Assembly (NCBI RefSeq): GCF_000688335.1
Contig: NZ_JHZX01000001.1
Location: 3,038,001-3,102,000, forward strand
Direction: 5' to 3'
Source of the DNA: Sediminibacter sp. Hel_I_10
GTDB lineage: Bacteria; Bacteroidota; Bacteroidia; Flavobacteriales; Flavobacteriaceae
DNA: 64,000 nucleotides
A model generated the notes under the pieces. It worked only from the letters and a program-made list of their open reading frames with translations, did no database searches and was not told the origin of the DNA. Below are positions 1 to 64,000 of the stretch, piece by piece; position 1 is the stretch's first letter; each line of letters opens with the position of its first letter. The position numbers and the translations under genes were made by a program.

Positions 1-249
1 ATTTTTTGCAATTATAGCTGCTATCATGGCACCAACCAAAGTACCGAGGGCATGCGCTAAAAAGGGCATGATAAAGTGTTTCGCATCAAAAAGGGGTAAG
101 GCTTCTTTTAAACCTTCCATGGTAGTGGTGTCTGCGCCCTCAGGAGGCGGTATGATACTCCCGCTTATCATAATGATGCCCATATTGACGATGCTGCCAA
201 TAATGAGTCCCAATATAACAGCAATAATGAGTCTTAATGTTGAATTCAT
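1..249 (-). CDS. Partial integral membrane protein, C-terminus outside window
   Basis: An open reading frame on the minus strand starts at ATG 249 (peptide begins MNSTLRLIIAVILGL) and runs off the left edge after 83 residues. A hydrophobic segment at about residues 5-30 and another at about 65-83 flank a short polar loop rich in Pro, Glu and Asp, so it is a small multi-pass membrane protein. I do not recognise the family. It lies 40 nt beyond the stop of the acpH-like gene on the same strand and could be co-transcribed with it. Confidence 0.7.
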   Translation of the reverse strand, partial: MNSTLRLIIAVILGLIIGSIVNMGIIMISGSIIPPPEGADTTTMEGLKEALPLFDAKHFIMPFLAHALGTLVGAMIAAIIAKN

Positions 250-288
250 GATTGGATTGGTTTAGGTTAAAGTTAATGAAATGCAGAT

Positions 289-888
289 TTAGTCAAAACT
301 GTTTTCAATCTCTAAAAGCGTATGTTTTGAAAACTGCATCAACTCTTTAAAAAAGCTTTCAAACTCCATCTCAAACTCTGTATAGTATTGCAACAGTTCT
401 ACCGTTGCAGTATTCATACCAGATCTGTTTTTGGTTCGGCGATTCATCCCATTAAGCACTTTTTGAATGCCTTCTATTTTGGCATAACTCAATAGCCAAT
501 TATCGGCAATCATGTGAGGCATCATTTTTTGAATACGCGAAGGAAGTGTATCAAAATGTTCGCCCAATAAATCATAAAAATTATCAACGTAGGTCTCTAA
601 GGGAATATTGGAATAGGTGCTCCAGTTTTTGGCCAAAAAATGATCATAAAGAATGTCTACAATTACACCGCTATAATGGCTGTAATTTTGATGTAAGCGT
701 TTGGTACTTAGTCTTACGGTGGGATGTGCATCGGTGTAAGTATCTATTTGACGGTGCAACAAGATGCCTTTTTGAATCCCAACAGGATACTTGGTGTAAC
801 GTTTTCCTCGAATGCCATCTGCGATAAAATTACCAATAGTAACTTGATCATCACCAGCAGATAGATAAATGTGCGCCAGAAAATTCAT
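289..888 (-). CDS. acpH: AcpH-like acyl carrier protein phosphodiesterase (DUF479 family)
   Basis: The 199-residue protein matches the acyl carrier protein phosphodiesterase family, which hydrolyses the 4'-phosphopantetheine arm from holo-ACP in the cytoplasm. Visible family hallmarks are NFLAH at residues 2-6, the GNFIADGIRG stretch (19-28) with the metal-ligand Asp24, HRQID (45-49), DAH (53-55) and DILYDHFLA (78-86), an arrangement typical of an all-helical HD-like metal hydrolase. Its length is close to that of E. coli AcpH. It diverges from glmM across 77 nt. Function is by family resemblance; some homologues have not been shown to act on ACP. Confidence 0.85.
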   Translation of the reverse strand: MNFLAHIYLSAGDDQVTIGNFIADGIRGKRYTKYPVGIQKGILLHRQIDTYTDAHPTVRLSTKRLHQNYSHYSGVIVDILYDHFLAKNWSTYSNIPLETYVDNFYDLLGEHFDTLPSRIQKMMPHMIADNWLLSYAKIEGIQKVLNGMNRRTKNRSGMNTATVELLQYYTEFEMEFESFFKELMQFSKHTLLEIENSFD

Positions 889-935
889 AGGTGGAATTTA
901 CAAATTCCCCTTCAAGAATAACAATTTTGTAATTG

Positions 936-943
936 TATATTTG
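936..943 (+). promoter_or_regulatory. Putative Bacteroidota -7 promoter box for glmM
   Basis: TATATTTG matches the Bacteroidota TAnnTTTG -7 consensus and lies 22 nt before the glmM start. I see no clear -33 TTTG at the usual spacing, so this is a weak call. Confidence 0.35.
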
Positions 944-965
944 TGTTTTAATCTAAAAAGAAGAC

Positions 966-2369
966 ATGACACTTATAAAATCAATATCAGGAATTAGAGG
1001 CACTATTGGCGGTAATGTTGGCGACAACTTAACTCCTATTGATGCTGTAAAATTTGCATCGGCCTATGGCACATGGATTAGACAACAACGTCAAAAGGAA
1101 AATTACAGGGTTGTTGTTGGTCGTGATGCACGTATCTCTGGAGAAATGATTCAGAATTTAGTCATGAATACACTGATAGGTTTGGGAATTGATGTGATAG
1201 ATTTAGGCCTGTCTACAACCCCAACAGTAGAAATTGCGGTGCCGATGGAGCATGCAGATGGCGGAATTATATTAACAGCCAGCCATAACCCAAAACAATG
1301 GAACGCGCTTAAATTATTAGATAACAAAGGTGAGTTTTTAAATGCAGCCGAAGGTGCCAAAATATTGGATATCGCAGAATCTAATGATATGCCTTTTGCT
1401 GAGGTGGATGACTTAGGTCAAATACACGTCAATGATGCCTATATTGATATTCATATCGATGAGGTATTGGATATGGAGCTGGTCAATACAGAAGCAATTG
1501 AAAAGGCTAACTTTAAAGTGGTTGTTGATGGGGTAAATTCTACCGGAGGTATTGCCATACCGTTGTTATTAGAACGATTGGGAGTGGAGGCCGTAAAGTT
1601 GTATTGTGAACCCAATGGTCATTTTCCGCATAATCCAGAGCCCTTAAAAGAGCATTTGACAGATTTGTCTGAAGCGGTTGTGAAACATCATGCCGACTTT
1701 GGTATTGTTGTAGACCCAGACGTAGATCGTTTGGCTTTTATGGACGAGAAAGGCGAGATGTTTGGCGAAGAATATACATTAGTGGCTTGTGCCGATTATG
1801 TGTTGAGCAAAACAAACGGCAACACCGTGAGTAACATGAGCTCTACTAGAGCATTGCGCGACGTTACCGAAAAACACGGTGGAAGTTATGAGGCGAGTGC
1901 TGTTGGAGAGGTGAACGTCGTGAATTTGATGAAAAAGAATAACGCCGTCATCGGTGGTGAAGGTAATGGGGGCATCATTTATCCAGAATCGCACTACGGG
2001 AGGGATGCCTTAGTGGGTGTGGCCTTGTTTTTAAGTTTATTGGCTGAAAAGAAAATGAGTGTTAGCGCTCTAAGGGCAAGCTATCCTAATTACTTCATGA
2101 GTAAAAAGAAAATACAGCTTACACCAGACTTAGATGTTGATGCACTTTTGGTTGCTATGGAAAAACGCTATACTGAAGATGCTTCCGTAGAAAAATTGAC
2201 CACAATTGATGGTGTAAAAATTGATTTTAAAAACACTTGGGTACATCTCAGAAAGAGCAATACCGAGCCTATTATTAGAATTTATACCGAAGCACCTAGC
2301 CAGAAAGAAGCTGATGACTTAGCTGATCACATTATTGCAGAAATTAAAAATATTGCAAAGTTGAGCTAA
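966..2369 (+). CDS. glmM: Phosphoglucosamine mutase
   Basis: An alpha-D-phosphohexomutase of 467 residues, most likely converting glucosamine-6-phosphate to glucosamine-1-phosphate for UDP-GlcNAc, peptidoglycan and lipid A synthesis. All four functional loops are visible: the phosphoserine loop TASHNP at 104-109 (Ser106), the metal loop DPDVDR at 250-255, the sugar-specificity loop GEGNGG at 331-336 and the phosphate-binding RKSNTEP at 429-435. The GEGNGG loop and the size fit the GlmM-type enzyme of Bacteroidota; phosphomannomutase or phosphoglucomutase activity cannot be excluded from sequence alone. Confidence 0.92.
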   Translation: MTLIKSISGIRGTIGGNVGDNLTPIDAVKFASAYGTWIRQQRQKENYRVVVGRDARISGEMIQNLVMNTLIGLGIDVIDLGLSTTPTVEIAVPMEHADGGIILTASHNPKQWNALKLLDNKGEFLNAAEGAKILDIAESNDMPFAEVDDLGQIHVNDAYIDIHIDEVLDMELVNTEAIEKANFKVVVDGVNSTGGIAIPLLLERLGVEAVKLYCEPNGHFPHNPEPLKEHLTDLSEAVVKHHADFGIVVDPDVDRLAFMDEKGEMFGEEYTLVACADYVLSKTNGNTVSNMSSTRALRDVTEKHGGSYEASAVGEVNVVNLMKKNNAVIGGEGNGGIIYPESHYGRDALVGVALFLSLLAEKKMSVSALRASYPNYFMSKKKIQLTPDLDVDALLVAMEKRYTEDASVEKLTTIDGVKIDFKNTWVHLRKSNTEPIIRIYTEAPSQKEADDLADHIIAEIKNIAKLS

Positions 2370-2440
2370 TTCTAAAACAGAATTGGTCTAAGGATAGGGT
2401 GTCTTAAAGGTAGATGTGATTCCTGAAATTTGAAGATCAA

Positions 2441-3337
2441 TTATGCTTTTGCGTAATCTTCTGGCGATTTATCTTTATGTTTCCAACGTTTGTGGGTCCA
2501 TAGATAATATTGTGGCGCTTCATGGATTTGCTGTTCTACCAATTTTAAAAATTTATCGGTAATCTCATAGTCTTTAAAGTCTTTAGGGTGCTCTGCCAAT
2601 AATTCAAAAGTACATTCGTAATAGCCGCGTTTAAGACGTTTCACCTTAAAAAATACTACAGACATATCTAGGCGTTTAGAAAGCATCTCTGCTCCGGTAT
2701 GAACGGGGACCCTGATATTCATGAATTCTTGCCAGTGAAAAGCTTTCCATGGTTTTGGAGATTGATCAGAGACAAAACCGGTAATACTATTGACGCTGTT
2801 TTTCTTTAGCTTTATGAGTTCTACAGCAATCTCTTTGGTACTAATAAGGTGGCTATTGTATTTGGCCCTTATTCCTTTTACCATGCGGTCAAAATACTTG
2901 TTTCCCAATCTTTTGTAAACGGCATTTCCTCTAGATTTCACATAGGTTTGTAACACAAAAATCCACTCCCAACTGCCGTAATGTGCGCACATTAATGCAA
3001 CGCTACGGTCTTTGTTTTCTAGGTTTTGAATGAGTTCTACATTTGAGAACGTAAAATGCTTACGCATCTCTGTTTCTGTAATGGTCAAGGATTTTATAGC
3101 TTCTACCATCATATCGCATAAATGGTGATAGAATTTTTTGGTAATGGATGTGATCTCTTGCTCTGATTTTTCTGGAAATACCAATCGCAAGTTGCTGTAA
3201 ACGGTTTTTTTTCGATAGCCGAAAATTCGAAAAATGAGTAGGTAAAGAACATCGGAAAAGGCATATAATAACCGAAACGGAAGTATGGAAATCAACCATA
3301 AAAATGGATACACTAAAATGTAAACCAGAAATTGCAT
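2441..3337 (-). CDS. Lysophospholipid/lipid A acyltransferase (LpxL/HtrB family)
   Basis: A 298-residue inner-membrane-associated acyltransferase. An N-terminal hydrophobic anchor (about residues 1-38) is followed by the HX4(D/E) catalytic motif HYGSWE at 119-124, with His119 and Glu124. Members transfer acyl chains to lipid A precursors or related lipids. It is convergent with glmM and diverges from the rhomboid gene, so it is probably monocistronic. The exact acyl acceptor cannot be told; Bacteroidota also use this family for ornithine or other aminolipids. Confidence 0.85.
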   Translation of the reverse strand: MQFLVYILVYPFLWLISILPFRLLYAFSDVLYLLIFRIFGYRKKTVYSNLRLVFPEKSEQEITSITKKFYHHLCDMMVEAIKSLTITETEMRKHFTFSNVELIQNLENKDRSVALMCAHYGSWEWIFVLQTYVKSRGNAVYKRLGNKYFDRMVKGIRAKYNSHLISTKEIAVELIKLKKNSVNSITGFVSDQSPKPWKAFHWQEFMNIRVPVHTGAEMLSKRLDMSVVFFKVKRLKRGYYECTFELLAEHPKDFKDYEITDKFLKLVEQQIHEAPQYYLWTHKRWKHKDKSPEDYAKA

Positions 3338-3353
3338 GGGCTTGAATAAGTGT

Positions 3354-3361
3354 TAAATTTG
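3354..3361 (+). promoter_or_regulatory. Putative -7 box for the rhomboid gene
   Basis: TAAATTTG fits TAnnTTTG and lies 38 nt upstream of the rhomboid start in the divergent intergenic region. The -33 element is not convincing. Confidence 0.3.
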
Positions 3362-3399
3362 CAATGGCAAATATAGTTATAAATAAGAGCTTTTGATTT

Positions 3400-4050
3400 A
3401 TGGGTAATATAAGTTTAGTAACCATCATTATAATCGCTGCAAACGCATTGATTTCTTATAAAGGTTTTAATGATTATACTTTTTTTGAGCGCTATAAATT
3501 CAATGTGGGCAGTATCACTAGAGGAGAGCAATTTAGAATGTTTAGCTCAGGGTTTTTGCATGCAGATATGCAGCATTTATTATTCAACATGCTCACCTTG
3601 TTCTTCTTTGCAGATCGTGTGATTTTTTATGTGGGCAACTTTAACTTTATTGTGATTTACATTGCCAGCCTTGTGTTGGGAAGTTTATTGTCTTTGTATT
3701 TTCATAAAAACGAATACCACTACAGCGCCGTTGGTGCAAGTGGAGCCGTAACAGGCATATTGTACTCGGCCATCTTGTTGGATCCAAACATGAGCCTATA
3801 TCTATTTTTTATTCCAATTCCCATACCTGCTTATATCTTTGGCATAGGATATCTCTTATATTCTATTTATGGGATGAAGAATCGCGTAGGTAATATTGGG
3901 CATGATGCGCACTTTGGTGGTGCCATTGGTGGTTTTGTAATTACCCTGATTATGATGCCGTCTTTATTTCAAACAGATTTGTTGATGGTGATATTACTGG
4001 CCATCCCAATCCTCATTCTTTTTGTGATGCACAAAACAGGAAAGTTATAA
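3400..4050 (+). CDS. Rhomboid family intramembrane serine protease
   Basis: A 216-residue polytopic membrane protein with six predicted transmembrane segments, which cleaves substrates within the membrane. The catalytic dyad is visible: Ser114 in GASG (112-115) and His171 in the AHFGGAIGG stretch of the last core helix. The HADMQHLLFNM segment (54-64) is the conserved TM2 region that helps form the oxyanion hole. It is a minimal bacterial rhomboid without extra domains. It starts 62 nt from the divergent acyltransferase gene; no neighbour indicates a substrate. Confidence 0.9.
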   Translation: MGNISLVTIIIIAANALISYKGFNDYTFFERYKFNVGSITRGEQFRMFSSGFLHADMQHLLFNMLTLFFFADRVIFYVGNFNFIVIYIASLVLGSLLSLYFHKNEYHYSAVGASGAVTGILYSAILLDPNMSLYLFFIPIPIPAYIFGIGYLLYSIYGMKNRVGNIGHDAHFGGAIGGFVITLIMMPSLFQTDLLMVILLAIPILILFVMHKTGKL

Positions 4051-4134
4051 GTCCTAATGTTTGCGCTATACTAAAGACTGGGCCTATCATGGAAAAAAAA
4101 GAATTTTGGCTGATAATGCCATATGAATGGGTTG

Positions 4135-4542
4135 CTATCTTACGATAGTGACTCCGGCTTTTTTTAAAATATTACGCAAGTAGTTGAGGTCTTCTTCTGT
4201 TCTGGGCGAAGCTAGTTTTCGATATTTGCCATTCTTCAACTTTAATGTAAAACGCGCTCTCCCAAACACTGTTTTTTCCTTGAGATAATCAATGGCATCA
4301 ATAGGTATTTCCTTTTGAACAGACTCCTTAAAAAAGAGAAAGTATAAAACTATTAAAGACACTGCACCCACAAAAAGCCAGATGATCTTAAAAACCCCTA
4401 ACGCCGACCAATTAGAGCCATAAAGATTGATACAAGAGTTGATGAGCGTAATCGCGAACAAAAACTTCATCAACAGTTGATGTGTTTTTAAATCATCTTC
4501 AATCCCTAAGACCTTGCGATCAGAATTATAGCTTAATTTCAT
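4135..4542 (-). CDS. Small membrane protein with PH-like C-terminal region, unknown function
   Basis: A 135-residue protein with two transmembrane segments (about 22-40 and 50-70) followed by a soluble part (about 75-135) rich in Lys and Arg (RFTLKLKNGKYRKL). The layout resembles bacterial PH-like (YcxB- or EbsA-type) membrane proteins, in which a short two-helix hairpin carries a beta-rich domain, but I cannot assign a family. It lies 26 nt after the TlpA-type gene on the same strand and may be translated from the same message. Confidence 0.65.
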   Translation of the reverse strand: MKLSYNSDRKVLGIEDDLKTHQLLMKFLFAITLINSCINLYGSNWSALGVFKIIWLFVGAVSLIVLYFLFFKESVQKEIPIDAIDYLKEKTVFGRARFTLKLKNGKYRKLASPRTEEDLNYLRNILKKAGVTIVR

Positions 4543-4568
4543 AAGGTACCAAATGGTAAGAATCTATC

Positions 4569-5720
4569 TTAATTTAATAACTGCGCTATTTTGTTCTCAA
4601 GATCGTTTCCTCTTAAATTCTTGGCTATTATTTTACCATCTTCATCTAAAATATAAGTGGCGGGTATAGATCTAATATTATAAGCTTTAGCAACAGGATC
4701 ATTAAAGTAGTTAAGGTTTGAGACGTGATGCCAATTCAAATTATCATCTTTAATCGCCTTAATCCAAGCGGCTTTAGGGTCTTTTTGACGGTTACTGCCA
4801 TCTAAGGATACACTAATAATTTCTAAGCCTTTATCGTGATAGTTTTCATAAACTCTTACCACATTAGGGTTTTCGCGTCGGCATGGTCCGCACCAAGATG
4901 CCCAAAAATCAACGATGGTCACCTTACCTAAAATTTCTTCCAATTCTAGTGTAGAGCCATCAGTAGAAGGTGCTTTAAAATTAGGTGCTTTTTGACCAAT
5001 TTCCGTAGCAGTTAGCGCAGCCATTTCCAATTTTGTGACGTCTATTTTTGACTGCACTTCCTTTCCAAGTGTTGACGTTTTAAGATCTTTGCTCAATCCA
5101 TTAAAACCTTCTGCAATTCTATCAATATCCTTTTTGCGTTCTTTGATTAATTTATCGACCAAGATGAGTGAGAAATAATTGTCGTCATGTGTCTTCAAAA
5201 ATTCAAAAGGATAGTCATCCCTTTGTTTGTTACTTTCTATGATTTTGTAAGAGAGCGCTTCCTTTTCCGGAGATTTCTGTTTCGCTAATTTGAATTTTTT
5301 ACGTGTGTCTGCTAATTCCGAAGCGATTTTGTCAATCTTCGCATTATAATCCATCATGGCAGTATTGGCCTCTGTTCCAGAGATTTCAGATTGCTCAATC
5401 TGTTCTTTATTGATTTTAAATGTAATTTCCTGTTGTTCTAAAATAAACGGAAAACTGCCTTTAACGCTATTGACTGATAGCATTACCATTTCAGGAGATT
5501 TCAGTTGGCCTTCAAACTTAAATTTTTCATCCATCACAATGGCGGTGTCTTTGGTAACCGTTCGTCCATTGGCGGCAACGGTATTTAGATAAACCCTGAT
5601 CCCATTATAAATTCCTGGTGCTTCACCAATAACCCTATAGCCATCAATAGCGGGCTTAGTATCAGTTTTACACGCATATAATAAAATGCCAATAGCAAGG
5701 AATAAATAGAGTTTTTTCAT
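4569..5720 (-). CDS. TlpA-family thioredoxin-like lipoprotein (DUF4369-type N-terminus)
   Basis: A periplasm-facing thiol-disulfide oxidoreductase. I place the start at ATG 5720 because it gives a clean lipoprotein signal (MKKLYLFLAIGILLYAC, lipid Cys at residue 17); an upstream in-frame ATG at 5744 would prepend MYDLKLFM without benefit. The mature protein has a beta-rich N-terminal region typical of DUF4369 proteins, a charged helical middle, and a C-terminal thioredoxin fold with the active site WCGPC (about residues 276-280 from this start) and the cis-proline loop RSIPATY. In Bacteroidota such proteins reduce periplasmic cysteines, for example in cytochrome maturation, but no such partner gene is adjacent. 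Confidence 0.88.
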   Translation of the reverse strand: MKKLYLFLAIGILLYACKTDTKPAIDGYRVIGEAPGIYNGIRVYLNTVAANGRTVTKDTAIVMDEKFKFEGQLKSPEMVMLSVNSVKGSFPFILEQQEITFKINKEQIEQSEISGTEANTAMMDYNAKIDKIASELADTRKKFKLAKQKSPEKEALSYKIIESNKQRDDYPFEFLKTHDDNYFSLILVDKLIKERKKDIDRIAEGFNGLSKDLKTSTLGKEVQSKIDVTKLEMAALTATEIGQKAPNFKAPSTDGSTLELEEILGKVTIVDFWASWCGPCRRENPNVVRVYENYHDKGLEIISVSLDGSNRQKDPKAAWIKAIKDDNLNWHHVSNLNYFNDPVAKAYNIRSIPATYILDEDGKIIAKNLRGNDLENKIAQLLN

Positions 5721-5836
5721 CATAAAAAGTTTAAGGTCATACAAAGATAAAAAGTTATTCGTGATGAGAGGCCCGCCTGTTGGTTATAAAATAAGAAGCC
5801 GTGACGGTTTCCGAAGTGAGAGTCCTAAAATTCCCA

Positions 5837-5844
5837 TATTTTTG
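5837..5844 (+). promoter_or_regulatory. Putative -7 box for mnmE
   Basis: TATTTTTG matches TAnnTTTG exactly and ends 14 nt before the mnmE ATG, implying a very short leader. Confidence 0.4.
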
Positions 5845-5858
5845 TACAAATTATAATC

Positions 5859-7265
5859 ATGATTTACAACGATACGATCATCGCCCTTGCAACCGCGTCT
5901 GGAAATGGTGCTATTGCCGTGTTAAGACTCTCTGGAGCAGAAGCTATTGACTTGGCAAATGCTCATTTTAGATCGATTCATAGCGGTAAATCACTTAAAA
6001 CCCAAAAATCACATACGGTTCATTTAGGGCATGTTTTGGATGACCAAAGAATCATTGATGAGGTGTTGGTGACGTTGTTTAAAAATCCACACTCGTATAC
6101 AGGTGAAGATGTTGTGGAAATTTCCTGTCATGGGAGTACTTATATTCAACAGGAAATTCTTCAATTATTTCTTCGGAAAGGCTGCCGTATGGCCAACGCA
6201 GGAGAATTTACCTTAAGAGCATTTTTAAACGGAAAATTAGATTTGTCTCAAGCTGAGGCGGTGGCCGATTTGATAGCCAGTGATAACGAGGCGTCCCATC
6301 AAGTGGCGATGCAGCAAATGCGTGGCGGCTTCTCTTCGGAAATTGCAAAACTTAGAGAAGAGCTCTTAAATTTTGCCTCTCTGATAGAGTTGGAGTTGGA
6401 TTTTGCAGAAGAAGACGTTGAGTTTGCCGATCGTACACAATTTAAGCAGCTGGTAGACCGCATCACCTTTGTGTTAAAACGATTGATCGATTCTTTTGCC
6501 GTTGGGAACGTGATTAAAAACGGTATCCCTGTGGCCATTGTTGGAGAGCCCAATGTGGGCAAATCTACTTTATTAAATGCCTTGCTCAATGAAGAACGTG
6601 CTATTGTTTCTGAAATTGCCGGAACCACCAGAGATACTATAGAAGATGAAATTTCGATAGGCGGGATGGGCTTTCGATTTATTGATACCGCAGGCATAAG
6701 AGAAACAGAAGATGTTGTAGAATCCATTGGGATTAAAAAGACCTTCGAAAAAATAGCCCAATCGCAAGTGGCGATTTACCTTTTTGATGCTACCGAATTT
6801 GCAGATAAAGGCGAACGATTTAAAGTAGAGTTAGAGAAAATAAAGAATAAATACCCGCTGAAACCCTTATTGGTGCTTGCCAATAAAATTGATAAGTTGT
6901 CTGAGACTGAGCGCGAAAATTTAGAAGTGGCCTTAAGCGCTATTGAGGGCTCGCAACATATCATGATTTCCGCCAAAACGGGCGATGGGGTAGAACAACT
7001 TACCGATTCGCTTCTCAACCTGATCAATACTGGTGCCTTGCGTAACAATGAAACCATTGTGACCAATTCTCGCCACTATGATGCGCTTTTAAAGGCCTTT
7101 GAAGAAATTCAGAAAGTAAAAGAAGGATTGGAAACAGAGCTTTCGGGAGATTTATTGGCCATTGATATCCGTCAGGCTTTATATCATTTTGGTGAAATCA
7201 CAGGGGAGATTACCAATGACGATTTACTGGGTAATATTTTTGCTAATTTTTGTATTGGGAAGTAA
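5859..7265 (+). CDS. mnmE: tRNA-modifying GTPase MnmE (TrmE/ThdF)
   Basis: With MnmG, MnmE installs the carboxymethylaminomethyl group on U34 of several tRNAs. The 468-residue protein has the N-terminal formyl-THF-binding domain (about 1-118), the helical domain and the inserted G domain: P-loop GEPNVGKS (229-236), DTAGI (276-280) and NKID (342-345). It ends with the invariant C-terminal FCIGK, whose Cys is needed for modification. The gene is intact, but its last 45 bp recur in the same orientation at 21799-21843, on the far side of the starch locus. In other bacteria the 3' end of this gene is a known integration site. Confidence 0.96.
   Translation: MIYNDTIIALATASGNGAIAVLRLSGAEAIDLANAHFRSIHSGKSLKTQKSHTVHLGHVLDDQRIIDEVLVTLFKNPHSYTGEDVVEISCHGSTYIQQEILQLFLRKGCRMANAGEFTLRAFLNGKLDLSQAEAVADLIASDNEASHQVAMQQMRGGFSSEIAKLREELLNFASLIELELDFAEEDVEFADRTQFKQLVDRITFVLKRLIDSFAVGNVIKNGIPVAIVGEPNVGKSTLLNALLNEERAIVSEIAGTTRDTIEDEISIGGMGFRFIDTAGIRETEDVVESIGIKKTFEKIAQSQVAIYLFDATEFADKGERFKVELEKIKNKYPLKPLLVLANKIDKLSETERENLEVALSAIEGSQHIMISAKTGDGVEQLTDSLLNLINTGALRNNETIVTNSRHYDALLKAFEEIQKVKEGLETELSGDLLAIDIRQALYHFGEITGEITNDDLLGNIFANFCIGK
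7221..7265 (+). repeat. Left direct repeat: 3' end of mnmE (possible att site)
   Basis: The last 45 bp of mnmE align without gaps to 21799-21843, with 37 of 45 positions identical by my count. The differences fall mostly at third codon positions or in the final codons. The alignment begins abruptly at the GAT codon of DLLGNIF; sequences just upstream of the two copies are unrelated. Confidence 0.75.
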
Positions 7266-7315
7266 TTTCGAAATACACCATTTCTCATACCGTAAGAACT
7301 AATAAAATTGCGTCA

Positions 7316-8950
7316 TTAAACAATTGATTCATTATTGGCAAATTGTCTAATCTCCATAATCTTGTCTTCAAAATTATCTTTAAAGTTGGATTTGCTTTTC
7401 ACGCGGGTTTTATAGGAATATATAGTGGCTACTGACAATTCCAGAAAATCTGCCACTTGGGTACTATCCTGAACACCTAATCGATATAGTGCAAAAATGC
7501 GCATTTCATTATTTAAAGACACTTGAGTGCGCAATAAAACACGTTCTTTTTCTGGAAAAAGACTATCATAATCTTCTTTAAAGGACGGGAAAAGTTTCAA
7601 AAATACTTGGTCAAACTGCTGAAAAAGATGTGCTCTCTCCTTTTTTACACTATACTTCTTAAGTATTTGGACGACTTCTTCAGGACGTTTCGCCATGATT
7701 TTATGCAAGGTGTTTTTCTGAAGTTGATCCATTTTATGAATAAAACCTGAAGTGACCTTTAAAAAGTAAGTAATATACTCTTGCTTTATGGTATCTACTT
7801 CCTTTAAATTGTTGTTAAGCTCCTGAAGTTTAAGGTTGGATGCCGCAAGAATGCGCCTTGATGCATTTCTAGCCTTCAATTGCTTAAAGATAATCACCAG
7901 AAAAATGACCACCAAAAGTGCCAAAATGGATAGTACAATAACAATTTGTGTCAACGTATTTTTTTGAGCTTCCGTTTTTTGAATTTGTGCTTTTTCAATG
8001 ATTGGAAGTATTGCAGAAATTTCAGTTTTACGATGGCGTGCATTGTAGAATGTAGCATCTTCCATGGCAATAGAAATGTAGCGGTTTGCTTTTTTTAATT
8101 CGCCCAACTCAAAGAGTTCACTTGCCAAATTACGGATGGCTACCGTTTCTTTGGTAGCACTTTCAATATCTGCTATAGCGGCGCGTGCCAAATACTCCAT
8201 ATTTTTTTCATTGTCACCCAATACTGAATATACATACGCTAAGGATGAAGTAGCAATGGCTTTGTAGTGCGAAGGTAAATTGAAGTGTTCTATCCAATAT
8301 ATAAAGGCCTCTTTCGCTCCTTCCCAATCCTCTTGTTTTAAACGCTTAAGACTTTCTGTATTCCAGTATTCATTAGAATTTGGTTCCACATAAATCAAGG
8401 CTTGATCTAAAAACGCATTACCCTTTTGTATGTAATTCTGGCTAAAACGATAATCTGCAGTATAATCTGACAAATCATAAAATGTTCGCGCTTTCACAGC
8501 ATAATATTCAAACTTGGAGGAATCTGGTAATCGTATAGGGTCAATACTTTCCAAGCTATCAATAGCTTCTTTGAATAATCCTGAGGACATGAGTACAAAG
8601 CCCTCTTTTATTTTAACATTGTAGAGTTTTAATGTATCCTTTAAAAGTAATGCTTTTGATTTTGCCTGATCCAAATAGTAATATGCAGAGTCATAATCAA
8701 ATGACCGATATTCCTTAAACAAAGAAAGATTGTCTTGGTATATCTTGACTTGATCTTCATAATAAACATGTTTGCCCAATTGTTTTTTAATAGTGGCAAT
8801 ACGATTGTTTTTCTTCTGAATATAAACATCTTTTTTACTGATGGCTAATTCCAATTCATTCATAATCGCATCTTTCTGAAAACCAAAAGATGGAATTACA
8901 GCGAGAAGACAAACAAAAACTAGAATATGTTTCAAATAATTATTTAACAT
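7316..8950 (-). CDS. SusR-type membrane-spanning transcriptional regulator (DUF6377-like)
   Basis: A 544-residue protein with a signal-anchor-like N-terminus (about 7-24), a periplasmic helical/TPR-like sensor region (about 25-330), one transmembrane helix (about 334-355), a coiled coil and a cytoplasmic C-terminal helix-turn-helix (about 486-525, around LGVQDSTQVADFLELSVATI). This is the architecture of Bacteroides SusR-type regulators, which sense maltooligosaccharides in the periplasm and activate sus genes. It diverges from susC across 340 bp of AT-rich DNA, and every gene of the following operon fits alpha-glucan use. The sugar ligand and activator role are inferred from the family and context. 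Confidence 0.82.
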   Translation of the reverse strand: MLNNYLKHILVFVCLLAVIPSFGFQKDAIMNELELAISKKDVYIQKKNNRIATIKKQLGKHVYYEDQVKIYQDNLSLFKEYRSFDYDSAYYYLDQAKSKALLLKDTLKLYNVKIKEGFVLMSSGLFKEAIDSLESIDPIRLPDSSKFEYYAVKARTFYDLSDYTADYRFSQNYIQKGNAFLDQALIYVEPNSNEYWNTESLKRLKQEDWEGAKEAFIYWIEHFNLPSHYKAIATSSLAYVYSVLGDNEKNMEYLARAAIADIESATKETVAIRNLASELFELGELKKANRYISIAMEDATFYNARHRKTEISAILPIIEKAQIQKTEAQKNTLTQIVIVLSILALLVVIFLVIIFKQLKARNASRRILAASNLKLQELNNNLKEVDTIKQEYITYFLKVTSGFIHKMDQLQKNTLHKIMAKRPEEVVQILKKYSVKKERAHLFQQFDQVFLKLFPSFKEDYDSLFPEKERVLLRTQVSLNNEMRIFALYRLGVQDSTQVADFLELSVATIYSYKTRVKSKSNFKDNFEDKIMEIRQFANNESIV

Positions 8951-9290
8951 AAAAATAGTAATAAGAAAAAAAGAGTTGTTCTTTTTTAAGAAACCAACAA
9001 ATTACACGAGGTTATTTTACAAATATAGCATAAAATAAATCTTGATTTTTGAAAAAATAACCTTGATCGATAGTTCTTCATAAATTTCATAAAAAATTGA
9101 AAAACAAATAGTTAAAAAAAAATTTAACAAAATATTTTCTTGATTTTATATTACTACTTTTTATTTCAGTCAAGGTTGTGTCTATTTTTGAAATGTTACG
9201 AAAACGTTAACGTCATAAAAGACTAACTCACTATCTATAATTCAGTTTATCTAAAATAAACCTAGATGAACACCATATTATCTGTAATTC
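8951..9290. promoter_or_regulatory. Divergent regulatory region between susR-like gene and susC
   Basis: This is 340 bp of very AT-rich DNA without a gene. On the susC side, TATTTTTG (9183-9190) fits the TAnnTTTG -7 box, which would give a leader of about 100 nt. Just downstream lies the 10-bp palindrome ACGTTAACGT (9204-9213), a plausible operator. Two TCTTGATTTT direct repeats occur farther upstream (near 9040 and 9138). Assignments are by eye. Confidence 0.4.
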
Positions 9291-12200
9291 ATGAAAAAAA
9301 GACGACTTACCAATCGCAATCATTTTTTAGTTTCAACAAAGTTGATACTGCTATTTATAACAATGATTGGCTCACCTTTATTTGCTGTAAATTCTAATGA
9401 TTTATCGTTTGAAACAGTAACAATACAACAAATTACTGTTACAGGAAAAGTAATAGATGAATACGGAATGCCACTACCCGGAGCCAATGTTATAGAAAAG
9501 GGCACTTCTAATGGTGTGGCCACAGATATTGATGGAAATTTCAGTATTAATGTGCTTGATAGCTCTTCCATTCTTGTCATCTCTTATGTTGGTTATCAAC
9601 CAAAAGAAATTATTTCTTCCAATACACTTGCACCCATTCAATTGGAAGCTGACGCCAGCGCTCTTGATGAAATTGTAGTAGTAGGTTACGGATCTACCAA
9701 ACGAAGAGATGTGACTGGTGCTGTAGCATCAGTATCAGAAAAGGATATGAACCAAGGCGCCATTACCAGTCCATTACAATTGATTTCTGGTAAAGCTGCA
9801 GGGGTTAACATTAACCAAACAGGGAGTGAACCTGGGTCTTCACCAAGTGTTAGAATTAGAGGTATTTCTTCTTTAATTGGCGGTAATGATCCTTTGGTAG
9901 TTGTGGACGGTATTCAGGGGAATATGGATTTATTGAGTCAAATTCCTCCAAGTGAAATTGCTTCAATTGACATTTTAAAAGACGCGTCAGCAACTGCTAT
10001 TTATGGATCCAGAGGTGCAGCTGGTGTCATTATAGTAAGCACAAAAAAGAATAAAGCAGGAATGACGACATTACAATATGTGGGAAGTTCTTCTATTGAT
10101 TATATACCTAAAAAGTTGGACATGCTAGGTGCAGACCAATGGTGGGCACAAGCTCAGCTTTCAGGGGTTCCCGCTTCTGCCAACCATGGCTCCAATACGG
10201 ACTGGTACAATTTATTGACACAAACCGGATCAACCCAGACTCATACGCTTTCTTTTGGAGGCGGAGCAGACAAGTTTAACTATCGTGCTTCAGTTAGTGC
10301 AATCTTACAAGAAGGTGTGGTTATCAATTCAAAAAACCAAAAATATATTGGTAGAATTGTGGCCACTCAAAAAGCGTTGGATGATAATTTGACCTTGACT
10401 TACAACCTGAACAGCGGTATTGTTGAAAACACTGGAACCGTTCAAAGTATTGGACGTGCTTCTTTTACATCAAATTTAATTACAAATGCTTATTTGATGC
10501 GTCCTACAGATCCTGTATTTGATATTGATGGTAGTTATTTTAATGACCCTAATGTATTTCAATACCTCAACCCTTATGCCGTAGCGCAAACCGTCGTAAA
10601 CGAAGGCCAGCAAGACAACTTATTTGGCAGTTTAAAGGCTGATTTAAAGATCTATGAGGATTTAACCCTAGGCTGGTTTGGAAGCTGGCGTAAAACCAAC
10701 AACACTAATGGCTTCTTTCTTCCAGTAGAATCTACAAGTGCCAGTGCCATTGACCAAAACGGATTTGCCAACATAAACAATAGCAAGCAAAATGAGAAAC
10801 TGATGAACATCAGCCTGAGCTATAAAAAGACATTTGGGGAGCATAATCTCAATGCTTTGGCTCTGTATGAGTGGCAAAACCAAACTTATCAAGGTAATTA
10901 CGCGCAAGCAAGAGGGTTTATAAACAATATAGCCACCTACAATGCGCTCCAATTGGGTGATTTATCAAACGTAAGACCTGGAGATATTTCTTCATACAAA
11001 AATGACCGTACGCTAATTTCCTTTTTAGGCCGTGTCAATTACTCTTTTATGGATCGTTACTTACTGACGCTAAGTATGAGACGTGATGGTTCTTCCGTTT
11101 TTGGAGCGAATCATAAATGGGGCAACTTTCCATCAGCATCTGTAGCCTGGCAAATAGATCAAGAGCCTTTTATGGAAAACCAAACTGTTTTTGAACAGCT
11201 AAAACTACGTGGTGGCTATGGTGTGACTGGTAACCAACAAGGTTTATATCCTCAAAATTCATTGTCCCTAGTGGGTGGTTCAGGAGTAACCTATTTTGGC
11301 GGACAGCAAATCACAAACTTTAATGTGGTTCAAAATGCGAATGCCGATTTACGCTGGGAAACCAAAAAACAGACCAATATAGGGGTGGATTTTTCACTTC
11401 TTGACAGTCGTCTGCGCGGAACAATTGATGTTTATACCGCCACAACTGACAATCTATTATTTGATTATACCGTACCACAACCTCCTTATCCGTATCCTTC
11501 TATTAAAGCCAATGTAGGAAGTATATTAAATCAAGGTCTAGAAATTTCTCTTGCTTATGACTTAATTGATAAGGAAGACATGACCCTAACCTTGGCAGGA
11601 AATGTGTCGTTTCTTAAAAATGAGGTTAAAAGTTTAAGTGGCAGCATCAACGGTGTGCCGTTAAATACAAACTACGTGCCTTGGGGCCCAAGTTCTTATT
11701 TGATAGAGGGACAGCCTATTGGTACGTTCAATATTTTACATCATACAGGTAGAGATGATTCCAATGCTGAAACTGTTCAAGATGTTAATGGCGACGGCAT
11801 TATTGATCAGGGCAACCGAAGTCCTGACCGCATGCTGCAAGGTTCAGCACTACCAACTTACACCTACGCCTTCAACCCAACATTTCGATATAAAAACTTT
11901 GATGTTTCTATGTTGTGGAGAGGTTCTGGAGGAAATAAAATCTATAATAGTTTAAAATCGAGCTTAAGTTATTTAGAAAATATAGGGCGATCCAATGTTT
12001 TAGAAAGTGCGGTTGATCTTGGTATTTATACCTCTCAATACGGTTCTGATCTTTGGTTGGAAAAAGGAGATTTCTTAAGGCTCGAAAACTTAACCGCTGG
12101 ATATACTTTTGACTTTAAAGATGTAAAATATTTAGATTCTGTAAGGTTATCAATTACAGGAAACAACCTCATATTAATCACCGATTATTCAGGAATTGAT

Positions 12201-12302
12201 CCCGAACTTAACTTTACAGGCGGCAATGGCTTTGGTGGAGATAATGGCATTTATCCACGTACAAGAAGCTTTGTTATCGGCTTAGATGTGAAATTAAATT
12301 AA
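9291..12302 (+). CDS. susC: SusC/RagA-family TonB-dependent outer-membrane glycan transporter
   Basis: A 1003-residue outer-membrane transporter that imports oligosaccharides with its SusD lid. After a signal peptide (about 1-33) come a carboxypeptidase-D-regulatory-like beta domain (about 48-120, beginning ITVTGKVID), the TonB box/SusC signature DEIVVVGYG (126-134), a plug domain ending near IYGSRGAAGVIIVSTKK, and a long beta-barrel ending in an aromatic-rich strand. It is followed 1 nt later by susD. Neighbouring GH13, GH97 and SusE-like genes indicate alpha-glucan or maltodextrin substrates. The first gene of the operon, it is probably activated by the divergent SusR-like protein. Confidence 0.95.
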   Translation: MKKRRLTNRNHFLVSTKLILLFITMIGSPLFAVNSNDLSFETVTIQQITVTGKVIDEYGMPLPGANVIEKGTSNGVATDIDGNFSINVLDSSSILVISYVGYQPKEIISSNTLAPIQLEADASALDEIVVVGYGSTKRRDVTGAVASVSEKDMNQGAITSPLQLISGKAAGVNINQTGSEPGSSPSVRIRGISSLIGGNDPLVVVDGIQGNMDLLSQIPPSEIASIDILKDASATAIYGSRGAAGVIIVSTKKNKAGMTTLQYVGSSSIDYIPKKLDMLGADQWWAQAQLSGVPASANHGSNTDWYNLLTQTGSTQTHTLSFGGGADKFNYRASVSAILQEGVVINSKNQKYIGRIVATQKALDDNLTLTYNLNSGIVENTGTVQSIGRASFTSNLITNAYLMRPTDPVFDIDGSYFNDPNVFQYLNPYAVAQTVVNEGQQDNLFGSLKADLKIYEDLTLGWFGSWRKTNNTNGFFLPVESTSASAIDQNGFANINNSKQNEKLMNISLSYKKTFGEHNLNALALYEWQNQTYQGNYAQARGFINNIATYNALQLGDLSNVRPGDISSYKNDRTLISFLGRVNYSFMDRYLLTLSMRRDGSSVFGANHKWGNFPSASVAWQIDQEPFMENQTVFEQLKLRGGYGVTGNQQGLYPQNSLSLVGGSGVTYFGGQQITNFNVVQNANADLRWETKKQTNIGVDFSLLDSRLRGTIDVYTATTDNLLFDYTVPQPPYPYPSIKANVGSILNQGLEISLAYDLIDKEDMTLTLAGNVSFLKNEVKSLSGSINGVPLNTNYVPWGPSSYLIEGQPIGTFNILHHTGRDDSNAETVQDVNGDGIIDQGNRSPDRMLQGSALPTYTYAFNPTFRYKNFDVSMLWRGSGGNKIYNSLKSSLSYLENIGRSNVLESAVDLGIYTSQYGSDLWLEKGDFLRLENLTAGYTFDFKDVKYLDSVRLSITGNNLILITDYSGIDPELNFTGGNGFGGDNGIYPRTRSFVIGLDVKLN

Positions 12303-12303
12303 A

Positions 12304-13803
12304 ATGAAAATGAAAAGAAAAAACGTAGTATTAATAGGATTCTTAAGCGTCCTATTAGTGGTTGCTTGTACCAACGTAGATGAGAATGTTTATGACAAGT
12401 ACGAATCAAATGAATTTTACGGAACTCCAGAAGGTTCTGATGTGGCGTTGGCAGCAGTTTACGCTCAAGTTGCCGGCAATTGGGGTGGTGTAGGCTATGC
12501 AGGAGCTGATAATGGTTGGTATGACATGAACACCATGAGCTCTGACGAGCAGGTCATTCCACATAGAAATACTGGCGATTGGCAATTGGATTTTGCACGC
12601 ATGTTTAAACACCAATGGCTACCTTCTGATTTGATGGTCAATAACACCTGGAATTGGCTTTACAGATCCATCTTTAATGCCAATTTAGCCGTAGAGCAAT
12701 TGGTAAACGCAGATGCTGATCCTTCAAAAATTGCTGAAGCAAAAGTGCTGAGGGCATTCTTCTATTATCTATTGATGGATGATTATGGCAATGTGCCTTT
12801 TTACACAGAAAACAATATTACCGTTGATCAAATTCCCCAAGCAAACAGATCTGAAGTTTATGATTTTATAGTAACAGAATTGACTGAAAACGTTGACTTG
12901 CTTTCCACCGAAAAAGGTGGCAATTATTATGGGCGCTTCAATAGATGGGCGGGTTACACCTTATTGGCCAAAGTGTATCTCAATGCTGAAGTTTACACTG
13001 GTACACCACAATGGCAAGCATGTTTAGATGCTTGTGAAATTATAAGTGGAGGTGGTTTTTCATTGCATACCTCAGCTGAAAATGCCTCAAGTCCATTCGA
13101 ATCTCAATACTATGATCTTTTTGGTGATGTATTGCCAGAAGACGAAACTATTTTGGCCATGTACGCCAGTGTCAACATTGTATCTAGAAACATCTATGGA
13201 ATTAGATCCCTTTTTGGACCTCATGCACAAGCCGTATTTGGCTATAGCGGATGGAACGGCACCATTGTTCCAACACAATACTTTCTTCAATATGATGAAA
13301 ATGATATTAGAAGAAAGCAATTCATTTACGGTCCACAACCTGGAGGTGTCAATTATTCTTTGAATGTCACATCTCTTGACGACCCTGGAGCCGCACCACA
13401 AGCAGGAGTTAGAGGTCTAAAATTCTATCCAGCAGGTACTATGGATGGTGGCGGTGCTTCCAACGATTTCCCAATGTATAGATATGCCGATATTTTATTG
13501 ATGCAAGCAGAATGCCATGTGCGTTTAGGAAATACTTCTGCGGCCAAACCATTTGTTGATATGGTGAGACAACGCGCAGGACTTGATGCCTTGGAAGGAG
13601 ACCCTACAATCACTGATGTTTATAATGAAAGAACTTTTGAACTCAACTGGGAAGGTCATAGAAGACAAGATATGATCCGTTTTGGAACATTTTTACAGCC
13701 AAATGAATTTAGAAGTGCTTCAAGTGAATTCAGAAAGCTATTCCCAATCCCAACCTCAGCTTTGGATGCCAACCCAGGGTTAGAGCAAAATCCAGGTTAC
13801 TAA
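12304..13803 (+). CDS. susD: SusD/RagB-family surface glycan-binding lipoprotein
   Basis: A 499-residue lipoprotein with signal MKMKRKNVVLIGFLSVLLVVAC and lipid Cys22. The mature part has the SusD helical/TPR scaffold: an N-terminal region with AEAKVLRAFFYYLLMDDYGNVPF, and a C-terminal RYADILLMQAE motif followed by NERTFELNWEGHRRQDMIRF, both hallmarks of the family. It sits over the SusC barrel and captures glycans. The gene is essentially contiguous with susC (1-nt gap), consistent with a stoichiometric complex. Confidence 0.95.
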   Translation: MKMKRKNVVLIGFLSVLLVVACTNVDENVYDKYESNEFYGTPEGSDVALAAVYAQVAGNWGGVGYAGADNGWYDMNTMSSDEQVIPHRNTGDWQLDFARMFKHQWLPSDLMVNNTWNWLYRSIFNANLAVEQLVNADADPSKIAEAKVLRAFFYYLLMDDYGNVPFYTENNITVDQIPQANRSEVYDFIVTELTENVDLLSTEKGGNYYGRFNRWAGYTLLAKVYLNAEVYTGTPQWQACLDACEIISGGGFSLHTSAENASSPFESQYYDLFGDVLPEDETILAMYASVNIVSRNIYGIRSLFGPHAQAVFGYSGWNGTIVPTQYFLQYDENDIRRKQFIYGPQPGGVNYSLNVTSLDDPGAAPQAGVRGLKFYPAGTMDGGGASNDFPMYRYADILLMQAECHVRLGNTSAAKPFVDMVRQRAGLDALEGDPTITDVYNERTFELNWEGHRRQDMIRFGTFLQPNEFRSASSEFRKLFPIPTSALDANPGLEQNPGY

Positions 13804-13895
13804 AACTAAATGTCATGAAAAGAACATCACCAAGATTTAGTCTTAAACGCTAAAGAAAGGTATGCTAATTATATGACCGATAAAAAACACTAAAA

Positions 13896-15284
13896 ATGAA
13901 AACATTCATAACCAAACTATTTACTATTAGCCTAGTGCTATTTGCTTTTGCTTCTTGTGATGATGATGCAGAATTAACGACCTTGGAGTTTGTCAGCTTT
14001 CCTGCAGCAATAGAGGCCACACCAAACACTATAGTTCTGTCTACAGAAAACAATTCAGAATCTGTAATGACCGTTTCTTGGCCAGAGGTTCAGTTTCCTA
14101 TTGAAGCACCTGTAACCTATACCTTGGCTATGGATGTAGCTGCAGATACTTTTGGTGAAAATGGCTGGGCAAACGCTATTAGAATCCCTGTGGGAGAAGA
14201 TGTATTGAGCACTTCAATATTAGGGAATGATTTAAATGATTATGTGGCAACTTTAGGTTTGATGCCAGATGTTGAAGGCGAAGTAATGCTTCGTGTTGAA
14301 GCTTATATGGACCGCTATGTTTATTCAGAACCTATTACAGTTGAAGTGACGCCTTACGTTGAAGAAATTGCGTCTGGAGAACTTTACATACCAGGAGCCT
14401 ATAATGCTTGGGATGCTTCTACAGCAGCAAAACTATCGGCAATAGCGACAGGTGTTTACCAAGGTTATTTGACAGTAAACGCACCTCAAAATTTAGCTTT
14501 TAAAGTTACTCCAGAACAGGATTGGGACGAATTTTATGGTTTGGACGTCAACGGTAATTTTGCTTTAGGAGCAGATGGTGATTTATTGCTTCCAGACGTT
14601 GGATCCTATCAAATTACCGTCAACCTGAACACTTTAACTTATACCATTTTACCTTATTCGTGGGGCATTATTGGACCTTCTACTGCAAATGGTTGGGATG
14701 CTGATACAGACATGAGCTACAATTATACCTCACAAGAATGGGAGTATACAGGCTTATTGGCTGCAGGATCGCTAAAATTTAGGCTAAATAATGAATGGGC
14801 CGTCAATTATGGTACTGAAAACGGCAATAGTGGCGAAATTGAAAATGGCGAAGTTTATCTTGATAATCCTGGAGCCCATGCAATTGTTGAGGGTGGATTC
14901 TATAAAGTAAGCTTTTCTGTCAATCCAAACGACCCTGAAATTGCTATTTATTCTGTAAGCAGTATCTCTTATTCATGGGGAATTATTGGTGATGCCACTC
15001 CAAGTGGATGGGATGCCGATACAGATATGACCTACGATTTTGAAATTTCAAAATGGACCTTTACAGGCAACCTAGTTCCAGGAGCATTAAAATTCAGACT
15101 CAATGATGAATGGACAACCAATTATGGTACAGAAGATGGCAACAGCGGCAATATTGTTGATGGCATCATGTATTTAGATAATCCTGGAGCACATAGTATT
15201 ACTGAAGCAGGAAATTATGAAATTACTTTTAGTACAGATCCAGATAGTCCTGCCACCGCAATCTATTCCGTTACACAGCTATAA
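13896..15284 (+). CDS. susE: SusE/SusF-like starch-binding outer-membrane lipoprotein
   Basis: A 462-residue lipoprotein with signal MKTFITKLFTISLVLFAFASC and lipid Cys21. A SusE N-terminal Ig-like domain (about 25-155) is followed by three carbohydrate-binding-like modules: a divergent one (about 161-251) and two near-duplicates (254-354 and 359-459) sharing YSWGII, GWDADTDM, LKFRLN, NYGTE.GNSG and YLDNPGAH. These correspond to the SusE/SusF C-terminal starch-binding modules. The conserved Trp and Tyr residues are likely to stack on glucose rings. It is cotranscribed with susCD and should hold starch at the cell surface. Confidence 0.88.
   Translation: MKTFITKLFTISLVLFAFASCDDDAELTTLEFVSFPAAIEATPNTIVLSTENNSESVMTVSWPEVQFPIEAPVTYTLAMDVAADTFGENGWANAIRIPVGEDVLSTSILGNDLNDYVATLGLMPDVEGEVMLRVEAYMDRYVYSEPITVEVTPYVEEIASGELYIPGAYNAWDASTAAKLSAIATGVYQGYLTVNAPQNLAFKVTPEQDWDEFYGLDVNGNFALGADGDLLLPDVGSYQITVNLNTLTYTILPYSWGIIGPSTANGWDADTDMSYNYTSQEWEYTGLLAAGSLKFRLNNEWAVNYGTENGNSGEIENGEVYLDNPGAHAIVEGGFYKVSFSVNPNDPEIAIYSVSSISYSWGIIGDATPSGWDADTDMTYDFEISKWTFTGNLVPGALKFRLNDEWTTNYGTEDGNSGNIVDGIMYLDNPGAHSITEAGNYEITFSTDPDSPATAIYSVTQL
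14655..15272 (+). repeat. Tandem in-gene duplication of a starch-binding module
   Basis: Codons 254-354 and 359-459 of the susE-like gene encode two modules of about 101 residues that are clearly duplicated, with long identical stretches such as GWDADTDM and YLDNPGAH. At DNA level the units lie at 14655-14957 and 14970-15272. Confidence 0.8.
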
Positions 15285-15304
15285 TTTAAAAACTAAAAAA
15301 TTCA

Positions 15305-18876
<3,572 letters not shown>

Positions 18877-18928
18877 AAGCTATGCGCTTTGAGGTGCATC
18901 TATTTAATACTAATTAAACTAATAAATT

Positions 18929-21454
18929 ATGAGAAAAATTACCTTTTTAATTATCTGTTTATTGAGCTTATTCTCAGCCAACGCTCAATTTGATTCGATG
19001 GCAATTGTTGGTGACGGTGTGGGCGGATGGCCAACAGGTGATGCAGGCGAAGTAGACACTCATCAAATGAGCTCAACTGATGGTATCAACTGGAGTATTA
19101 ATAACTTAGAGACCACAAGCGGGTCTGTAAAGTTTAGAGCAGAAAATTCGTGGACAAATAATTGGGGAGGTGCCTTCCCCGAAGGGGTTGCGGTTGCCGA
19201 TGGAACTAATATTTCAACACCAGTTGGCATTTATGATGTGACTTTTAATAGTAATACACTAGAATTTAGTTTTACGGTGTCAAACATCTATCCAGTAATA
19301 AGTCTTACAGGTCCAGGTGTTGGTGGTAACACGGTAGATATTGATCTGGGAACTACCGATGGAATTCAATATTTCGGAAATAATATTACTATTGATGGTG
19401 AAGTGAAATTTCGTCAAAACCATGACTCAGCAGAAGGTATCTGGGAACCATTAACGTTCCCTTCAGGGACTGCAATTTATAATGGTTCTGGGGCACTCAA
19501 TGTGCCTGGCAATAGTTATAGAGTTACGTTTAATCTGAATACTTTAGAATATGCTTTTGAGTATTTAAGCATTGCAATTGTAGGATCTAGTACACCTCAA
19601 GGTTGGCCGTCTGATCCTCAAATAGACGAGCATGTAATGACTACTATCGACGGAATCCATTATATTATTAATAGTCTGACTTTGACAACAGGTGCAGTTA
19701 AGTTTAGACAAAATAATAGTTGGGAAGTGCAATGGGGTGGAGACGGAGGATTTCCTTCGGGAACTGGATCACTAAGTGGAGAAGATATTAATGTAGCCGC
19801 AGGAGATTACAGCATTATGCTGAATAGATTAACTGGAGCTTATAATTTTGATGGGCCAATTGGTTATGCCTCTGTTCCAAACTGTACACTTATACCGGTC
19901 ATTTCAACTACAGCATCTTCGGGAAATGCGCTGCTCGCAACAGATGGTGATAGCAGTACAAAATGGGAAAGTTCATTAGAAGAGGATCAAAGTTTAACGT
20001 TAGATTTAGGATCGCCAAATACTATAAATGCTGTAACTATAGATTGGGGTATAGCAAGTGCAAATAATTATTTTTTAAGTGGATCTGTTGATGGCACTAA
20101 CTGGACAGAAATTGCTGAAAAAAGTAATATGAATTACGGTGCTCGTACTGATGTTATTAACGTCAATGCAGAGTTTCGCTGGCTTAAAGTGGATGGTGTA
20201 TCACCTAATACGCAAAATGGATATGCTATCTATGAGATTAACGTTTGTGGTACATCAATAATAGACAATTCTAAACGTATTCTATTTGTTGGAAATAGTT
20301 ATACATATTATAATGCAATGCCATTTATGTTGCAAGATATCGCTGCTTCTATGGGTGATGAGTTAGTAGTGCAAAGCAATACTATAGGAGGAACAAGTCT
20401 TGAGTCACACTACGAAAATTCTGGAACTACAGATAGAATCGAAGAAGGTAATTGGGATTATGTGGTACTTCAGGATCAAAGCCAACGTCCTGCTCTTGAA
20501 GAAGAATATGTAGCAACACATACATTTGCATTTGCAACTCTGCTTGTAGATATGGTTCATGATTATAGCCCTTGTGCAGATTTGTTTTTCTATCAAACTT
20601 GGGGTCGAGAAAACGGTGATGCTCAAAATTGTCCAACCATACCAGAAGTATGTACTTACTTAGGCATGGATGAACGTTTACAGGAGCGTTATACCCAAAT
20701 GGCAAATGATAATGATGCGATGCTTTCACCTGTAGGAAGAGTTAGACGTGAAATAAGAGAATTATATCCAGAAATTGATCTTTATGTAGATGATGAAAGT
20801 CATCCAACATTAGTAGGTTCATACGTATCTGCAGTAACTTTTAATACAGTTATTTTTCGTAATGACCCAACGTTGATTACATATAACAGTACATTGGATG
20901 AGACGGTTGCTGACCAAGTGAAAGCGGTTGTAAAATCAATTGTTTTTGATAATTTTCAAGATTGGAATGTAGGGGTTTATGACCCTCAGGCCATATTTAG
21001 CTATGAAACTACGGGAAATACGGTTTTATTCACAAATAATTCTGCAAACGGGATAAGCTATTTGTGGGACTTTGGTGACGGTACAACATCTACCGAGGAA
21101 AATCCACAGCATATTTATGATGGTTCAGGGCCTTATACTGTTACGCTCACCGTAACGAATTGTAGTCGTCAGAGTGCTGCTTCACAGACAGTGACAACTT
21201 TAAATACCTCTGGTTTTTTTGAGCAAAAATTTGTTGCTTATCCTAACCCAACAACAAAGACATGGCATATTAATACGTCAGGTATGGCTATCAGTACTAT
21301 TACTATTACAGATATTATGGGGAAAGTGGTATTGAGATTAAGTCCTAAAAGTAATAATGTGAAAATTGATGCCGCAACGTTAAGTAAAGGTGTTTACTTT
21401 GCAAGAGTTAGTGATGGTAGGGCGACAGAAACCTTAAAACTTGTAAAGAATTAA
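18929..21454 (+). CDS. T9SS-secreted multidomain protein: SusE/F-like repeats, discoidin-type CBM, SGNH esterase-like domain, PKD
   Basis: An 841-residue secreted protein. Domains in order: signal (1-20); three SusE/F-like modules (about 23-116, 122-213, 214-308) with KFR.N..W..NWGG motifs; an F5/8C (CBM32-like) domain (about 316-441); an SGNH/DUF4886-like hydrolase domain (about 449-673) with GNSYT (Ser457) and DDESHP (Asp622, His625) as candidate triad; a PKD domain (687-745, YLWDFGDG); and a type A T9SS sorting domain (767-841, beginning YPNP). It is the last gene of the starch operon, before a terminator. An esterase acting on substituted alpha-glucan is an inference from context; I know of no characterised protein with this layout. 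Confidence 0.82.
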   Translation: MRKITFLIICLLSLFSANAQFDSMAIVGDGVGGWPTGDAGEVDTHQMSSTDGINWSINNLETTSGSVKFRAENSWTNNWGGAFPEGVAVADGTNISTPVGIYDVTFNSNTLEFSFTVSNIYPVISLTGPGVGGNTVDIDLGTTDGIQYFGNNITIDGEVKFRQNHDSAEGIWEPLTFPSGTAIYNGSGALNVPGNSYRVTFNLNTLEYAFEYLSIAIVGSSTPQGWPSDPQIDEHVMTTIDGIHYIINSLTLTTGAVKFRQNNSWEVQWGGDGGFPSGTGSLSGEDINVAAGDYSIMLNRLTGAYNFDGPIGYASVPNCTLIPVISTTASSGNALLATDGDSSTKWESSLEEDQSLTLDLGSPNTINAVTIDWGIASANNYFLSGSVDGTNWTEIAEKSNMNYGARTDVINVNAEFRWLKVDGVSPNTQNGYAIYEINVCGTSIIDNSKRILFVGNSYTYYNAMPFMLQDIAASMGDELVVQSNTIGGTSLESHYENSGTTDRIEEGNWDYVVLQDQSQRPALEEEYVATHTFAFATLLVDMVHDYSPCADLFFYQTWGRENGDAQNCPTIPEVCTYLGMDERLQERYTQMANDNDAMLSPVGRVRREIRELYPEIDLYVDDESHPTLVGSYVSAVTFNTVIFRNDPTLITYNSTLDETVADQVKAVVKSIVFDNFQDWNVGVYDPQAIFSYETTGNTVLFTNNSANGISYLWDFGDGTTSTEENPQHIYDGSGPYTVTLTVTNCSRQSAASQTVTTLNTSGFFEQKFVAYPNPTTKTWHINTSGMAISTITITDIMGKVVLRLSPKSNNVKIDAATLSKGVYFARVSDGRATETLKLVKN

Positions 21455-21492
21455 TCAAATAAAATTAGTTAGTCTATTGATCTAGTTTTTCG

Positions 21493-21530
21493 AAAACCGT
21501 TTCAAATTAACGTTTGACACGGTTTTTTTT
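21493..21530 (+). terminator. Rho-independent terminator of the starch operon
   Basis: AAAACCGT pairs with ACGGTTTT around an inner TCAAA/TTTGA stem and is followed by a run of T, 39 nt after the stop of the SGNH-domain gene. Confidence 0.8.
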
Positions 21531-21715
21531 GCGTCTTTATTTTTTACGATGTTTCTTTTGAGAAATATTCATTCAAACAAGGTTTGAAGAAGCCGCAAAA
21601 AGGAATAGAAAATAAAAAATTCTATTATTTAGATTGATTACCTGAGCCTCGCAGAAATTATCTCATTTAAATTCCTTGTCTTAAAGGTGACTTATCCAAA
21701 AAGAAGTTTATGGTG

Positions 21716-21735
21716 TTTTTTTTTTTTTTTTTTTT
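21716..21735. repeat. Homopolymer of 20 T
   Basis: A run of 20 T residues lies between the operon terminator and the mnmE-like repeat, outside any gene. It could be a slippage-prone tract or a length-uncertain sequencing artefact. Confidence 0.7.
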
Positions 21736-21798
21736 AAATATTGATAGTGAGGTGAATAAGTTTCGATAAGGCATCTCGTTAGAGCTAAAAAGCTAGTT

Positions 21799-21843
21799 GA
21801 TTTGCTGGGTAATATTTTTGCTAACTTTTGCATCGGTATTTAG
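21799..21843 (+). pseudogene. mnmE: Displaced mnmE 3'-end fragment (right direct repeat)
   Basis: The fragment encodes DLLGNIFANFCIGI and a stop, matching the C-terminus of the intact MnmE (DLLGNIFANFCIGK). It has no upstream mnmE sequence. Several synonymous differences from 7221-7265 suggest the two copies come from different mnmE alleles rather than a recent duplication. It marks the right edge of the segment carrying the starch locus. The parD gene begins 48 nt downstream. Confidence 0.75.
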
Positions 21844-21858
21844 TCTTCTAAATTAAAT

Positions 21859-21883
21859 TATCTATATTTATCAAATATAGATA
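21859..21883. promoter_or_regulatory. Perfect inverted repeat upstream of parD (probable operator)
   Basis: Arms TATCTATATTT and AAATATAGATA (11 bp each) are separated by ATC and end 8 nt before the parD ATG. ParD-type antitoxins usually bind such sites to repress their own operon. Confidence 0.55.
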
Positions 21884-21890
21884 TTTTGTT

Positions 21891-22115
21891 ATGAATATTA
21901 GTTTCACGAAAAAACAGGAAGAATATATCTCCAAGCAAGTTGCTTCAGGAGAATACCAAAATAATAGCGAGGTCATACGAGATGCATTAAGACTTCACGG
22001 AATCTATCGCGAAAAAGTTATCCAAGATTTACGAAAGGAAATTGAATTGGGCTGGGATGGCCCGGATAGTTCGATGACAATGGATCAAATTATTGAATCC
22101 AAGAAAAAATCTTGA
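21891..22115 (+). CDS. parD: ParD-family antitoxin (ribbon-helix-helix)
   Basis: A 74-residue protein with an N-terminal ribbon-helix-helix DNA-binding domain (MNISFTKKQEEYISKQV...NNSEVIRDALRL, about 1-40) and an acidic C-terminal tail (GWDGPDSS) that would wrap the toxin. This is the type II ParD/CC2985-like antitoxin layout. The stop overlaps the start of parE (TGATG), indicating translational coupling. An 11-bp-arm inverted repeat just upstream suggests autoregulation. It lies immediately beyond the right mnmE fragment and so may have come with mobile DNA. Confidence 0.88.
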   Translation: MNISFTKKQEEYISKQVASGEYQNNSEVIRDALRLHGIYREKVIQDLRKEIELGWDGPDSSMTMDQIIESKKKS

Positions 22116-22408
22116 TGAATCATTATATCTTATCTAAAAAAACTCAGGAAGATATTGAAGCGATTTATGAGTTTGGAGTTTACAAGTTTGGACAAGATCA
22201 GGCTCTAAATTATTTAATAGAACTGCGTAATCACTTTGAGCTTCTTTTAAAAAATCCTGAGATAGGTAAACAACGTGATGAAATTAAAGATGGACTTTAC
22301 AGTTTTCCATATGCTTCACATATCATCTTTTATCGCATTGTAAAAAAGCATTTAAGGATTGTTAGAGTATTACACGGAAGTAGAGATTTGAGGAAGTTCT
22401 TAAAATAA
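22115..22408 (+). CDS. parE: ParE/RelE-superfamily toxin
   Basis: A 97-residue toxin starting at ATG 22115, overlapping the parD stop. The sequence has the ParE fold pattern: an N-terminal helix with LSKKTQEDIEAIYEF, a central IGKQRDEIKDGLYSFPYASHIIFYRI and the C-terminal strand LRIVRVLHGSRDLRKFL. ParE toxins poison DNA gyrase. The terminal RVLHGSRDL is typical of functional members, and nothing appears truncated. It forms an operon with parD. Confidence 0.88.
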   Translation: MNHYILSKKTQEDIEAIYEFGVYKFGQDQALNYLIELRNHFELLLKNPEIGKQRDEIKDGLYSFPYASHIIFYRIVKKHLRIVRVLHGSRDLRKFLK

Positions 22409-22620
22409 AATACAGATAGAAAATGGTACAATTTATGTTCTTCCAATTACAAGCCATAAACAAAGGAAAATTACATAGTATTTTATCAAAAAGTAATTAA
22501 AAGCACCAAATGATACCACCAATCTAACTACCCTAGCAAAACCTATTGTTGCTTAGTATCAAAGCATGCACCTCTTTTTTCTCTATTTTTAAAACTTTTA
22601 AAAAGTGATTCAATTCAACA

Positions 22621-23208
22621 ATGCATACACTAGAAGTTCCCAATACAGATATTGAAAATTTTATTTACTGTCTAGAGGTCGTTCCCGATATTGATACTGC
22701 CGAAAGCACCGAAGTGGTTAAAATTCTGGAAGACATCGCCTTAAATCAAAACATTAGTAGTATTTACAAAGCATGCGACACCATTGAAGGTTTAGAGGAA
22801 AGTTTAAGCTATTTGCTTTATGACGACCATAACTTTGATGGCTACGAAATTATCTATCTGGTATTACCGGGAGAGGCAAACAATATTTTAATCAATGACT
22901 ATTATTATAGCATAGAGGAGATTGCAGAACTCTTTGAAGGTAAAATGGGTGGTAAAATCATACACTTTGCCAATAAAAAGGTCCTAGATCTCACGGATGA
23001 GGAGTCTCAATATTTTCTCGATGTTACTGGTGCTCGAGCTATATCTGGCTACGGGTTTCCTTCTGAAAACATGTCCAGTGCCTTTACCATAGATCGGGTG
23101 TTTTTCAGTCAGTTTTATGAGAATGATGATTTAAGGGAAGTGGTGGAAACTATGTTTCGGAAGCATTACAATTTGTGTAAAATGCTCGATTTTAGATTGT
23201 ATTATTGA
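22621..23208 (+). CDS. Acidic hypothetical protein, unknown function
   Basis: A 195-residue soluble, acidic protein (rich in Asp, Glu and Tyr) with no signal peptide or transmembrane helix. It begins MHTLEVPNTDIENFIYCLEVVPD and ends LCKMLDFRLYY. I recognise no family or catalytic motif. It lies 212 nt after parE and is convergent with the DinB-like gene; there is no sign of an operon partner. It is called coding from frame length and normal codon use. Confidence 0.6.
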   Translation: MHTLEVPNTDIENFIYCLEVVPDIDTAESTEVVKILEDIALNQNISSIYKACDTIEGLEESLSYLLYDDHNFDGYEIIYLVLPGEANNILINDYYYSIEEIAELFEGKMGGKIIHFANKKVLDLTDEESQYFLDVTGARAISGYGFPSENMSSAFTIDRVFFSQFYENDDLREVVETMFRKHYNLCKMLDFRLYY

Positions 23209-23303
23209 TCAAAGTGGTATTCGCCGCAACTATAAAATGATAGGCTTAGAATAGAAACCCCATAATTTAGGGACGCTAATTTCTCAGCGATTGGTATTGG
23301 TTT

Positions 23304-23777
23304 TTATTGTAAGCCTTGCAGGCGTAGGAGCATGGCCAATTGACCAATATGATAAGAATTGTGTTCTATCACTAACAGCAATTCCCGAATTAAAGTATGA
23401 TTTTCACTATGCTTGACCGGTTTTAATAGGTCATTTTGTTCATCTCCAATAAAATCTGCTAGCTTTTTCCGCTCAGTAAAAAAAGAACTTTTGAGCGATT
23501 CCCAAGCTTCATTGTTTTCTGGTGATTGTTCTCTAGGCCAATAATCATCTGGCCAATCATGGCTCGTGTATGCGTCGGCAGCGCAATAATCCAAAATATC
23601 TTTCTGGGCAAATCTAATATGGTAAAAAAGCTCGTAAAACGAATAGGGTAAACCGTAAGATCGCTCACCTAATTTTTCAAAATCAATGGCTTCCAGAAAT
23701 TTTGAGATATTTGAAAATGCCGCTCCACCCTCAAGATGTTTAATTACAATGTGGCGCAACGCCTGTTCATTAGTCAT
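23304..23777 (-). CDS. DinB-superfamily protein
   Basis: A 157-residue four-helix-bundle protein of the DinB/YfiT superfamily. The likely metal-ligand histidines are visible in SFYELFYHIRFAQ (about 46-58) and in the C-terminal VIEHNSYHIGQLAML. Members are metal-dependent and include thiol (bacillithiol, mycothiol) transferases, but most Bacteroidota members are uncharacterised. It seems to be transcribed alone, as a terminator for upstream minus-strand transcription lies at 23858-23891. Confidence 0.8.
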   Translation of the reverse strand: MTNEQALRHIVIKHLEGGAAFSNISKFLEAIDFEKLGERSYGLPYSFYELFYHIRFAQKDILDYCAADAYTSHDWPDDYWPREQSPENNEAWESLKSSFFTERKKLADFIGDEQNDLLKPVKHSENHTLIRELLLVIEHNSYHIGQLAMLLRLQGLQ

Positions 23778-23857
23778 ATGTTGTTCTCAAGTTAATTCTT
23801 AAAATAGTACCGCACCGTGTTTGTGATGCGTCTACAATTAATTATTTCGGAAATGTA

Positions 23858-23891
23858 ATAAAAAAAACCTGCTCCGTAATGCGGGGCAGGT
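23858..23891 (-). terminator. Rho-independent terminator (minus strand)
   Basis: Reading on the minus strand, a GC-rich hairpin (arms ACCTGC / GCAGGT, loop around GCATTACG) is followed by a run of T (the A-run at 23858-23867 on the plus strand). It lies 54 nt past the stop of the 48-residue gene and so supports that gene being transcribed. Confidence 0.75.
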
Positions 23892-23944
23892 GAATTGGGG
23901 CGTAAAGGCAAATATAACCTCTCGCTAAAGACGGTCATAAGACG

Positions 23945-24091
23945 TCAATTTTCTTTATATCCTTCATCGCCTTGTGGAGGGTGATCGTAACCACCGTTGG
24001 AATCTTTGCGCTTGTGAGAATTTTTGTTCACGTCTATTTGGTTTGAATTCTCATCGGAATTCTTAGTCTGTTTGTTTTTTTCTTCACTCAT
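23945..24091 (-). CDS. Small hydrophilic protein (48 aa), unknown
   Basis: From ATG 24091 the frame encodes a 48-residue, very polar peptide starting MSEEKNKQTKNSDENSN and ending GGYDHPPQGDEGYKEN, rich in Asn, Lys, Asp and Glu and probably disordered. A 13-codon longer frame from 24130 is possible but adds a hydrophobic MFLNYFLNKN segment. A strong terminator downstream on the same strand supports real expression. No family is recognised. Confidence 0.5.
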   Translation of the reverse strand: MSEEKNKQTKNSDENSNQIDVNKNSHKRKDSNGGYDHPPQGDEGYKEN

Positions 24092-24496
24092 GGTTTCAAT
24101 GTTTTTGTTCAAAAAATAATTTAAAAACATTCTGGAAGATGGCTTAGGGCAATTGCATTTAAAATGGACTCAAAAGCTAAAGCATGAGTCTTGAGATGTG
24201 TTAACATGCCAGTTTTATAGTCGCCCAAATAATGAGATTATTTTAGTCAAGCGTCTACATAGATCTATAAAACATTAGAATCTTTTAAAGTTTTTAGATC
24301 ATTAAAGTCAAGTTTTTCACGTTTTAAAGCAATACATCTTCAAGAAAATGGAGTACTTGTCAAGCCATATCTTAAGCTCAAGCCTAGTTGTTGATTTTTG
24401 AAAAAATTCACTTAAATTTATAAGTGTCAATTCATTAGAGCTTATCACGTGCTATAGGCTATTTTGCTTTTACCAACCCATTTATTTGCGCAACCC
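24092..24496. other. Gene-poor spacer upstream of the paoABC-like operon
   Basis: I see no convincing gene here. The only structured element is the inverted repeat CACTTA-6 nt-TAAGTG at 24409-24426, 70 nt before the first subunit gene, which could be an operator. Confidence 0.4.
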
Positions 24497-25111
24497 ATGA
24501 AAAACAAACCCACCAAGAATCCATTTCTTTTAAATGAGATCAACGTCACGCTCAAAGTCAATAGTACCAAGCAATCCCTCACTTTAGATTCCAGAACCAG
24601 TTTGCTGGATGCCTTACGAGAGCATCTTGCGCTCACGGGCACTAAAAAAGGTTGTGATCATGGGCAATGTGGTGCCTGCACCGTCATCATGGATGGAAAG
24701 CGTCAGTTGTCTTGTTTAACCTTAGCGGCAACTTGCGACGGTGCCGAAGTGACTACTGTGGAAGGATTGGCTAAAAAGAATGAGCTGCATCCCTTGCAAG
24801 CGGCTTTTGTCAAACATGACGGATTTCAATGTGGCTATTGCACACCGGGCCAAATCTGTTCCTCTGTAGCGCTTTTGGAAGAGGCTAAAAATGGTGAGGC
24901 CAGTTATGTTACAGAAGATGTGAGAACCATCCAAAAAGATTTAAAGCTTTCCGAAGAAGACATTAGAGAACGACTTTCAGGAAATATCTGCCGTTGCGGT
25001 GCCTACAATAATATCGTTCAGGCATTTAAAGAAGTGCATTCTGGTGATGATGAAAAACCGACTTGGGAATTTGCTACCGAATCCCAAATGAAAAACGCCA
25101 AAAGCCACTAA
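24497..25111 (+). CDS. paoA: Aldehyde/xanthine dehydrogenase-family [2Fe-2S] subunit (PaoA-like)
   Basis: A 204-residue small subunit of a molybdo-hydroxylase. A plant-ferredoxin-type [2Fe-2S] domain shows GTKKGCDHGQCGACTV and a later Cys at RQLSC; the helical [2Fe-2S] domain shows CGYCTPGQ and NICRCGAY. It moves electrons between the Mo site and FAD. I prefer ATG 24497; a TTG start at 24464 would extend it by 11 residues. I see no Tat signal here, unlike E. coli PaoA. It is first in a three-gene operon with the FAD and Mo subunits. Confidence 0.92.
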   Translation: MKNKPTKNPFLLNEINVTLKVNSTKQSLTLDSRTSLLDALREHLALTGTKKGCDHGQCGACTVIMDGKRQLSCLTLAATCDGAEVTTVEGLAKKNELHPLQAAFVKHDGFQCGYCTPGQICSSVALLEEAKNGEASYVTEDVRTIQKDLKLSEEDIRERLSGNICRCGAYNNIVQAFKEVHSGDDEKPTWEFATESQMKNAKSH

Positions 25112-25160
25112 ACGTTTCCTATTTCAGCAGTAATCCTTACCAATTTTAAAGACGTAACCC

Positions 25161-26147
25161 ATGAGACCATTTACATATACAGGCGCCAAAAGCAAAGACG
25201 AGGCACTACAGGCATTTCACAACAGCTCCCATTATTTAGCTGGCGGTACCAATTTAATTGATTTGATGAAAGAGCACGTGGCCCAACCAGAACAGTTAAT
25301 TCAAGTGAAGAACCTTAAATTTAAAAACATTAGTGCCAATAAAAAGGGTGGCTATACTTTAGGCGCCATGCTAAGCAATGCAGACACGGCCAATCATAAA
25401 GACATTCGTAGCCACTATCCGCTCTTATCTATGGCAATGCTCTCTGCAGCAACGGCACAAATCCGTAATATGGCCACCAACGGCGGCAACTTGTTACAGC
25501 GTACCCGATGTCCCTATTTTTTTGAAACGTCCATGCCCTGCAACAAACGAGAACCAGGATCTGGTTGTGGTGCTTTAAAAGGAATGAATGCCCAACACGC
25601 TATTTTTGGGTATAGTGAGGCTTGTATTGCCACCCATCCGTCAGACATGTGCGTGGCGCTTGCAGCCATTGGAGCAACGGTTGAGGTGCAACAACGCGAC
25701 GGGAATTCTAGGCACATTGACTTTTCAGAGTTTCATCGTCTGCCTGGAGACCAACCCGAAAAAGACACCAATTTAGAAACAGGGGAGTTAATCACTGCCA
25801 TCCATCTTCCCAAACCTGTGTTGTCAAATCACTATGCCTATGTGAAAATACGAGAACGGTCTAGCTATGCCTTTGCGTTGATTTCGGTGGCGGCAGGGTT
25901 TCAAATAGAAAACGATAAAATTTCAGAGATTGGATTGGCCATGGGCGGTGTGGCGCACAAACCTTGGAAACTGACCAAAGCAGAAGATTTCCTATTAGGA
26001 AAACAACCAACCGAGGCCAATTTTAAAAAGGCCGCAGATCTCGCCATGGCAGATGCCAAGCCTTTTGAAGACAACGCCTACAAGGTACAAATGGGTAAAA
26101 ATGCCATTGTTAGAGCGCTTAATGAAGCTAAGGAAAAAGCCGTTTAA
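25161..26147 (+). CDS. paoB: FAD-binding subunit with extra Fe-S loop (PaoB-like)
   Basis: A 328-residue medium subunit with the CO-dehydrogenase-flavoprotein fold: LAGGTNLIDLMK (26-37) and ATNGGNLLQRTRCPYF (105-120) contact FAD. An inserted loop contains four cysteines, Cys117, Cys127, Cys136 and Cys155, the pattern found in E. coli PaoB and 4-hydroxybenzoyl-CoA reductase, where it holds an additional [4Fe-4S] cluster. This supports a PaoABC-type aldehyde oxidoreductase over a classical xanthine dehydrogenase. The gene lies between the Fe-S and Mo subunits with short gaps. Confidence 0.9.
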   Translation: MRPFTYTGAKSKDEALQAFHNSSHYLAGGTNLIDLMKEHVAQPEQLIQVKNLKFKNISANKKGGYTLGAMLSNADTANHKDIRSHYPLLSMAMLSAATAQIRNMATNGGNLLQRTRCPYFFETSMPCNKREPGSGCGALKGMNAQHAIFGYSEACIATHPSDMCVALAAIGATVEVQQRDGNSRHIDFSEFHRLPGDQPEKDTNLETGELITAIHLPKPVLSNHYAYVKIRERSSYAFALISVAAGFQIENDKISEIGLAMGGVAHKPWKLTKAEDFLLGKQPTEANFKKAADLAMADAKPFEDNAYKVQMGKNAIVRALNEAKEKAV

Positions 26148-26177
26148 AAAGCCATTGGCACAAATTAAACCAACATT

Positions 26178-28355
26178 ATGAAAACAAAAAACGCATCCGG
26201 AGTAGGAAACGCCATCAATAGAGTAGAAGGTCAGCTTAAAGTAACAGGCCAGGCGACTTATGCTTCCGAATTTCAAATAGAAAACAAAGTTTACGGTCAA
26301 GGGATTAATAGCACGATTGCTAAGGGCGAAATCATTGCGATAGATACTTCCGAAGCAGAACAGTTGAAAGGTGTCCTCAAAATCATTACCTATAAAAATG
26401 CCGAGAAATTAAAAGGGTTTGATGAAGAACGGCCCGCATTGGCCACCGATAGTATTGCGCCAGTATTACAAAGCAACAAAGTGCATTACTATGGGGAATA
26501 TGTTGGTTTTGTGGTTGCTGAAACCTTTGAACAAGCACAATATGCGGCCTCTTTGGTTAAATTTAAGTATAAGGAAGATCCTAAGGCGGTGATCAATTTT
26601 GAAACATCGAAATCCAAAGCCTATAAACCGGGCAAAGACTCTGATTATAAACGAGGCGATTTTAAAAAAGGCCTATCGCAAGCTGATACTGTGATAGAAC
26701 ACACCTATCATACGCCCATTGAACACCACCACCCGATGGAACTTCATGCTACCATCGCCAGTTGGAACAATGGCAAAGTACTGGCCTACGCGAGTCAGCA
26801 AATTGTGGAAGATGCCGCCATTGCCATTTCAGGAACTTTTTTGATCCCGAAAAAGGATGTACGTGTGGTGGCTCATTATGTGGGTGGCGGTTTTGGTTCT
26901 AAATTGAATTTAGAGCGTCACGTCATCATGGCGGTCATGGCCTCAAAAATGGTTGGCAGACCTGTACAAGCAACAGTCACGCGTACTCAAATGTTTACCA
27001 ATACAGGTATGCGCCAAGCCAATAAGCAAACCGTACAACTGGGTGCTAAAACCAATGGAGAGCTCACCGCATTGTCTCATGATATTTTATCGCATACCTC
27101 CACCACGCAGGAGTTTCAAGAACCGTGTGGCTCTATGTCTAAAATGATGTATAAGGTTGCCAATGCCAAGATCTCAGAGCGCTTGATCCCTATGAATTTA
27201 CAGCAACCCTTTTCTATGAGAGCCCCAGGGGAGGCGACAGGCAGTTTTGCTTTGGAATCTGCCATGGATGAATTGGCGTGGAAACTCGATATGGACCCCA
27301 TTACCTTTCGGATCAAAAACGATACACAGGAGGATCTGAGCCAAGAAAAACCCTTCTCGTCACGATTGTTGGTAGAATGCCTGAACATTGGTGCTAAGAA
27401 ATTTGGTTGGGACCAACGCAAAATGAAACCGAGAGCACGTAAAAAAGGCAACTGGCTTATTGGCTACGGGGTGAGTGCAGCTGCTAGAGCCGCTCCTTAT
27501 AAAGAGACCCACGCCAAAGTGAAATTGCAATTAGAGAACAATACCGTAACGGCCACTTTACAGATGGATGCCACCGATATTGGGACGGGCAGCTATACCA
27601 TATTAGCACAAACCGTATCAGAATATCTCAACATCCCAGTAGCGCAAGTGGTGGTAGAACTAGGAGATTCAGATTATCCTATCACGCCAGGCTCTGGAGG
27701 CTCTTGGGGTGCTGCGTCTTATTGCAATGGCGCACGGTCTGCCTGTGAAAATGCGGTAAAGACCCTCAAGAAAAATCGCAACATCGGCAAAGATGAAACT
27801 ATTGAAATTTCAGAATTATTAAAGAAAAACCAGCTCACGGCTTTTGAAGCGGAAGGCTTGGCAAAACCCTCGTCCGAATTTGAGAAGCATTCCGTATTTT
27901 CATTTGGGGCCAATTTTACAGAGGTCTGGGTAGATCAAGATACTGGCATGTACAAAATTAAGCGCATGCTCAACGTGGGCGCAGCAGGTAAAATCTTAAA
28001 CCCTAAAACGGCTTACGGACAAGTGATTGGAGGTCTCACCATGGGTGCCGGTATGGTCATTGCCGAACAAACCCGAGTAGAACCTAATTTCGGTAATTTT
28101 ATTACCCGCTCTTTTGCCGATTACCACGTGCCCGTTAATTTGGATCTGGCCAATATTGATGTGGTCTTTTTACCAGAAGAAGATAAAATTGCCAATAAAA
28201 TGGGGGTTAAGGGCATTGGCGAACTAGGCATTACCAGTGTAGCCGCATCTATTGCCAACGCTATTTTTAATGCCACAGGAAAACGCATGCGCGATTTACC
28301 GATTACCCCAGAAAAGTTATTGATGGCCGAGGTGGAAGATGGGGTTGAGGTTTAA
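26178..28355 (+). CDS. paoC: Molybdopterin-binding catalytic subunit (PaoC/XdhA-like aldehyde oxidoreductase)
   Basis: A 725-residue large subunit of the xanthine-oxidase family, which binds molybdopterin (probably as the cytosine dinucleotide) and hydroxylates aldehydes or heterocycles. Signature stretches include GGGFGSK, MRAPGEATGSFALE, SGGSWGAAS and the C-terminal GVKGIGELG, whose Glu is the likely catalytic base. The last 344 bp, including that Glu, are repeated at 29618-29961 after the inserted mobile cassette, so the present 3' end may have been supplied by the cassette. Physiological substrate unknown. Confidence 0.92.
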   Translation: MKTKNASGVGNAINRVEGQLKVTGQATYASEFQIENKVYGQGINSTIAKGEIIAIDTSEAEQLKGVLKIITYKNAEKLKGFDEERPALATDSIAPVLQSNKVHYYGEYVGFVVAETFEQAQYAASLVKFKYKEDPKAVINFETSKSKAYKPGKDSDYKRGDFKKGLSQADTVIEHTYHTPIEHHHPMELHATIASWNNGKVLAYASQQIVEDAAIAISGTFLIPKKDVRVVAHYVGGGFGSKLNLERHVIMAVMASKMVGRPVQATVTRTQMFTNTGMRQANKQTVQLGAKTNGELTALSHDILSHTSTTQEFQEPCGSMSKMMYKVANAKISERLIPMNLQQPFSMRAPGEATGSFALESAMDELAWKLDMDPITFRIKNDTQEDLSQEKPFSSRLLVECLNIGAKKFGWDQRKMKPRARKKGNWLIGYGVSAAARAAPYKETHAKVKLQLENNTVTATLQMDATDIGTGSYTILAQTVSEYLNIPVAQVVVELGDSDYPITPGSGGSWGAASYCNGARSACENAVKTLKKNRNIGKDETIEISELLKKNQLTAFEAEGLAKPSSEFEKHSVFSFGANFTEVWVDQDTGMYKIKRMLNVGAAGKILNPKTAYGQVIGGLTMGAGMVIAEQTRVEPNFGNFITRSFADYHVPVNLDLANIDVVFLPEEDKIANKMGVKGIGELGITSVAASIANAIFNATGKRMRDLPITPEKLLMAEVEDGVEV
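28012..28355 (+). repeat. Left copy of 344-bp direct repeat (3' end of paoC)
   Basis: This segment aligns without gaps to 29618-29961 at a constant offset of 1606 bp. I count about 10 mismatches (roughly 97% identity), with three amino-acid changes. Similarity stops right at the TAA stop codon. The repeats bound the mobile mystery A/B cassette. Confidence 0.9.
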
Positions 28356-28464
28356 GGATTGCTAACAGAAACCTTTTCGATTTTAGTCACTAAAATTAAA
28401 AGTGAATAAGATAAAAGCGAATAGGTTGTAATTGTATTGTAGATAAAATGTAAAGCATAACAAT

Positions 28465-28492
28465 AAAAAGTCAGGGTATAGCCTGACTTTTT
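28465..28492 (+). terminator. Hairpin terminator after paoC, also first of three phased palindromes
   Basis: AAAAAGTCAGG and CCTGACTTTTT form an 11-bp stem with a 6-nt loop and a T-rich tail. Its core AGGGTATAGCCT is also the first of three related palindromes with centres 33 bp apart, so it may double as a binding site. Confidence 0.7.
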
Positions 28493-28501
28493 ATTTGTTT
28501 T

Positions 28502-28554
28502 TGTAAGGCTATAGCCTTACATTTGTGGTTTATTAGTCAGGCTATAACCTTACA
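28502..28554. promoter_or_regulatory. Tandem palindromic operators upstream of mobile mystery protein A
   Basis: A perfect 20-bp palindrome (TGTAAGGCTATAGCCTTACA, 28502-28521) is followed by an imperfect copy (28536-28554, core AGGCTATAACCT) ending just before the ATG at 28557. Together with the core at 28473-28484, the three centres (28478.5, 28511.5, 28544.5) are spaced exactly 33 bp apart, about three helical turns. They are probably binding sites for the XRE-type protein encoded next. Confidence 0.65.
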
Positions 28555-28556
28555 TT

Positions 28557-29015
28557 ATGAATCGAAAGAAATTACAACTAGAACAATTAAGCCGAAAACA
28601 GAACGGTTTTTCTGCTGCTGTAAACGTTGCGCTGCCACCTACTGGATGGCTTAAAGCCGTACGAACCTCTTTGGGAATGTCTTTACAGCAATTAGCGGAT
28701 AAATTATCTATTACAAGACAAAGTGTTCAGGAAATAGAAAAAAGAGAAAAGGAAGGTCAAATTACCCTCAATAATCTTAAGGAAGCTGCTAATGCATTAG
28801 ATATGCAATTGGTTTATGGTCTGGTTCCCAAAGATGGCACATTAGAAGATTTGATTGATCGTAAAGCCAAGGAGCTTGCTGTTCGTATCGTATCTAGAAC
28901 ATCAAATAATATGAAACTCGAAGATCAGGAAAACTCTAAGCAACGTATCAAAAAGGCTATTGAAGACCGCACAGCCATCATTAAAGATGAATTTCCAAAA
29001 ATGCTATGGGATTAG
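28557..29015 (+). CDS. Mobile mystery protein A (XRE-family DNA-binding protein)
   Basis: A 152-residue protein with a central helix-turn-helix of XRE type (about 40-60, GMSLQQLADKLSITRQSVQEIEKRE) and a basic N-terminus (MNRKKLQLEQLSRKQ). The whole sequence fits the family named mobile mystery protein A (TIGR02612), found with protein B in mobile contexts. Its gene overlaps that of protein B by 10 nt. The phased palindromes at the start codon point to autorepression, as for an antitoxin or regulator of the Fic partner. It lies inside the 344-bp repeats that interrupt the paoC region. Confidence 0.88.
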   Translation: MNRKKLQLEQLSRKQNGFSAAVNVALPPTGWLKAVRTSLGMSLQQLADKLSITRQSVQEIEKREKEGQITLNNLKEAANALDMQLVYGLVPKDGTLEDLIDRKAKELAVRIVSRTSNNMKLEDQENSKQRIKKAIEDRTAIIKDEFPKMLWD

Positions 29016-29605
29016 AGGATTTGGACTATATTGAAGGGCAAACGCCCATTGATGAAGAAGAAAAAGAGGGCCTAAAAATAGAAACGATTTCTACCAAAGC
29101 TGAATTGGATGAGTTTGAGCAACTCAATATTGAAGATGCTTTGCAATGGATTTTCAGTAAAAAGTTTAAACCCAAACACATATTTTCAGAAAAATTTGTA
29201 TGCGATTTGCATCAACGTATGTATGGCAATATTTGGGATTGGGCTGGACAATTTAGAAAGACCGATAAAAATATTGGTATTGATAAACATCAAATTTCTG
29301 TGCACCTTAAAGTGCTTTGTGACGACGCCCTATTTTGGGTAGAAAATAACACATATCCGCCCGATGAAATCGCCATCCGATTTAAACACCGTTTGGTAAG
29401 CATTCATTGTTTTGCAAATGGTAATGGCAGACATAGTAGAATAATGGCTGATATGATTATTGAAAAACTATTTGGTAAGAAGGCTTTTTCTTGGGGTATG
29501 AGTGATCTTTCAAATGCAGGTGATGCGCGATCTGCTTATCTTAACGCTGTAAAAAAAGCAGATTTAGAGGAATATCAAGCCTTATTAGATTTTGCAAGGT
29601 CTTAG
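29006..29605 (+). CDS. Mobile mystery protein B (Fic-domain protein)
   Basis: A 199-residue Fic/DOC-fold protein matching the mobile mystery protein B family (TIGR02613). The Fic loop HCFANGNGRHSR (134-145) is present with its catalytic His134 and both Arg residues, but the usual Asp/Glu Mg2+ ligand is Asn138, as I recall also for relatives in this family. A flap-like segment (GQFRKTDKNIGI, about 81-92) precedes it. Fic proteins transfer AMP or other phosphate groups to proteins; the target here is unknown. Translational coupling to protein A suggests a toxin-antitoxin-like pair. Confidence 0.88.
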   Translation: MGLEDLDYIEGQTPIDEEEKEGLKIETISTKAELDEFEQLNIEDALQWIFSKKFKPKHIFSEKFVCDLHQRMYGNIWDWAGQFRKTDKNIGIDKHQISVHLKVLCDDALFWVENNTYPPDEIAIRFKHRLVSIHCFANGNGRHSRIMADMIIEKLFGKKAFSWGMSDLSNAGDARSAYLNAVKKADLEEYQALLDFARS

Positions 29606-29617
29606 ATTCTAAATTGA

Positions 29618-29961
29618 CTTACGGAGAAGTGATTGGAGGTCTCACCATGGGTGCCGGCATGGTCATTGCCGAACAAACCCGAGTAGAACCTAATTTTGGG
29701 AATTTTATTACCCGCTCGTTTGCCGATTACCACGTGCCCGTTAATTTGGATCTGGCCAATATTGATGTGGTCTTTTTGCCAGAAGAAGATAAAATTGCCA
29801 ATAAAATGGGGATTAAGGGCATTGGCGAACTAGGCATTACCAGTGTAGCCGCATCTATTGCCAACGCTATTTTTAATGCCACAGGAAAACGCGTGCGCGA
29901 TTTACCGATTACCCCAGAAAAATTATTGATGGCTGAGGTGGAAGATGGGGTTGAGGTTTAA
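29618..29961 (+). pseudogene. paoC: Displaced paoC 3'-end fragment (right repeat copy)
   Basis: The fragment encodes the last 114 residues of the molybdo-subunit, from TYGEVIGGLTMGAG to VEDGVEV, including the catalytic GELG motif. It lacks every upstream domain and so cannot function alone, though the frame remains open. It starts 12 nt after the stop of the Fic gene. About 97% nucleotide identity to 28012-28355 with mostly synonymous changes suggests purifying selection in a related strain or a moderately old duplication. Confidence 0.88.
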
Positions 29962-30064
29962 ACCGTTTTTTTATCAATACATTTTGAATAGCGCATCCAA
30001 TAGTGATTAAAAATAGTCATCCGAGAGATTAATAAATGAATAGATTTCTGAAGTCCTATATGAT

Positions 30065-30670
30065 ATGAGAATTTTAATGTTTACTTTCATCTTAATGACC
30101 TCTTGTCTATCCAAGAGCGATAAAACGTTGAATACTTCTGAAACACATCTAAATAACGAACACAATACTATGAGCAAGACAACCATTTATAATTTTGTAG
30201 AACAAGGTAAGGGCAAATGGCGCGTTCAGGACGACGTCGTTATGGGAGGCCGTTCTGATAGTCAACTTAAAATGACGGAAGATAGCAGAGCACGATTTTC
30301 TGGTCGTATTTCACTTGAAAATGATGGCGGTTTTTGCTCCATTCATCAAACTACCGAAAAAGAGCCTTATGTGATTGCTGAACATTACTCAAACTTTGTA
30401 CTCACTGTAAAAGGCGATGGAAAGGATTATAATTTTAGGGTAAGAACACCTAAAGGACGCCACTCCTATGCTTTTACGTTTTCTACGGAAGGCGGTTCCG
30501 ATTGGGAAAAAATCAGCATTCCATTTCATTTGATGGAAGCTACCTTTCACGGTGAACCCGTAGACGTCCCTAATTATAAAGGGGAGAACGTCGTAGAAAT
30601 GCAATTGTTAATTGGTAACGACAAAGAAGAAACCTTTGAAATTCTTATTGAATCTATAGAAGTCAACTAA
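30065..30670 (+). CDS. CIA30-family (NDUFAF1-like) lipoprotein
   Basis: A 201-residue protein with a short lipoprotein signal (MRILMFTFILMTSC, Cys14) and a CIA30 domain: WRVQDDVVMGGRSDSQLKM, FSGRISLENDGGFCSIHQ and DWEKISIPF are typical. The domain adopts a galactose-binding-like jelly roll. The eukaryotic homologue assists complex I assembly; bacterial members are mostly uncharacterised, so the role stays open. It lies just downstream of the displaced paoC fragment. Confidence 0.82.
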   Translation: MRILMFTFILMTSCLSKSDKTLNTSETHLNNEHNTMSKTTIYNFVEQGKGKWRVQDDVVMGGRSDSQLKMTEDSRARFSGRISLENDGGFCSIHQTTEKEPYVIAEHYSNFVLTVKGDGKDYNFRVRTPKGRHSYAFTFSTEGGSDWEKISIPFHLMEATFHGEPVDVPNYKGENVVEMQLLIGNDKEETFEILIESIEVN

Positions 30671-30822
30671 TTAAGGATTTTAGTCGTTGGTTTTGTTTCG
30701 CTGATTTCCAAAGTATTGTGTTGTGGTACTAATTTAGCAATTAAAAACCGAATATAAAATCAGCTCAAATTTTTATAATGAAGCGAGTACTAGCCACACA
30801 TTTGAGACGGTATTGGCATAAA

Positions 30823-31560
30823 TTATAATAAAATGCCAATGCCTAAATTTACTGTTGTCGGCTCTTTTTCATTCTTAAAGTCAATATACTGGCTGATATC
30901 GGCATTAGAGTCATTATTTTTTATGGCATTGAAATATTGGTTAACCCTAACTAATATAAATCCTTTTTTATCTGATGAAAAGGAGATGCTTTTCTTTAAT
31001 TGAAGAAACGCCCCAAAGCTAACTGAATTGTAATTATCCTTAATATCATTGTCATAAATCACTGTGGCGCCATTTGAGAAATTTGGATCGTTTGGATCAA
31101 TCAGGTCAATATTGCTTACATCGATTATGGTATCGCCTTTCTCTTTTGCAGAAACTAAAAAACTAGCAAATGCGCCAATACCGAGTTGATAAGATTTATC
31201 TTGACTAAAGTGAACGTTAAAGTTAATTGGTGTTTGAATTTGGCTAATGTTTCGATTGCCTTTATTTGTAACAGCTCCCATGGTATCTTCTATAGAAAAC
31301 CTGTCTATAAAAAAACCAATTCCAAAGTCAAGAGATGAGCTTTCACTAAGCGAATAGTTGACACTTGGTAATATAAAAGCGCCCATATTTATTGAAGATT
31401 TAATTTCTGGACTTCCGTCAACATTTGTATTAGTCGATGCACTCGTTTTGGGTATTGACAATGTTGGACCGAGAGCGAATTGAAATTGAATTTTCTGGTC
31501 TTGTGAATACGCTGTGGTAAAATAACCAATTAGAAAAATGAGTAAAATGCTTTGTTTCAT
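30823..31560 (-). CDS. Outer-membrane beta-barrel protein (porin-like)
   Basis: A 245-residue secreted protein with signal MKQSILLIFLIGYFTTAYSQ and then alternating strands (FQFALGPTLSIP, SINMGAFILPSVNYSL, SSLDFGIGFFIDRF, SYQLGIGAFASFLVSA) ending VNLGIGILL, the pattern of a small eight-strand barrel of the PorT/OmpW-like outer-membrane type in Bacteroidota. The function is unknown. It is followed upstream by the AT-rich repeat unit that borders the ATPase-nuclease gene and does not seem to belong to that cassette. Confidence 0.7.
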   Translation of the reverse strand: MKQSILLIFLIGYFTTAYSQDQKIQFQFALGPTLSIPKTSASTNTNVDGSPEIKSSINMGAFILPSVNYSLSESSSLDFGIGFFIDRFSIEDTMGAVTNKGNRNISQIQTPINFNVHFSQDKSYQLGIGAFASFLVSAKEKGDTIIDVSNIDLIDPNDPNFSNGATVIYDNDIKDNYNSVSFGAFLQLKKSISFSSDKKGFILVRVNQYFNAIKNNDSNADISQYIDFKNEKEPTTVNLGIGILL

Positions 31561-31588
31561 GGTTTGGTTTGGGGTTTTTGGTTAGTTA

Positions 31589-31784
31589 GTGCTGGCGGTC
31601 TTGTATATGAAACTAGTGCAGAAAACAGGAAGTTTCGTTTAGGCACAAGCCGAATTTCTGAATTTCACTTAATATCTTTCTTTTCAATAAGCTAAATTAA
31701 AAAATTTGCCGGTCTTCGTAAATATGCCTGACTATCGATTAAGCAAATATCTGTGTTTGAATTATATACGTTCGTTGCCCACAG
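31589..31784. repeat. Intergenic repeat unit B (cassette boundary)
   Basis: A unit of about 196 bp begins GTGCTGGCGG...TTGTATATG and ends ATTATATACGTTCG...GCCCAC; its two ends are imperfect inverted repeats around GTATAT. Its right half shares the block TTCGTAA.TA.GC, then ATTA.GCAA and the TTATATACG end with unit A (33801-33935). It stops 2 nt before the stop codon of the ATPase-nuclease gene. Confidence 0.55.
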
Positions 31785-31786
31785 TT

Positions 31787-33787
31787 TTATTCCAGTTGTA
31801 ATTTCTTAAAGAAGATTTTATTCCGTAAAGTTGCGTCCTTTAATAATTTTCTAAAACTTATAATCTCAATATACATTTTAAAACCTCGATGGAAACCAAA
31901 ATATCCTTCTTTGTCTGGACTTTCAGTCAATTGATTGTTTTGTGCAAACTCAATAATTTTTGGCGTAATATCCGCTATTACATATCCATAAATTGGCGTA
32001 CAATCATTTACTTTTATAGGTTCTAAACCGTTGGGCATTTCATATTTGCCTAAACGTATTTTATTTAGATATTTTCCTATTTGTAAGATAGGATCATCTT
32101 TTTCTCTATAATTTTTTCTCTTTGGTCTTTTGAATTCAAAAATCGTTAAAGGATTACTGAATTCATTGTCGCCATTTCTAAAAGACTTCTTTTGGTCGAA
32201 GATTACCAAATCTGGTTCGTCAAGTGCATCATTTATTTTTTTAGATGATATTTTTTCGTCAGATGATATAAATTCCGAAAACACTAATCTTTCATCGAGC
32301 AACCATAGATTATGGTCTTCATATGTTGTGTTTTCAGAGTTTCTTCTCATTGGATAAATTATGTTATGTATTTCTTCTTCCAAAAAGCCATCGCCTTCTT
32401 CATTTCTCTTAAGCATTTCTCTAAATGCTTCTAAAATGCACTTACGGTTATAAACATAATGTGCCAAATCACTTTTCCCTATCTCGGAAATTTCGGAAAT
32501 CATCTCGTTTAAACTACCGTTTTGTAAATTTTCTGGGTTTTCAAAAAAATCATTAAATCGACTTCTTGTATTTATTTCCTTATTGTGCTTTACTTTGTGA
32601 AGTGCCATCTCAATTTCATTGTCAGAAAGATTGTAGCCAATTTTTGAAAAGTCTAATTCATTCACATAAGATTTATGCCATGGTGCATTTTTATTTACAT
32701 AATTCTTAATCTTGGAAATCTTTTTTTCAGACCTTGAAGAAACATCATTGTTGAAAATTTCCTTAGTTTTTTGTGCAGATTCTCGTTCTATATCTGCTTG
32801 TGAAAATGGATATAAGGAATCTCCTTTTTCCTTATCAAAATCAAAATTTTCTCGTTCTAATGAAACGTGTTCATCCAGATACTGACCAAGTATGTAAGTT
32901 TTAATAATGTAGTTTTTCTTGCTTTGATTCTTTGGATTCAAATCGAAGAAATCATCTTCAAATTCTGGAATATATTTATGAAGGTTGGTTTCAGTAACTT
33001 CTCTGTTGTGACCTGTAAGACTTATTTTGCTCTTTTGATTACCCGCAAAATAAATTTTGAAAACCTTACCTATAAACTTTTTTTTAATGTCTTTTTCTGA
33101 AGTCAGAGTGAAATTGAATTCATTAATTTGTTGAATTTCATTCTTTCCAGTTATATAATCGTTAAGTATTACTGAATGGCTATCATCAGATTCCCTTACA
33201 ATAATTGTAGGACAATGAAATGAATCGTTTATGAAGTATACAAGAAGTTTTTCAAGTAATTTTCTTGATATGGTTTCGATGTTTTTATCAAATGAATGTG
33301 AGTCAATTAAATTATTCAAATTTAAAATTGAATAAGTATCTATAGCTTGAGTTTCTTGAATTTTTTCATCAACTATTATCTCAAATTGACGTCCAAACCT
33401 AAACTCTCTTGATTTCAAATTTCTATCTTCGCTTTCAAAAACACTTGAAACAGTTACTTCTCCAAAGTATTTTACGAACATGAATCTACCAAATCCTTTA
33501 CCGCCAATATCTTTTTTTAGCTGACTGTAAAAAGTATCAAAGAAATCTCTGTTTTTTTGGTCAAATCCTATTCCATTATCACGAATTGAAATAGATTTTA
33601 TATTAGGTATTTGATTTTCAAATTCGAGAATTTTTTCTCTGTGAAGAATGATTTCGATTTTACCATTCTGTTTTCCACTATCCGTTATTGATTGGATAGA
33701 ATTAACTATGGATTCAATGACAGGCGTATACACATTTGATTTACTCTTGATGTTGTCAATTGTTCCTTGTATGTTAATTCTACTCAT
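31787..33787 (-). CDS. GHKL ATPase fused to RecB-like PD-(D/E)xK nuclease domain; candidate defence protein
   Basis: A 666-residue cytoplasmic protein starting at ATG 33787 (MSRINIQGTIDNIK; a GTG at 33841 would add 18 residues). The N-terminal GHKL ATP-binding fold shows the N-box ESIVNSIQSI (about 25-34), DNGIG (70-74) and the glycine-rich GGKGFGRF (about 95-102). The C-terminal part carries a nuclease-like core: Asp526 (PDLVIF), Glu551-x-Lys553 (FEFK) and QIGKY (569-573), matching the RecB-type D/ExK-QxxxY series. The middle is helical and charged. GHKL-nuclease fusions recur among restriction and defence genes; no target is known here. The gene is AT-rich and sits exactly between two related intergenic repeats. 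Confidence 0.78.
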   Translation of the reverse strand: MSRINIQGTIDNIKSKSNVYTPVIESIVNSIQSITDSGKQNGKIEIILHREKILEFENQIPNIKSISIRDNGIGFDQKNRDFFDTFYSQLKKDIGGKGFGRFMFVKYFGEVTVSSVFESEDRNLKSREFRFGRQFEIIVDEKIQETQAIDTYSILNLNNLIDSHSFDKNIETISRKLLEKLLVYFINDSFHCPTIIVRESDDSHSVILNDYITGKNEIQQINEFNFTLTSEKDIKKKFIGKVFKIYFAGNQKSKISLTGHNREVTETNLHKYIPEFEDDFFDLNPKNQSKKNYIIKTYILGQYLDEHVSLERENFDFDKEKGDSLYPFSQADIERESAQKTKEIFNNDVSSRSEKKISKIKNYVNKNAPWHKSYVNELDFSKIGYNLSDNEIEMALHKVKHNKEINTRSRFNDFFENPENLQNGSLNEMISEISEIGKSDLAHYVYNRKCILEAFREMLKRNEEGDGFLEEEIHNIIYPMRRNSENTTYEDHNLWLLDERLVFSEFISSDEKISSKKINDALDEPDLVIFDQKKSFRNGDNEFSNPLTIFEFKRPKRKNYREKDDPILQIGKYLNKIRLGKYEMPNGLEPIKVNDCTPIYGYVIADITPKIIEFAQNNQLTESPDKEGYFGFHRGFKMYIEIISFRKLLKDATLRNKIFFKKLQLE

Positions 33788-33800
33788 TTTTTTAAATTGT

Positions 33801-33935
33801 GGGTAACGTGATTGTATATGTTTTGTTGCGTGGTTTAGCACGTAATTTAATAAATAAAAACAGAATAGAAAATCCGCAAGGATTTTCGTAAGTAGGCTAG
33901 AATTAGCAATAAATTATATACGGTGTTAGCACCAG
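33801..33935. repeat. Intergenic repeat unit A (cassette boundary)
   Basis: A unit of about 135 bp starting GGGTAACGTGATTGTATATG and ending ATTATATACGGTGTTAGCACC; the ends are imperfect inverted repeats. It holds a perfect 8-bp-stem hairpin with GCAA loop (33868-33887, GAAAATCC/GGATTTTC) without a T-run. It fills the space between the ATPase-nuclease gene and the 438-residue gene. The sequence resembles dispersed intergenic repeats I recall from other flavobacteria, which needs a database check. Confidence 0.55.
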
Positions 33936-33945
33936 TAATTATCCG

Positions 33946-35262
33946 CTAAAATGGTAAATCGAGACCTCTATTGAAAATACTTTCATTCGTGTCAGCAAAA
34001 AAACTTGTTGTCGAATTAGTAGGCTTTCTTACTCTTTTAAATTTGTCAAATTCGATTCCAATTCTTTTATCTTCTTGTTCAAGAAAATAATCTTGATTAA
34101 ATGAAAAAATATCTATTTTATCATCTTTAATAACGTGTAAATGATTTTCGTAATTTAAAGAACGTGGATAGACTCTCCATTTGGTTATTGGTCCAGGAAT
34201 TGTCAAATATTTCCCATTACTTAATGTTACCACTAGAGCATTTTCACACTCAATAATATTTCCAAAATATGCTGAACCACCATTTATAATCTGACCTTTC
34301 CAAGCTTGAAGATTTAAAGATTCTAAACGTTTATATTTTTCTTCTCCTTCTTCTTCATTTGCGTAGTTATTGAATTTAATAATTTCAAACCCGTTAGGTG
34401 TAGCTCTATAAATTTTATCTTCAATTCCCCAACTAATGTTAAATCGGTTATTTATTTCTTCGTCTGTTTTGAACAGTTGGTTTGTACTTATATTTTGGTC
34501 GAAATTTCTATGCCATTTTTGATAATTTCTATTATCGTTTTTATTTTCATCCCATTTGAAAGTTGCAAGAAACGAATCTTCAATTAAAGATGTGTTGAAA
34601 ATATTTATATATGAATAATTACAAAATGAAGAGTGATTATCACTTACTTGATAAATCGATTTTTGAGTCTCAATTAATTTTAAATTATTAGGACTGTTAT
34701 TAGCCATATTTAATTCAAAAAGTCCTTCATCTCCGCCCGATAAAGCTAATTGAGGATATTTATTAGCCTTAATTGATAATAAATTGCAATCCCATAATTT
34801 TTTTGGTCTTGAACTTACTGCATATTTTTCAGATTTATTTCTATGTACTGAACCGCTAAAAAGACCTTCGTCAGTTATAAAATATAATTTATTACTATAG
34901 ATTTCTGTATCAGTAGGGATTGTTCCTTTTGGTGTTGTTTGTTCCCCAATTAGGAATTTTCTAATTTTCTTCTCTGTGAGTTCAAACGTTTGTTTCTCTA
35001 AATTCTTGAATTTTTTTAAAAGCAAAGTTTTAAAATCTTTATCTTTAAAAAGTTCAATTAATGCAGATTTGTACAAATAGTTTCCATCAAGAAAACTGAA
35101 CGTCAGAGCAATTTTGTCCGTGTCTTTTCTGATTAACGATTTAACTAAACTATTCCAGTCATAAACTTTTAAATCTCCATTAAAAGTCCATAGATAAAGT
35201 CTGCCTCTATAAATTTGGCAGTCAAAATAATCTCCTAATATTGATATTTTTAAAGGTTGCAT
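33946..35262 (-). CDS. Beta-propeller-like cytoplasmic protein, unknown function
   Basis: A 438-residue protein without signal peptide. Short beta-strand repeats such as YRGRLYLWTFNGDLKVYDW, YSNKLYFITDEGLFSG, PQLALSGGDEGLFELN and CENALVVTLSNGKYLTI suggest a WD40/Kelch-like propeller. It begins inside the last 13 nt of the 151-residue gene, so the two are translationally coupled. No enzyme motif is seen; in defence-type operons such propellers act as sensors or scaffolds, but that is only analogy. Base composition is as AT-rich as the neighbouring ATPase-nuclease gene. Confidence 0.6.
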   Translation of the reverse strand: MQPLKISILGDYFDCQIYRGRLYLWTFNGDLKVYDWNSLVKSLIRKDTDKIALTFSFLDGNYLYKSALIELFKDKDFKTLLLKKFKNLEKQTFELTEKKIRKFLIGEQTTPKGTIPTDTEIYSNKLYFITDEGLFSGSVHRNKSEKYAVSSRPKKLWDCNLLSIKANKYPQLALSGGDEGLFELNMANNSPNNLKLIETQKSIYQVSDNHSSFCNYSYINIFNTSLIEDSFLATFKWDENKNDNRNYQKWHRNFDQNISTNQLFKTDEEINNRFNISWGIEDKIYRATPNGFEIIKFNNYANEEEGEEKYKRLESLNLQAWKGQIINGGSAYFGNIIECENALVVTLSNGKYLTIPGPITKWRVYPRSLNYENHLHVIKDDKIDIFSFNQDYFLEQEDKRIGIEFDKFKRVRKPTNSTTSFFADTNESIFNRGLDLPF

Positions 35263-35705
35263 CTTTGTCCTTGTAAAATTTTACTCATTTTCGCCTTGGT
35301 AATATAACCATTTTGTACCCAAGCATACAAAACATTAGTTGAAGGTATATCTTGTATTTTAGTCATATAATCAGCAGGATATCCGTGCCAAGTTTTATTT
35401 TGATTACCATCAATAAATTTGGCGAACTTTAATTCTTTAGTTTCATCTTTTATTGTGTTGTGGCCTAAAACTCCTAAACTATTATTAACAAGGTGAATTC
35501 CCCAACCATAATGATTTTTACACCATTTGTTTACTTTGGAAAAAACGAAACACTCAAATTCCTCTTTTTGAGAAATGCTCCAAATACTTTTTCTAGCGTT
35601 CCCTTTGCTCTTTCGATGTTGAGATGAAACAATATAACTACTGATGTCATCTTTATCATCAATCTTGACTTTTACCTCTAATTCTGTATCTTGTTTATAT
35701 GACAT
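35250..35705 (-). CDS. Unknown 151-aa protein coupled to the propeller gene
   Basis: From ATG 35705 (MSYKQDTELEVKVKIDDKDD) the frame encodes 151 residues; an upstream ATG at 35753 would add MSFWAYPELANTKKKL. The N-terminal third is charged. The C-terminal part has conserved-looking aromatic motifs: NHYGWGIHLVN, FAKFIDGNQNKTWHGYPADY and VLYAWVQNGYITKAKMSKILQG, the last like a small helical DNA- or protein-binding tail. I do not recognise the family. It is the promoter-proximal gene of the pair. Confidence 0.55.
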   Translation of the reverse strand: MSYKQDTELEVKVKIDDKDDISSYIVSSQHRKSKGNARKSIWSISQKEEFECFVFSKVNKWCKNHYGWGIHLVNNSLGVLGHNTIKDETKELKFAKFIDGNQNKTWHGYPADYMTKIQDIPSTNVLYAWVQNGYITKAKMSKILQGQRCNL

Positions 35706-35864
35706 TAGTTTTTTTTTAGTATTGGCTAACTCGGGATAAGCCCAAAAGCTCATTTATACAGCTTTTATATGAGTATACTGATCAATTTTTTTTATCTAAA
35801 ATCTCAACGTATTTAAGCCAGAGCGCCCTCCTCTTGCAAGTAAACCAAAATCCCGCAAAAATCC

Positions 35865-35884
35865 TATACGTAGATCTACGTATA
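35865..35884. promoter_or_regulatory. 20-bp perfect palindrome
   Basis: TATACGTAGATCTACGTATA is a perfect palindrome, about 160 nt upstream of the 151-residue gene and past the end of the MORN/HEAT gene. It could be an operator for a dimeric regulator of the accessory pair. Confidence 0.4.
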
Positions 35885-35990
35885 TCTCAGTGGGTTATTG
35901 ATCAAAGTTTTGATAAGCTTTTCAGTTAAGGTCTTGGTCAATATGCAAAGTCCTTTCTTTAGATCATAAACAATCCAATTGTACAATTCA

Positions 35991-36917
35991 CTATTCTGTT
36001 ATGTTAAATAGTCTTCTTAAGAAGGAGTGCTGTTTCTTAATTTTAGAGATGGCGTCTTTAGCACGTTCCCCGTTGGTATTCATATGTTTGCAAGTGATAG
36101 ACAAAGCACCATATGGTACCTCTGGAAATCTTGGTTGTACGGCGCCAACTTCTGTGTTGGAAACAATCTTTTTCAAATAAGGAATCGCATCTTTTTTTCC
36201 AATTTCGCCTAAATAGAAGGCCGCTTCGCCAATGAAGTATTGGTCCTTTTGATTCAATAGCTTTATTAAAAATTCAAAGGCTAATGACGGATTGTCCTTT
36301 AGCAAATGGTCGATAAACCATTTTACAGGATACCAATGATATCCAGCATTTAATTGTTTTACATGGTCGAGGAAGACGGCATCGTTAAACTCAAACCGGT
36401 ATTGGTTTGTTTTACTAATATATTCAAACCGGTTGCAAAGTAATTGGTCTGCTAAAATATAAGAAATCGTTCCATCTTCAATATGGTGCTCCCCTGGGGC
36501 GATTCTTTCAAAAAATAGGGAGCCATCGGGATAGAATTCTCTGTCCATATGTTCCTTAAGCGAATAATATTTCAGTAATGTGTTTTGAGAATCAAAAACG
36601 CGTTGCTTTTGCAATATGTTTTTCTGAAAATATTCTTCAACAGTGATCTGTTTATCGCTCAAAAACCGATCATGTTTGCCTTCTTTACGTCCGTTTACAA
36701 AAATGCCGTCTTCAATAATGGCGTTGGTCGATTCGTTGATGACATAACTTCTTCCGTTTGGTAAGCCTTTTTTATAAGTATATTCAGAATAGTTTCCGTC
36801 ACGGCTTTCGAATATAATGCCTGTAAACTTTTCTCCGTTGTGGTATCCAGTTTGACTGGCTTCATCTTCAAAATGAAAATCTATAGCATCAAGTTCTATT
36901 TTTTGCATCGTGGTCAT
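35991..36917 (-). CDS. MORN-repeat plus HEAT-like protein
   Basis: A 308-residue protein. The N-terminal half (about 15-150) has toxin_15/MORN-type repeats such as GYHNGEKFTGIIFE, YTYKKGLPNGRSYV, GIFVNGRKEGKHDRF and REFYPDGSLFFER. The C-terminal part (about 205-290) contains helical HEAT-type pairs (PSLAFEFLIKLLNQKD, FIGEAAFYLGEIGKKDAIPYLKKIV). No signal peptide. MORN-2 proteins in Bacteroidota are often immunity-like or of unknown role; nothing nearby fixes a function. An alternative start lies 9 nt downstream. It is followed on the same strand by nothing functionally related. Confidence 0.65.
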   Translation of the reverse strand: MTTMQKIELDAIDFHFEDEASQTGYHNGEKFTGIIFESRDGNYSEYTYKKGLPNGRSYVINESTNAIIEDGIFVNGRKEGKHDRFLSDKQITVEEYFQKNILQKQRVFDSQNTLLKYYSLKEHMDREFYPDGSLFFERIAPGEHHIEDGTISYILADQLLCNRFEYISKTNQYRFEFNDAVFLDHVKQLNAGYHWYPVKWFIDHLLKDNPSLAFEFLIKLLNQKDQYFIGEAAFYLGEIGKKDAIPYLKKIVSNTEVGAVQPRFPEVPYGALSITCKHMNTNGERAKDAISKIKKQHSFLRRLFNITE

Positions 36918-36973
36918 CTATCGCATCAATATTGGGTCGCTGTTATGTGAAGGCTTTAAGGCATTGCTCGCTT

Positions 36974-37777
36974 TTAACTGCGCATCTCATCATACAAGCG
37001 TTTGATTTCGTCTTTGCCATAGAGCCGCTCTAGTTTTCTTACCACAAAATGACCTTTGGCCATATCTTGAAAATGGTCAATAAAAATGGTGTTAATGATG
37101 GCGCCTCCTGCGGCGCCAATAGCGGGTACGGCTTGGGCCGCCATTTTCTCGGTAATTTGAATGCTAAACCGTTCGGCAATGTTGGCAATAAGTCGCGCTA
37201 AGATGGGTGCGCTCTCTTCTGCAATGGTTTTAGCAGTAATATATTCGGCAGCTTCACTAACCGATCTTGCTAATGCGGTTCTTACAACGTAGTATCCACT
37301 TTCGGTAGCATCGTCGGTTTTGCTTTCGCCTCCCAGTGCAAAGACTTCCAAACAGGCCAATTTGGTGTTGATGTCATTAATAGATTCGCCCTCGGCTCTT
37401 GCAATATCGGCTATAGAGCGCAGCATGATGGTGGTAGAAATCGGCAATTCTAAAGCCAACGCGGGCAATCCAAAAAAACCGCCCACGCCACCTGACACTG
37501 CAACGCCTATTTTATGCCACCAATTGGATGGGGCTTCTTCTGGTACATCTTTCATGGTATAGATGGCCGTATCGGTAGCTTTTAATAATGCCATTTGGGT
37601 GATATCTGTAATCTTACTTGTCCAGTCTGAAGGCAGCATCTCTAATCCGAACTCAAAGGGTTTTCCAATCAAATTGGTGATTTTAGCCGCAATACTCGGG
37701 TTTTCTAAAAGCTGTTGTGCATCGTATAATTCTTTTTGATGGGCTTCGGTGATGTTGATGGTGCTTATATAATTCAT
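36974..37777 (-). CDS. EcsC family protein
   Basis: A 267-residue protein with the EcsC domain: WWHKIGVAVSGGVGGFFGLPALALELPISTTIMLRSIADIARAEGE is the core hydrophobic segment, followed by a second Ala/Gly-rich amphipathic region (QAVPAIGAAGGAIINTIFIDHFQDMAKGHF). EcsC proteins are linked to ABC exporters in Bacillus, but family members elsewhere are uncharacterised. It lies 56 nt upstream of the MORN/HEAT gene on the same strand and may be co-transcribed with it. Confidence 0.85.
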   Translation of the reverse strand: MNYISTINITEAHQKELYDAQQLLENPSIAAKITNLIGKPFEFGLEMLPSDWTSKITDITQMALLKATDTAIYTMKDVPEEAPSNWWHKIGVAVSGGVGGFFGLPALALELPISTTIMLRSIADIARAEGESINDINTKLACLEVFALGGESKTDDATESGYYVVRTALARSVSEAAEYITAKTIAEESAPILARLIANIAERFSIQITEKMAAQAVPAIGAAGGAIINTIFIDHFQDMAKGHFVVRKLERLYGKDEIKRLYDEMRS

Positions 37778-37932
37778 GTTGCTATGATTTTTAGTTATGG
37801 CTCATGTGCTGCTAGAGCCCTCTGCTACAAGTTAACTCACTGAGTTTTGGTTGAAGCGAGGTCACAGGGAAGAGCAGATTTACTGAACTAGCATCTGTGG
37901 TGATCGCTGTAATGGTTGGTGAGACCTGGTTT

Positions 37933-38400
37933 TTAGAAATTCATGGAGAGTCCAATGCCATTTCCGCTCGCTATGATTTTAAATTCAGGGCTAAATGCAG
38001 CAGTGGTATTCAACGAAGCGTTATATAGTTCAATGCCTTGTTTGGCGTCTTTTGAAGCTTTAGAAGCAATGGGAAATGACATGATAGCGATGCCGCCACC
38101 TACATAGGCTAAAGTCCAATTGGCATCGTCACCTGCAATGGATTGTCCGATTGGAATGCCTATTAAACCGCCACCAACAAATGCTAAAACTTTTGAAATG
38201 GTATTGTTGGTTCTGGCTTCTTTAAGAAATAGATTCGCCTCAACGTTTGACTCGGTTTTATTGATGAGTTCTTTCCAGGATAACTGTTCTCCGTTCTGCT
38301 CAAATTTGTAACCAAAGACATTTTTATCTAGTGTTATCTCTTGTGCAAATGAGACATTGATAAATAATAGGGCAATTAATATACTGTAGATGCTTTTCAT
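37933..38400 (-). CDS. Small secreted/membrane protein, unknown
   Basis: A 155-residue protein with a Sec signal (MKSIYSILIALLFINVSFAQ) and a central glycine-rich hydrophobic hairpin (ISKVLAFVGGGLIGIPIGQSIAGDD ... AYVGGGIAIMSFPIAS), then SPEFKIIASGNGIGLSMNF, which could be a terminal strand. I do not recognise the family. It is divergent from moeA, separated by 247 nt. Confidence 0.65.
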   Translation of the reverse strand: MKSIYSILIALLFINVSFAQEITLDKNVFGYKFEQNGEQLSWKELINKTESNVEANLFLKEARTNNTISKVLAFVGGGLIGIPIGQSIAGDDANWTLAYVGGGIAIMSFPIASKASKDAKQGIELYNASLNTTAAFSPEFKIIASGNGIGLSMNF

Positions 38401-38598
38401 AGTAGTGTTTTTTAGTAACGTACTGTTTTAGATAGATTTTGTCGGGTTAATGTTATAGTCTGCTATAAAAATAAGATATTTCTTTAAAACCGAGGTGCTC
38501 TAAGCTAGAAGCATTTGATTTATTTAGTAGACCAAAAGCTTTCCATAAGCAAGAATTCGATCTGCTCATCTATTTAAGGTTTTTAAGCTAGGGCTTTG

Positions 38599-38606
38599 TA
38601 TTTTTG
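38599..38606 (+). promoter_or_regulatory. Putative -7 box for the moco operon
   Basis: TATTTTTG matches TAnnTTTG and ends 41 nt before the moeA ATG at 38648. Confidence 0.4.
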
Positions 38607-38647
38607 TAGAGATCGCTTTTTGATCTTTAAGAAACTCTTTACCAATG

Positions 38648-39832
38648 ATGATATCTGTAGAAACCGCACTAGAGTGCATCCATAAACATGCAACGCGTTT
38701 GCAGGCCTCAGAGGTGATAGCAACCAATGACGCTTTGGGCAGAACCTTGTCTCAAGACATTATGGCGCCTTTATCATTGCCGCCCTTTAAGCAGTCCATT
38801 ATGGATGGCTATGCGCTTTGTGTTGGGCAGTCCCAAACCTACAAGGTCATTGGCGAAATCAAAACTGGCGATACCGCAACTCAAGTCTTGCAGCCTGGGG
38901 AAGCCCTTAGAGTGTTTACTGGGGCACAACTTCCAGACACAGCCAATGCCGTCGTGATGCAAGAACATGTCACCGCAAATGGCAACACGATCGATCTTAA
39001 AGATTCACCAAAAGAAGGGCAGCACATTCGTAACATTGGCGAACAGATTGCAGAGGGTACCCGTTCTTTAACCAAAGGCGAAACGCTTAATCCTTCCGCA
39101 GTAGGCGTTCTTAAAAGTTTTGGTTTAAAAACCATAAGCGTTTACAAACAACCCAAGGTGTCGGTGATTGTTACGGGCAACGAATTGGTTTCGGTAGGCA
39201 CGCCCTTGCAACCGGGGCAAATCTATGAGAGCAACAGCCAAGTAATGGTGTCTGCTTTACAACAAAAAGGCATTGCCACAGAAGCCGTGATCACCGTAAA
39301 AGACAATTTGAAAGATACTGAAGACGCTATTAAACAGGCCTTGGATACTTCAGACATTGTGTTGATTTCTGGCGGTATTTCGGTTGGGGATTATGATTTT
39401 GTGGGCACTGCGCTCCATAATCTTGGCGTTCATCAAGTGTTTCATAAAGTGCTCCAAAAACCCGGTAAACCCTTGTATTTTGGTACTACCGATTCTAAAT
39501 ACGTATTTGCCTTACCGGGCAACCCTGCCGCCACATTGACCTGTTTGTATGTGTATGTGTATGCACTCATCGATAGCATTACGGGCAATCAAACCGTGGG
39601 ATTGACCCGTATTCAATTTCCTATTTCCGAAGATTTTGAAAACCCCTTTGGGAGGGCTTTGTTTTTAAAGGCCAAATTAAAAGGTGCCGAAGTCGAAATT
39701 TTAAACCAACAGAATTCTGCCATGTTATTGAGTTTTGCCCGTGCCGATGCTTTGGTGTATATCCCATCAGATTGTAAGAGCGTTAAAAAAGGCCATTTGG
39801 TCACCACCGTATTAATGCCTTCTGGCGTCTAA
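38648..39832 (+). CDS. moeA: Molybdopterin molybdotransferase MoeA
   Basis: A 394-residue protein that inserts molybdate into adenylylated molybdopterin. Hallmarks are PLSLPPFKQSIMDGYAL near the N-terminus, VIVTGNELV, the MoCF motif SGGISVGDYDFV and LPGNPAATLTCLYVY. An in-frame ATG also lies 3 nt upstream. It opens a seven-gene plus-strand molybdenum-cofactor operon with gaps of only a few nucleotides. The two molybdo-hydroxylase operons of the window are the obvious users of the cofactor. Confidence 0.93.
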   Translation: MISVETALECIHKHATRLQASEVIATNDALGRTLSQDIMAPLSLPPFKQSIMDGYALCVGQSQTYKVIGEIKTGDTATQVLQPGEALRVFTGAQLPDTANAVVMQEHVTANGNTIDLKDSPKEGQHIRNIGEQIAEGTRSLTKGETLNPSAVGVLKSFGLKTISVYKQPKVSVIVTGNELVSVGTPLQPGQIYESNSQVMVSALQQKGIATEAVITVKDNLKDTEDAIKQALDTSDIVLISGGISVGDYDFVGTALHNLGVHQVFHKVLQKPGKPLYFGTTDSKYVFALPGNPAATLTCLYVYVYALIDSITGNQTVGLTRIQFPISEDFENPFGRALFLKAKLKGAEVEILNQQNSAMLLSFARADALVYIPSDCKSVKKGHLVTTVLMPSGV

Positions 39833-39845
39833 TGTTATCACAAGC

Positions 39846-40589
39846 ATGCTGATAGATACCAATGCGTTGATTCTGTTTTTAATGATTTTACCCGTCATTT
39901 CCTTTCTCTATGCGAGTGTGGGGCATGGCGGAGCGAGTGGTTATTTGGCATTGATGGCACTGTTTAGCTTTCCCAATGAGATTATGAAGCAAACGGCCTT
40001 GCTGCTCAATCTCTTTGTAGCGGGCATATCTTTTTACCACTATTACAGGGCAGGACATTTTAAAAAGAATCTGTTTATTCCCTTTGCTATTGGCTCGGTG
40101 CCTGCAGCTTTTTTAGGAGGCACGATGAGTCTAGAGCCCATGGTGTACAAAAAAATATTGGGCGTTTTATTGCTGTTTGCCATTGTAAGAATGCTATGGA
40201 AAGGCGCAACCGATGAGCGTAAAATTTCCGAAGTTAAAACCGTTCAGGCCTTATTATTTGGGCTGGCCGTCGGCTTTTTTTCAGGGCTTATTGGTATTGG
40301 TGGCGGCATCATCTTAACCCCGCTCATCTTACTGTTGCACTGGGGCAATATGAAAGAGGCGGCAGCCGTTTCGGCCTTATTTATCTGGGTCAATTCTGCG
40401 GCAGGGTTATTGGGGCAGTTTAGTAGTGGCGTGACGTTGGTACCACTGTCTGGGCTCATGGTGATTATTGCCGTTATTGGCGGTATGGGTGGCAGTTATC
40501 TGGGAAGCAGAAAGTGGAACAACACATTTTTAGAGTATTTTTCAGCCTTTGTATTGACCACAGCATCCCTTAAATTATTATTTTTTTAG
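39846..40589 (+). CDS. TauE/SafE-family membrane transporter
   Basis: A 247-residue polytopic protein with about eight transmembrane segments and the two family repeats: an N-terminal GHGGASGYLALMAL and a central SGLIGIGGGIILTPLILL. The family (TauE/SafE/YfcA) moves sulfite, sulfonates or other sulfur-containing anions across the inner membrane. Its place inside the moco operon, 13 nt after moeA and 1 nt before moaD, is notable, since no ModABC-type molybdate transporter is in the window; a role in sulfur supply or oxyanion traffic is inferred only from position. Confidence 0.88.
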   Translation: MLIDTNALILFLMILPVISFLYASVGHGGASGYLALMALFSFPNEIMKQTALLLNLFVAGISFYHYYRAGHFKKNLFIPFAIGSVPAAFLGGTMSLEPMVYKKILGVLLLFAIVRMLWKGATDERKISEVKTVQALLFGLAVGFFSGLIGIGGGIILTPLILLLHWGNMKEAAAVSALFIWVNSAAGLLGQFSSGVTLVPLSGLMVIIAVIGGMGGSYLGSRKWNNTFLEYFSAFVLTTASLKLLFF

Positions 40590-40590
40590 A

Positions 40591-40824
40591 ATGAAGATTA
40601 CAGTAACTTATTTTGGTAAATTAACGGAGTTGACAGGAATGACTTCGGAAGAGCTTTCCATTGCAGAAGCGTCTGTAAAAGGCGTGAAATCCGCTTTAGA
40701 ACAGCGCTACCCATCGTTGAAAAATAGCACCTATCAAATTGCCGAAAACAATAGCGTCTTGGCAAACGAGGCGCACATTCAAACACGAACACTGGATATT
40801 TTTCCTCCATTTTCAGGTGGCTAA
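40591..40824 (+). CDS. moaD: Molybdopterin synthase sulfur carrier subunit MoaD
   Basis: A 77-residue ubiquitin-fold protein ending in FPPFSGG, whose terminal Gly-Gly is adenylylated by MoeB and thiocarboxylated to carry sulfur to molybdopterin synthase. The stop overlaps the moeB start by 1 nt (TAATG). Confidence 0.92.
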   Translation: MKITVTYFGKLTELTGMTSEELSIAEASVKGVKSALEQRYPSLKNSTYQIAENNSVLANEAHIQTRTLDIFPPFSGG

Positions 40825-41894
40825 TGAACAAGCGTTATATAAGACAGATACAATTGGACGAAGTGGGCCTTTCTGGACAACAGAAATTGAGCAACGCTAA
40901 GGTATTGGTGGTTGGTGCTGGCGGTTTGGGATGCCCAATCTTACAATATTTGACCACTTGTGGTATCGGTACGCTTGGTATTGTAGATCATGATGTGGTA
41001 TCTCTTTCTAATTTGCATCGGCAAATCCTCTATCAAAAAGCAGATGTTGGAATGCCTAAGGCGCTCTTGGCACAACAAAAACTCACCGCCTTAAATCCTG
41101 AGATAACGGTTAAGGCGCTTACCACAGCATTAACAGCAGATAATTGTTTGGAGTTGATTAAAGCCTATGATGTGGTTGTAGATGGTACCGATAATTTTGT
41201 AACCCGCTATTTGATCAATGATGCCTGTTTGATTTTGGGCAAGCCCATGGTGTTTGGCGCCCTGTATAAATTTGAAGGACAAGTGTCTGTATTCAATTAT
41301 AAAGATGGACCCAGTTACCGCTGTCTTTATCCCAATCCTCCTGCTGCAGGTGAAGTCCCCAATTGTAATGATATTGGGGTGTTAGGGATTGTACCCGGTA
41401 TCATTGGGATGCTGCAAGCCAATGAAGTGCTTAAGATGGTTTTGGGCATTGGGGAGGTCTTAAGCGGGACCGTTTTGTATATAAATACACTCAATTACCA
41501 ACAACGGCTTTTCAGCTTTTCAAAGAATGAGGCGCTTACCAAAACCATAAAAAATAGCGCTAAACCCAAAGCGGTTGCAACAGACGATTGTATCTTTACA
41601 GCCAGTAGGTCATTAGAGGCTATTGAAGACGATCATAACGTACTTTGGATAGATGTTCGGGAACTTGAAGAGACGCCAGTAATTCATGCCGAGAACCTGT
41701 TAAACATCCCGTTGAGCAGAATTGAAAGCTCGCTTGAGATCCCTAATGACCACAGAGTAAAACTTTTTTTCTGTCAGTCGGGCATGCGAAGTCAAAAAGC
41801 GACGCAATTGGCGATAGAAAAAGGCATACAGAATTGTTTCAGTTTAAAGGAGGGCGCTCCCCAACTGCAACAGTGGTTAAATGAACACAGATGA
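40824..41894 (+). CDS. moeB: MoeB/ThiF-type adenylyltransferase with C-terminal rhodanese domain
   Basis: A 356-residue E1-like enzyme. The N-terminal Rossmann domain has GAGGLGCPIL (31-40) for ATP, DGTDNFVTRYL for substrate contact and the PNCNDIGVLG loop. A short linker leads to a rhodanese domain (about 262-356) with an active-site loop CQSGMRS (Cys317). This two-domain layout is that of human MOCS3: the protein can both adenylylate MoaD and deliver sulfur to it. Separate zinc CxxC pairs are not evident. It overlaps moaD and moaE by 1-4 nt. Confidence 0.92.
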   Translation: MNKRYIRQIQLDEVGLSGQQKLSNAKVLVVGAGGLGCPILQYLTTCGIGTLGIVDHDVVSLSNLHRQILYQKADVGMPKALLAQQKLTALNPEITVKALTTALTADNCLELIKAYDVVVDGTDNFVTRYLINDACLILGKPMVFGALYKFEGQVSVFNYKDGPSYRCLYPNPPAAGEVPNCNDIGVLGIVPGIIGMLQANEVLKMVLGIGEVLSGTVLYINTLNYQQRLFSFSKNEALTKTIKNSAKPKAVATDDCIFTASRSLEAIEDDHNVLWIDVRELEETPVIHAENLLNIPLSRIESSLEIPNDHRVKLFFCQSGMRSQKATQLAIEKGIQNCFSLKEGAPQLQQWLNEHR

Positions 41895-42334
41895 AAAAAG
41901 ACAACATAAAACATATTTTTGTAGAAGGTGCTATTTCGCCATCCAAAATTGCAGACTCCATTGCGGCACATCAATCTAAAACAGGAATTGGTGCCCATGA
42001 TATTTTCTTGGGGCAAGTGCGAGCAGATGTTATTGATGGGCGCAAGGTTACGGCTATAGAGTTTACAGCCCAAGAAGAGATGGCAAATGCCGTTTGCAAC
42101 GACATCCGTGAAGCCGTTTTTGAAAAATTTGAGTTAAGCTGCATGCACATTTACCACAGCATAGGCACGGTAAAAACGGGGGAGCTCTGCTTGTTTGTTT
42201 TCGTGTCTGGCGCACATCGCAAGTCGGTATTTGAGGCCCTTCCGTATTTGGTAGATGCCATTAAGGCGCAACTTCCCATCTTCGGAAAAGAGCTGTTTGA
42301 AGACGATACTCACCAATGGAAAGTCAATCAATAA
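41891..42334 (+). CDS. moaE: Molybdopterin synthase catalytic subunit MoaE
   Basis: A 147-residue large subunit that converts cPMP to molybdopterin with MoaD. Family features are GAHDIFLGQVRADVIDGRKVTAIEFTAQEEMA, the IYHSIGTVKTGELCLFVFVSGAHRKSVFEA stretch and the substrate-binding PIFGKELFEDDTHQWKVN at the C-terminus. It overlaps moeB (ATGA) and precedes moaCB by 7 nt. Confidence 0.93.
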   Translation: MKKDNIKHIFVEGAISPSKIADSIAAHQSKTGIGAHDIFLGQVRADVIDGRKVTAIEFTAQEEMANAVCNDIREAVFEKFELSCMHIYHSIGTVKTGELCLFVFVSGAHRKSVFEALPYLVDAIKAQLPIFGKELFEDDTHQWKVNQ

Positions 42335-42341
42335 ATAAGCC

Positions 42342-43247
42342 ATGGTAGATATCACACATAAAAGCAATACCCTTCGTGTCGCCACGGCTCAAGCCATAGT
42401 TCGCGTGAGCCACAACAACACGATAGCTGCAATAGAACAAGGACTCGTTCCAAAAGGAAATGTATTTGAAATGAGTCGTGCTGCGGGGTTGTTGGGTATT
42501 AAAAAAACACCAGAATTACTTCCAGACTGCCATCCGTTGCCCATAGAATATGCCAACATCGCTTATGAGATTAACGGTTTGGATATACGGGTAAACGTCA
42601 CGGTAAAAACCATTTATAAAACGGGTGTTGAGGTAGAGGCCATGCACGGCGCCAGCATTGTGGCGTTGAATATGTATGATATGTTGAAACCCATTGACAA
42701 GGGCGTAGAAATTCACCACATTAAATTGCTGTCAAAAACAGGAGGGAAGTCGGATAAGAAAACGCCCGAAACCCCTATTCAAGCGGCCGTGGTGGTCTGT
42801 TCAGATTCCATTTCCGAAGGCAACAATACAGACCAATCAGGCAAAGCCATTATAGCACTTTTGGAAACCTATAAGGTGTCTATTTCTGATTACGACGTGA
42901 TCCCAGATGACAAAGAAGGCATTCAAAACAAAACCAAAGCCTTGGTCAAAAACGGGATTCCCTTAATTATATTTACTGGCGGGACGGGGTTGTCTCCCCG
43001 AGATCATACGCCTGAAGCTATTGAACCGCTGTTGGATACCCGTATTCCTGGTATTGAAGAGGCGATTCGCAGTTACGGACAAAATAGAACCCAATTTGCG
43101 ATGTTATCCCGAAGTGTGGCCGGGCTCATTGGCAACAGTTTGGTCATTGCCGTACCAGGTTCTACCAAAGGAGCTAAAGAATCGATTCAGGCTATTTTTC
43201 CAGCAGTATTGCACGTATTCGACATTATAAAAGGCGCAAAACATTAA
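42342..43247 (+). CDS. moaCB: Fused MoaC-MoaB/Mog protein
   Basis: A 301-residue bifunctional protein. Residues about 1-142 are MoaC (cyclic pyranopterin monophosphate synthase), with LLPDCHPLPIEY and VEVEAMHGASIVALNMYDMLK. Residues about 145-301 are a MoaB/MogA domain (molybdopterin adenylyltransferase-like) with VVVCSDSISEG, TGGTGLSPRDHTPEA and the terminal VPGSTKGAKE. Such MoaC-MoaB fusions are found in Bacteroidota. It ends 1 nt before moaA. Fusion links an early step (with MoaA) to the late adenylylation step. Confidence 0.93.
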   Translation: MVDITHKSNTLRVATAQAIVRVSHNNTIAAIEQGLVPKGNVFEMSRAAGLLGIKKTPELLPDCHPLPIEYANIAYEINGLDIRVNVTVKTIYKTGVEVEAMHGASIVALNMYDMLKPIDKGVEIHHIKLLSKTGGKSDKKTPETPIQAAVVVCSDSISEGNNTDQSGKAIIALLETYKVSISDYDVIPDDKEGIQNKTKALVKNGIPLIIFTGGTGLSPRDHTPEAIEPLLDTRIPGIEEAIRSYGQNRTQFAMLSRSVAGLIGNSLVIAVPGSTKGAKESIQAIFPAVLHVFDIIKGAKH

Positions 43248-44255
43248 ATGAGTAGCAAACACGATATATTAACCGATAGTTTTGGCAGAAAGCATACCTA
43301 TTTGCGCATCTCACTTACCGAACGCTGTAATTTGAGGTGTTCGTATTGCATGCCCCAAGAAGGTGTGCCTTTATTGCCCAAAGACCATTTGATGAATGCT
43401 AAGGAGATTTTTGAAATCTCAAAATTGTTTGTAGAAGCAGGGGTCAACAAAATCCGGTTTACAGGCGGAGAACCTTTACTTCGGAAGGATTTTCCGCAGA
43501 TTTTAGAACAGTTAGGGACGCTACCAGTAAGCATGTCCATTACCACCAACGGTATTACGATTGATCGCTATATTGATTTGCTTAAAAAACACCAGGTGAA
43601 GACCATCAACTTGAGCTTGGATACGTTGGATGCTGAGAAATTTAAAAAGGTCACTTTCCGTGACTATTTTCAGCGGGTGTATGACAATATCTTTAGGTTG
43701 ATAGCCGAAGGATTTCATGTAAAGATCAACGTAGTATTGATGAAAGGGGTGAATGATGATGAAATTGTAGAGTTTATCAACTTTACCAAGACGCATCCGG
43801 TCACCGTGAGATTTATAGAATTCATGCCTTTTGATGGGAACCAATGGAATCGAGAGAAAACCGTTTCCTATAACGACGTGTTGGCGAAGGTGCATCAGCA
43901 TTTTGATGACGATGCCATCATACGTTTACAAGATGCGCCACATGACACCACTAAAAATTTCAAAATCGTGGGACATTTGGGAACTTTCGGCATTATCGGC
44001 ACCGTTACCAACCCCTTTTGCGATACTTGCAACAGAATTCGGTTAACCGCCAATGGCCAATTGAAAAACTGTTTGTTTTCGGCCACCGAAAGCGATTTGC
44101 TTACACCATTGAGAGCGGGTAAAGATATCACACCCATCATTCAAAAAGCGGTCTTCGGAAAGTTTGCGATGCGTGGTGGACTATCAACTCCAGAGCAATT
44201 TGAAGACCCTAAAGAACACACCGAAAATAGAAGTATGATCAGGATTGGAGGTTAG
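43248..44255 (+). CDS. moaA: GTP 3',8-cyclase MoaA
   Basis: A 335-residue radical SAM enzyme that, with MoaC, makes cPMP from GTP. The N-terminal cluster CNLRCSYC (Cys27, Cys31, Cys34) binds SAM; the C-terminal cluster has CDTCNRIRLTANGQLKNC and the protein ends in the essential Gly-Gly (RSMIRIGG). Its 3' end overlaps the convergent mocA gene by 17 bp. It is the last gene of the moco operon. Confidence 0.95.
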   Translation: MSSKHDILTDSFGRKHTYLRISLTERCNLRCSYCMPQEGVPLLPKDHLMNAKEIFEISKLFVEAGVNKIRFTGGEPLLRKDFPQILEQLGTLPVSMSITTNGITIDRYIDLLKKHQVKTINLSLDTLDAEKFKKVTFRDYFQRVYDNIFRLIAEGFHVKINVVLMKGVNDDEIVEFINFTKTHPVTVRFIEFMPFDGNQWNREKTVSYNDVLAKVHQHFDDDAIIRLQDAPHDTTKNFKIVGHLGTFGIIGTVTNPFCDTCNRIRLTANGQLKNCLFSATESDLLTPLRAGKDITPIIQKAVFGKFAMRGGLSTPEQFEDPKEHTENRSMIRIGG

Positions 44256-44844
44256 CACGCTTCAACATACGTTGGTAGGCTTCTGGAGTGTCCATGTCTT
44301 CCAAAGGACTTTCAGCAGGTATAAAAACCACATGTGCGCTATGCTTTTTGATGATGGGCTTGGCGCCTTCATCACCCTGTAACGTTTTCAGTTCCTCAAG
44401 ATATTCAGAATCAAATAAAACCGGTGGTCCCGTTATGCCTGCATGAGATTTTGACACGATGATGTGTTGCTTTCCAGTTTCAAAATGTGTGATGATGCTT
44501 CGGAAATGTGCTACTGAAATCAAAGGTTGGTCTACCAAGGCAACAAGAATGCCATTTATTAGCGTGTTACTTAAATGAATCGCCTTTACGCCGCAGGCGA
44601 TTGATGTGCCCATGCCCTGTTCCCAATCCTCATTAAAAATGAGCTGCACATTCAAATGGGCTATGGCATTTTTAATGTTTTCAGCATGGGCACCTAACAC
44701 TACAGAAACCGATAATTGGGCCTGTTGAAGGATGTCGATTTGATGTGCAATCAAGGTTGTGGTTCCCCAAGGCAATACCTGTTTGGGGGCGCCCATTCTT
44801 TCGGATTTTCCAGCAGCAATTAAGAGCGCATGAATGTTAGTCAT
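44239..44844 (-). CDS. mocA: Molybdenum cofactor nucleotidyltransferase (MocA-like)
   Basis: A 201-residue nucleotidyltransferase starting with ALLIAAGKSERMGAPKQVLPW, the nucleotide-binding motif of MocA/MobA, and containing LVALVDQPLIS and ITGPPVLFDSEYLEEL. MocA adds CMP to molybdopterin for xanthine-oxidase-family enzymes, which fits its place downstream of xdhC (8-nt overlap) and the iorAB genes. A MobA-like GTP preference cannot be ruled out but is less likely here. Confidence 0.88.
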   Translation of the reverse strand: MTNIHALLIAAGKSERMGAPKQVLPWGTTTLIAHQIDILQQAQLSVSVVLGAHAENIKNAIAHLNVQLIFNEDWEQGMGTSIACGVKAIHLSNTLINGILVALVDQPLISVAHFRSIITHFETGKQHIIVSKSHAGITGPPVLFDSEYLEELKTLQGDEGAKPIIKKHSAHVVFIPAESPLEDMDTPEAYQRMLKRANLQS

Positions 44845-45856
44845 GAATCTTTCCTGATTTTTCTCGTAAAGGCATCAATTCTGCATCTCTAATCACGCTT
44901 AATATTTCAGCAACAATTGAGAGTGCGATTTCCGAAGCGCTTTCGGCACCAATGTTCAAACCAGTAGGGCCGTGCATACGTTCGAAAAACTCGTAAGGCG
45001 TATGAGGAGCAAAATTGAGAAGTTCCGAAAACAAGCGTTCCCTGCGTTTACTGGGGCCTAGAAGTCCTAAATAAGCGGGCTTGGTATCTTTAAGCGCCAA
45101 GAGGTATTGTACATCTTTATTGAAACTGTGTGACATTAATACCACTGCGGAATGTTTCCCAATATTGGAGACGTCTATAGCCTCCATGATAGGCGTGGAT
45201 AGGCTGGTAGCACCCTTAAAATAGGCTATGGTTTTTTGCTCATCAGGAGCTGCGATGATATGTACCTCCCAACCAATATGGGATGCCAATTGGCAAAGCT
45301 GTACGGCATCGTGTTCAGCTCCAAAAATATAGAGTTGAAAAATGGGTTGAAAGTCCTGATGAAAGGTTTGAAGCCCTGATTGTTCTTCAGGAACAGTCAT
45401 TGAAGGATGCAGCGTAAATACCTTACCATCAATGTTGATCAATGTACCGAAGGCGTTATTTTCTATAAATTCAGACTCAAAATAAGAAGTTGCCGTAAAG
45501 CGTTGTCGCTTTTGAAAACAATCTTGAAGGCTCTGAAATAAGGTTTCAGAAATTTGAATAGGTTCGAGCAAAATGTATAAAATCCCTTCGCAACCCAAAC
45601 GAAATCGGCCGTCATACGTCATAACTTTGGAGTGGCCAGTTTTAAAAACAGACTCCGATTGCCGGAGCACTTCCTTTTCTACACAGCCGCCACTTACAGC
45701 ACCTTCCATAGCGCCCGATGCACTAATGAGCATTCGCACGCCTGGTCTTCGGTACGAAGAACCTTCTAAAGCCACCACAGTTGCCAACACCGATGGGATT
45801 TCTGTGTTTTGCCAGGCATAGGCAACTTCTAGAAGCTGTTTAAATTCGTGAGTCAT
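44837..45856 (-). CDS. xdhC: XdhC/CoxI-family molybdoenzyme maturation factor
   Basis: A 339-residue protein with an N-terminal XdhC_CoxI domain (SSYRRPGVRMLISASGAMEGAVSGGCVEKEV) and a C-terminal Rossmann domain (LYIFGAEHDAVQLCQLASHIGWEVHIIAAPDEQ). XdhC proteins bind molybdopterin, promote its sulfuration and insert it into the apo-enzyme. It follows iorB by 71 nt and overlaps mocA, consistent with a maturation module serving the IorAB-type enzyme. Confidence 0.92.
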   Translation of the reverse strand: MTHEFKQLLEVAYAWQNTEIPSVLATVVALEGSSYRRPGVRMLISASGAMEGAVSGGCVEKEVLRQSESVFKTGHSKVMTYDGRFRLGCEGILYILLEPIQISETLFQSLQDCFQKRQRFTATSYFESEFIENNAFGTLINIDGKVFTLHPSMTVPEEQSGLQTFHQDFQPIFQLYIFGAEHDAVQLCQLASHIGWEVHIIAAPDEQKTIAYFKGATSLSTPIMEAIDVSNIGKHSAVVLMSHSFNKDVQYLLALKDTKPAYLGLLGPSKRRERLFSELLNFAPHTPYEFFERMHGPTGLNIGAESASEIALSIVAEILSVIRDAELMPLREKSGKIHD

Positions 45857-45927
45857 GTAAAGGGTAACATTTTAAAGATGTAATCTCAAGTTTCAAGTCT
45901 TAAGCCTAAAAGCCAAGCGTTCTCATA

Positions 45928-48195
45928 TCAAATTTGAACACTTTCTTTTTCTTGAAGATACATACTTTCAATATCCACCATATAAGGCTGGTGGTAATAG
46001 CGTTTGCCCGTTTCTTTGTAAAGGGCATTGGTCAAAGCTCCAATCGCCGGAGCAAATGGCGGTTCTCCCAATCCGGTTGGGTGCACGTCACTTTCCACAA
46101 AGTGAACTTCAACATCACGAGGCGCATCATTATGGCGAATTAAATGATAATCATTAAAATTATTCTGTTCAGGTACGCCATCCTTCAGCGTTAAGATGCT
46201 GTAAAGGGCATGACCGATCCCGTCAACACTACCACCTTCAATCATATTGGCAGCGCCTATAGGGTTGACCACGATCCCACAATCTACCCCACAATATACT
46301 TTTTCAATAATAGGTTTACCGTCTACCATTTTAAGATCTACCACATTGGCAACATAACTATTGTGGCAATAATAGGCAGCGACACCACGGCTTAAGCCAG
46401 AGGTGGAATTACCCCAGTTAGACTTTTCTCTAACCAACTCTAACACGCCAGCATAGCGTTTTGCATCGTAGTCGTTATTTTTACCAACAGGCTTTTTGAT
46501 GGCTCTGTCAAATAACTCCAGTCTAAAATCAATAGGATCTTTGCCGGCCAGTTCTGCAACTTCATCTAAAAAAGCTTGTTCAACGGCACCCATAAAGTTT
46601 GATCTCGGTGCCCGGAAAGCTGCTGTGGTCACGTTGCTTTCAATAGACCAAGATTCCGCTAAATAGTGGTCTACAGTACCTGCAGGAAAACGATTGGCGA
46701 ACAACGGACTTTCTGGAATACCACCTGTTTTTACATGAAAGGCAATGAGGTTGTTGTTGTCATCTAATGCAGCACGATAGGTCGCATGATACGTAGGGCG
46801 ATATGCTCCAAAAGTCATATCATCTTCACGCGTGTACATCAATTTTACCGGTCTGTTTATTTTTTGAGAGATAATGGCTGCTTCTACCAGATAGTGGCCG
46901 TATAATTTTCGTCCAAATCCGCCACCAATGCGCGTCATCTGGATGTCAATTTTGTCTAAAGGCAAGCCTAATCGCTGAGACACTGATTTCTCCATGAACT
47001 CGGGCGTTTGAATTGGGCCAATAAGTTCTGCTTTGTCTGCCGTAACATTGGCATAAAAGTTTAAAGGCTCTAACGGACTATGCGCTAAATAGGGCGCCGT
47101 GTAAGTACGTTCAATCGTTTTTGCTGCGTTGGCAAATGCTTTTTCTGGATTACCGTCTTTGCGTTCAACTTTAGCAGTTTCCTTACTTTTTTGGATCATC
47201 TGCGCATAATGGTCCGCTGTATTTTCTTTACCCGCAGGTACTTTTTCTTTACTGTTATTGCCATCCCAACCTTTGACGTCAAAAGAGTAGCTATCAAAAG
47301 GAACCCAATTTGCTTTGATGGTTTTTTTTGCTTTTAAAATTCTCCAAGTGGAATCGCCAGTAATGACGATCAGTTCTGGAAATGCACTCACATCAAACGA
47401 ATTTCGTTCAAAATCATCTGGGTAGACCTTAATGGTAAACACATCATCAATTCCGGGCATAGAAAGCGCTTCGGAAGCATCAAAAGAATCCAGTTTCAGT
47501 CCGAAAGCAGGCGGTTGCACTATGGTGGCGAAGGCCATATTTTCGCCGTAAACATCCAATCCAAAAACGGCTTTACCAGTAACTATTGCTGGGCCATCTA
47601 CATTTTTGGTAGCATGCCTAATGATTTTGAAATCTTTAATATTTTTGACCTCTACTTCTTTTGGCACCTTTACCTTGGAAGCCGCAGAAGCCATCTCTCC
47701 AAATCCTGCAGTTTTACCTGAGATTTTATGGGAAATAACGCCAGAATTAACACTTATTTCAGATGCGGGAACGCCCCAAGCATCGGCTGCAGCCTTCACT
47801 AACATGTGTCTTGCAGTGGCACCTGCCATGCGCAGTGGCTCCCAACTTTGTCTTATAGATTGGCTCCCGCCTGCCAATTGGCGTGTAAAAATATCGGTAT
47901 TTAAGGGTGCTTGAACAACTACAACATTTTCCCAATTGACATCTAGCTCTTCAGCCACAATCATGGGCATGGAGGTCTTTACGTTTTGACCAATTTCTGG
48001 GTTAGGTGAGGCTATGGTCACCGTGCCATCTGTGGCAATTTTTATATAGCCATTGAGATCATAGGCGCCTTCCAGTTTTGGATGTTCCATGGCAAGGCTA
48101 GAAAACCAGCTAAATTGTAGCATCAATCCTGCACCTCCAGCGGCACCAATTTTTAGAAATGAGCGTCTATTTAAATGTGTTTTTACTTTTGTCAT
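45928..48195 (-). CDS. iorB: Molybdopterin-binding oxidoreductase large subunit (IorB-like), Tat-exported
   Basis: A 755-residue catalytic subunit of the isoquinoline 1-oxidoreductase/aldehyde dehydrogenase branch of the xanthine-oxidase family. A twin-arginine signal is visible (HLNRRSFLKIGAAGGAGLML), so the enzyme acts in the periplasm. Mo-cofactor-binding stretches include GGGFGRK and AFRAPRSNFMGAVEQAF, and the C-terminal GLGEPPFAPAIGAL contains the likely catalytic Glu. The gene begins 2 nt after iorA. No FAD subunit is encoded beside it; electrons probably go to the cytochrome c encoded at the head of the operon. Substrate unknown. Confidence 0.92.
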   Translation of the reverse strand: MTKVKTHLNRRSFLKIGAAGGAGLMLQFSWFSSLAMEHPKLEGAYDLNGYIKIATDGTVTIASPNPEIGQNVKTSMPMIVAEELDVNWENVVVVQAPLNTDIFTRQLAGGSQSIRQSWEPLRMAGATARHMLVKAAADAWGVPASEISVNSGVISHKISGKTAGFGEMASAASKVKVPKEVEVKNIKDFKIIRHATKNVDGPAIVTGKAVFGLDVYGENMAFATIVQPPAFGLKLDSFDASEALSMPGIDDVFTIKVYPDDFERNSFDVSAFPELIVITGDSTWRILKAKKTIKANWVPFDSYSFDVKGWDGNNSKEKVPAGKENTADHYAQMIQKSKETAKVERKDGNPEKAFANAAKTIERTYTAPYLAHSPLEPLNFYANVTADKAELIGPIQTPEFMEKSVSQRLGLPLDKIDIQMTRIGGGFGRKLYGHYLVEAAIISQKINRPVKLMYTREDDMTFGAYRPTYHATYRAALDDNNNLIAFHVKTGGIPESPLFANRFPAGTVDHYLAESWSIESNVTTAAFRAPRSNFMGAVEQAFLDEVAELAGKDPIDFRLELFDRAIKKPVGKNNDYDAKRYAGVLELVREKSNWGNSTSGLSRGVAAYYCHNSYVANVVDLKMVDGKPIIEKVYCGVDCGIVVNPIGAANMIEGGSVDGIGHALYSILTLKDGVPEQNNFNDYHLIRHNDAPRDVEVHFVESDVHPTGLGEPPFAPAIGALTNALYKETGKRYYHQPYMVDIESMYLQEKESVQI

Positions 48196-48197
48196 GG

Positions 48198-48656
48198 TTA
48201 CATGTCTTTTGCTGCGGTTTTAATCGCACGGTTAATTCTGGTATAGGTGGCACATCTGCACAAGTTGCCGTTCATGGCACGTCTAATCTCATCATCTGAC
48301 GGATTTGAATTTTGCGCCAATAGCGATGCAGCTGTCATGATTTGACCTGCTTGGCAATAGCCACACTGAGGCACATCGTGCGCTATCCAAGCTTTTTGTA
48401 CGGGATGGTCACCAGCTTCAGAAAGTCCTTCAATGGTGACTATTTTTTTGTTATCAATTGCACTAATAGGATAAGCACAAGAGCGAATGGCATCGCCATC
48501 TAAGTGCACAGTGCAAACGCCACAGTGGGCAATACCACATCCATATTTGGTGCCCAATAACCTTAAATTATCTCTTAAAACCCATAAAATAGGCGTGTCT
48601 GGATCTACATCTACTTGGTGTGATTCTCCGTTTACATTGATATTATATAGTGCCAT
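48198..48656 (-). CDS. iorA: [2Fe-2S] subunit (IorA-like)
   Basis: A 152-residue iron-sulfur subunit with both [2Fe-2S] motif sets: [16 protein letters not shown] with a later Cys at IRSC, then CGYCQAGQ and NLCRCATY. It has no export signal and would travel with the Tat-exported IorB. It lies 36 nt after the cytochrome gene and 2 nt before iorB. Confidence 0.93.
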
Positions 48657-48692
48657 ACTAGTCGTTTTTTTATTAATTACGTGTTTCCCTAT

Positions 48693-49328
48693 TTATTCGG
48701 ATGGAGCATATGCTCCATTATCAATCCAAGCGTACCAAACTTCTTTAAATTCCTCATAAGATATTGGTGGTGGTTGACGGTTGCCGCCCATATTCCAGCC
48801 ACTTTTCACTAAGGTGTCTTCGGCGTGTTCTCTAAGTGCTTTCATGTCTTTGTGACCATTTGTTTCTGGATTGACCAATTGCAAAGCGAGCTCACGCGTT
48901 GATTTGCCTTGAAATACCATTTTCATATCGGCAGGAGGTAAATGCCAACTAGGGTTTCCAGGAGGCGTGTGTGCTCCGGGAACACCTTGACTGGCGTGGC
49001 AGGTAGCACATTTCATTGTGGCCACACCTTTTCCATCAGGTCCGCGTTGCGGTAGCATGGTGTGAATGCGACTCTCATCGCCCTGTAACGGAATATCGCC
49101 TGAAGGATGGCAGTTCATACACCTTGGATGCATCAATACAGCATATACTTTTTTGAAAGCGGTGATTGATGCGAGACTATCTTTTCTTTGAGATTCTTTT
49201 AGTGGTACATACTCCCCTGAAGAATCTTTTGCCTTGCAAGCTATAGCGACCATAAGGACTATGGCTAGGGCTACTGTATATTGGCCAATGCGCCTATATT
49301 TAGTAAAATGTGTATGTTCTTTGGTCAT
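48693..49328 (-). CDS. Dihaem cytochrome c-like lipoprotein, probable electron acceptor
   Basis: A 211-residue protein with a lipoprotein-like signal (VALAIVLMVAIAC) and two CXXCH haem-binding motifs, CMNCH and CATCH. Conserved HLPP and MKMVF segments could supply distal ligands. As first gene of the operon cyt c-iorA-iorB-xdhC-mocA, it is the natural electron acceptor of the periplasmic IorAB enzyme, which lacks a flavin subunit. That link is inferred from gene order. Confidence 0.85.
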   Translation of the reverse strand: MTKEHTHFTKYRRIGQYTVALAIVLMVAIACKAKDSSGEYVPLKESQRKDSLASITAFKKVYAVLMHPRCMNCHPSGDIPLQGDESRIHTMLPQRGPDGKGVATMKCATCHASQGVPGAHTPPGNPSWHLPPADMKMVFQGKSTRELALQLVNPETNGHKDMKALREHAEDTLVKSGWNMGGNRQPPPISYEEFKEVWYAWIDNGAYAPSE

Positions 49329-49497
49329 TAGTTGTAGTTTTATGTTACAATATAAGCGATTTTTTTGTGAGATTTAAATACGAAACCGCTCAGACATCAT
49401 GTTTTTATTAAAATTTAATATGTTGCGCTATTTTGAGGTTATGTTGAACCCATATCAATCATAAAACAATCATTTTTTCGATTTTTCGCACATTAAG

Positions 49498-49555
49498 AAG
49501 CCCTAGTTGATGTCATCAATTTCTACCAATTGAGCATCTGTAGGGCTTTTTTTTT
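49498..49555 (+). terminator. Long hairpin with T-run (orphan terminator)
   Basis: AAGCCCTA pairs with TAGGGCTT, with inner stems GATG/CATC and CAATT/AATTG, followed by a run of T. Its T-run points to plus-strand transcription, but both neighbouring genes are on the minus strand. It may end a small plus-strand RNA or act in both directions. Confidence 0.55.
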
Positions 49556-49600
49556 GAAGAGCATTTCATGTAACAATAGATTACAAGCGTGGTAATTGCC

Positions 49601-50500
49601 TTAGTACTCTAATTGTGCCTTGTGTTTTTTAATAAAGTCTACCCATGTTGTGGGTTGTTTTCCCGTAATATCATAAAAGTTATCAAATGTCTCACTAGCC
49701 CGAGGAATAGTTCCGTTGGCGTGCATTTTCCAATGTTCATAGACACAATGCATGTAAGCCATTTCGGCTCCTGCATCTTTCATTTTTTGAAGAAATATTT
49801 CAGGAGAAAGGGGTTCATATTTGAAAGGCTTTCCAACAATATCGGTCATGAGTTGGGCAATTTCGTCAAAAGTTTTAGCATCATAACTCAGACGATAGGT
49901 TTTGCCTGCATGTAATTCGGGATGGATTAAAGCCAATGCGGCCACTTGTGCCACATCATCAACATCTACCCAACTTAGACGAGCGTTAGCCACATAGGCA
50001 TTCAGCACGCCTTGATTGGTGCCTTTTTCGCTGCCATAACTTAAGAGGTTTTGCATGAAGTCCTGAGGACGTAAATGTGTGAAAGAAAAGCCATGCCACT
50101 CCACATATCGTTCCACTAATTGATGCCATACCCAATGACCAACTGTGGCATCATCGGGTCCACAAGCCCCTAAATGCACAATATGATGGACTCCTGCCTT
50201 TTTAGCATTGTCTAACATCACTTTGCTTTGTTGTAACATGTCAACCGTGTATCCTGTTACCATGAAGATACGATCAATTCCTTCGAAAGCGGGGAGATGT
50301 GTGCTGGCATCATCAAAATCAAGTAGCACTGTTTTAATACCTCTGTCGCTAAAGGGTTTTGCTTTTTCCTGAGTACGGACGGCAGCTATTATTTCTATGG
50401 ATGTATTGGAAATTAGATTTTCTATAGTTTTTCCTCCAACTTGACCAGTGGCTCCAGTTATAAGTATTTGAGGGCGTTTTTTATTTGACATATGTTTCAA
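49601..50500 (-). CDS. NmrA-like NAD(P)-binding protein
   Basis: A 299-residue Rossmann protein of the NmrA/atypical SDR group. ILITGATGQVGGKTIENL (about 13-30) is the NAD(P)-binding loop; HLGACG and a central RPQDFMQNLL are typical. A quinone oxidoreductase-like or redox-sensing role is possible; NmrA members often lack the SDR catalytic Tyr-x3-Lys, which I do not see here. A start 9 nt downstream (MSNKKRP) is equally likely. Monocistronic by position. Confidence 0.82.
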   Translation of the reverse strand: MKHMSNKKRPQILITGATGQVGGKTIENLISNTSIEIIAAVRTQEKAKPFSDRGIKTVLLDFDDASTHLPAFEGIDRIFMVTGYTVDMLQQSKVMLDNAKKAGVHHIVHLGACGPDDATVGHWVWHQLVERYVEWHGFSFTHLRPQDFMQNLLSYGSEKGTNQGVLNAYVANARLSWVDVDDVAQVAALALIHPELHAGKTYRLSYDAKTFDEIAQLMTDIVGKPFKYEPLSPEIFLQKMKDAGAEMAYMHCVYEHWKMHANGTIPRASETFDNFYDITGKQPTTWVDFIKKHKAQLEY

Positions 50501-50683
50501 GTAGTTTTATTTAAAGGCAAAGTTAACACTCAAGAATTTAGTAACATTCAAAAGACTTTGTCAAAAGATATAAATGCACTTGAATAGGGACATATACGTG
50601 CTATAAGAAAATGAGAGGAGCAGTTTGGTTAGTTCTTCAATTATAAAAAACCCGAAATTCAAAGATTTTTTGTAGAGAAGTCA

Positions 50684-51457
50684 CTAAAAAAACTGATTGA
50701 TAAGGCAATACTGAACCAATTCTTGCGTAGAATCCATATCTAATTTTTTTAATATTTTTCTGCGATGAACGTCCACCGTGCGCGGACTGATAAACAATTT
50801 TTCTCCTATTTGTTTGCTCGTATTGTTAAGCGCTATGAGTCTGGTGACGTCCTGTTCTCTGTTGGTCAAACTATCGGAAAGTAGTTTTTGGGAGTAGTTT
50901 TTGTGATATAAGGTCTCGTATTCGTTTTGACTATTTAATTTTTTAATGGTTCCAATAATGGGCCGTTGCTCTGAGCCTCCAACAACGTTAATGTGTGCGA
51001 TACCAATAATAGGTTTGCCTGATTCATCAAAATAAGTAGGGTTTAAGTGCTCAATGAGGTTGAGGTACATGCCGTCTGACTTACGCACCCTGAAGTTCCA
51101 AGTATAGCTCAAGCGATCCCGTTCTTCAAATGGAACTTCAAGCATGGTGAATTTCATAAAATCTTCTAAAACTTGCATCCAAATTGGCAGATCATCAGGA
51201 TGGAAATTTTGAAACCAATACGTTACTCCTTCATTAAGCATGCGTTCTGCACTTAAACCTAAGGTGTATTCAAAGTTTTTACTTACAAACTCGTAGGTCT
51301 GTTTACTGGTATTGGTAACGATAAAGAAAGATTGCATTGGAGGTAAAAATCTATCTAGCTCCCTTAGTTTTTGGATATGTGTCTCTACAACAGTCCCTGA
51401 GTATTCTTTGTAAGTTTCAAAAACTTCCTTGAATAAATCAACATTTTCATTATGCAT
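50684..51457 (-). CDS. PAS-LuxR family transcriptional regulator
   Basis: A 257-residue regulator: a helical N-terminus, a PAS domain (about 45-165; FFIVTNTSKQTYEFVSKNFEYTLG ... FHPDDL ... NFRVRKSDG) and a LuxR-type helix-turn-helix (about 190-250; LTNREQDVTRLIALNNTSKQIGEKLFISPRTVDVHRRKILKKL). It has no receiver Asp, so it senses a ligand or redox state directly. The upstream inverted repeat ATTTCA-GA-TGAAAT (51488-51501) could be an autoregulatory site. Confidence 0.88.
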   Translation of the reverse strand: MHNENVDLFKEVFETYKEYSGTVVETHIQKLRELDRFLPPMQSFFIVTNTSKQTYEFVSKNFEYTLGLSAERMLNEGVTYWFQNFHPDDLPIWMQVLEDFMKFTMLEVPFEERDRLSYTWNFRVRKSDGMYLNLIEHLNPTYFDESGKPIIGIAHINVVGGSEQRPIIGTIKKLNSQNEYETLYHKNYSQKLLSDSLTNREQDVTRLIALNNTSKQIGEKLFISPRTVDVHRRKILKKLDMDSTQELVQYCLINQFF

Positions 51458-51850
51458 TCTTAAGATTTTATCCTCATCAAAGGTCTCATTTCAGATGAAA
51501 TTATAGTGCTAATGTCTTAGGGTTCTGTTTAGCGATTTTAAGACCTTGATGAAGCTAAAAATAAACTTTTATCTCATTTTATTGAACTTTCTTTTTAAAA
51601 ATAGACTTCTCTTAAAACCATAGTATTGATCATTAGGAGGTAAAATATTTAAAGTAACAGGGGGTGAATGCTGTTTTTTTTAAGATTAACTTAATAATCG
51701 TGTTAAAGCAGCGCTATCGGTTTGTTGGGTTGATTATGAAAAACACATGAGTTCAGAAATCAGAGATATCCATCAAAGCGACCTAAAACCTTTAAATATT
51801 TAGTCCAATTGCACTTCAATATGGAGACATGATCTCAAGGAAATTGTTGT
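51458..51850. other. Gene-free stretch between luxR-type gene and namA-like gene
   Basis: About 390 bp with no convincing frame. The only structures noted are the inverted repeat at 51488-51501 near the regulator start and AT-rich tracts. I see no RNA gene. Confidence 0.4.
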
Positions 51851-52933
51851 TTATGATTTGCTTTTTGGAAAGGCCCGCTCATATTGTTTAGGAAAGTTGC
51901 TTTCGGCCCGTAACTCTTGTGCTGCCTGGATTGGAAGGTAGGGGTTTCTTAACAGTTCTCGACCTATGTAGATAAAATCGGCATCGTCATTGACTAAAAT
52001 GGTTTCGGCTTGTGCTGCATTGGTAATCATGCCAACGGTTCCCACCTTCATCTGTTGTACGACTGCTTTTATATCTTTTGCTAATGGTAGTTGATAGGCT
52101 GGCCCCACAGGGATGTCTGCATTCGGCAAGCTGCCTCCGCTAGACACGTCAATAATATCTACACCTGCTTTTTCGAGTTGTTGTGCCAACCATTGTGAGG
52201 ATTTTGAAGTCCATCCATGGGCATCCCAATCGGTTGCTGAAATTCTAACGGCCAATGGTAAATTTGAAGGCCATATCTCTTGTACCGTCTCAATGACCTC
52301 AAATAATAAACGCGATCTGTTTTCGATGGAACCACCGTAATCATCTGTTCTTTTGTTAGAAATTGGTGAGAGAAATGAATGAAATAAATAGCCGTGGGCA
52401 CTATGAAGCTCTAACAATTGAAAGCCAGCTTCTACAGTTCTTTTCGTGGCAGAAGCAAACTGCTCTTTAACCATTTTGATATCTTCTAGGGTCATGGCTT
52501 TGGGTACCAAAGCATCTTCGGAAAAAGGAATTGCCGACGGTGCTATAACCTCCCAGCCGCCTTCAGCTTTGGTGGGTAATAAGGTGCTATCTGCGCCATG
52601 TACTTCGTAACTTCCTTTACGTCCCGAATGTGCTAATTGAATGCCTGCAACACAGTCATTATCTTTTAAGAACTTTGTGATACGCGTTAAGCCAGCAATG
52701 TGCTTATTATCCCAAATGCCCAAATCACCCAAACTAATTCTGCCTTCTGGACTCACGGCTGCGGCTTCAGTCATAATGGTGCCTGCGCCACCAACGGCAC
52801 GGGTGCCATAATGTACAAAATGCCAGTCTGAGGCAACACCATCTTCTGCAGAATACATACACATGGGGGATTGTACAATTCTATTTTTAAAAGTGATCTC
52901 TTTTATGGTGATGGGCGTGAATAATTTTGACAT
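51851..52933 (-). CDS. namA: Old yellow enzyme family NADPH dehydrogenase (YqjM/NamA-like)
   Basis: A 360-residue FMN-dependent ene-reductase of the YqjM class. Visible family residues: NRIVQSPMCMYSAEDG with the flavin-tuning Cys, IQLAHSGRKG, ELHSAHGYLFHSFLSPISNKRTDDYGGS, and the C-terminal FMN phosphate region VNDDADFIYIGRELLRNPYLP. Such enzymes reduce alpha,beta-unsaturated carbonyls and nitro compounds. It diverges from an MFS transporter gene across 353 bp containing a symmetrical element. Confidence 0.93.
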   Translation of the reverse strand: MSKLFTPITIKEITFKNRIVQSPMCMYSAEDGVASDWHFVHYGTRAVGGAGTIMTEAAAVSPEGRISLGDLGIWDNKHIAGLTRITKFLKDNDCVAGIQLAHSGRKGSYEVHGADSTLLPTKAEGGWEVIAPSAIPFSEDALVPKAMTLEDIKMVKEQFASATKRTVEAGFQLLELHSAHGYLFHSFLSPISNKRTDDYGGSIENRSRLLFEVIETVQEIWPSNLPLAVRISATDWDAHGWTSKSSQWLAQQLEKAGVDIIDVSSGGSLPNADIPVGPAYQLPLAKDIKAVVQQMKVGTVGMITNAAQAETILVNDDADFIYIGRELLRNPYLPIQAAQELRAESNFPKQYERAFPKSKS

Positions 52934-53286
52934 GGATTGCTGTTTAATACTTCATTTTTAAATGAAGCAGGTATTGTTTTTATAAAGGCAAGGGATAAAA
53001 GTTCTTTTAATTTCAATTAAAAAGTAACATTGTAAACCTGCTGTAAATTTATTGATTTTATTGTCAAATAAGGCTATTCGAGAGGTGTGATCTATTCGTT
53101 TGAAATTCTGACATTTAAACAATTTAAGTTCAAAGTAATTAAATAACTGCAGATGATTCTTCGGTATAAAAGCGCATATGAAGTTGGATCCAATAATTTA
53201 AACGAAGTTGGGCATAGAAAAGAGTAAGGATGTACTAATTTTGCAAAATTGACATGTTGCGGTTGGTCAAAGGCCTTAAATAAACT
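52934..53286. promoter_or_regulatory. Divergent regulatory region between namA-like and MFS genes
   Basis: The region holds the inverted repeat CTTCATTT-TT-AAATGAAG at 52950-52967, 17 nt from the namA-like start, and a TAATTTTG -7 box at 53236-53243 for the MFS gene. No gene is seen. Confidence 0.45.
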
Positions 53287-54495
53287 TTGGCTAATAATAC
53301 GCGAAGAGACATAGTTAACCCATACCTATTACAATTGAAACAACAATTATCAAACTCGGTCTTGTACCTGATGAGTATTTCTGCAGGCTTGGTGGTCGCC
53401 AACCTTTACTATAATCAGCCCTTATTGCATCTCATTTCAGAAACATTTGATGTTACAGAGGCTGCAGTAAGTAATGTGGCCCTATCTACGCAATTGGGCT
53501 ATGCTTTTGGTCTGTTGTTCATTATTCCGCTAGGAGATAAGATTTCTAACCATAAGATTTTAAAATATGATTTTGTAGTGATGATCATGGCGTTACTCGC
53601 AACAGCGTTTTCCAGTTCATTGTTGCTTATGATTATTAGTAGTTTCTTTATTGGTTTTACCTCTGCTATTCCTCAACTATTTGTTCCTATGGCTGCCCAA
53701 TTGAGCACCGATAAAGGAAGAGGTCGGGCAATAGGTATTGTTATGAGCGGTTTGCTTATAGGTATTCTTGGTAGTAGGATTATAAGCGGATTTGTTGGCG
53801 ATTATTTTGGATGGCGCATCATGTATCAAGGCGCAGCGTTGATGATGCTTGTCTTATATGTTTTTTTGCATCTGAAATTGCCAAGATTGGTACCCGATTA
53901 TAAGGATAGTTATGGGAAGTTGATGACGTCCATTTGGTATTATTTTAAAGCCGATGCATCACTAAGATTGGCGGCCTTACGAGGGGCTTTGGCCTTTGCC
54001 GGTTTGAGTGCCTTTTGGACGACTTTGGTGTTTTTGATGGAAGATAATTTTGGGTACGGCAGTAGTGTCTCTGGAGCTTTTGGTTTATTTGGAATCTTTG
54101 GAGCTATTGGAGCAACTGTTGTGGGTAAATTGAACAATCGTTTTGATAAGAACAAGATTATCATCGTTTCAGTCATGATATTGATTGTGTCTTGGTTAAT
54201 TTTCCTTTTTTCCGGACATTCCATAATAGGGCTAGCCATAGGCGTGATTTTGGTAGATTTGGGTCTGCAAGCATTGCACATCACAAATCAAAATATGATC
54301 TTTTCTAAGAATCCTGAGGCCAGAAACCGTGTGAATACGATTTACATGGTATCCTTTTTTATAGGAGGCGCTATTGGTACAACCCTTGGAGCATATGCTT
54401 GGGAACGGTTTGATTGGACTGGAGTATCAGCCCTTGGACTTTTACTTTCAATTGTCATTATGCTAGTGCATCTTGTGTTTCGCAAAAAGCAATAG
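53287..54495 (+). CDS. MFS transporter (drug/sugar exporter type)
   Basis: A 402-residue protein with about 12 transmembrane helices. The start of TM1, SAGLVVANLYYNQPLL, and the loop DKISNHKILKYD resemble the MFS family of arabinose-efflux-like exporters. I accept a TTG start at 53287 because no ATG precedes TM1 (an in-frame stop lies directly upstream). Divergent from the ene-reductase, it may export a compound that this enzyme also handles; this is inference. Confidence 0.85.
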   Translation: MANNTRRDIVNPYLLQLKQQLSNSVLYLMSISAGLVVANLYYNQPLLHLISETFDVTEAAVSNVALSTQLGYAFGLLFIIPLGDKISNHKILKYDFVVMIMALLATAFSSSLLLMIISSFFIGFTSAIPQLFVPMAAQLSTDKGRGRAIGIVMSGLLIGILGSRIISGFVGDYFGWRIMYQGAALMMLVLYVFLHLKLPRLVPDYKDSYGKLMTSIWYYFKADASLRLAALRGALAFAGLSAFWTTLVFLMEDNFGYGSSVSGAFGLFGIFGAIGATVVGKLNNRFDKNKIIIVSVMILIVSWLIFLFSGHSIIGLAIGVILVDLGLQALHITNQNMIFSKNPEARNRVNTIYMVSFFIGGAIGTTLGAYAWERFDWTGVSALGLLLSIVIMLVHLVFRKKQ

Positions 54496-54644
54496 TCTTT
54501 AGAGCATGTCATGCCTTCACGGGTATTGCCAAACGTATTTAAGATGTAGGTCATGGCGCTGATCTAACAAATTGTTTACAGTTAAGGTATAGAGTTCTAT
54601 GGTGATGACGGGAGAAAAACGAACGAACTTTAAATTTAAGACAC

Positions 54645-55145
54645 ATGAGCAGAGGATTTGTAAAAGAAGATGATCAAGAGGAAATTCCATTGGTGCCACC
54701 AAGAGCAGATTTACCTGAAGGCGTGATCAATTATGTAACAGCAAAAGGTAAAGAAGCACTCCTTTTAGAAAGGGAAGAGTTGATGGCCGAGCGTGAACAC
54801 ATTGCTCAAGATGGTGATAAGGATAAACGCATTAGCTTTAATTTTATTACTGCTAAATTACAGCTCCTCAACAATAGAATAGCTACAGCTCAGATTATTG
54901 AGCTAAGCCATCAGCCCAAAGATGAGGTTAGATTTGGCGCAACGGTGGCACTAAAAATAGGCAAAAGTTCAGCTGTGCAGCATTATCAAATTGTAGGAGT
55001 AGATGAAGCGGATATTGCTAAGCAAAAACTCTCCTTTATTTCGCCAATAGCAAAGTTGCTTATAGGAAAAAGAGTAGGGGATAAACCTGTGCTTAAACTC
55101 GCCAAAGAGGACAGGGTTTTTGAGATCATTTCAATTTCTTATTAG
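54645..55145 (+). CDS. GreA/GreB-type transcription elongation factor-like protein
   Basis: A 166-residue protein with a long N-terminal coiled coil (about 30-90: EALLLEREELMAEREHIAQ ... NRIATAQIIELS) and a C-terminal FKBP-like GreA domain (about 95-166: VRFGATVALKIG ... YQIVGVDEADIAKQKLSFISPIAKLLIGKRVGD). It resembles GreB-like proteins that bind the RNA polymerase secondary channel. The acidic tip residues at the coiled-coil turn (QDGDKDKR) are present in part. Single gene. Confidence 0.88.
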   Translation: MSRGFVKEDDQEEIPLVPPRADLPEGVINYVTAKGKEALLLEREELMAEREHIAQDGDKDKRISFNFITAKLQLLNNRIATAQIIELSHQPKDEVRFGATVALKIGKSSAVQHYQIVGVDEADIAKQKLSFISPIAKLLIGKRVGDKPVLKLAKEDRVFEIISISY

Positions 55146-55433
55146 AGACCTGCGACATGTATTTCGGTTGATTTTCCGACTTGAAACATGAGTCGCTTCA
55201 TTTTTAAAATGAGAAGTTATTTTGTTGGGAATCACTTCTTGATGAAGAGGTTTCAGTGGATTCGTGATGACCGATCTGTCCTAAAAATGCATTTCAACAT
55301 TAATTTCTAGCAGAACACCTAAAATTTTTCGTTTAGTAAGTTTTAGTTAGCAATATTGTGCTCCCTCCCATTGAAACTAGCGCAAATTCTTGTATTAAAC
55401 TAGATATTCTGAGAAATTAATTGAACAAATTTT

Positions 55434-58400
55434 ATGATTATGAATGCAAAAACTACTTATCAAAAGTTATTAATGCTTAAAAGGTTGTCTGCGGTAATGC
55501 TGTTGCTATCCACAACGAGCTTAATGGCACAAACAGTCTCTAACGTTTTTCCAACTAGGGTCACTACAAAGTCAACTGTAACGGTTACAGGGTCTGGCTT
55601 TACGCCTTCGACCTCAGTGAGTATTAGTGGTATTTCTACGAACAACTTTACGTTTGTAAGTGCAAATGAAATGTCATTTGATATTAGCACTACGGGTAAT
55701 GATGATATTACTGCAAATCTTTTAGTATCGGGCGTAGATACAGATATTGATATCGAGTATATCGCTCCAACCGCAAAGATTTTAAAGAATGGTGAGACAA
55801 GTAACGTTACTAAAATTACCGAAATATTTACAACCTATAATGGTTTTTGGAGATCGTCACAATGGAAGGCAGATCCTACTAATCAAAGTTTAAAGCCAAA
55901 CACAAGACATGATTTGTTGGCCTTTACTTATAACGGGGTTACGTATTCTACTGGAGTTGATGATGCTTTATTGACTTCTAATGAAGTTGAGTTTAGTACG
56001 CAGTTGTTTTATGCTTATACAACCAATGGTGTTGATGGTATTACACAAGGCGCAAATTATATCGCTATGGCCGATTTAATTGATGGAGAAGTAGGCGAAG
56101 GTACTGCAGTAACATCTCCAGAAATAGCAGGTGCTACAATATATGATGTATTAATTGATGGTGTTAACGGTTTAGACTTAGGAACAGGTGTCACCAACTT
56201 TAACCAAACTTCAGATGTTCAGTTCTACAGTAGTGGTGGACAATTAGGAGCTATTGATGATGATATTCCAGATTTTTTGATATCACAAATAGCAAATGCA
56301 GGAAGTACAGATATTTACTATTATGCAGATTCTGAAGAAAACGTTGTTGGAAGACCTTTAAAACTAACTATTTTACAAGAAGGCGCTAGCGATGGCGATG
56401 CTTTGTTAGCAGAATGGAGATTGGATTTATATAACTTGTCATCAGGTGCTAGTTATGGTGTTGCTACACCTCAGAGTTTAGCGTTTTCAAATAGTGAAGA
56501 ACGTCCATTACGTATGGCAGCTTTCAAGTTTGAAGATTTTGAAATTAGCCCAGATAATATAGATGCTATCAATAACATAAATATGGTAGCTGGTGGAACG
56601 GCAGATTTGGCCTTCTTAGCTTACAATAGAGGTTCTTTTGATATTAAAACACCAGTAGTTACTCAATTTCCAGTATCTAGAAATGTATGTCAAGTACCAA
56701 GCTCAAATGATATTACCTTGGTAGCTACGGCAGATGTTTCTGGAGGACCAACAGATGATCCTGATGAAGAATTAGAGTATCAATGGTACAAATATAATAC
56801 GCTCATTCCAGGTGCAACTTCTAACAGCTATACGCTTACAGGTGGTATTACTCAAGAAGATTTAGCGCTTTACAGATTAAAAGTGACCAATGAGTTTGGA
56901 GCTGTTATAGTTCCTGCAACAGTAACTCAAGGCGGAACTCCTGTATTTTGGAATGGAACCGAATGGGAGTTACCACCAGTATATACCGAAGCTGGTATTT
57001 TATCTGTACCTGATGAAGAAAGAGGTTTGGTGTTCTCATCAAATTACAACCAATCTGGTGATTTAGAAGGATGTGATTGTACTATTCCTGCAGGGAATCA
57101 AGTGACCATACCTTCAGGATCTACTTTAAAATTATACAACTCAGTTACAGTGGAGTCTGGTGGTACGTTAACCATTGCAGATAATGCGAACTTGATTCAA
57201 ACAAAAGACGTTACTAGCAATAATAATAGTGGTAATGTTCGTGTGAAGCGCGATGCTTCAGATTTGCATGAAGATGATTTTATATTCTGGTCCTCTCCAG
57301 TAAATGGATTTAACGTAAATGGTATCACTAATCCGTATACCACAGACACCTTTCAATGGGATGTTAACGCTGCTAATGACGAAGGCGTTGCTGGCGATTG
57401 GATTGCTGCTTCTGGAACTATGACAGCTGGAGAAGGCTATGTTGTACAAGTGCCTACTGAATTTGTAGCTCCTGGATTTACAGCTACTTTTATAGGTGTG
57501 CCAAGAAACGGAACTATAGGTGTCGATGTGTTCAAGTCTGTAGGTGACAACCAACCGGCTGTTGAAAATAGTCACTGGAACTTATTGGGTAACCCTTATC
57601 CATCTGCAATTAGTGCCGATGAGTTGTTTGCTGAAAACACACAAATAGAAGGTCACGTAAGAGTATGGGCACATGATACAGATATTTCAAATGCTGATAA
57701 CCCATTCTACACAGGAGTCGTTCATAATTACAGTAATGATTTTGTGACATATAATGGTACAGGTGCAACACCTCCAAATACATTTGAAGGTAACATTGCT
57801 TCTGGTCAAGGATTTTATGTGCAAGTTTTAGATACTGCTCCAGAAACATCAGCGGTAACATTTTCTAATAGCTTACGTTATGATGACGAAGAAGAAGCTT
57901 ATGACAACTCTAGTTTCTACAGAAACGCAGACGTTGCCAATACTTTGGATGAAGAAGATAAAGAATTGGTGTGGTTAAGTTTAGTTGATGCAAACAATGT
58001 GTCTTCTAGTGCATTGGTGGGTTATGTTCCTAATGCTACTGATGACAAAGACAGATTATATGATACGTATTCAGAAAATTCAGAATTTAGTTTGTTTTCT
58101 TTAATAGGAACTTCTAAGATGAATATCCAAGGGCGTTCATTACCATTTTCAAACGAAGATACTGTGCCATTAGGTTTCAATATTCCTGAAGACGGTATCT
58201 ATACTATTGGTATTGATATGTTACAAGGCGATATATTTGTAGGTCAAAATCAAGGTATTTATCTTGAAGATACATTATTAGGTCTTGATTACGATTTAAG
58301 AAATGCACCGTATTCTTTTACTGCGGAAGAAGGGACTACTGCAGATCGTTTTATTCTGTTCTACGTAGATCCAGATCTTTCTGTAAATGATAATACCGCA

Positions 58401-58625
58401 GCAGATACTTTTGCGTTCCTCAATAAAGACGAACTTCATGTAAGATCGAATGTGAGTATTAAGGATATTCAGGTTTATGATATTTCAGGTAAAAATGTAA
58501 CAAGCTACACTCCTGATACGAATACAACCGATTTTAAAGCTGGATTCCAGTTTTCTAAAGGTGTTTATCTTACAGTAATTACTTTAGATAATGATGTAAA
58601 AGTCACTAAAAAGCTCATCAATTAG
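55434..58625 (+). CDS. Large secreted protein with IPT/TIG domain and T9SS type A sorting domain
   Basis: A 1063-residue surface or secreted protein. The signal peptide (about 1-33, SAVMLLLSTTSLMAQT) is followed by an IPT/TIG domain (about 34-110, TVSNVFPTRVTTKSTVTVTGSGF), a long middle part with beta-sandwich character and an Ig-like region (about 415-490), a stretch GNQVTIPSGSTLKLYNSVTVESGGTLTI, and a C-terminal type A T9SS sorting domain (about 995-1063; IKDIQVYDISGKNV ... FSKGVYLTVITLDNDVKVTKKLIN). The role may be adhesion or matrix; no catalytic motif is seen. A strong terminator follows. Confidence 0.8.
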   Translation: MIMNAKTTYQKLLMLKRLSAVMLLLSTTSLMAQTVSNVFPTRVTTKSTVTVTGSGFTPSTSVSISGISTNNFTFVSANEMSFDISTTGNDDITANLLVSGVDTDIDIEYIAPTAKILKNGETSNVTKITEIFTTYNGFWRSSQWKADPTNQSLKPNTRHDLLAFTYNGVTYSTGVDDALLTSNEVEFSTQLFYAYTTNGVDGITQGANYIAMADLIDGEVGEGTAVTSPEIAGATIYDVLIDGVNGLDLGTGVTNFNQTSDVQFYSSGGQLGAIDDDIPDFLISQIANAGSTDIYYYADSEENVVGRPLKLTILQEGASDGDALLAEWRLDLYNLSSGASYGVATPQSLAFSNSEERPLRMAAFKFEDFEISPDNIDAINNINMVAGGTADLAFLAYNRGSFDIKTPVVTQFPVSRNVCQVPSSNDITLVATADVSGGPTDDPDEELEYQWYKYNTLIPGATSNSYTLTGGITQEDLALYRLKVTNEFGAVIVPATVTQGGTPVFWNGTEWELPPVYTEAGILSVPDEERGLVFSSNYNQSGDLEGCDCTIPAGNQVTIPSGSTLKLYNSVTVESGGTLTIADNANLIQTKDVTSNNNSGNVRVKRDASDLHEDDFIFWSSPVNGFNVNGITNPYTTDTFQWDVNAANDEGVAGDWIAASGTMTAGEGYVVQVPTEFVAPGFTATFIGVPRNGTIGVDVFKSVGDNQPAVENSHWNLLGNPYPSAISADELFAENTQIEGHVRVWAHDTDISNADNPFYTGVVHNYSNDFVTYNGTGATPPNTFEGNIASGQGFYVQVLDTAPETSAVTFSNSLRYDDEEEAYDNSSFYRNADVANTLDEEDKELVWLSLVDANNVSSSALVGYVPNATDDKDRLYDTYSENSEFSLFSLIGTSKMNIQGRSLPFSNEDTVPLGFNIPEDGIYTIGIDMLQGDIFVGQNQGIYLEDTLLGLDYDLRNAPYSFTAEEGTTADRFILFYVDPDLSVNDNTAADTFAFLNKDELHVRSNVSIKDIQVYDISGKNVTSYTPDTNTTDFKAGFQFSKGVYLTVITLDNDVKVTKKLIN

Positions 58626-58655
58626 TGAGATAATAAACATTTTGAATTTATAATT

Positions 58656-58686
58656 AAAGCCTCTTCAGTTATTGAAGAGGCTTTTT
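58656..58686 (+). terminator. Rho-independent terminator
   Basis: AAAGCCTCTTCA and TGAAGAGGCTTTTT form a strong hairpin with a T-run 31 nt after the stop of the 1063-residue gene. Confidence 0.88.
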
Positions 58687-58831
58687 GTTTGGTGCAAATT
58701 TAGTAGGCTACATGCAGTTATTTGTACGGTTTTATTGGATTGCGAGTTGATTACTCAATACCAATCTCAACATTGTATATTGCGATTATTCATTTTTTTA
58801 GGGTGAGCGGTCAAAAAAATCGACAAAACGC

Positions 58832-58861
58832 TTGTTTTTTTCGTTTAATTACATAAATTTG
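58832..58861 (+). promoter_or_regulatory. Bacteroidota-type promoter (-33 TTG, -7 TAAATTTG)
   Basis: TTG at 58832-58834 and TAAATTTG at 58854-58861 are separated by 19 nt, the usual spacing, and lie 27 nt upstream of the ATG at 58889. This is the best promoter match in the window. Confidence 0.55.
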
Positions 58862-58888
58862 CCTTATTGAACCCTAAATCCCTTAACG

Positions 58889-59335
58889 ATGAAAACTAAA
58901 ATTATAATCTTCATTGCCGCTTTAACACTCTCATCTAGTAGCATCTTTGCTCAAAAAGACCCTCAAGACATCATCAGTGGAAAAGTGTCCATATCAAAAT
59001 ATCATGACCGCGATGAGCTTAATCAATTACAAAAAGGAAGACTCTTAGAGTTGTATGTTGAACGTATCGAAGTGATTGTAAAAATTTTGCCAAACATTGC
59101 TTTTGCAACTAAGCCAGGGGTGACGATGACGTCATTGGGAATTCCAGACACTAAGGATCACAGGAAAGCTTTAGAAGACAATATTGAAGCTTCTAATGAC
59201 TATTTTGATAGTACTATAGAATTTCAAAAGAAAATTTTACCATACTCAGATAAAACGAACTTGATCTCGGCAATTTTGTTTTACGAAGAAACACTCAAAT
59301 CATTGCACACCTATAACGAGTATAACAAGTTCTAA
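58889..59335 (+). CDS. Small secreted protein, unknown
   Basis: A 148-residue protein with a Sec signal (MKTKIIIFIAALTLSSSSIFAQ). The mature part is mostly helical (LNQLQKGRLLELYVERIEVIVKILPNIAF and ALEDNIEASNDYFDSTIEFQKKI). No family is recognised. A well-formed promoter precedes it and a terminator follows, so it is a single-gene transcript. Confidence 0.7.
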   Translation: MKTKIIIFIAALTLSSSSIFAQKDPQDIISGKVSISKYHDRDELNQLQKGRLLELYVERIEVIVKILPNIAFATKPGVTMTSLGIPDTKDHRKALEDNIEASNDYFDSTIEFQKKILPYSDKTNLISAILFYEETLKSLHTYNEYNKF

Positions 59336-59659
59336 ACTAAAGAAACCAACCAATCTTTTTTTCATATTTTCAATGTTTTTTTTAAACCCAATATTTAAGT
59401 ATTGGGTTTTTTTATGCTCTGTGATTTCTTGAAAAACTGATGATGAAAGAAGGCTAAAGTTCTGGGATGAGGTCCTATCATTTGGGTGGGTGTTGTAAAT
59501 TATTACTTTTTAAGCCGATAAAAATGTTAAATATGTAGTATTAAAACTACAATTAGTGTTAAAGTGAGTATTTTATCGATATTATTTGTATTTCATGGAA
59601 TTTGTTAGTATGTTTGATCTATCATTTAAAAGTCAAATTTTAATCTTAATTAATCTACT
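59336..59659. terminator. Intergenic region with terminator at 59384-59413
   Basis: AAACCCAATA and TATTGGGTTT form a hairpin (59384-59409) followed by a T-run, ending the upstream single-gene transcript. The remaining 250 bp are AT-rich and hold nothing else that I can identify. Confidence 0.75.
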
Positions 59660-60970
59660 ATGAAAAATTTTACTCAAATCATATGTTTATTTCTTTTAAT
59701 ATATGGTCATGTAGATGCCCAGCAAGAAAAAGGAATCATAGGTACCAACAACTGGTTGAATGCTTGGACAGAGTTTAAGCCGAACACCAAAGACTATGGA
59801 GAGCCTACCCAAATCCTTACGGGTAATATTTCTAAAGACACCAAGTTGAGCAAAAGAGATACTTACCTTTTGCTAGGTAGTGTATTTGTAACAGATAGTA
59901 CAACCTTAACCATAGAACCAGGCACTGTAATCATTGGTGATTTTAAAACCAATGGTTCTTTAACTATTTCTAAAGGTTGTAAGATCATTGCCAACGGAAC
60001 AGAAACAGATCCCATTGTCTTTACCTCAAATAGAGGTGTTAAGAAAGAAGGAGATTGGGGTGGCTTGTTTATATTGGGGGATGCACCCATTAATAAATAT
60101 GGTAATGCCTCCTCGGTAGATTATGGCTTAAAACCATCGGCTTACGAGAATATTAGCTACGGCGGAAATGATACGGCCAGTAATTCTGGTATTTTACGTT
60201 ATGTTAGGATAGAATATGCCGGTAAAAGAACTCGCCAACATGGTTACTTTAACGCACTTACTTTAGCAGGGGTGGGAAGTAAAACAGTGATTGAAAATGT
60301 AATGGTAAGTTTTAGTCAAGGAAATTCTTTTACCATTCTTGGTGGCATTGTCAATATGAGCAAAATGGTTTCTTACAGATCTAGTAGTAATGACTATAAG
60401 TTCAACTACGGCACACAGTGTAACATTTCAAATTCTCTAGCTATTCGTTCTCCTTATGTCTCAGGTGCTGATGGATCAAAATGCATGTATGTGTCCTCTT
60501 ACAACCAGAAAGAAGAGGTAGACTTCACTAAAAAAGGGACTAGTGTTACCGCTGAAAATCTCACGTTGGTAAATGTGAGTGAGGATCTTGATGCAGATAT
60601 AAGTGTAGGTTTGGTAAAAGAAGGCATTTTTGTAGATCAAGATGCTGCGATAGATATCAGTAAAAGCGTAATTTCTGGATTTAAGCCGGCAGTTGTCTTT
60701 GATAGTGCTACTAAAATCAACAATGAAAACCTAGAGAAGCTAAAATTTAGTGAAATGTATTTCAACAACTGTGACGGTAATCTTTTTACAGAAAACTCTA
60801 GTAATAATGAAGATCTAGAAAACTGGTATGGGAACAGAGCTTTCTATAATGTGTACTCGAAAGGGTCTGATTCTGAAACGTTTATAGATCTTAAAAATCC
60901 CAAAAAACCCGATTTCAGATTAAGGATTAATAAGATCTTGGCTTCTAACGACGTAGAAGTGGAAGATTAA
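59660..60970 (+). CDS. Secreted protein with beta-helix-like region
   Basis: A 436-residue protein with signal MKNFTQIICLFLLIYGHVDAQ. Repeated short strands (STTLTIEPGTVIIGDFKTNGSLTISKGCKIIANGTETDPIVFTS, then NALTLAGVGSKTVIENVMVSF and NMSKMVSYRSSSNDYKF) suggest a right-handed beta-helix, with GDWGGLFILGDAPIN as a motif common in Bacteroidota secreted proteins. I see no sorting domain and no catalytic motif. It precedes the type B CTD protein and PorP/SprF-like gene on the same strand and may be a surface partner. Confidence 0.65.
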   Translation: MKNFTQIICLFLLIYGHVDAQQEKGIIGTNNWLNAWTEFKPNTKDYGEPTQILTGNISKDTKLSKRDTYLLLGSVFVTDSTTLTIEPGTVIIGDFKTNGSLTISKGCKIIANGTETDPIVFTSNRGVKKEGDWGGLFILGDAPINKYGNASSVDYGLKPSAYENISYGGNDTASNSGILRYVRIEYAGKRTRQHGYFNALTLAGVGSKTVIENVMVSFSQGNSFTILGGIVNMSKMVSYRSSSNDYKFNYGTQCNISNSLAIRSPYVSGADGSKCMYVSSYNQKEEVDFTKKGTSVTAENLTLVNVSEDLDADISVGLVKEGIFVDQDAAIDISKSVISGFKPAVVFDSATKINNENLEKLKFSEMYFNNCDGNLFTENSSNNEDLENWYGNRAFYNVYSKGSDSETFIDLKNPKKPDFRLRINKILASNDVEVED

Positions 60971-61091
60971 AAAGAAATCGCCTTTCAATTCAATTTACAG
61001 TGACAATGTGGTCCTTTTAAATAAGGTCAAGGTATTTTCATGTTTTCAATCAAATCATTAAAAAGTAATAGACCAAGTCAATAATAGCAAA

Positions 61092-62555
61092 ATGGGTAAC
61101 ACTATTATCATTAGAAATTGTTGTTTTATTTGGTGCTTGCTACTTTTCTCCTTCGGTAAAGTTGCATGTGCTCAAATTGTGATAGGCTCTCCAAGTTTAG
61201 GATTTAGTCAAGCATGTGCAAGCTCAACTTTTAATTCTTATAACGTTACTTTTATATTTTCCCCAGAATCGGCATTAGCCAGTTCTAATCAATTTATTCT
61301 AGAAATGTCTGATGCCAGTGGAGACTTTTCTAGTGCCACTGTTGTTTTTACATCTCAGGTTGGTGAGTTCACAACATCACCTGCAACTTTAAATTTTTCA
61401 TTGCCCAATACAACTTCTGGAGAGGGCTATAGAGTTCGTGTAAAGAGTACGGCTCCAGCAGCTACAAGCTCTGGTTCTGCAACGTTTGCTGCATATTATA
61501 AATTACAGGACAGTCCGTTTACCATAAACAACTTAGTGCCAACTGGCGCTTTTTGCCAAGGCGGGAGTTATTTGTTGACCATTGATAACCCAGGTACGGG
61601 TGATAATGATTCTCCTTTAAATTATCCGTCACTTACCTTTAATTGGTTCAGAGAAACCGGTCCAACGACCTCGGTCTTTATATCTCAAGGAAACACTTTA
61701 GAAGTTACAGAAGAAGGTACGTATTTTGTTAAAACCAATTATGGAACCTGTACTTCCAACTCATTTTCAAACCGAGTCACGATTTCAGAAGCTATCTCTG
61801 GAGAAGCTAATGCAACCATCAGCTCTAGCCTTGGGAGTCCATTTTGTCCAGATGAGGGCATGACCACACTAAGCACTATTGCAGGTAATGGTTACCAATG
61901 GTTTCAGGATGGTGTATTGATACCAGAAGCTACAGAGCAAATGTATCAAACAGATGAGTCTGGCACATTTTCGGTTCAAATTGATCTTGGAAATTGCCAA
62001 GCGTTAGGGTCGATTGATTTAGTGAGCGAGAATTTCATCACAACACTTAACGTTCCTGATACCAATGAGATTGAGGCAGGAGAAAGTATAGAAATCATTG
62101 CCAGTACCACGGCAGTAGATCCGATTTTTGAATGGTATTTTAACGATGTACTTATTTCTGGAGAACAAACAGAATCCTACATCGCAACTGAGTTTGGTAC
62201 CTATACATTGGTAATTACACAGACAAATGGATGTGTGGTTTCAAATGAATTTATAGTTGAAATCAACGAAGCATTGGATCTGTTTCCAGATGTGGAAAAC
62301 ATTCCAAATATTATCAGTCCTAATGGAGATGGTATTAATGATACTTGGATCATCCCAACACCATATGTGAGTGGGACCAATACTGAGGTGACGATTTTCT
62401 CTAGACAAGGAGAAATGATATTTAACACAACAGACTATCAAAACAACTGGCCAATTGACCAATTAGACCTAACGAGTATCAATAAGGTATTCTATTACAT
62501 CATCAAGACCTCAGACAGTGACATCAAAAAGGGGTCAATAACGGTTATTAAATAA
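61092..62555 (+). CDS. Secreted protein with T9SS type B (gliding-motility-associated) C-terminal domain
   Basis: A 487-residue protein with a signal ending near VACAQ, several Ig-like/PKD-like segments with paired cysteines (FCQGGSYLLTIDNPG, FCPDEGMTTLSTIAGNGYQWFQDGVL, FEWYFNDVLISG) and a C-terminal type B sorting domain (about 400-487), with the hallmark NIISPNGDGINDTWIIP. Type B proteins need a PorP/SprF protein for secretion or anchoring, and such a gene starts 1 nt after this stop, so the two are an evident cargo-partner pair. Confidence 0.88.
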   Translation: MGNTIIIRNCCFIWCLLLFSFGKVACAQIVIGSPSLGFSQACASSTFNSYNVTFIFSPESALASSNQFILEMSDASGDFSSATVVFTSQVGEFTTSPATLNFSLPNTTSGEGYRVRVKSTAPAATSSGSATFAAYYKLQDSPFTINNLVPTGAFCQGGSYLLTIDNPGTGDNDSPLNYPSLTFNWFRETGPTTSVFISQGNTLEVTEEGTYFVKTNYGTCTSNSFSNRVTISEAISGEANATISSSLGSPFCPDEGMTTLSTIAGNGYQWFQDGVLIPEATEQMYQTDESGTFSVQIDLGNCQALGSIDLVSENFITTLNVPDTNEIEAGESIEIIASTTAVDPIFEWYFNDVLISGEQTESYIATEFGTYTLVITQTNGCVVSNEFIVEINEALDLFPDVENIPNIISPNGDGINDTWIIPTPYVSGTNTEVTIFSRQGEMIFNTTDYQNNWPIDQLDLTSINKVFYYIIKTSDSDIKKGSITVIK

Positions 62556-62556
62556 T

Positions 62557-64000
62557 ATGAAAATTTATTTACTTACCATAGCACTAATTTTCTGTTCTAT
62601 ACAGATGTTCTCCCAAGAAGATGATGGGGTAGTTTCCCTTGACCTACCGGTAAGAAATTCCTTGACATTTAATCGCTATTTAATCAACCCGACATTTAGC
62701 TTTGTTAGAGAACAAAACAGATATATCAGTATCACCAATAAAAGGGAGTACACCCAATTTGAAGACGCTCCAACGACCTACATGGGCAGTTACTCTGGGC
62801 GTTTAAAAGAAAATATAGGTGTAGGTCTTGGACTCTTTCAAGAAAACTATGGCGTACTTACGACGTTTGGTGGTATCTTAAATTTTGCCTATAACGCAAG
62901 AATTCAGAGAGATAACAATTTAACCTTCGGGTTAAATTTAGGGGTTTACAATAGCGGCGTTAATACTGGTCGTGTCGTTACTAATTTTCAGGATCCTTCT
63001 CTAGAAAATGTGCCTTCTAATTTAGTATTAACGGTAAATCCTGGGATCAATTATGGATTATCTTTTTTAGATTTTGGAGTATCTATCAATAATCTTGTAT
63101 TGTATAATGTCAATACTTCTGAACTTATTCAAGATGATCCACAACAAAGCATTCAAGCTCATGTCATGCATACAGGATTGATCAATGCAAGTGGTTTTTT
63201 TGACGAAAGTAAATTTTCAGCATTAGCAAAAACAGAATTCGGTAAAGATCAAACCATAATTTCAGGTTTGGCAATGTTAACTGTACCAAAAGGTATTTGG
63301 GCACAAGTGGGTTACAATACGTTATATGGTGCTTCGGCAGGAGTTGGTCTTAATATCACTCAGAGCATTGCTGTAGAGTATAATTATGAGCAAGCTATTG
63401 GAGATTTGATGGATTTTGGTTCTTCTCACGAGATCTCTTTGGCCTTTAGATTTCAATCTAAAGAACGCTATCGCTATAATGGCGATGAAGAAGTTGCAGG
63501 ACTACTTTCTTCAAATAAAAAGAAAGTGAAGAGACCTACATCCAAAATAGACAAAGCGCAGGCAGAAGCTAATCGCCAGGCAGCGCAAGAACGTCGAGCT
63601 GAAGCTAAAAAAGATGCAGAAGCAAAAGCTATAACAAATGCCGAGGCGGAGGCACAAGCAGAAAATACAGCGCAATTAGAAGCAGAAGAAGCACAGGCAA
63701 AATTAGAAGCTCAAAAACAGGCGGAAATCGAAATTCAAAACGAAATAGATAAAGCGCTTAAAGCAGAAGAAGCATTAAGAGCGGAAGCAGAAAAAGCTAA
63801 AGCCAAGGCAGCAGCTGAAGAACAAGCAAAATTAGAAGCTCAAAGACAGGCGGAAATCGAAATTCAGAACGAAATTGATAAAGCGCTTAAAGCAGAAGAA
63901 GCATTAAGAGCGGAAGCAGAAAAAGCTAAAGCCAAAGCAGCGGCTGAAGAACAAGCGAAACTAGAAGCTCAAAGACAGGCGGAAATCGAAATTCAGAACG
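62557..64000 (+). CDS. PorP/SprF-family T9SS membrane protein with repeat-rich tail, partial (3' end outside window)
   Basis: The frame from ATG 62557 stays open to the window end (481 codons). A signal (MKIYLLTIALIFCSIQMFSQ) precedes a PorP/SprF beta-barrel (about 25-310; RYLINPTFSFVREQNR, GLGLFQENYGVLTTFGG, GFGSSHEIS-like end). After a basic linker (KKKVKRPTSK) comes a long, highly charged Ala/Glu/Lys helix with tandem 43-residue repeats, probably coiled coil in the periplasm. Ordinary PorP/SprF proteins end after the barrel, so the tail is unusual. It forms an operon with the type B CTD protein. Confidence 0.85.
   Translation, partial: MKIYLLTIALIFCSIQMFSQEDDGVVSLDLPVRNSLTFNRYLINPTFSFVREQNRYISITNKREYTQFEDAPTTYMGSYSGRLKENIGVGLGLFQENYGVLTTFGGILNFAYNARIQRDNNLTFGLNLGVYNSGVNTGRVVTNFQDPSLENVPSNLVLTVNPGINYGLSFLDFGVSINNLVLYNVNTSELIQDDPQQSIQAHVMHTGLINASGFFDESKFSALAKTEFGKDQTIISGLAMLTVPKGIWAQVGYNTLYGASAGVGLNITQSIAVEYNYEQAIGDLMDFGSSHEISLAFRFQSKERYRYNGDEEVAGLLSSNKKKVKRPTSKIDKAQAEANRQAAQERRAEAKKDAEAKAITNAEAEAQAENTAQLEAEEAQAKLEAQKQAEIEIQNEIDKALKAEEALRAEAEKAKAKAAAEEQAKLEAQRQAEIEIQNEIDKALKAEEALRAEAEKAKAKAAAEEQAKLEAQRQAEIEIQN
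63700..64000 (+). repeat. 129-bp in-frame tandem repeats in the PorP/SprF-like tail
   Basis: Units begin at 63700, 63829 and 63958 with exact 129-bp spacing and code for 43 residues each, starting KLEAQ(K/R)QAEIEIQNE. Two full copies and part of a third are seen before the window ends; copies are nearly identical at DNA level, so copy number may vary between strains. Confidence 0.9.

Follow-up and report, generated by a model that had tools for sequence, protein, structure and literature searches.

Mobile mystery A/B gene pairs can probably be acquired by one-sided homologous recombination with a foreign gene end to which they are linked, and we extend this reading to the pair in the window, the 64,000-nucleotide stretch of Sediminibacter sp. 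Hel_I_10 DNA analyzed here. What we observe is the structure of the window locus, its recurrence at other A/B loci, an allele-like divergence between the duplicated gene ends, and one empty site accompanied by a native-looking displaced fragment. In the proposed course of events, the A/B pair would arrive on a DNA segment that also bore the terminal portion of a related paoC allele. Homologous exchange inside paoC would give the resident gene the incoming 3′ end and leave the enzyme gene intact. The opposite end of the segment, just past B, would be joined without long homology inside the resident paoC, which would leave the resident 3′ end beyond the cassette as a headless fragment. Two routes would give the same end structure: homology-facilitated illegitimate recombination, or a single crossover in which the donor segment had circularised. 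We infer the identity of the donor, the form of its DNA, the order of the two joins and the sharing of one path by the window and the other loci.

Structure of the window locus

The earlier note, made from the sequence alone, described a 344-bp duplication of the paoC end, about 97% identical, around an XRE/Fic gene pair. Alignment bore this out: the 3′ end of paoC occurs twice as direct repeats of 344 bp with 97.1% identity, sharing one TAA as their terminus and bearing no resemblance 3′ of it (Table 1). BLAST extended the match to 362 bp (95.6%, E 2e-167). The left copy completes the enzyme gene and the right copy is headless, an open frame of 115 codons from which the paoC head is absent; as likewise proposed there, the 10 mismatches are mostly synonymous (7 synonymous and 3 non-synonymous: Q/E, V/I and M/V). 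The 1950-bp interval from copy to copy occurs once in the 4.1-Mb genome, its sole extra match being its own 34-bp palindrome on the opposite strand. An assembly artefact has practically no standing as an explanation: some comparison loci do lie in fragmented drafts, but the window genome is a single contig, the two copies are distinguishable at 10 positions, and genomes other than this one show the same arrangement.

Table 1. Features of the paoC and mobile mystery A/B locus (positions in the window)
Feature	Position	Strand	Basis
paoC-like aldehyde oxidoreductase molybdenum-binding subunit, complete	26178..28355	+	ORF; NF041671 681.7 bits, E 1e-204, curated cut-off 1180 not reached
Left copy of paoC 3′ end; completes paoC (its last 344 bp)	28012..28355	+	alignment
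Spacer from paoC stop to first operator-like palindrome; differs from sequence 3′ of right copy	28356..28469	.	read directly
Three operator-like palindromes 5′ of mobile mystery A	28470..28553	.	by eye
Mobile mystery protein A, XRE-type putative antitoxin/regulator	28557..29015	+	TIGR02612 136 bits (cut-off 122.6); HTH_3
Mobile mystery protein B, Fic-fold putative toxin	29006..29605	+	TIGR02613 249.8 bits (cut-off 124.4); Fic; motif HCFANGNGR
Junction from B stop to right copy, 12 bp	29606..29617	.	sequence and alignment
Right copy: headless paoC 3′ fragment, identical stop codon	29618..29961	+	alignment; PaoC profile positions 628-729 matched

A and B are the only credible genes between the two copies. 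They form an intact pair of adjacent genes, A before B, whose ORFs overlap by 10 bp. The palindromes 5′ of A (28470-28487, 28503-28520 and 28536-28553; GTMAGGxTATAxCCTKAC) are spaced at 33 bp, and comparable series were recognized by eye 5′ of A in 6 clade-1 relatives. The Fic active-site motif H.F.[NDE][GA]N[GK]R was present in 96 of 104 B sequences, the remaining 8 being partial or divergent. As the earlier note had stated, a recombinase is absent: no recombinase-like ORF was found between the copies among ORFs of at least 70 codons and in the A and B family scans. These sequence features suggest that A/B is a toxin-antitoxin-like cassette lacking a recombinase of its own, with putative antitoxin and toxin roles for its two proteins.

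Flanking repeats at other A/B loci

The proposal that flanking duplications should be found at other A/B loci held in part. A repeat hugging the A/B unit was present at 9 of 68 loci in a first set, compared with 12 of 792 control intervals (Fisher p 1e-5), and at 7 of 32 loci in a second set, compared with 3 of 274 (Fisher p 7e-6); these p-values are rough because the control intervals overlap. At 83 of the 100 A/B loci there was no repeat, even by a looser criterion. The first set started from 76 loci, of which 5 that lacked a B match and 3 that lay at contig edges were dropped; the second started from 35, of which 2 that lacked a B match and 1 that lay at an edge were dropped. A number of the comparison genomes are draft assemblies.

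Among the 16 repeat matches, 9 correspond to the end of an adjacent gene (dnaA, mnmE, dus, meaB and others), including both 5′ and 3′ ends, with targets and repeat lengths varying by locus. At L073, a helicase was rejected as the target, the gene being that of a radical-SAM protein. The other 7 comprise three in attC-like or multi-copy repeat surroundings (L046, L053 and L064), two terminator-like repeats (L051 and L368), an intergenic repeat at a contig edge (L381), and one adjoining a CRISPR-like array recognized by eye (L204). By a crude ORF measure, 13 of the 15 control repeats lie mostly outside ORFs of at least 90 codons on both sides, and the other two (L074 and L077) have one side mostly within such an ORF. 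Other toxin-antitoxin-like cassettes leave similar footprints: by our own reading, one (L319) of four repeat matches at RelE control cassettes is a gene 3′ end, 1 of the 26 RelE loci having been left out as too short.

Integrative elements that restore the end of their target gene are well known, and a duplicated end would also be accounted for by site-specific integration, where a trans-acting integrase uses the gene end as its attachment site and the element brings a replacement end, or by insertion as an integron-type gene cassette. Many clade-2 A/B pairs do lie between attC-like boundaries, with R″ and R′ motifs that match by eye. We nevertheless regard this explanation as very unlikely for the window, since the unit contains no recombinase-like ORF and no attC-like boundary was seen there by eye, and since the targets and repeat lengths vary across loci and involve both 5′ and 3′ ends. 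An integron integrase model was over its cut-off in 0 of 24 genomes; weaker generic matches occurred in 24 of 24 and in 14 of 14 control genomes. No match to mobile mystery B was found in a phage collection.

Polarity of the two copies

For the window itself, polarisation with 35 paoC relatives produced a pattern of states that marks neither copy as ancestral. The right copy carries two derived non-synonymous changes (Q to E, with the left state in 35 of 35 relatives, and M to V, with the left state in 30 of 35), the left copy one probable derived change, and the synonymous sites are split. The window has no close relative: the closest paoC relative has about 80% protein identity. No empty paoC site was found within the genus: there were matches in 5 of 23 genomes, one of them the window genome itself, and paoC in the next-best genome after it has 71% DNA identity.

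A before-and-after comparison was provided by L387, where the cassette lies at dus and is absent from two sister species of the same genus, each with one copy. The displaced fragment is 90.9% and 90.3% identical to the sisters, compared with 85.6% and 87.0% for the functional gene end; among 11 differing columns, both sisters share the state of the fragment in 7 and that of the gene end in 0. The displaced fragment is thus suggested by sequence to be the more native-looking copy. The two copies are, however, 92.9% identical to each other, above the identity of either to the sisters, and most of the informative columns (6 of 7) are found 5′ of the coding part; local duplication followed by faster change of the gene copy may therefore be an alternative at this locus.

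The empty site also bears on the idea that the paoC end was tandemly duplicated at an older date and that A/B inserted between the copies afterwards. Such a history would yield an identical map, and the window copies show no polarity that would speak to it; it would, however, take a duplication and a separate insertion at every one of many unrelated loci, and both L387 sisters are single-copy and cassette-free. We consider it highly improbable.

At L192, the genome has two methyltransferase copies with 90.8% identity between them, while copy 1 shares 92.6% identity with that of another species; against the model, the methyltransferase copy carried with the cassette is still nearest to copy 1. 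L302, in another genus, has A/B with pieces of the methyltransferase gene in a context other than that of the intact gene. L210 was rejected as a second before-and-after case, its right flank being rearranged in the sister genome, and the relatives found for L380 (dnaA) and L371 (mnmE) are too distant for polarisation.

Divergence between gene ends and fragments

Nine coding duplications together showed 41 non-synonymous and 81 synonymous differences, with pN/pS ranging from 0.00 to 0.39; L383, which has no intact copy, and L072, which has several ssb fragments, were left unscored. The non-synonymous share (41 of 122) is below the approximately 61% expected (binomial p 9e-10, or 8e-7 without L192), an expectation that is an assumption, not a fit, for a neutral fragment paired with a gene at dN/dS 0.1. 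Taken alone, the window has 3 non-synonymous changes among its 10 differences (pN/pS 0.13). Because the differences are mostly synonymous, the pooled pattern suggests two diverged functional alleles, not a fresh local duplication or the neutral decay of one copy.

This pattern weighs against insertion with a long target duplication, in which the cassette would have duplicated 344 bp of the resident paoC and both copies, native at first, would have diverged later. We judge that explanation unlikely, though it has real points in its favor: its outline matches restriction-modification cases as extracts of the published accounts give them (PMC3874152, PMC3031569), the right window copy is altered at conserved sites as a decaying fragment would be, and at L387 each copy resembles the other more than it does the sisters. 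Against it, neutral decay of one copy would not leave the pooled differences so strongly synonymous, the fragment and not the gene is the more native-like at L387, and the divergence between the L192 copies is about that seen between species. One-sided recombination with a linked gene end, which the earlier note had sketched as a cassette moving with a piece of its target gene through a related allele while the target stays functional, thus gains support as a mode from the recurrence, the synonymous bias and L387.

Discussion

If acquisition by one-sided recombination is correct, a family named for its unexplained mobility would gain a concrete and testable mode of movement for which host recombination is sufficient. 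It would also account for the entry of tiny toxin-antitoxin units into genomes in the absence of transposases, beside important genes such as dnaA or mnmE that stay unbroken, and headless or tailless fragments might then allow direction and donor to be read from genomes. We suggest only tentatively that small toxin-antitoxin cassettes in general may spread between species recombinase-free, carrying the gene end of their last neighbour as a homology arm. Such an arm would aim the cassette at the same gene in a new host, keep that gene intact and leave a displaced native fragment, and the target would shift with the neighbour.

The window pair resembles the mobile mystery A/B families (TIGR02612 and TIGR02613) in exceeding their curated cut-offs and in having A upstream of and overlapping B. 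To our knowledge, the descriptions of these families give no mode of movement, and the gene-end footprint is an addition to what is known of them. Going by titles and the openings of abstracts, the papers found on toxin-antitoxin insertions with duplications included none on mobile mystery. Many clade-2 A/B pairs share attC-like boundaries with integron and CALIN gene cassettes; the window unit differs in that inspection by eye showed no attC and in that a coding gene end makes up its repeats.

Related modes are already published, namely the long target duplication of restriction-modification genes and homology-facilitated illegitimate recombination. Insertion of restriction-modification genes with long target duplication (Nobusato 2000; Furuta 2010, as relayed in extracts of PMC3874152 and PMC3031569) likewise involves, by those extracts, a selfish addiction-type unit with no linked recombinase, flanked by direct repeats that are long and variable, on the scale of 100 bp. 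The window unit is similarly flanked by long direct target repeats, and an empty single-copy site exists at L387. The repeats here differ in resembling two diverged gene-end alleles, one of them cassette-borne, and not a duplicated native target. In Escherichia coli, extracts of PMC3240628 report that 56 of 60 clones had part of lacZ duplicated, with duplications of 109-950 bp in the 14 sequenced, and ascribe them to single crossovers of a circular molecule, and PMC5361080, as excerpted, models T6SS modules by homology-facilitated illegitimate recombination or a single-crossover type of event. As far as those extracts describe them, these modes combine homology at one end, a non-homologous join at the other and partial gene duplications, and the structure of our loci fits this; unlike those laboratory events and effector-immunity modules, the present footprint belongs to a toxin-antitoxin-like family and is repeated at unrelated genes.

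A paoC gene end is duplicated across an intact A/B unit

The end of the paoC-like gene in the window occurs twice, on either side of an intact pair of mobile mystery A (mobA, XRE-type) and B (mobB, Fic-fold), each scoring over the curated NCBIfam cut-off. Between the two copies there are 7 synonymous and 3 non-synonymous differences, 10 in all (pN/pS = 0.13), and both copies terminate at the same TAA, past which the two sides are unrelated in sequence. A chance origin was dismissed because BLAST of the two copies gave E 2e-167. The earlier note's claims of a duplicated gene end with mostly synonymous change, and of a cassette free of recombinases, were both borne out, the window's ORF list containing no recombinase-like ORF between the copies. 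The A/B-containing interval occurs once in the 4.1-Mb single-contig genome, and three operator-like palindromes at 33-bp spacing lie upstream of A. Besides Fic, the window's mobile mystery B matched the PADLOC candidate defence model PDC-S04 (E 5e-21).

Repeats hug a minority of A/B loci and often consist of gene ends

Of 397 genomes from the window's family, 37 had a mobB match over the cut-off, and of 395 from the phylum, 54 had a mobA match. A direct repeat (at least 35 bp, E < 1e-3) was scored as hugging the unit when its left copy ended at most 450 bp before A and its right copy started at most 200 bp after B; ORF-bounded intervals of similar size within the same loci served as controls. 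Hugging repeats were found at 9 of 68 usable loci (76 taken) versus 12 of 792 control intervals in a first set, and, by the identical test, at 7 of 32 usable loci versus 3 of 274 control intervals in a second set of 29 class-level and 6 plasmid loci, with none at the six plasmid loci. Fisher p-values (1e-5 and 7e-6) are only rough, because control intervals overlap one another. Relaxing the rule gave positives at 17 of 100 A/B loci and at 4 of 25 loci of the RelE family. The flanking duplications that the earlier note proposed to seek at other A/B loci thus occur above control; the footprint is real, confined to a minority of loci and not peculiar to the A/B family.

Ends of neighbouring genes make up 9 of the 16 hugging repeats of both sets, the window included. 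At all of these loci except L383, the cassette stands between an intact gene and a headless or tailless piece. Control repeats lay mostly outside ORFs of at least 90 codons on both sides in 13 of 15 distinct cases. L383 looks as if a new A/B had gone in ahead of older A/B remains. The unit directly follows mnmE, a known integrative-element target, in L371, and an mnmE-looking gene in L044; a further ectopic mnmE 3' end piece lies in L408 (G884:C13), near a gene resembling the right-hand neighbour of the L371 unit.

Features of the window and of comparison loci
Locus	Feature	Position or length	Remark
Window	paoC-like gene	26178-28355	last 344 bp = left copy
Window	left copy, paoC 3' end	28012-28355 (344 bp)	completes paoC-like gene
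Window	right copy, paoC 3' end	29618-29961 (344 bp)	headless open frame
Window	mobile mystery B	29006-29605	
L210	DUF454 gene 3' end	83 bp	
L380	dnaA 3' end	99 bp	
L371	mnmE 3' end	67 bp	
L387	dus 5' end	inside 154-bp repeat	
L369	symporter 5' end	59 bp	
L383	regulator-like gene 3' end	582-868, 2110-2396 (oriented locus; 287 bp)	both copies headless; repeat includes A/B operator palindromes
L057	meaB 5' end	inside 338 bp	
L073	radical-SAM gene 3' end	42 bp	
L042, L045, L050, L053, L055, L059, L063, L064, L077, L078	clade-2 A/B, attC-like boundaries		by eye

The copies diverge like alleles

In the nine scorable coding pairs, synonymous differences (81) outnumbered non-synonymous ones (41), and pN/pS ran from 0.00 to 0.39. 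The non-synonymous share was 34%, versus about 61% expected, on our own assumption, for neutral decay of a fragment that began as an identical copy (binomial p 9e-10, or 8e-7 with L192 left out). The copies thus behave in sequence like two alleles and probably do not derive from one duplicated target.

The site without its cassette is seen in two same-genus sisters of L387 (L413 and L414), which carry the right-hand gene, a single segment of ~153 bp and an undivided dus. Identity to the sisters is 90.9% and 90.3% for the displaced fragment of L387, against 85.6% and 87.0% for its functional gene end. The two copies differ at 11 columns: at 7 (1 coding, 6 upstream) both sisters share the state of the fragment, at none that of the gene end, and the remaining 4 favour neither. 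On this comparison, at one locus only, dus appears to have gained a foreign end and had its own displaced. With 92.9% identity between them, the two copies resemble each other more than either resembles the sisters; any donor must therefore have been close, and a local duplication is a less likely alternative to a foreign gene end.

A comparison of the kind that the earlier note proposed, with cassette-free relatives, was possible at L387; for the window, the nearest paoC relatives, at only ~80% protein identity, are too distant to mark either copy as ancestral. The right copy carries two derived changes, at positions where 35 of 35 and 30 of 35 relatives, respectively, share the state of the left copy. 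One change in the left copy is probably derived as well, with 25 of 35 relatives siding with the right copy, and synonymous sites are split. Two further genomes of the window's genus contain mobB-like DNA, at L008 (G008; 70%) and L009 (G022; 67%); the 3.5 kb of L008 lacks a direct repeat of at least 35 bp, and the single such repeat in L009, 42 bp long, fails to hug the unit.

A/B units travel with methyltransferase pieces in g282

In g282, which we take to be a Chlorobium-like genus (same phylum), L192 has two neighbouring copies of a Thump_like-domain methyltransferase gene, and A/B lies inside the second. This second copy shares 90.8% identity with copy 1, and copy 1 shares 92.6% with the gene of another species; all three form one group in a tree. 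Genome G617 carries the A/B of L192 too, now with a shortened B and with methyltransferase pieces on both sides, on a different contig from the intact methyltransferase gene and with other genes to its left. The ppx-like/methyltransferase junction is empty in five sister genomes (L288-L292) and holds other genes in ten loci (L276-L285): ATPases, AbiE-like and RHH/ParE-like pairs, read from translations and flanked by duplicates of ppx or methyltransferase ends of ~30-120 bp. This junction is a hot spot, with up to three different cassettes in a row. At L295, L297, L298 and L299, a RelE-like pair (by reading) stands beside an ectopic methyltransferase 3' end piece of ~200-300 bp.

A possible second route with attC-like boundaries

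Many clade-2 A/B pairs in Flavobacteriaceae lie, by eye, between attC-like sequences in repeat arrays, with GTTGGC(T/A) on the left and GCCAAC immediately following the B stop. Among the tabulated pairs the left motif can be a near variant and the right one a complementary GCCAAC-like sequence, and several of these pairs sit in repeat-separated arrays. In none of 24 genomes did a match pass the cut-off of the integron integrase model, so any membership of these pairs in integrons is putative.

Proposed one-sided homology and its precedents

One-sided homology is the simplest account of the A/B footprint. A donor segment holding the cassette and a gene end would recombine with the resident gene end, and its opposite side would be joined inside the gene without long homology; a single crossover of a circularised donor gives such an outcome. 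The earlier note's idea that the cassette moves with a piece of its target gene, through a related allele, is supported as a general mode of A/B movement, by recombination with a linked foreign gene end; that the window itself followed this mode, we infer. Three published studies offer comparisons. As a base rate, 10-18% of the variable segments in three species lie between direct repeats, but 66-94% of these repeats are shorter than 30 bp (PMC2884548). In Escherichia coli, duplicated lacZ ends were reported in 56 of 60 clones, spanning 109-950 bp in the 14 sequenced (PMC3240628), and a model of homology-facilitated illegitimate recombination exists for T6SS modules (PMC5361080).
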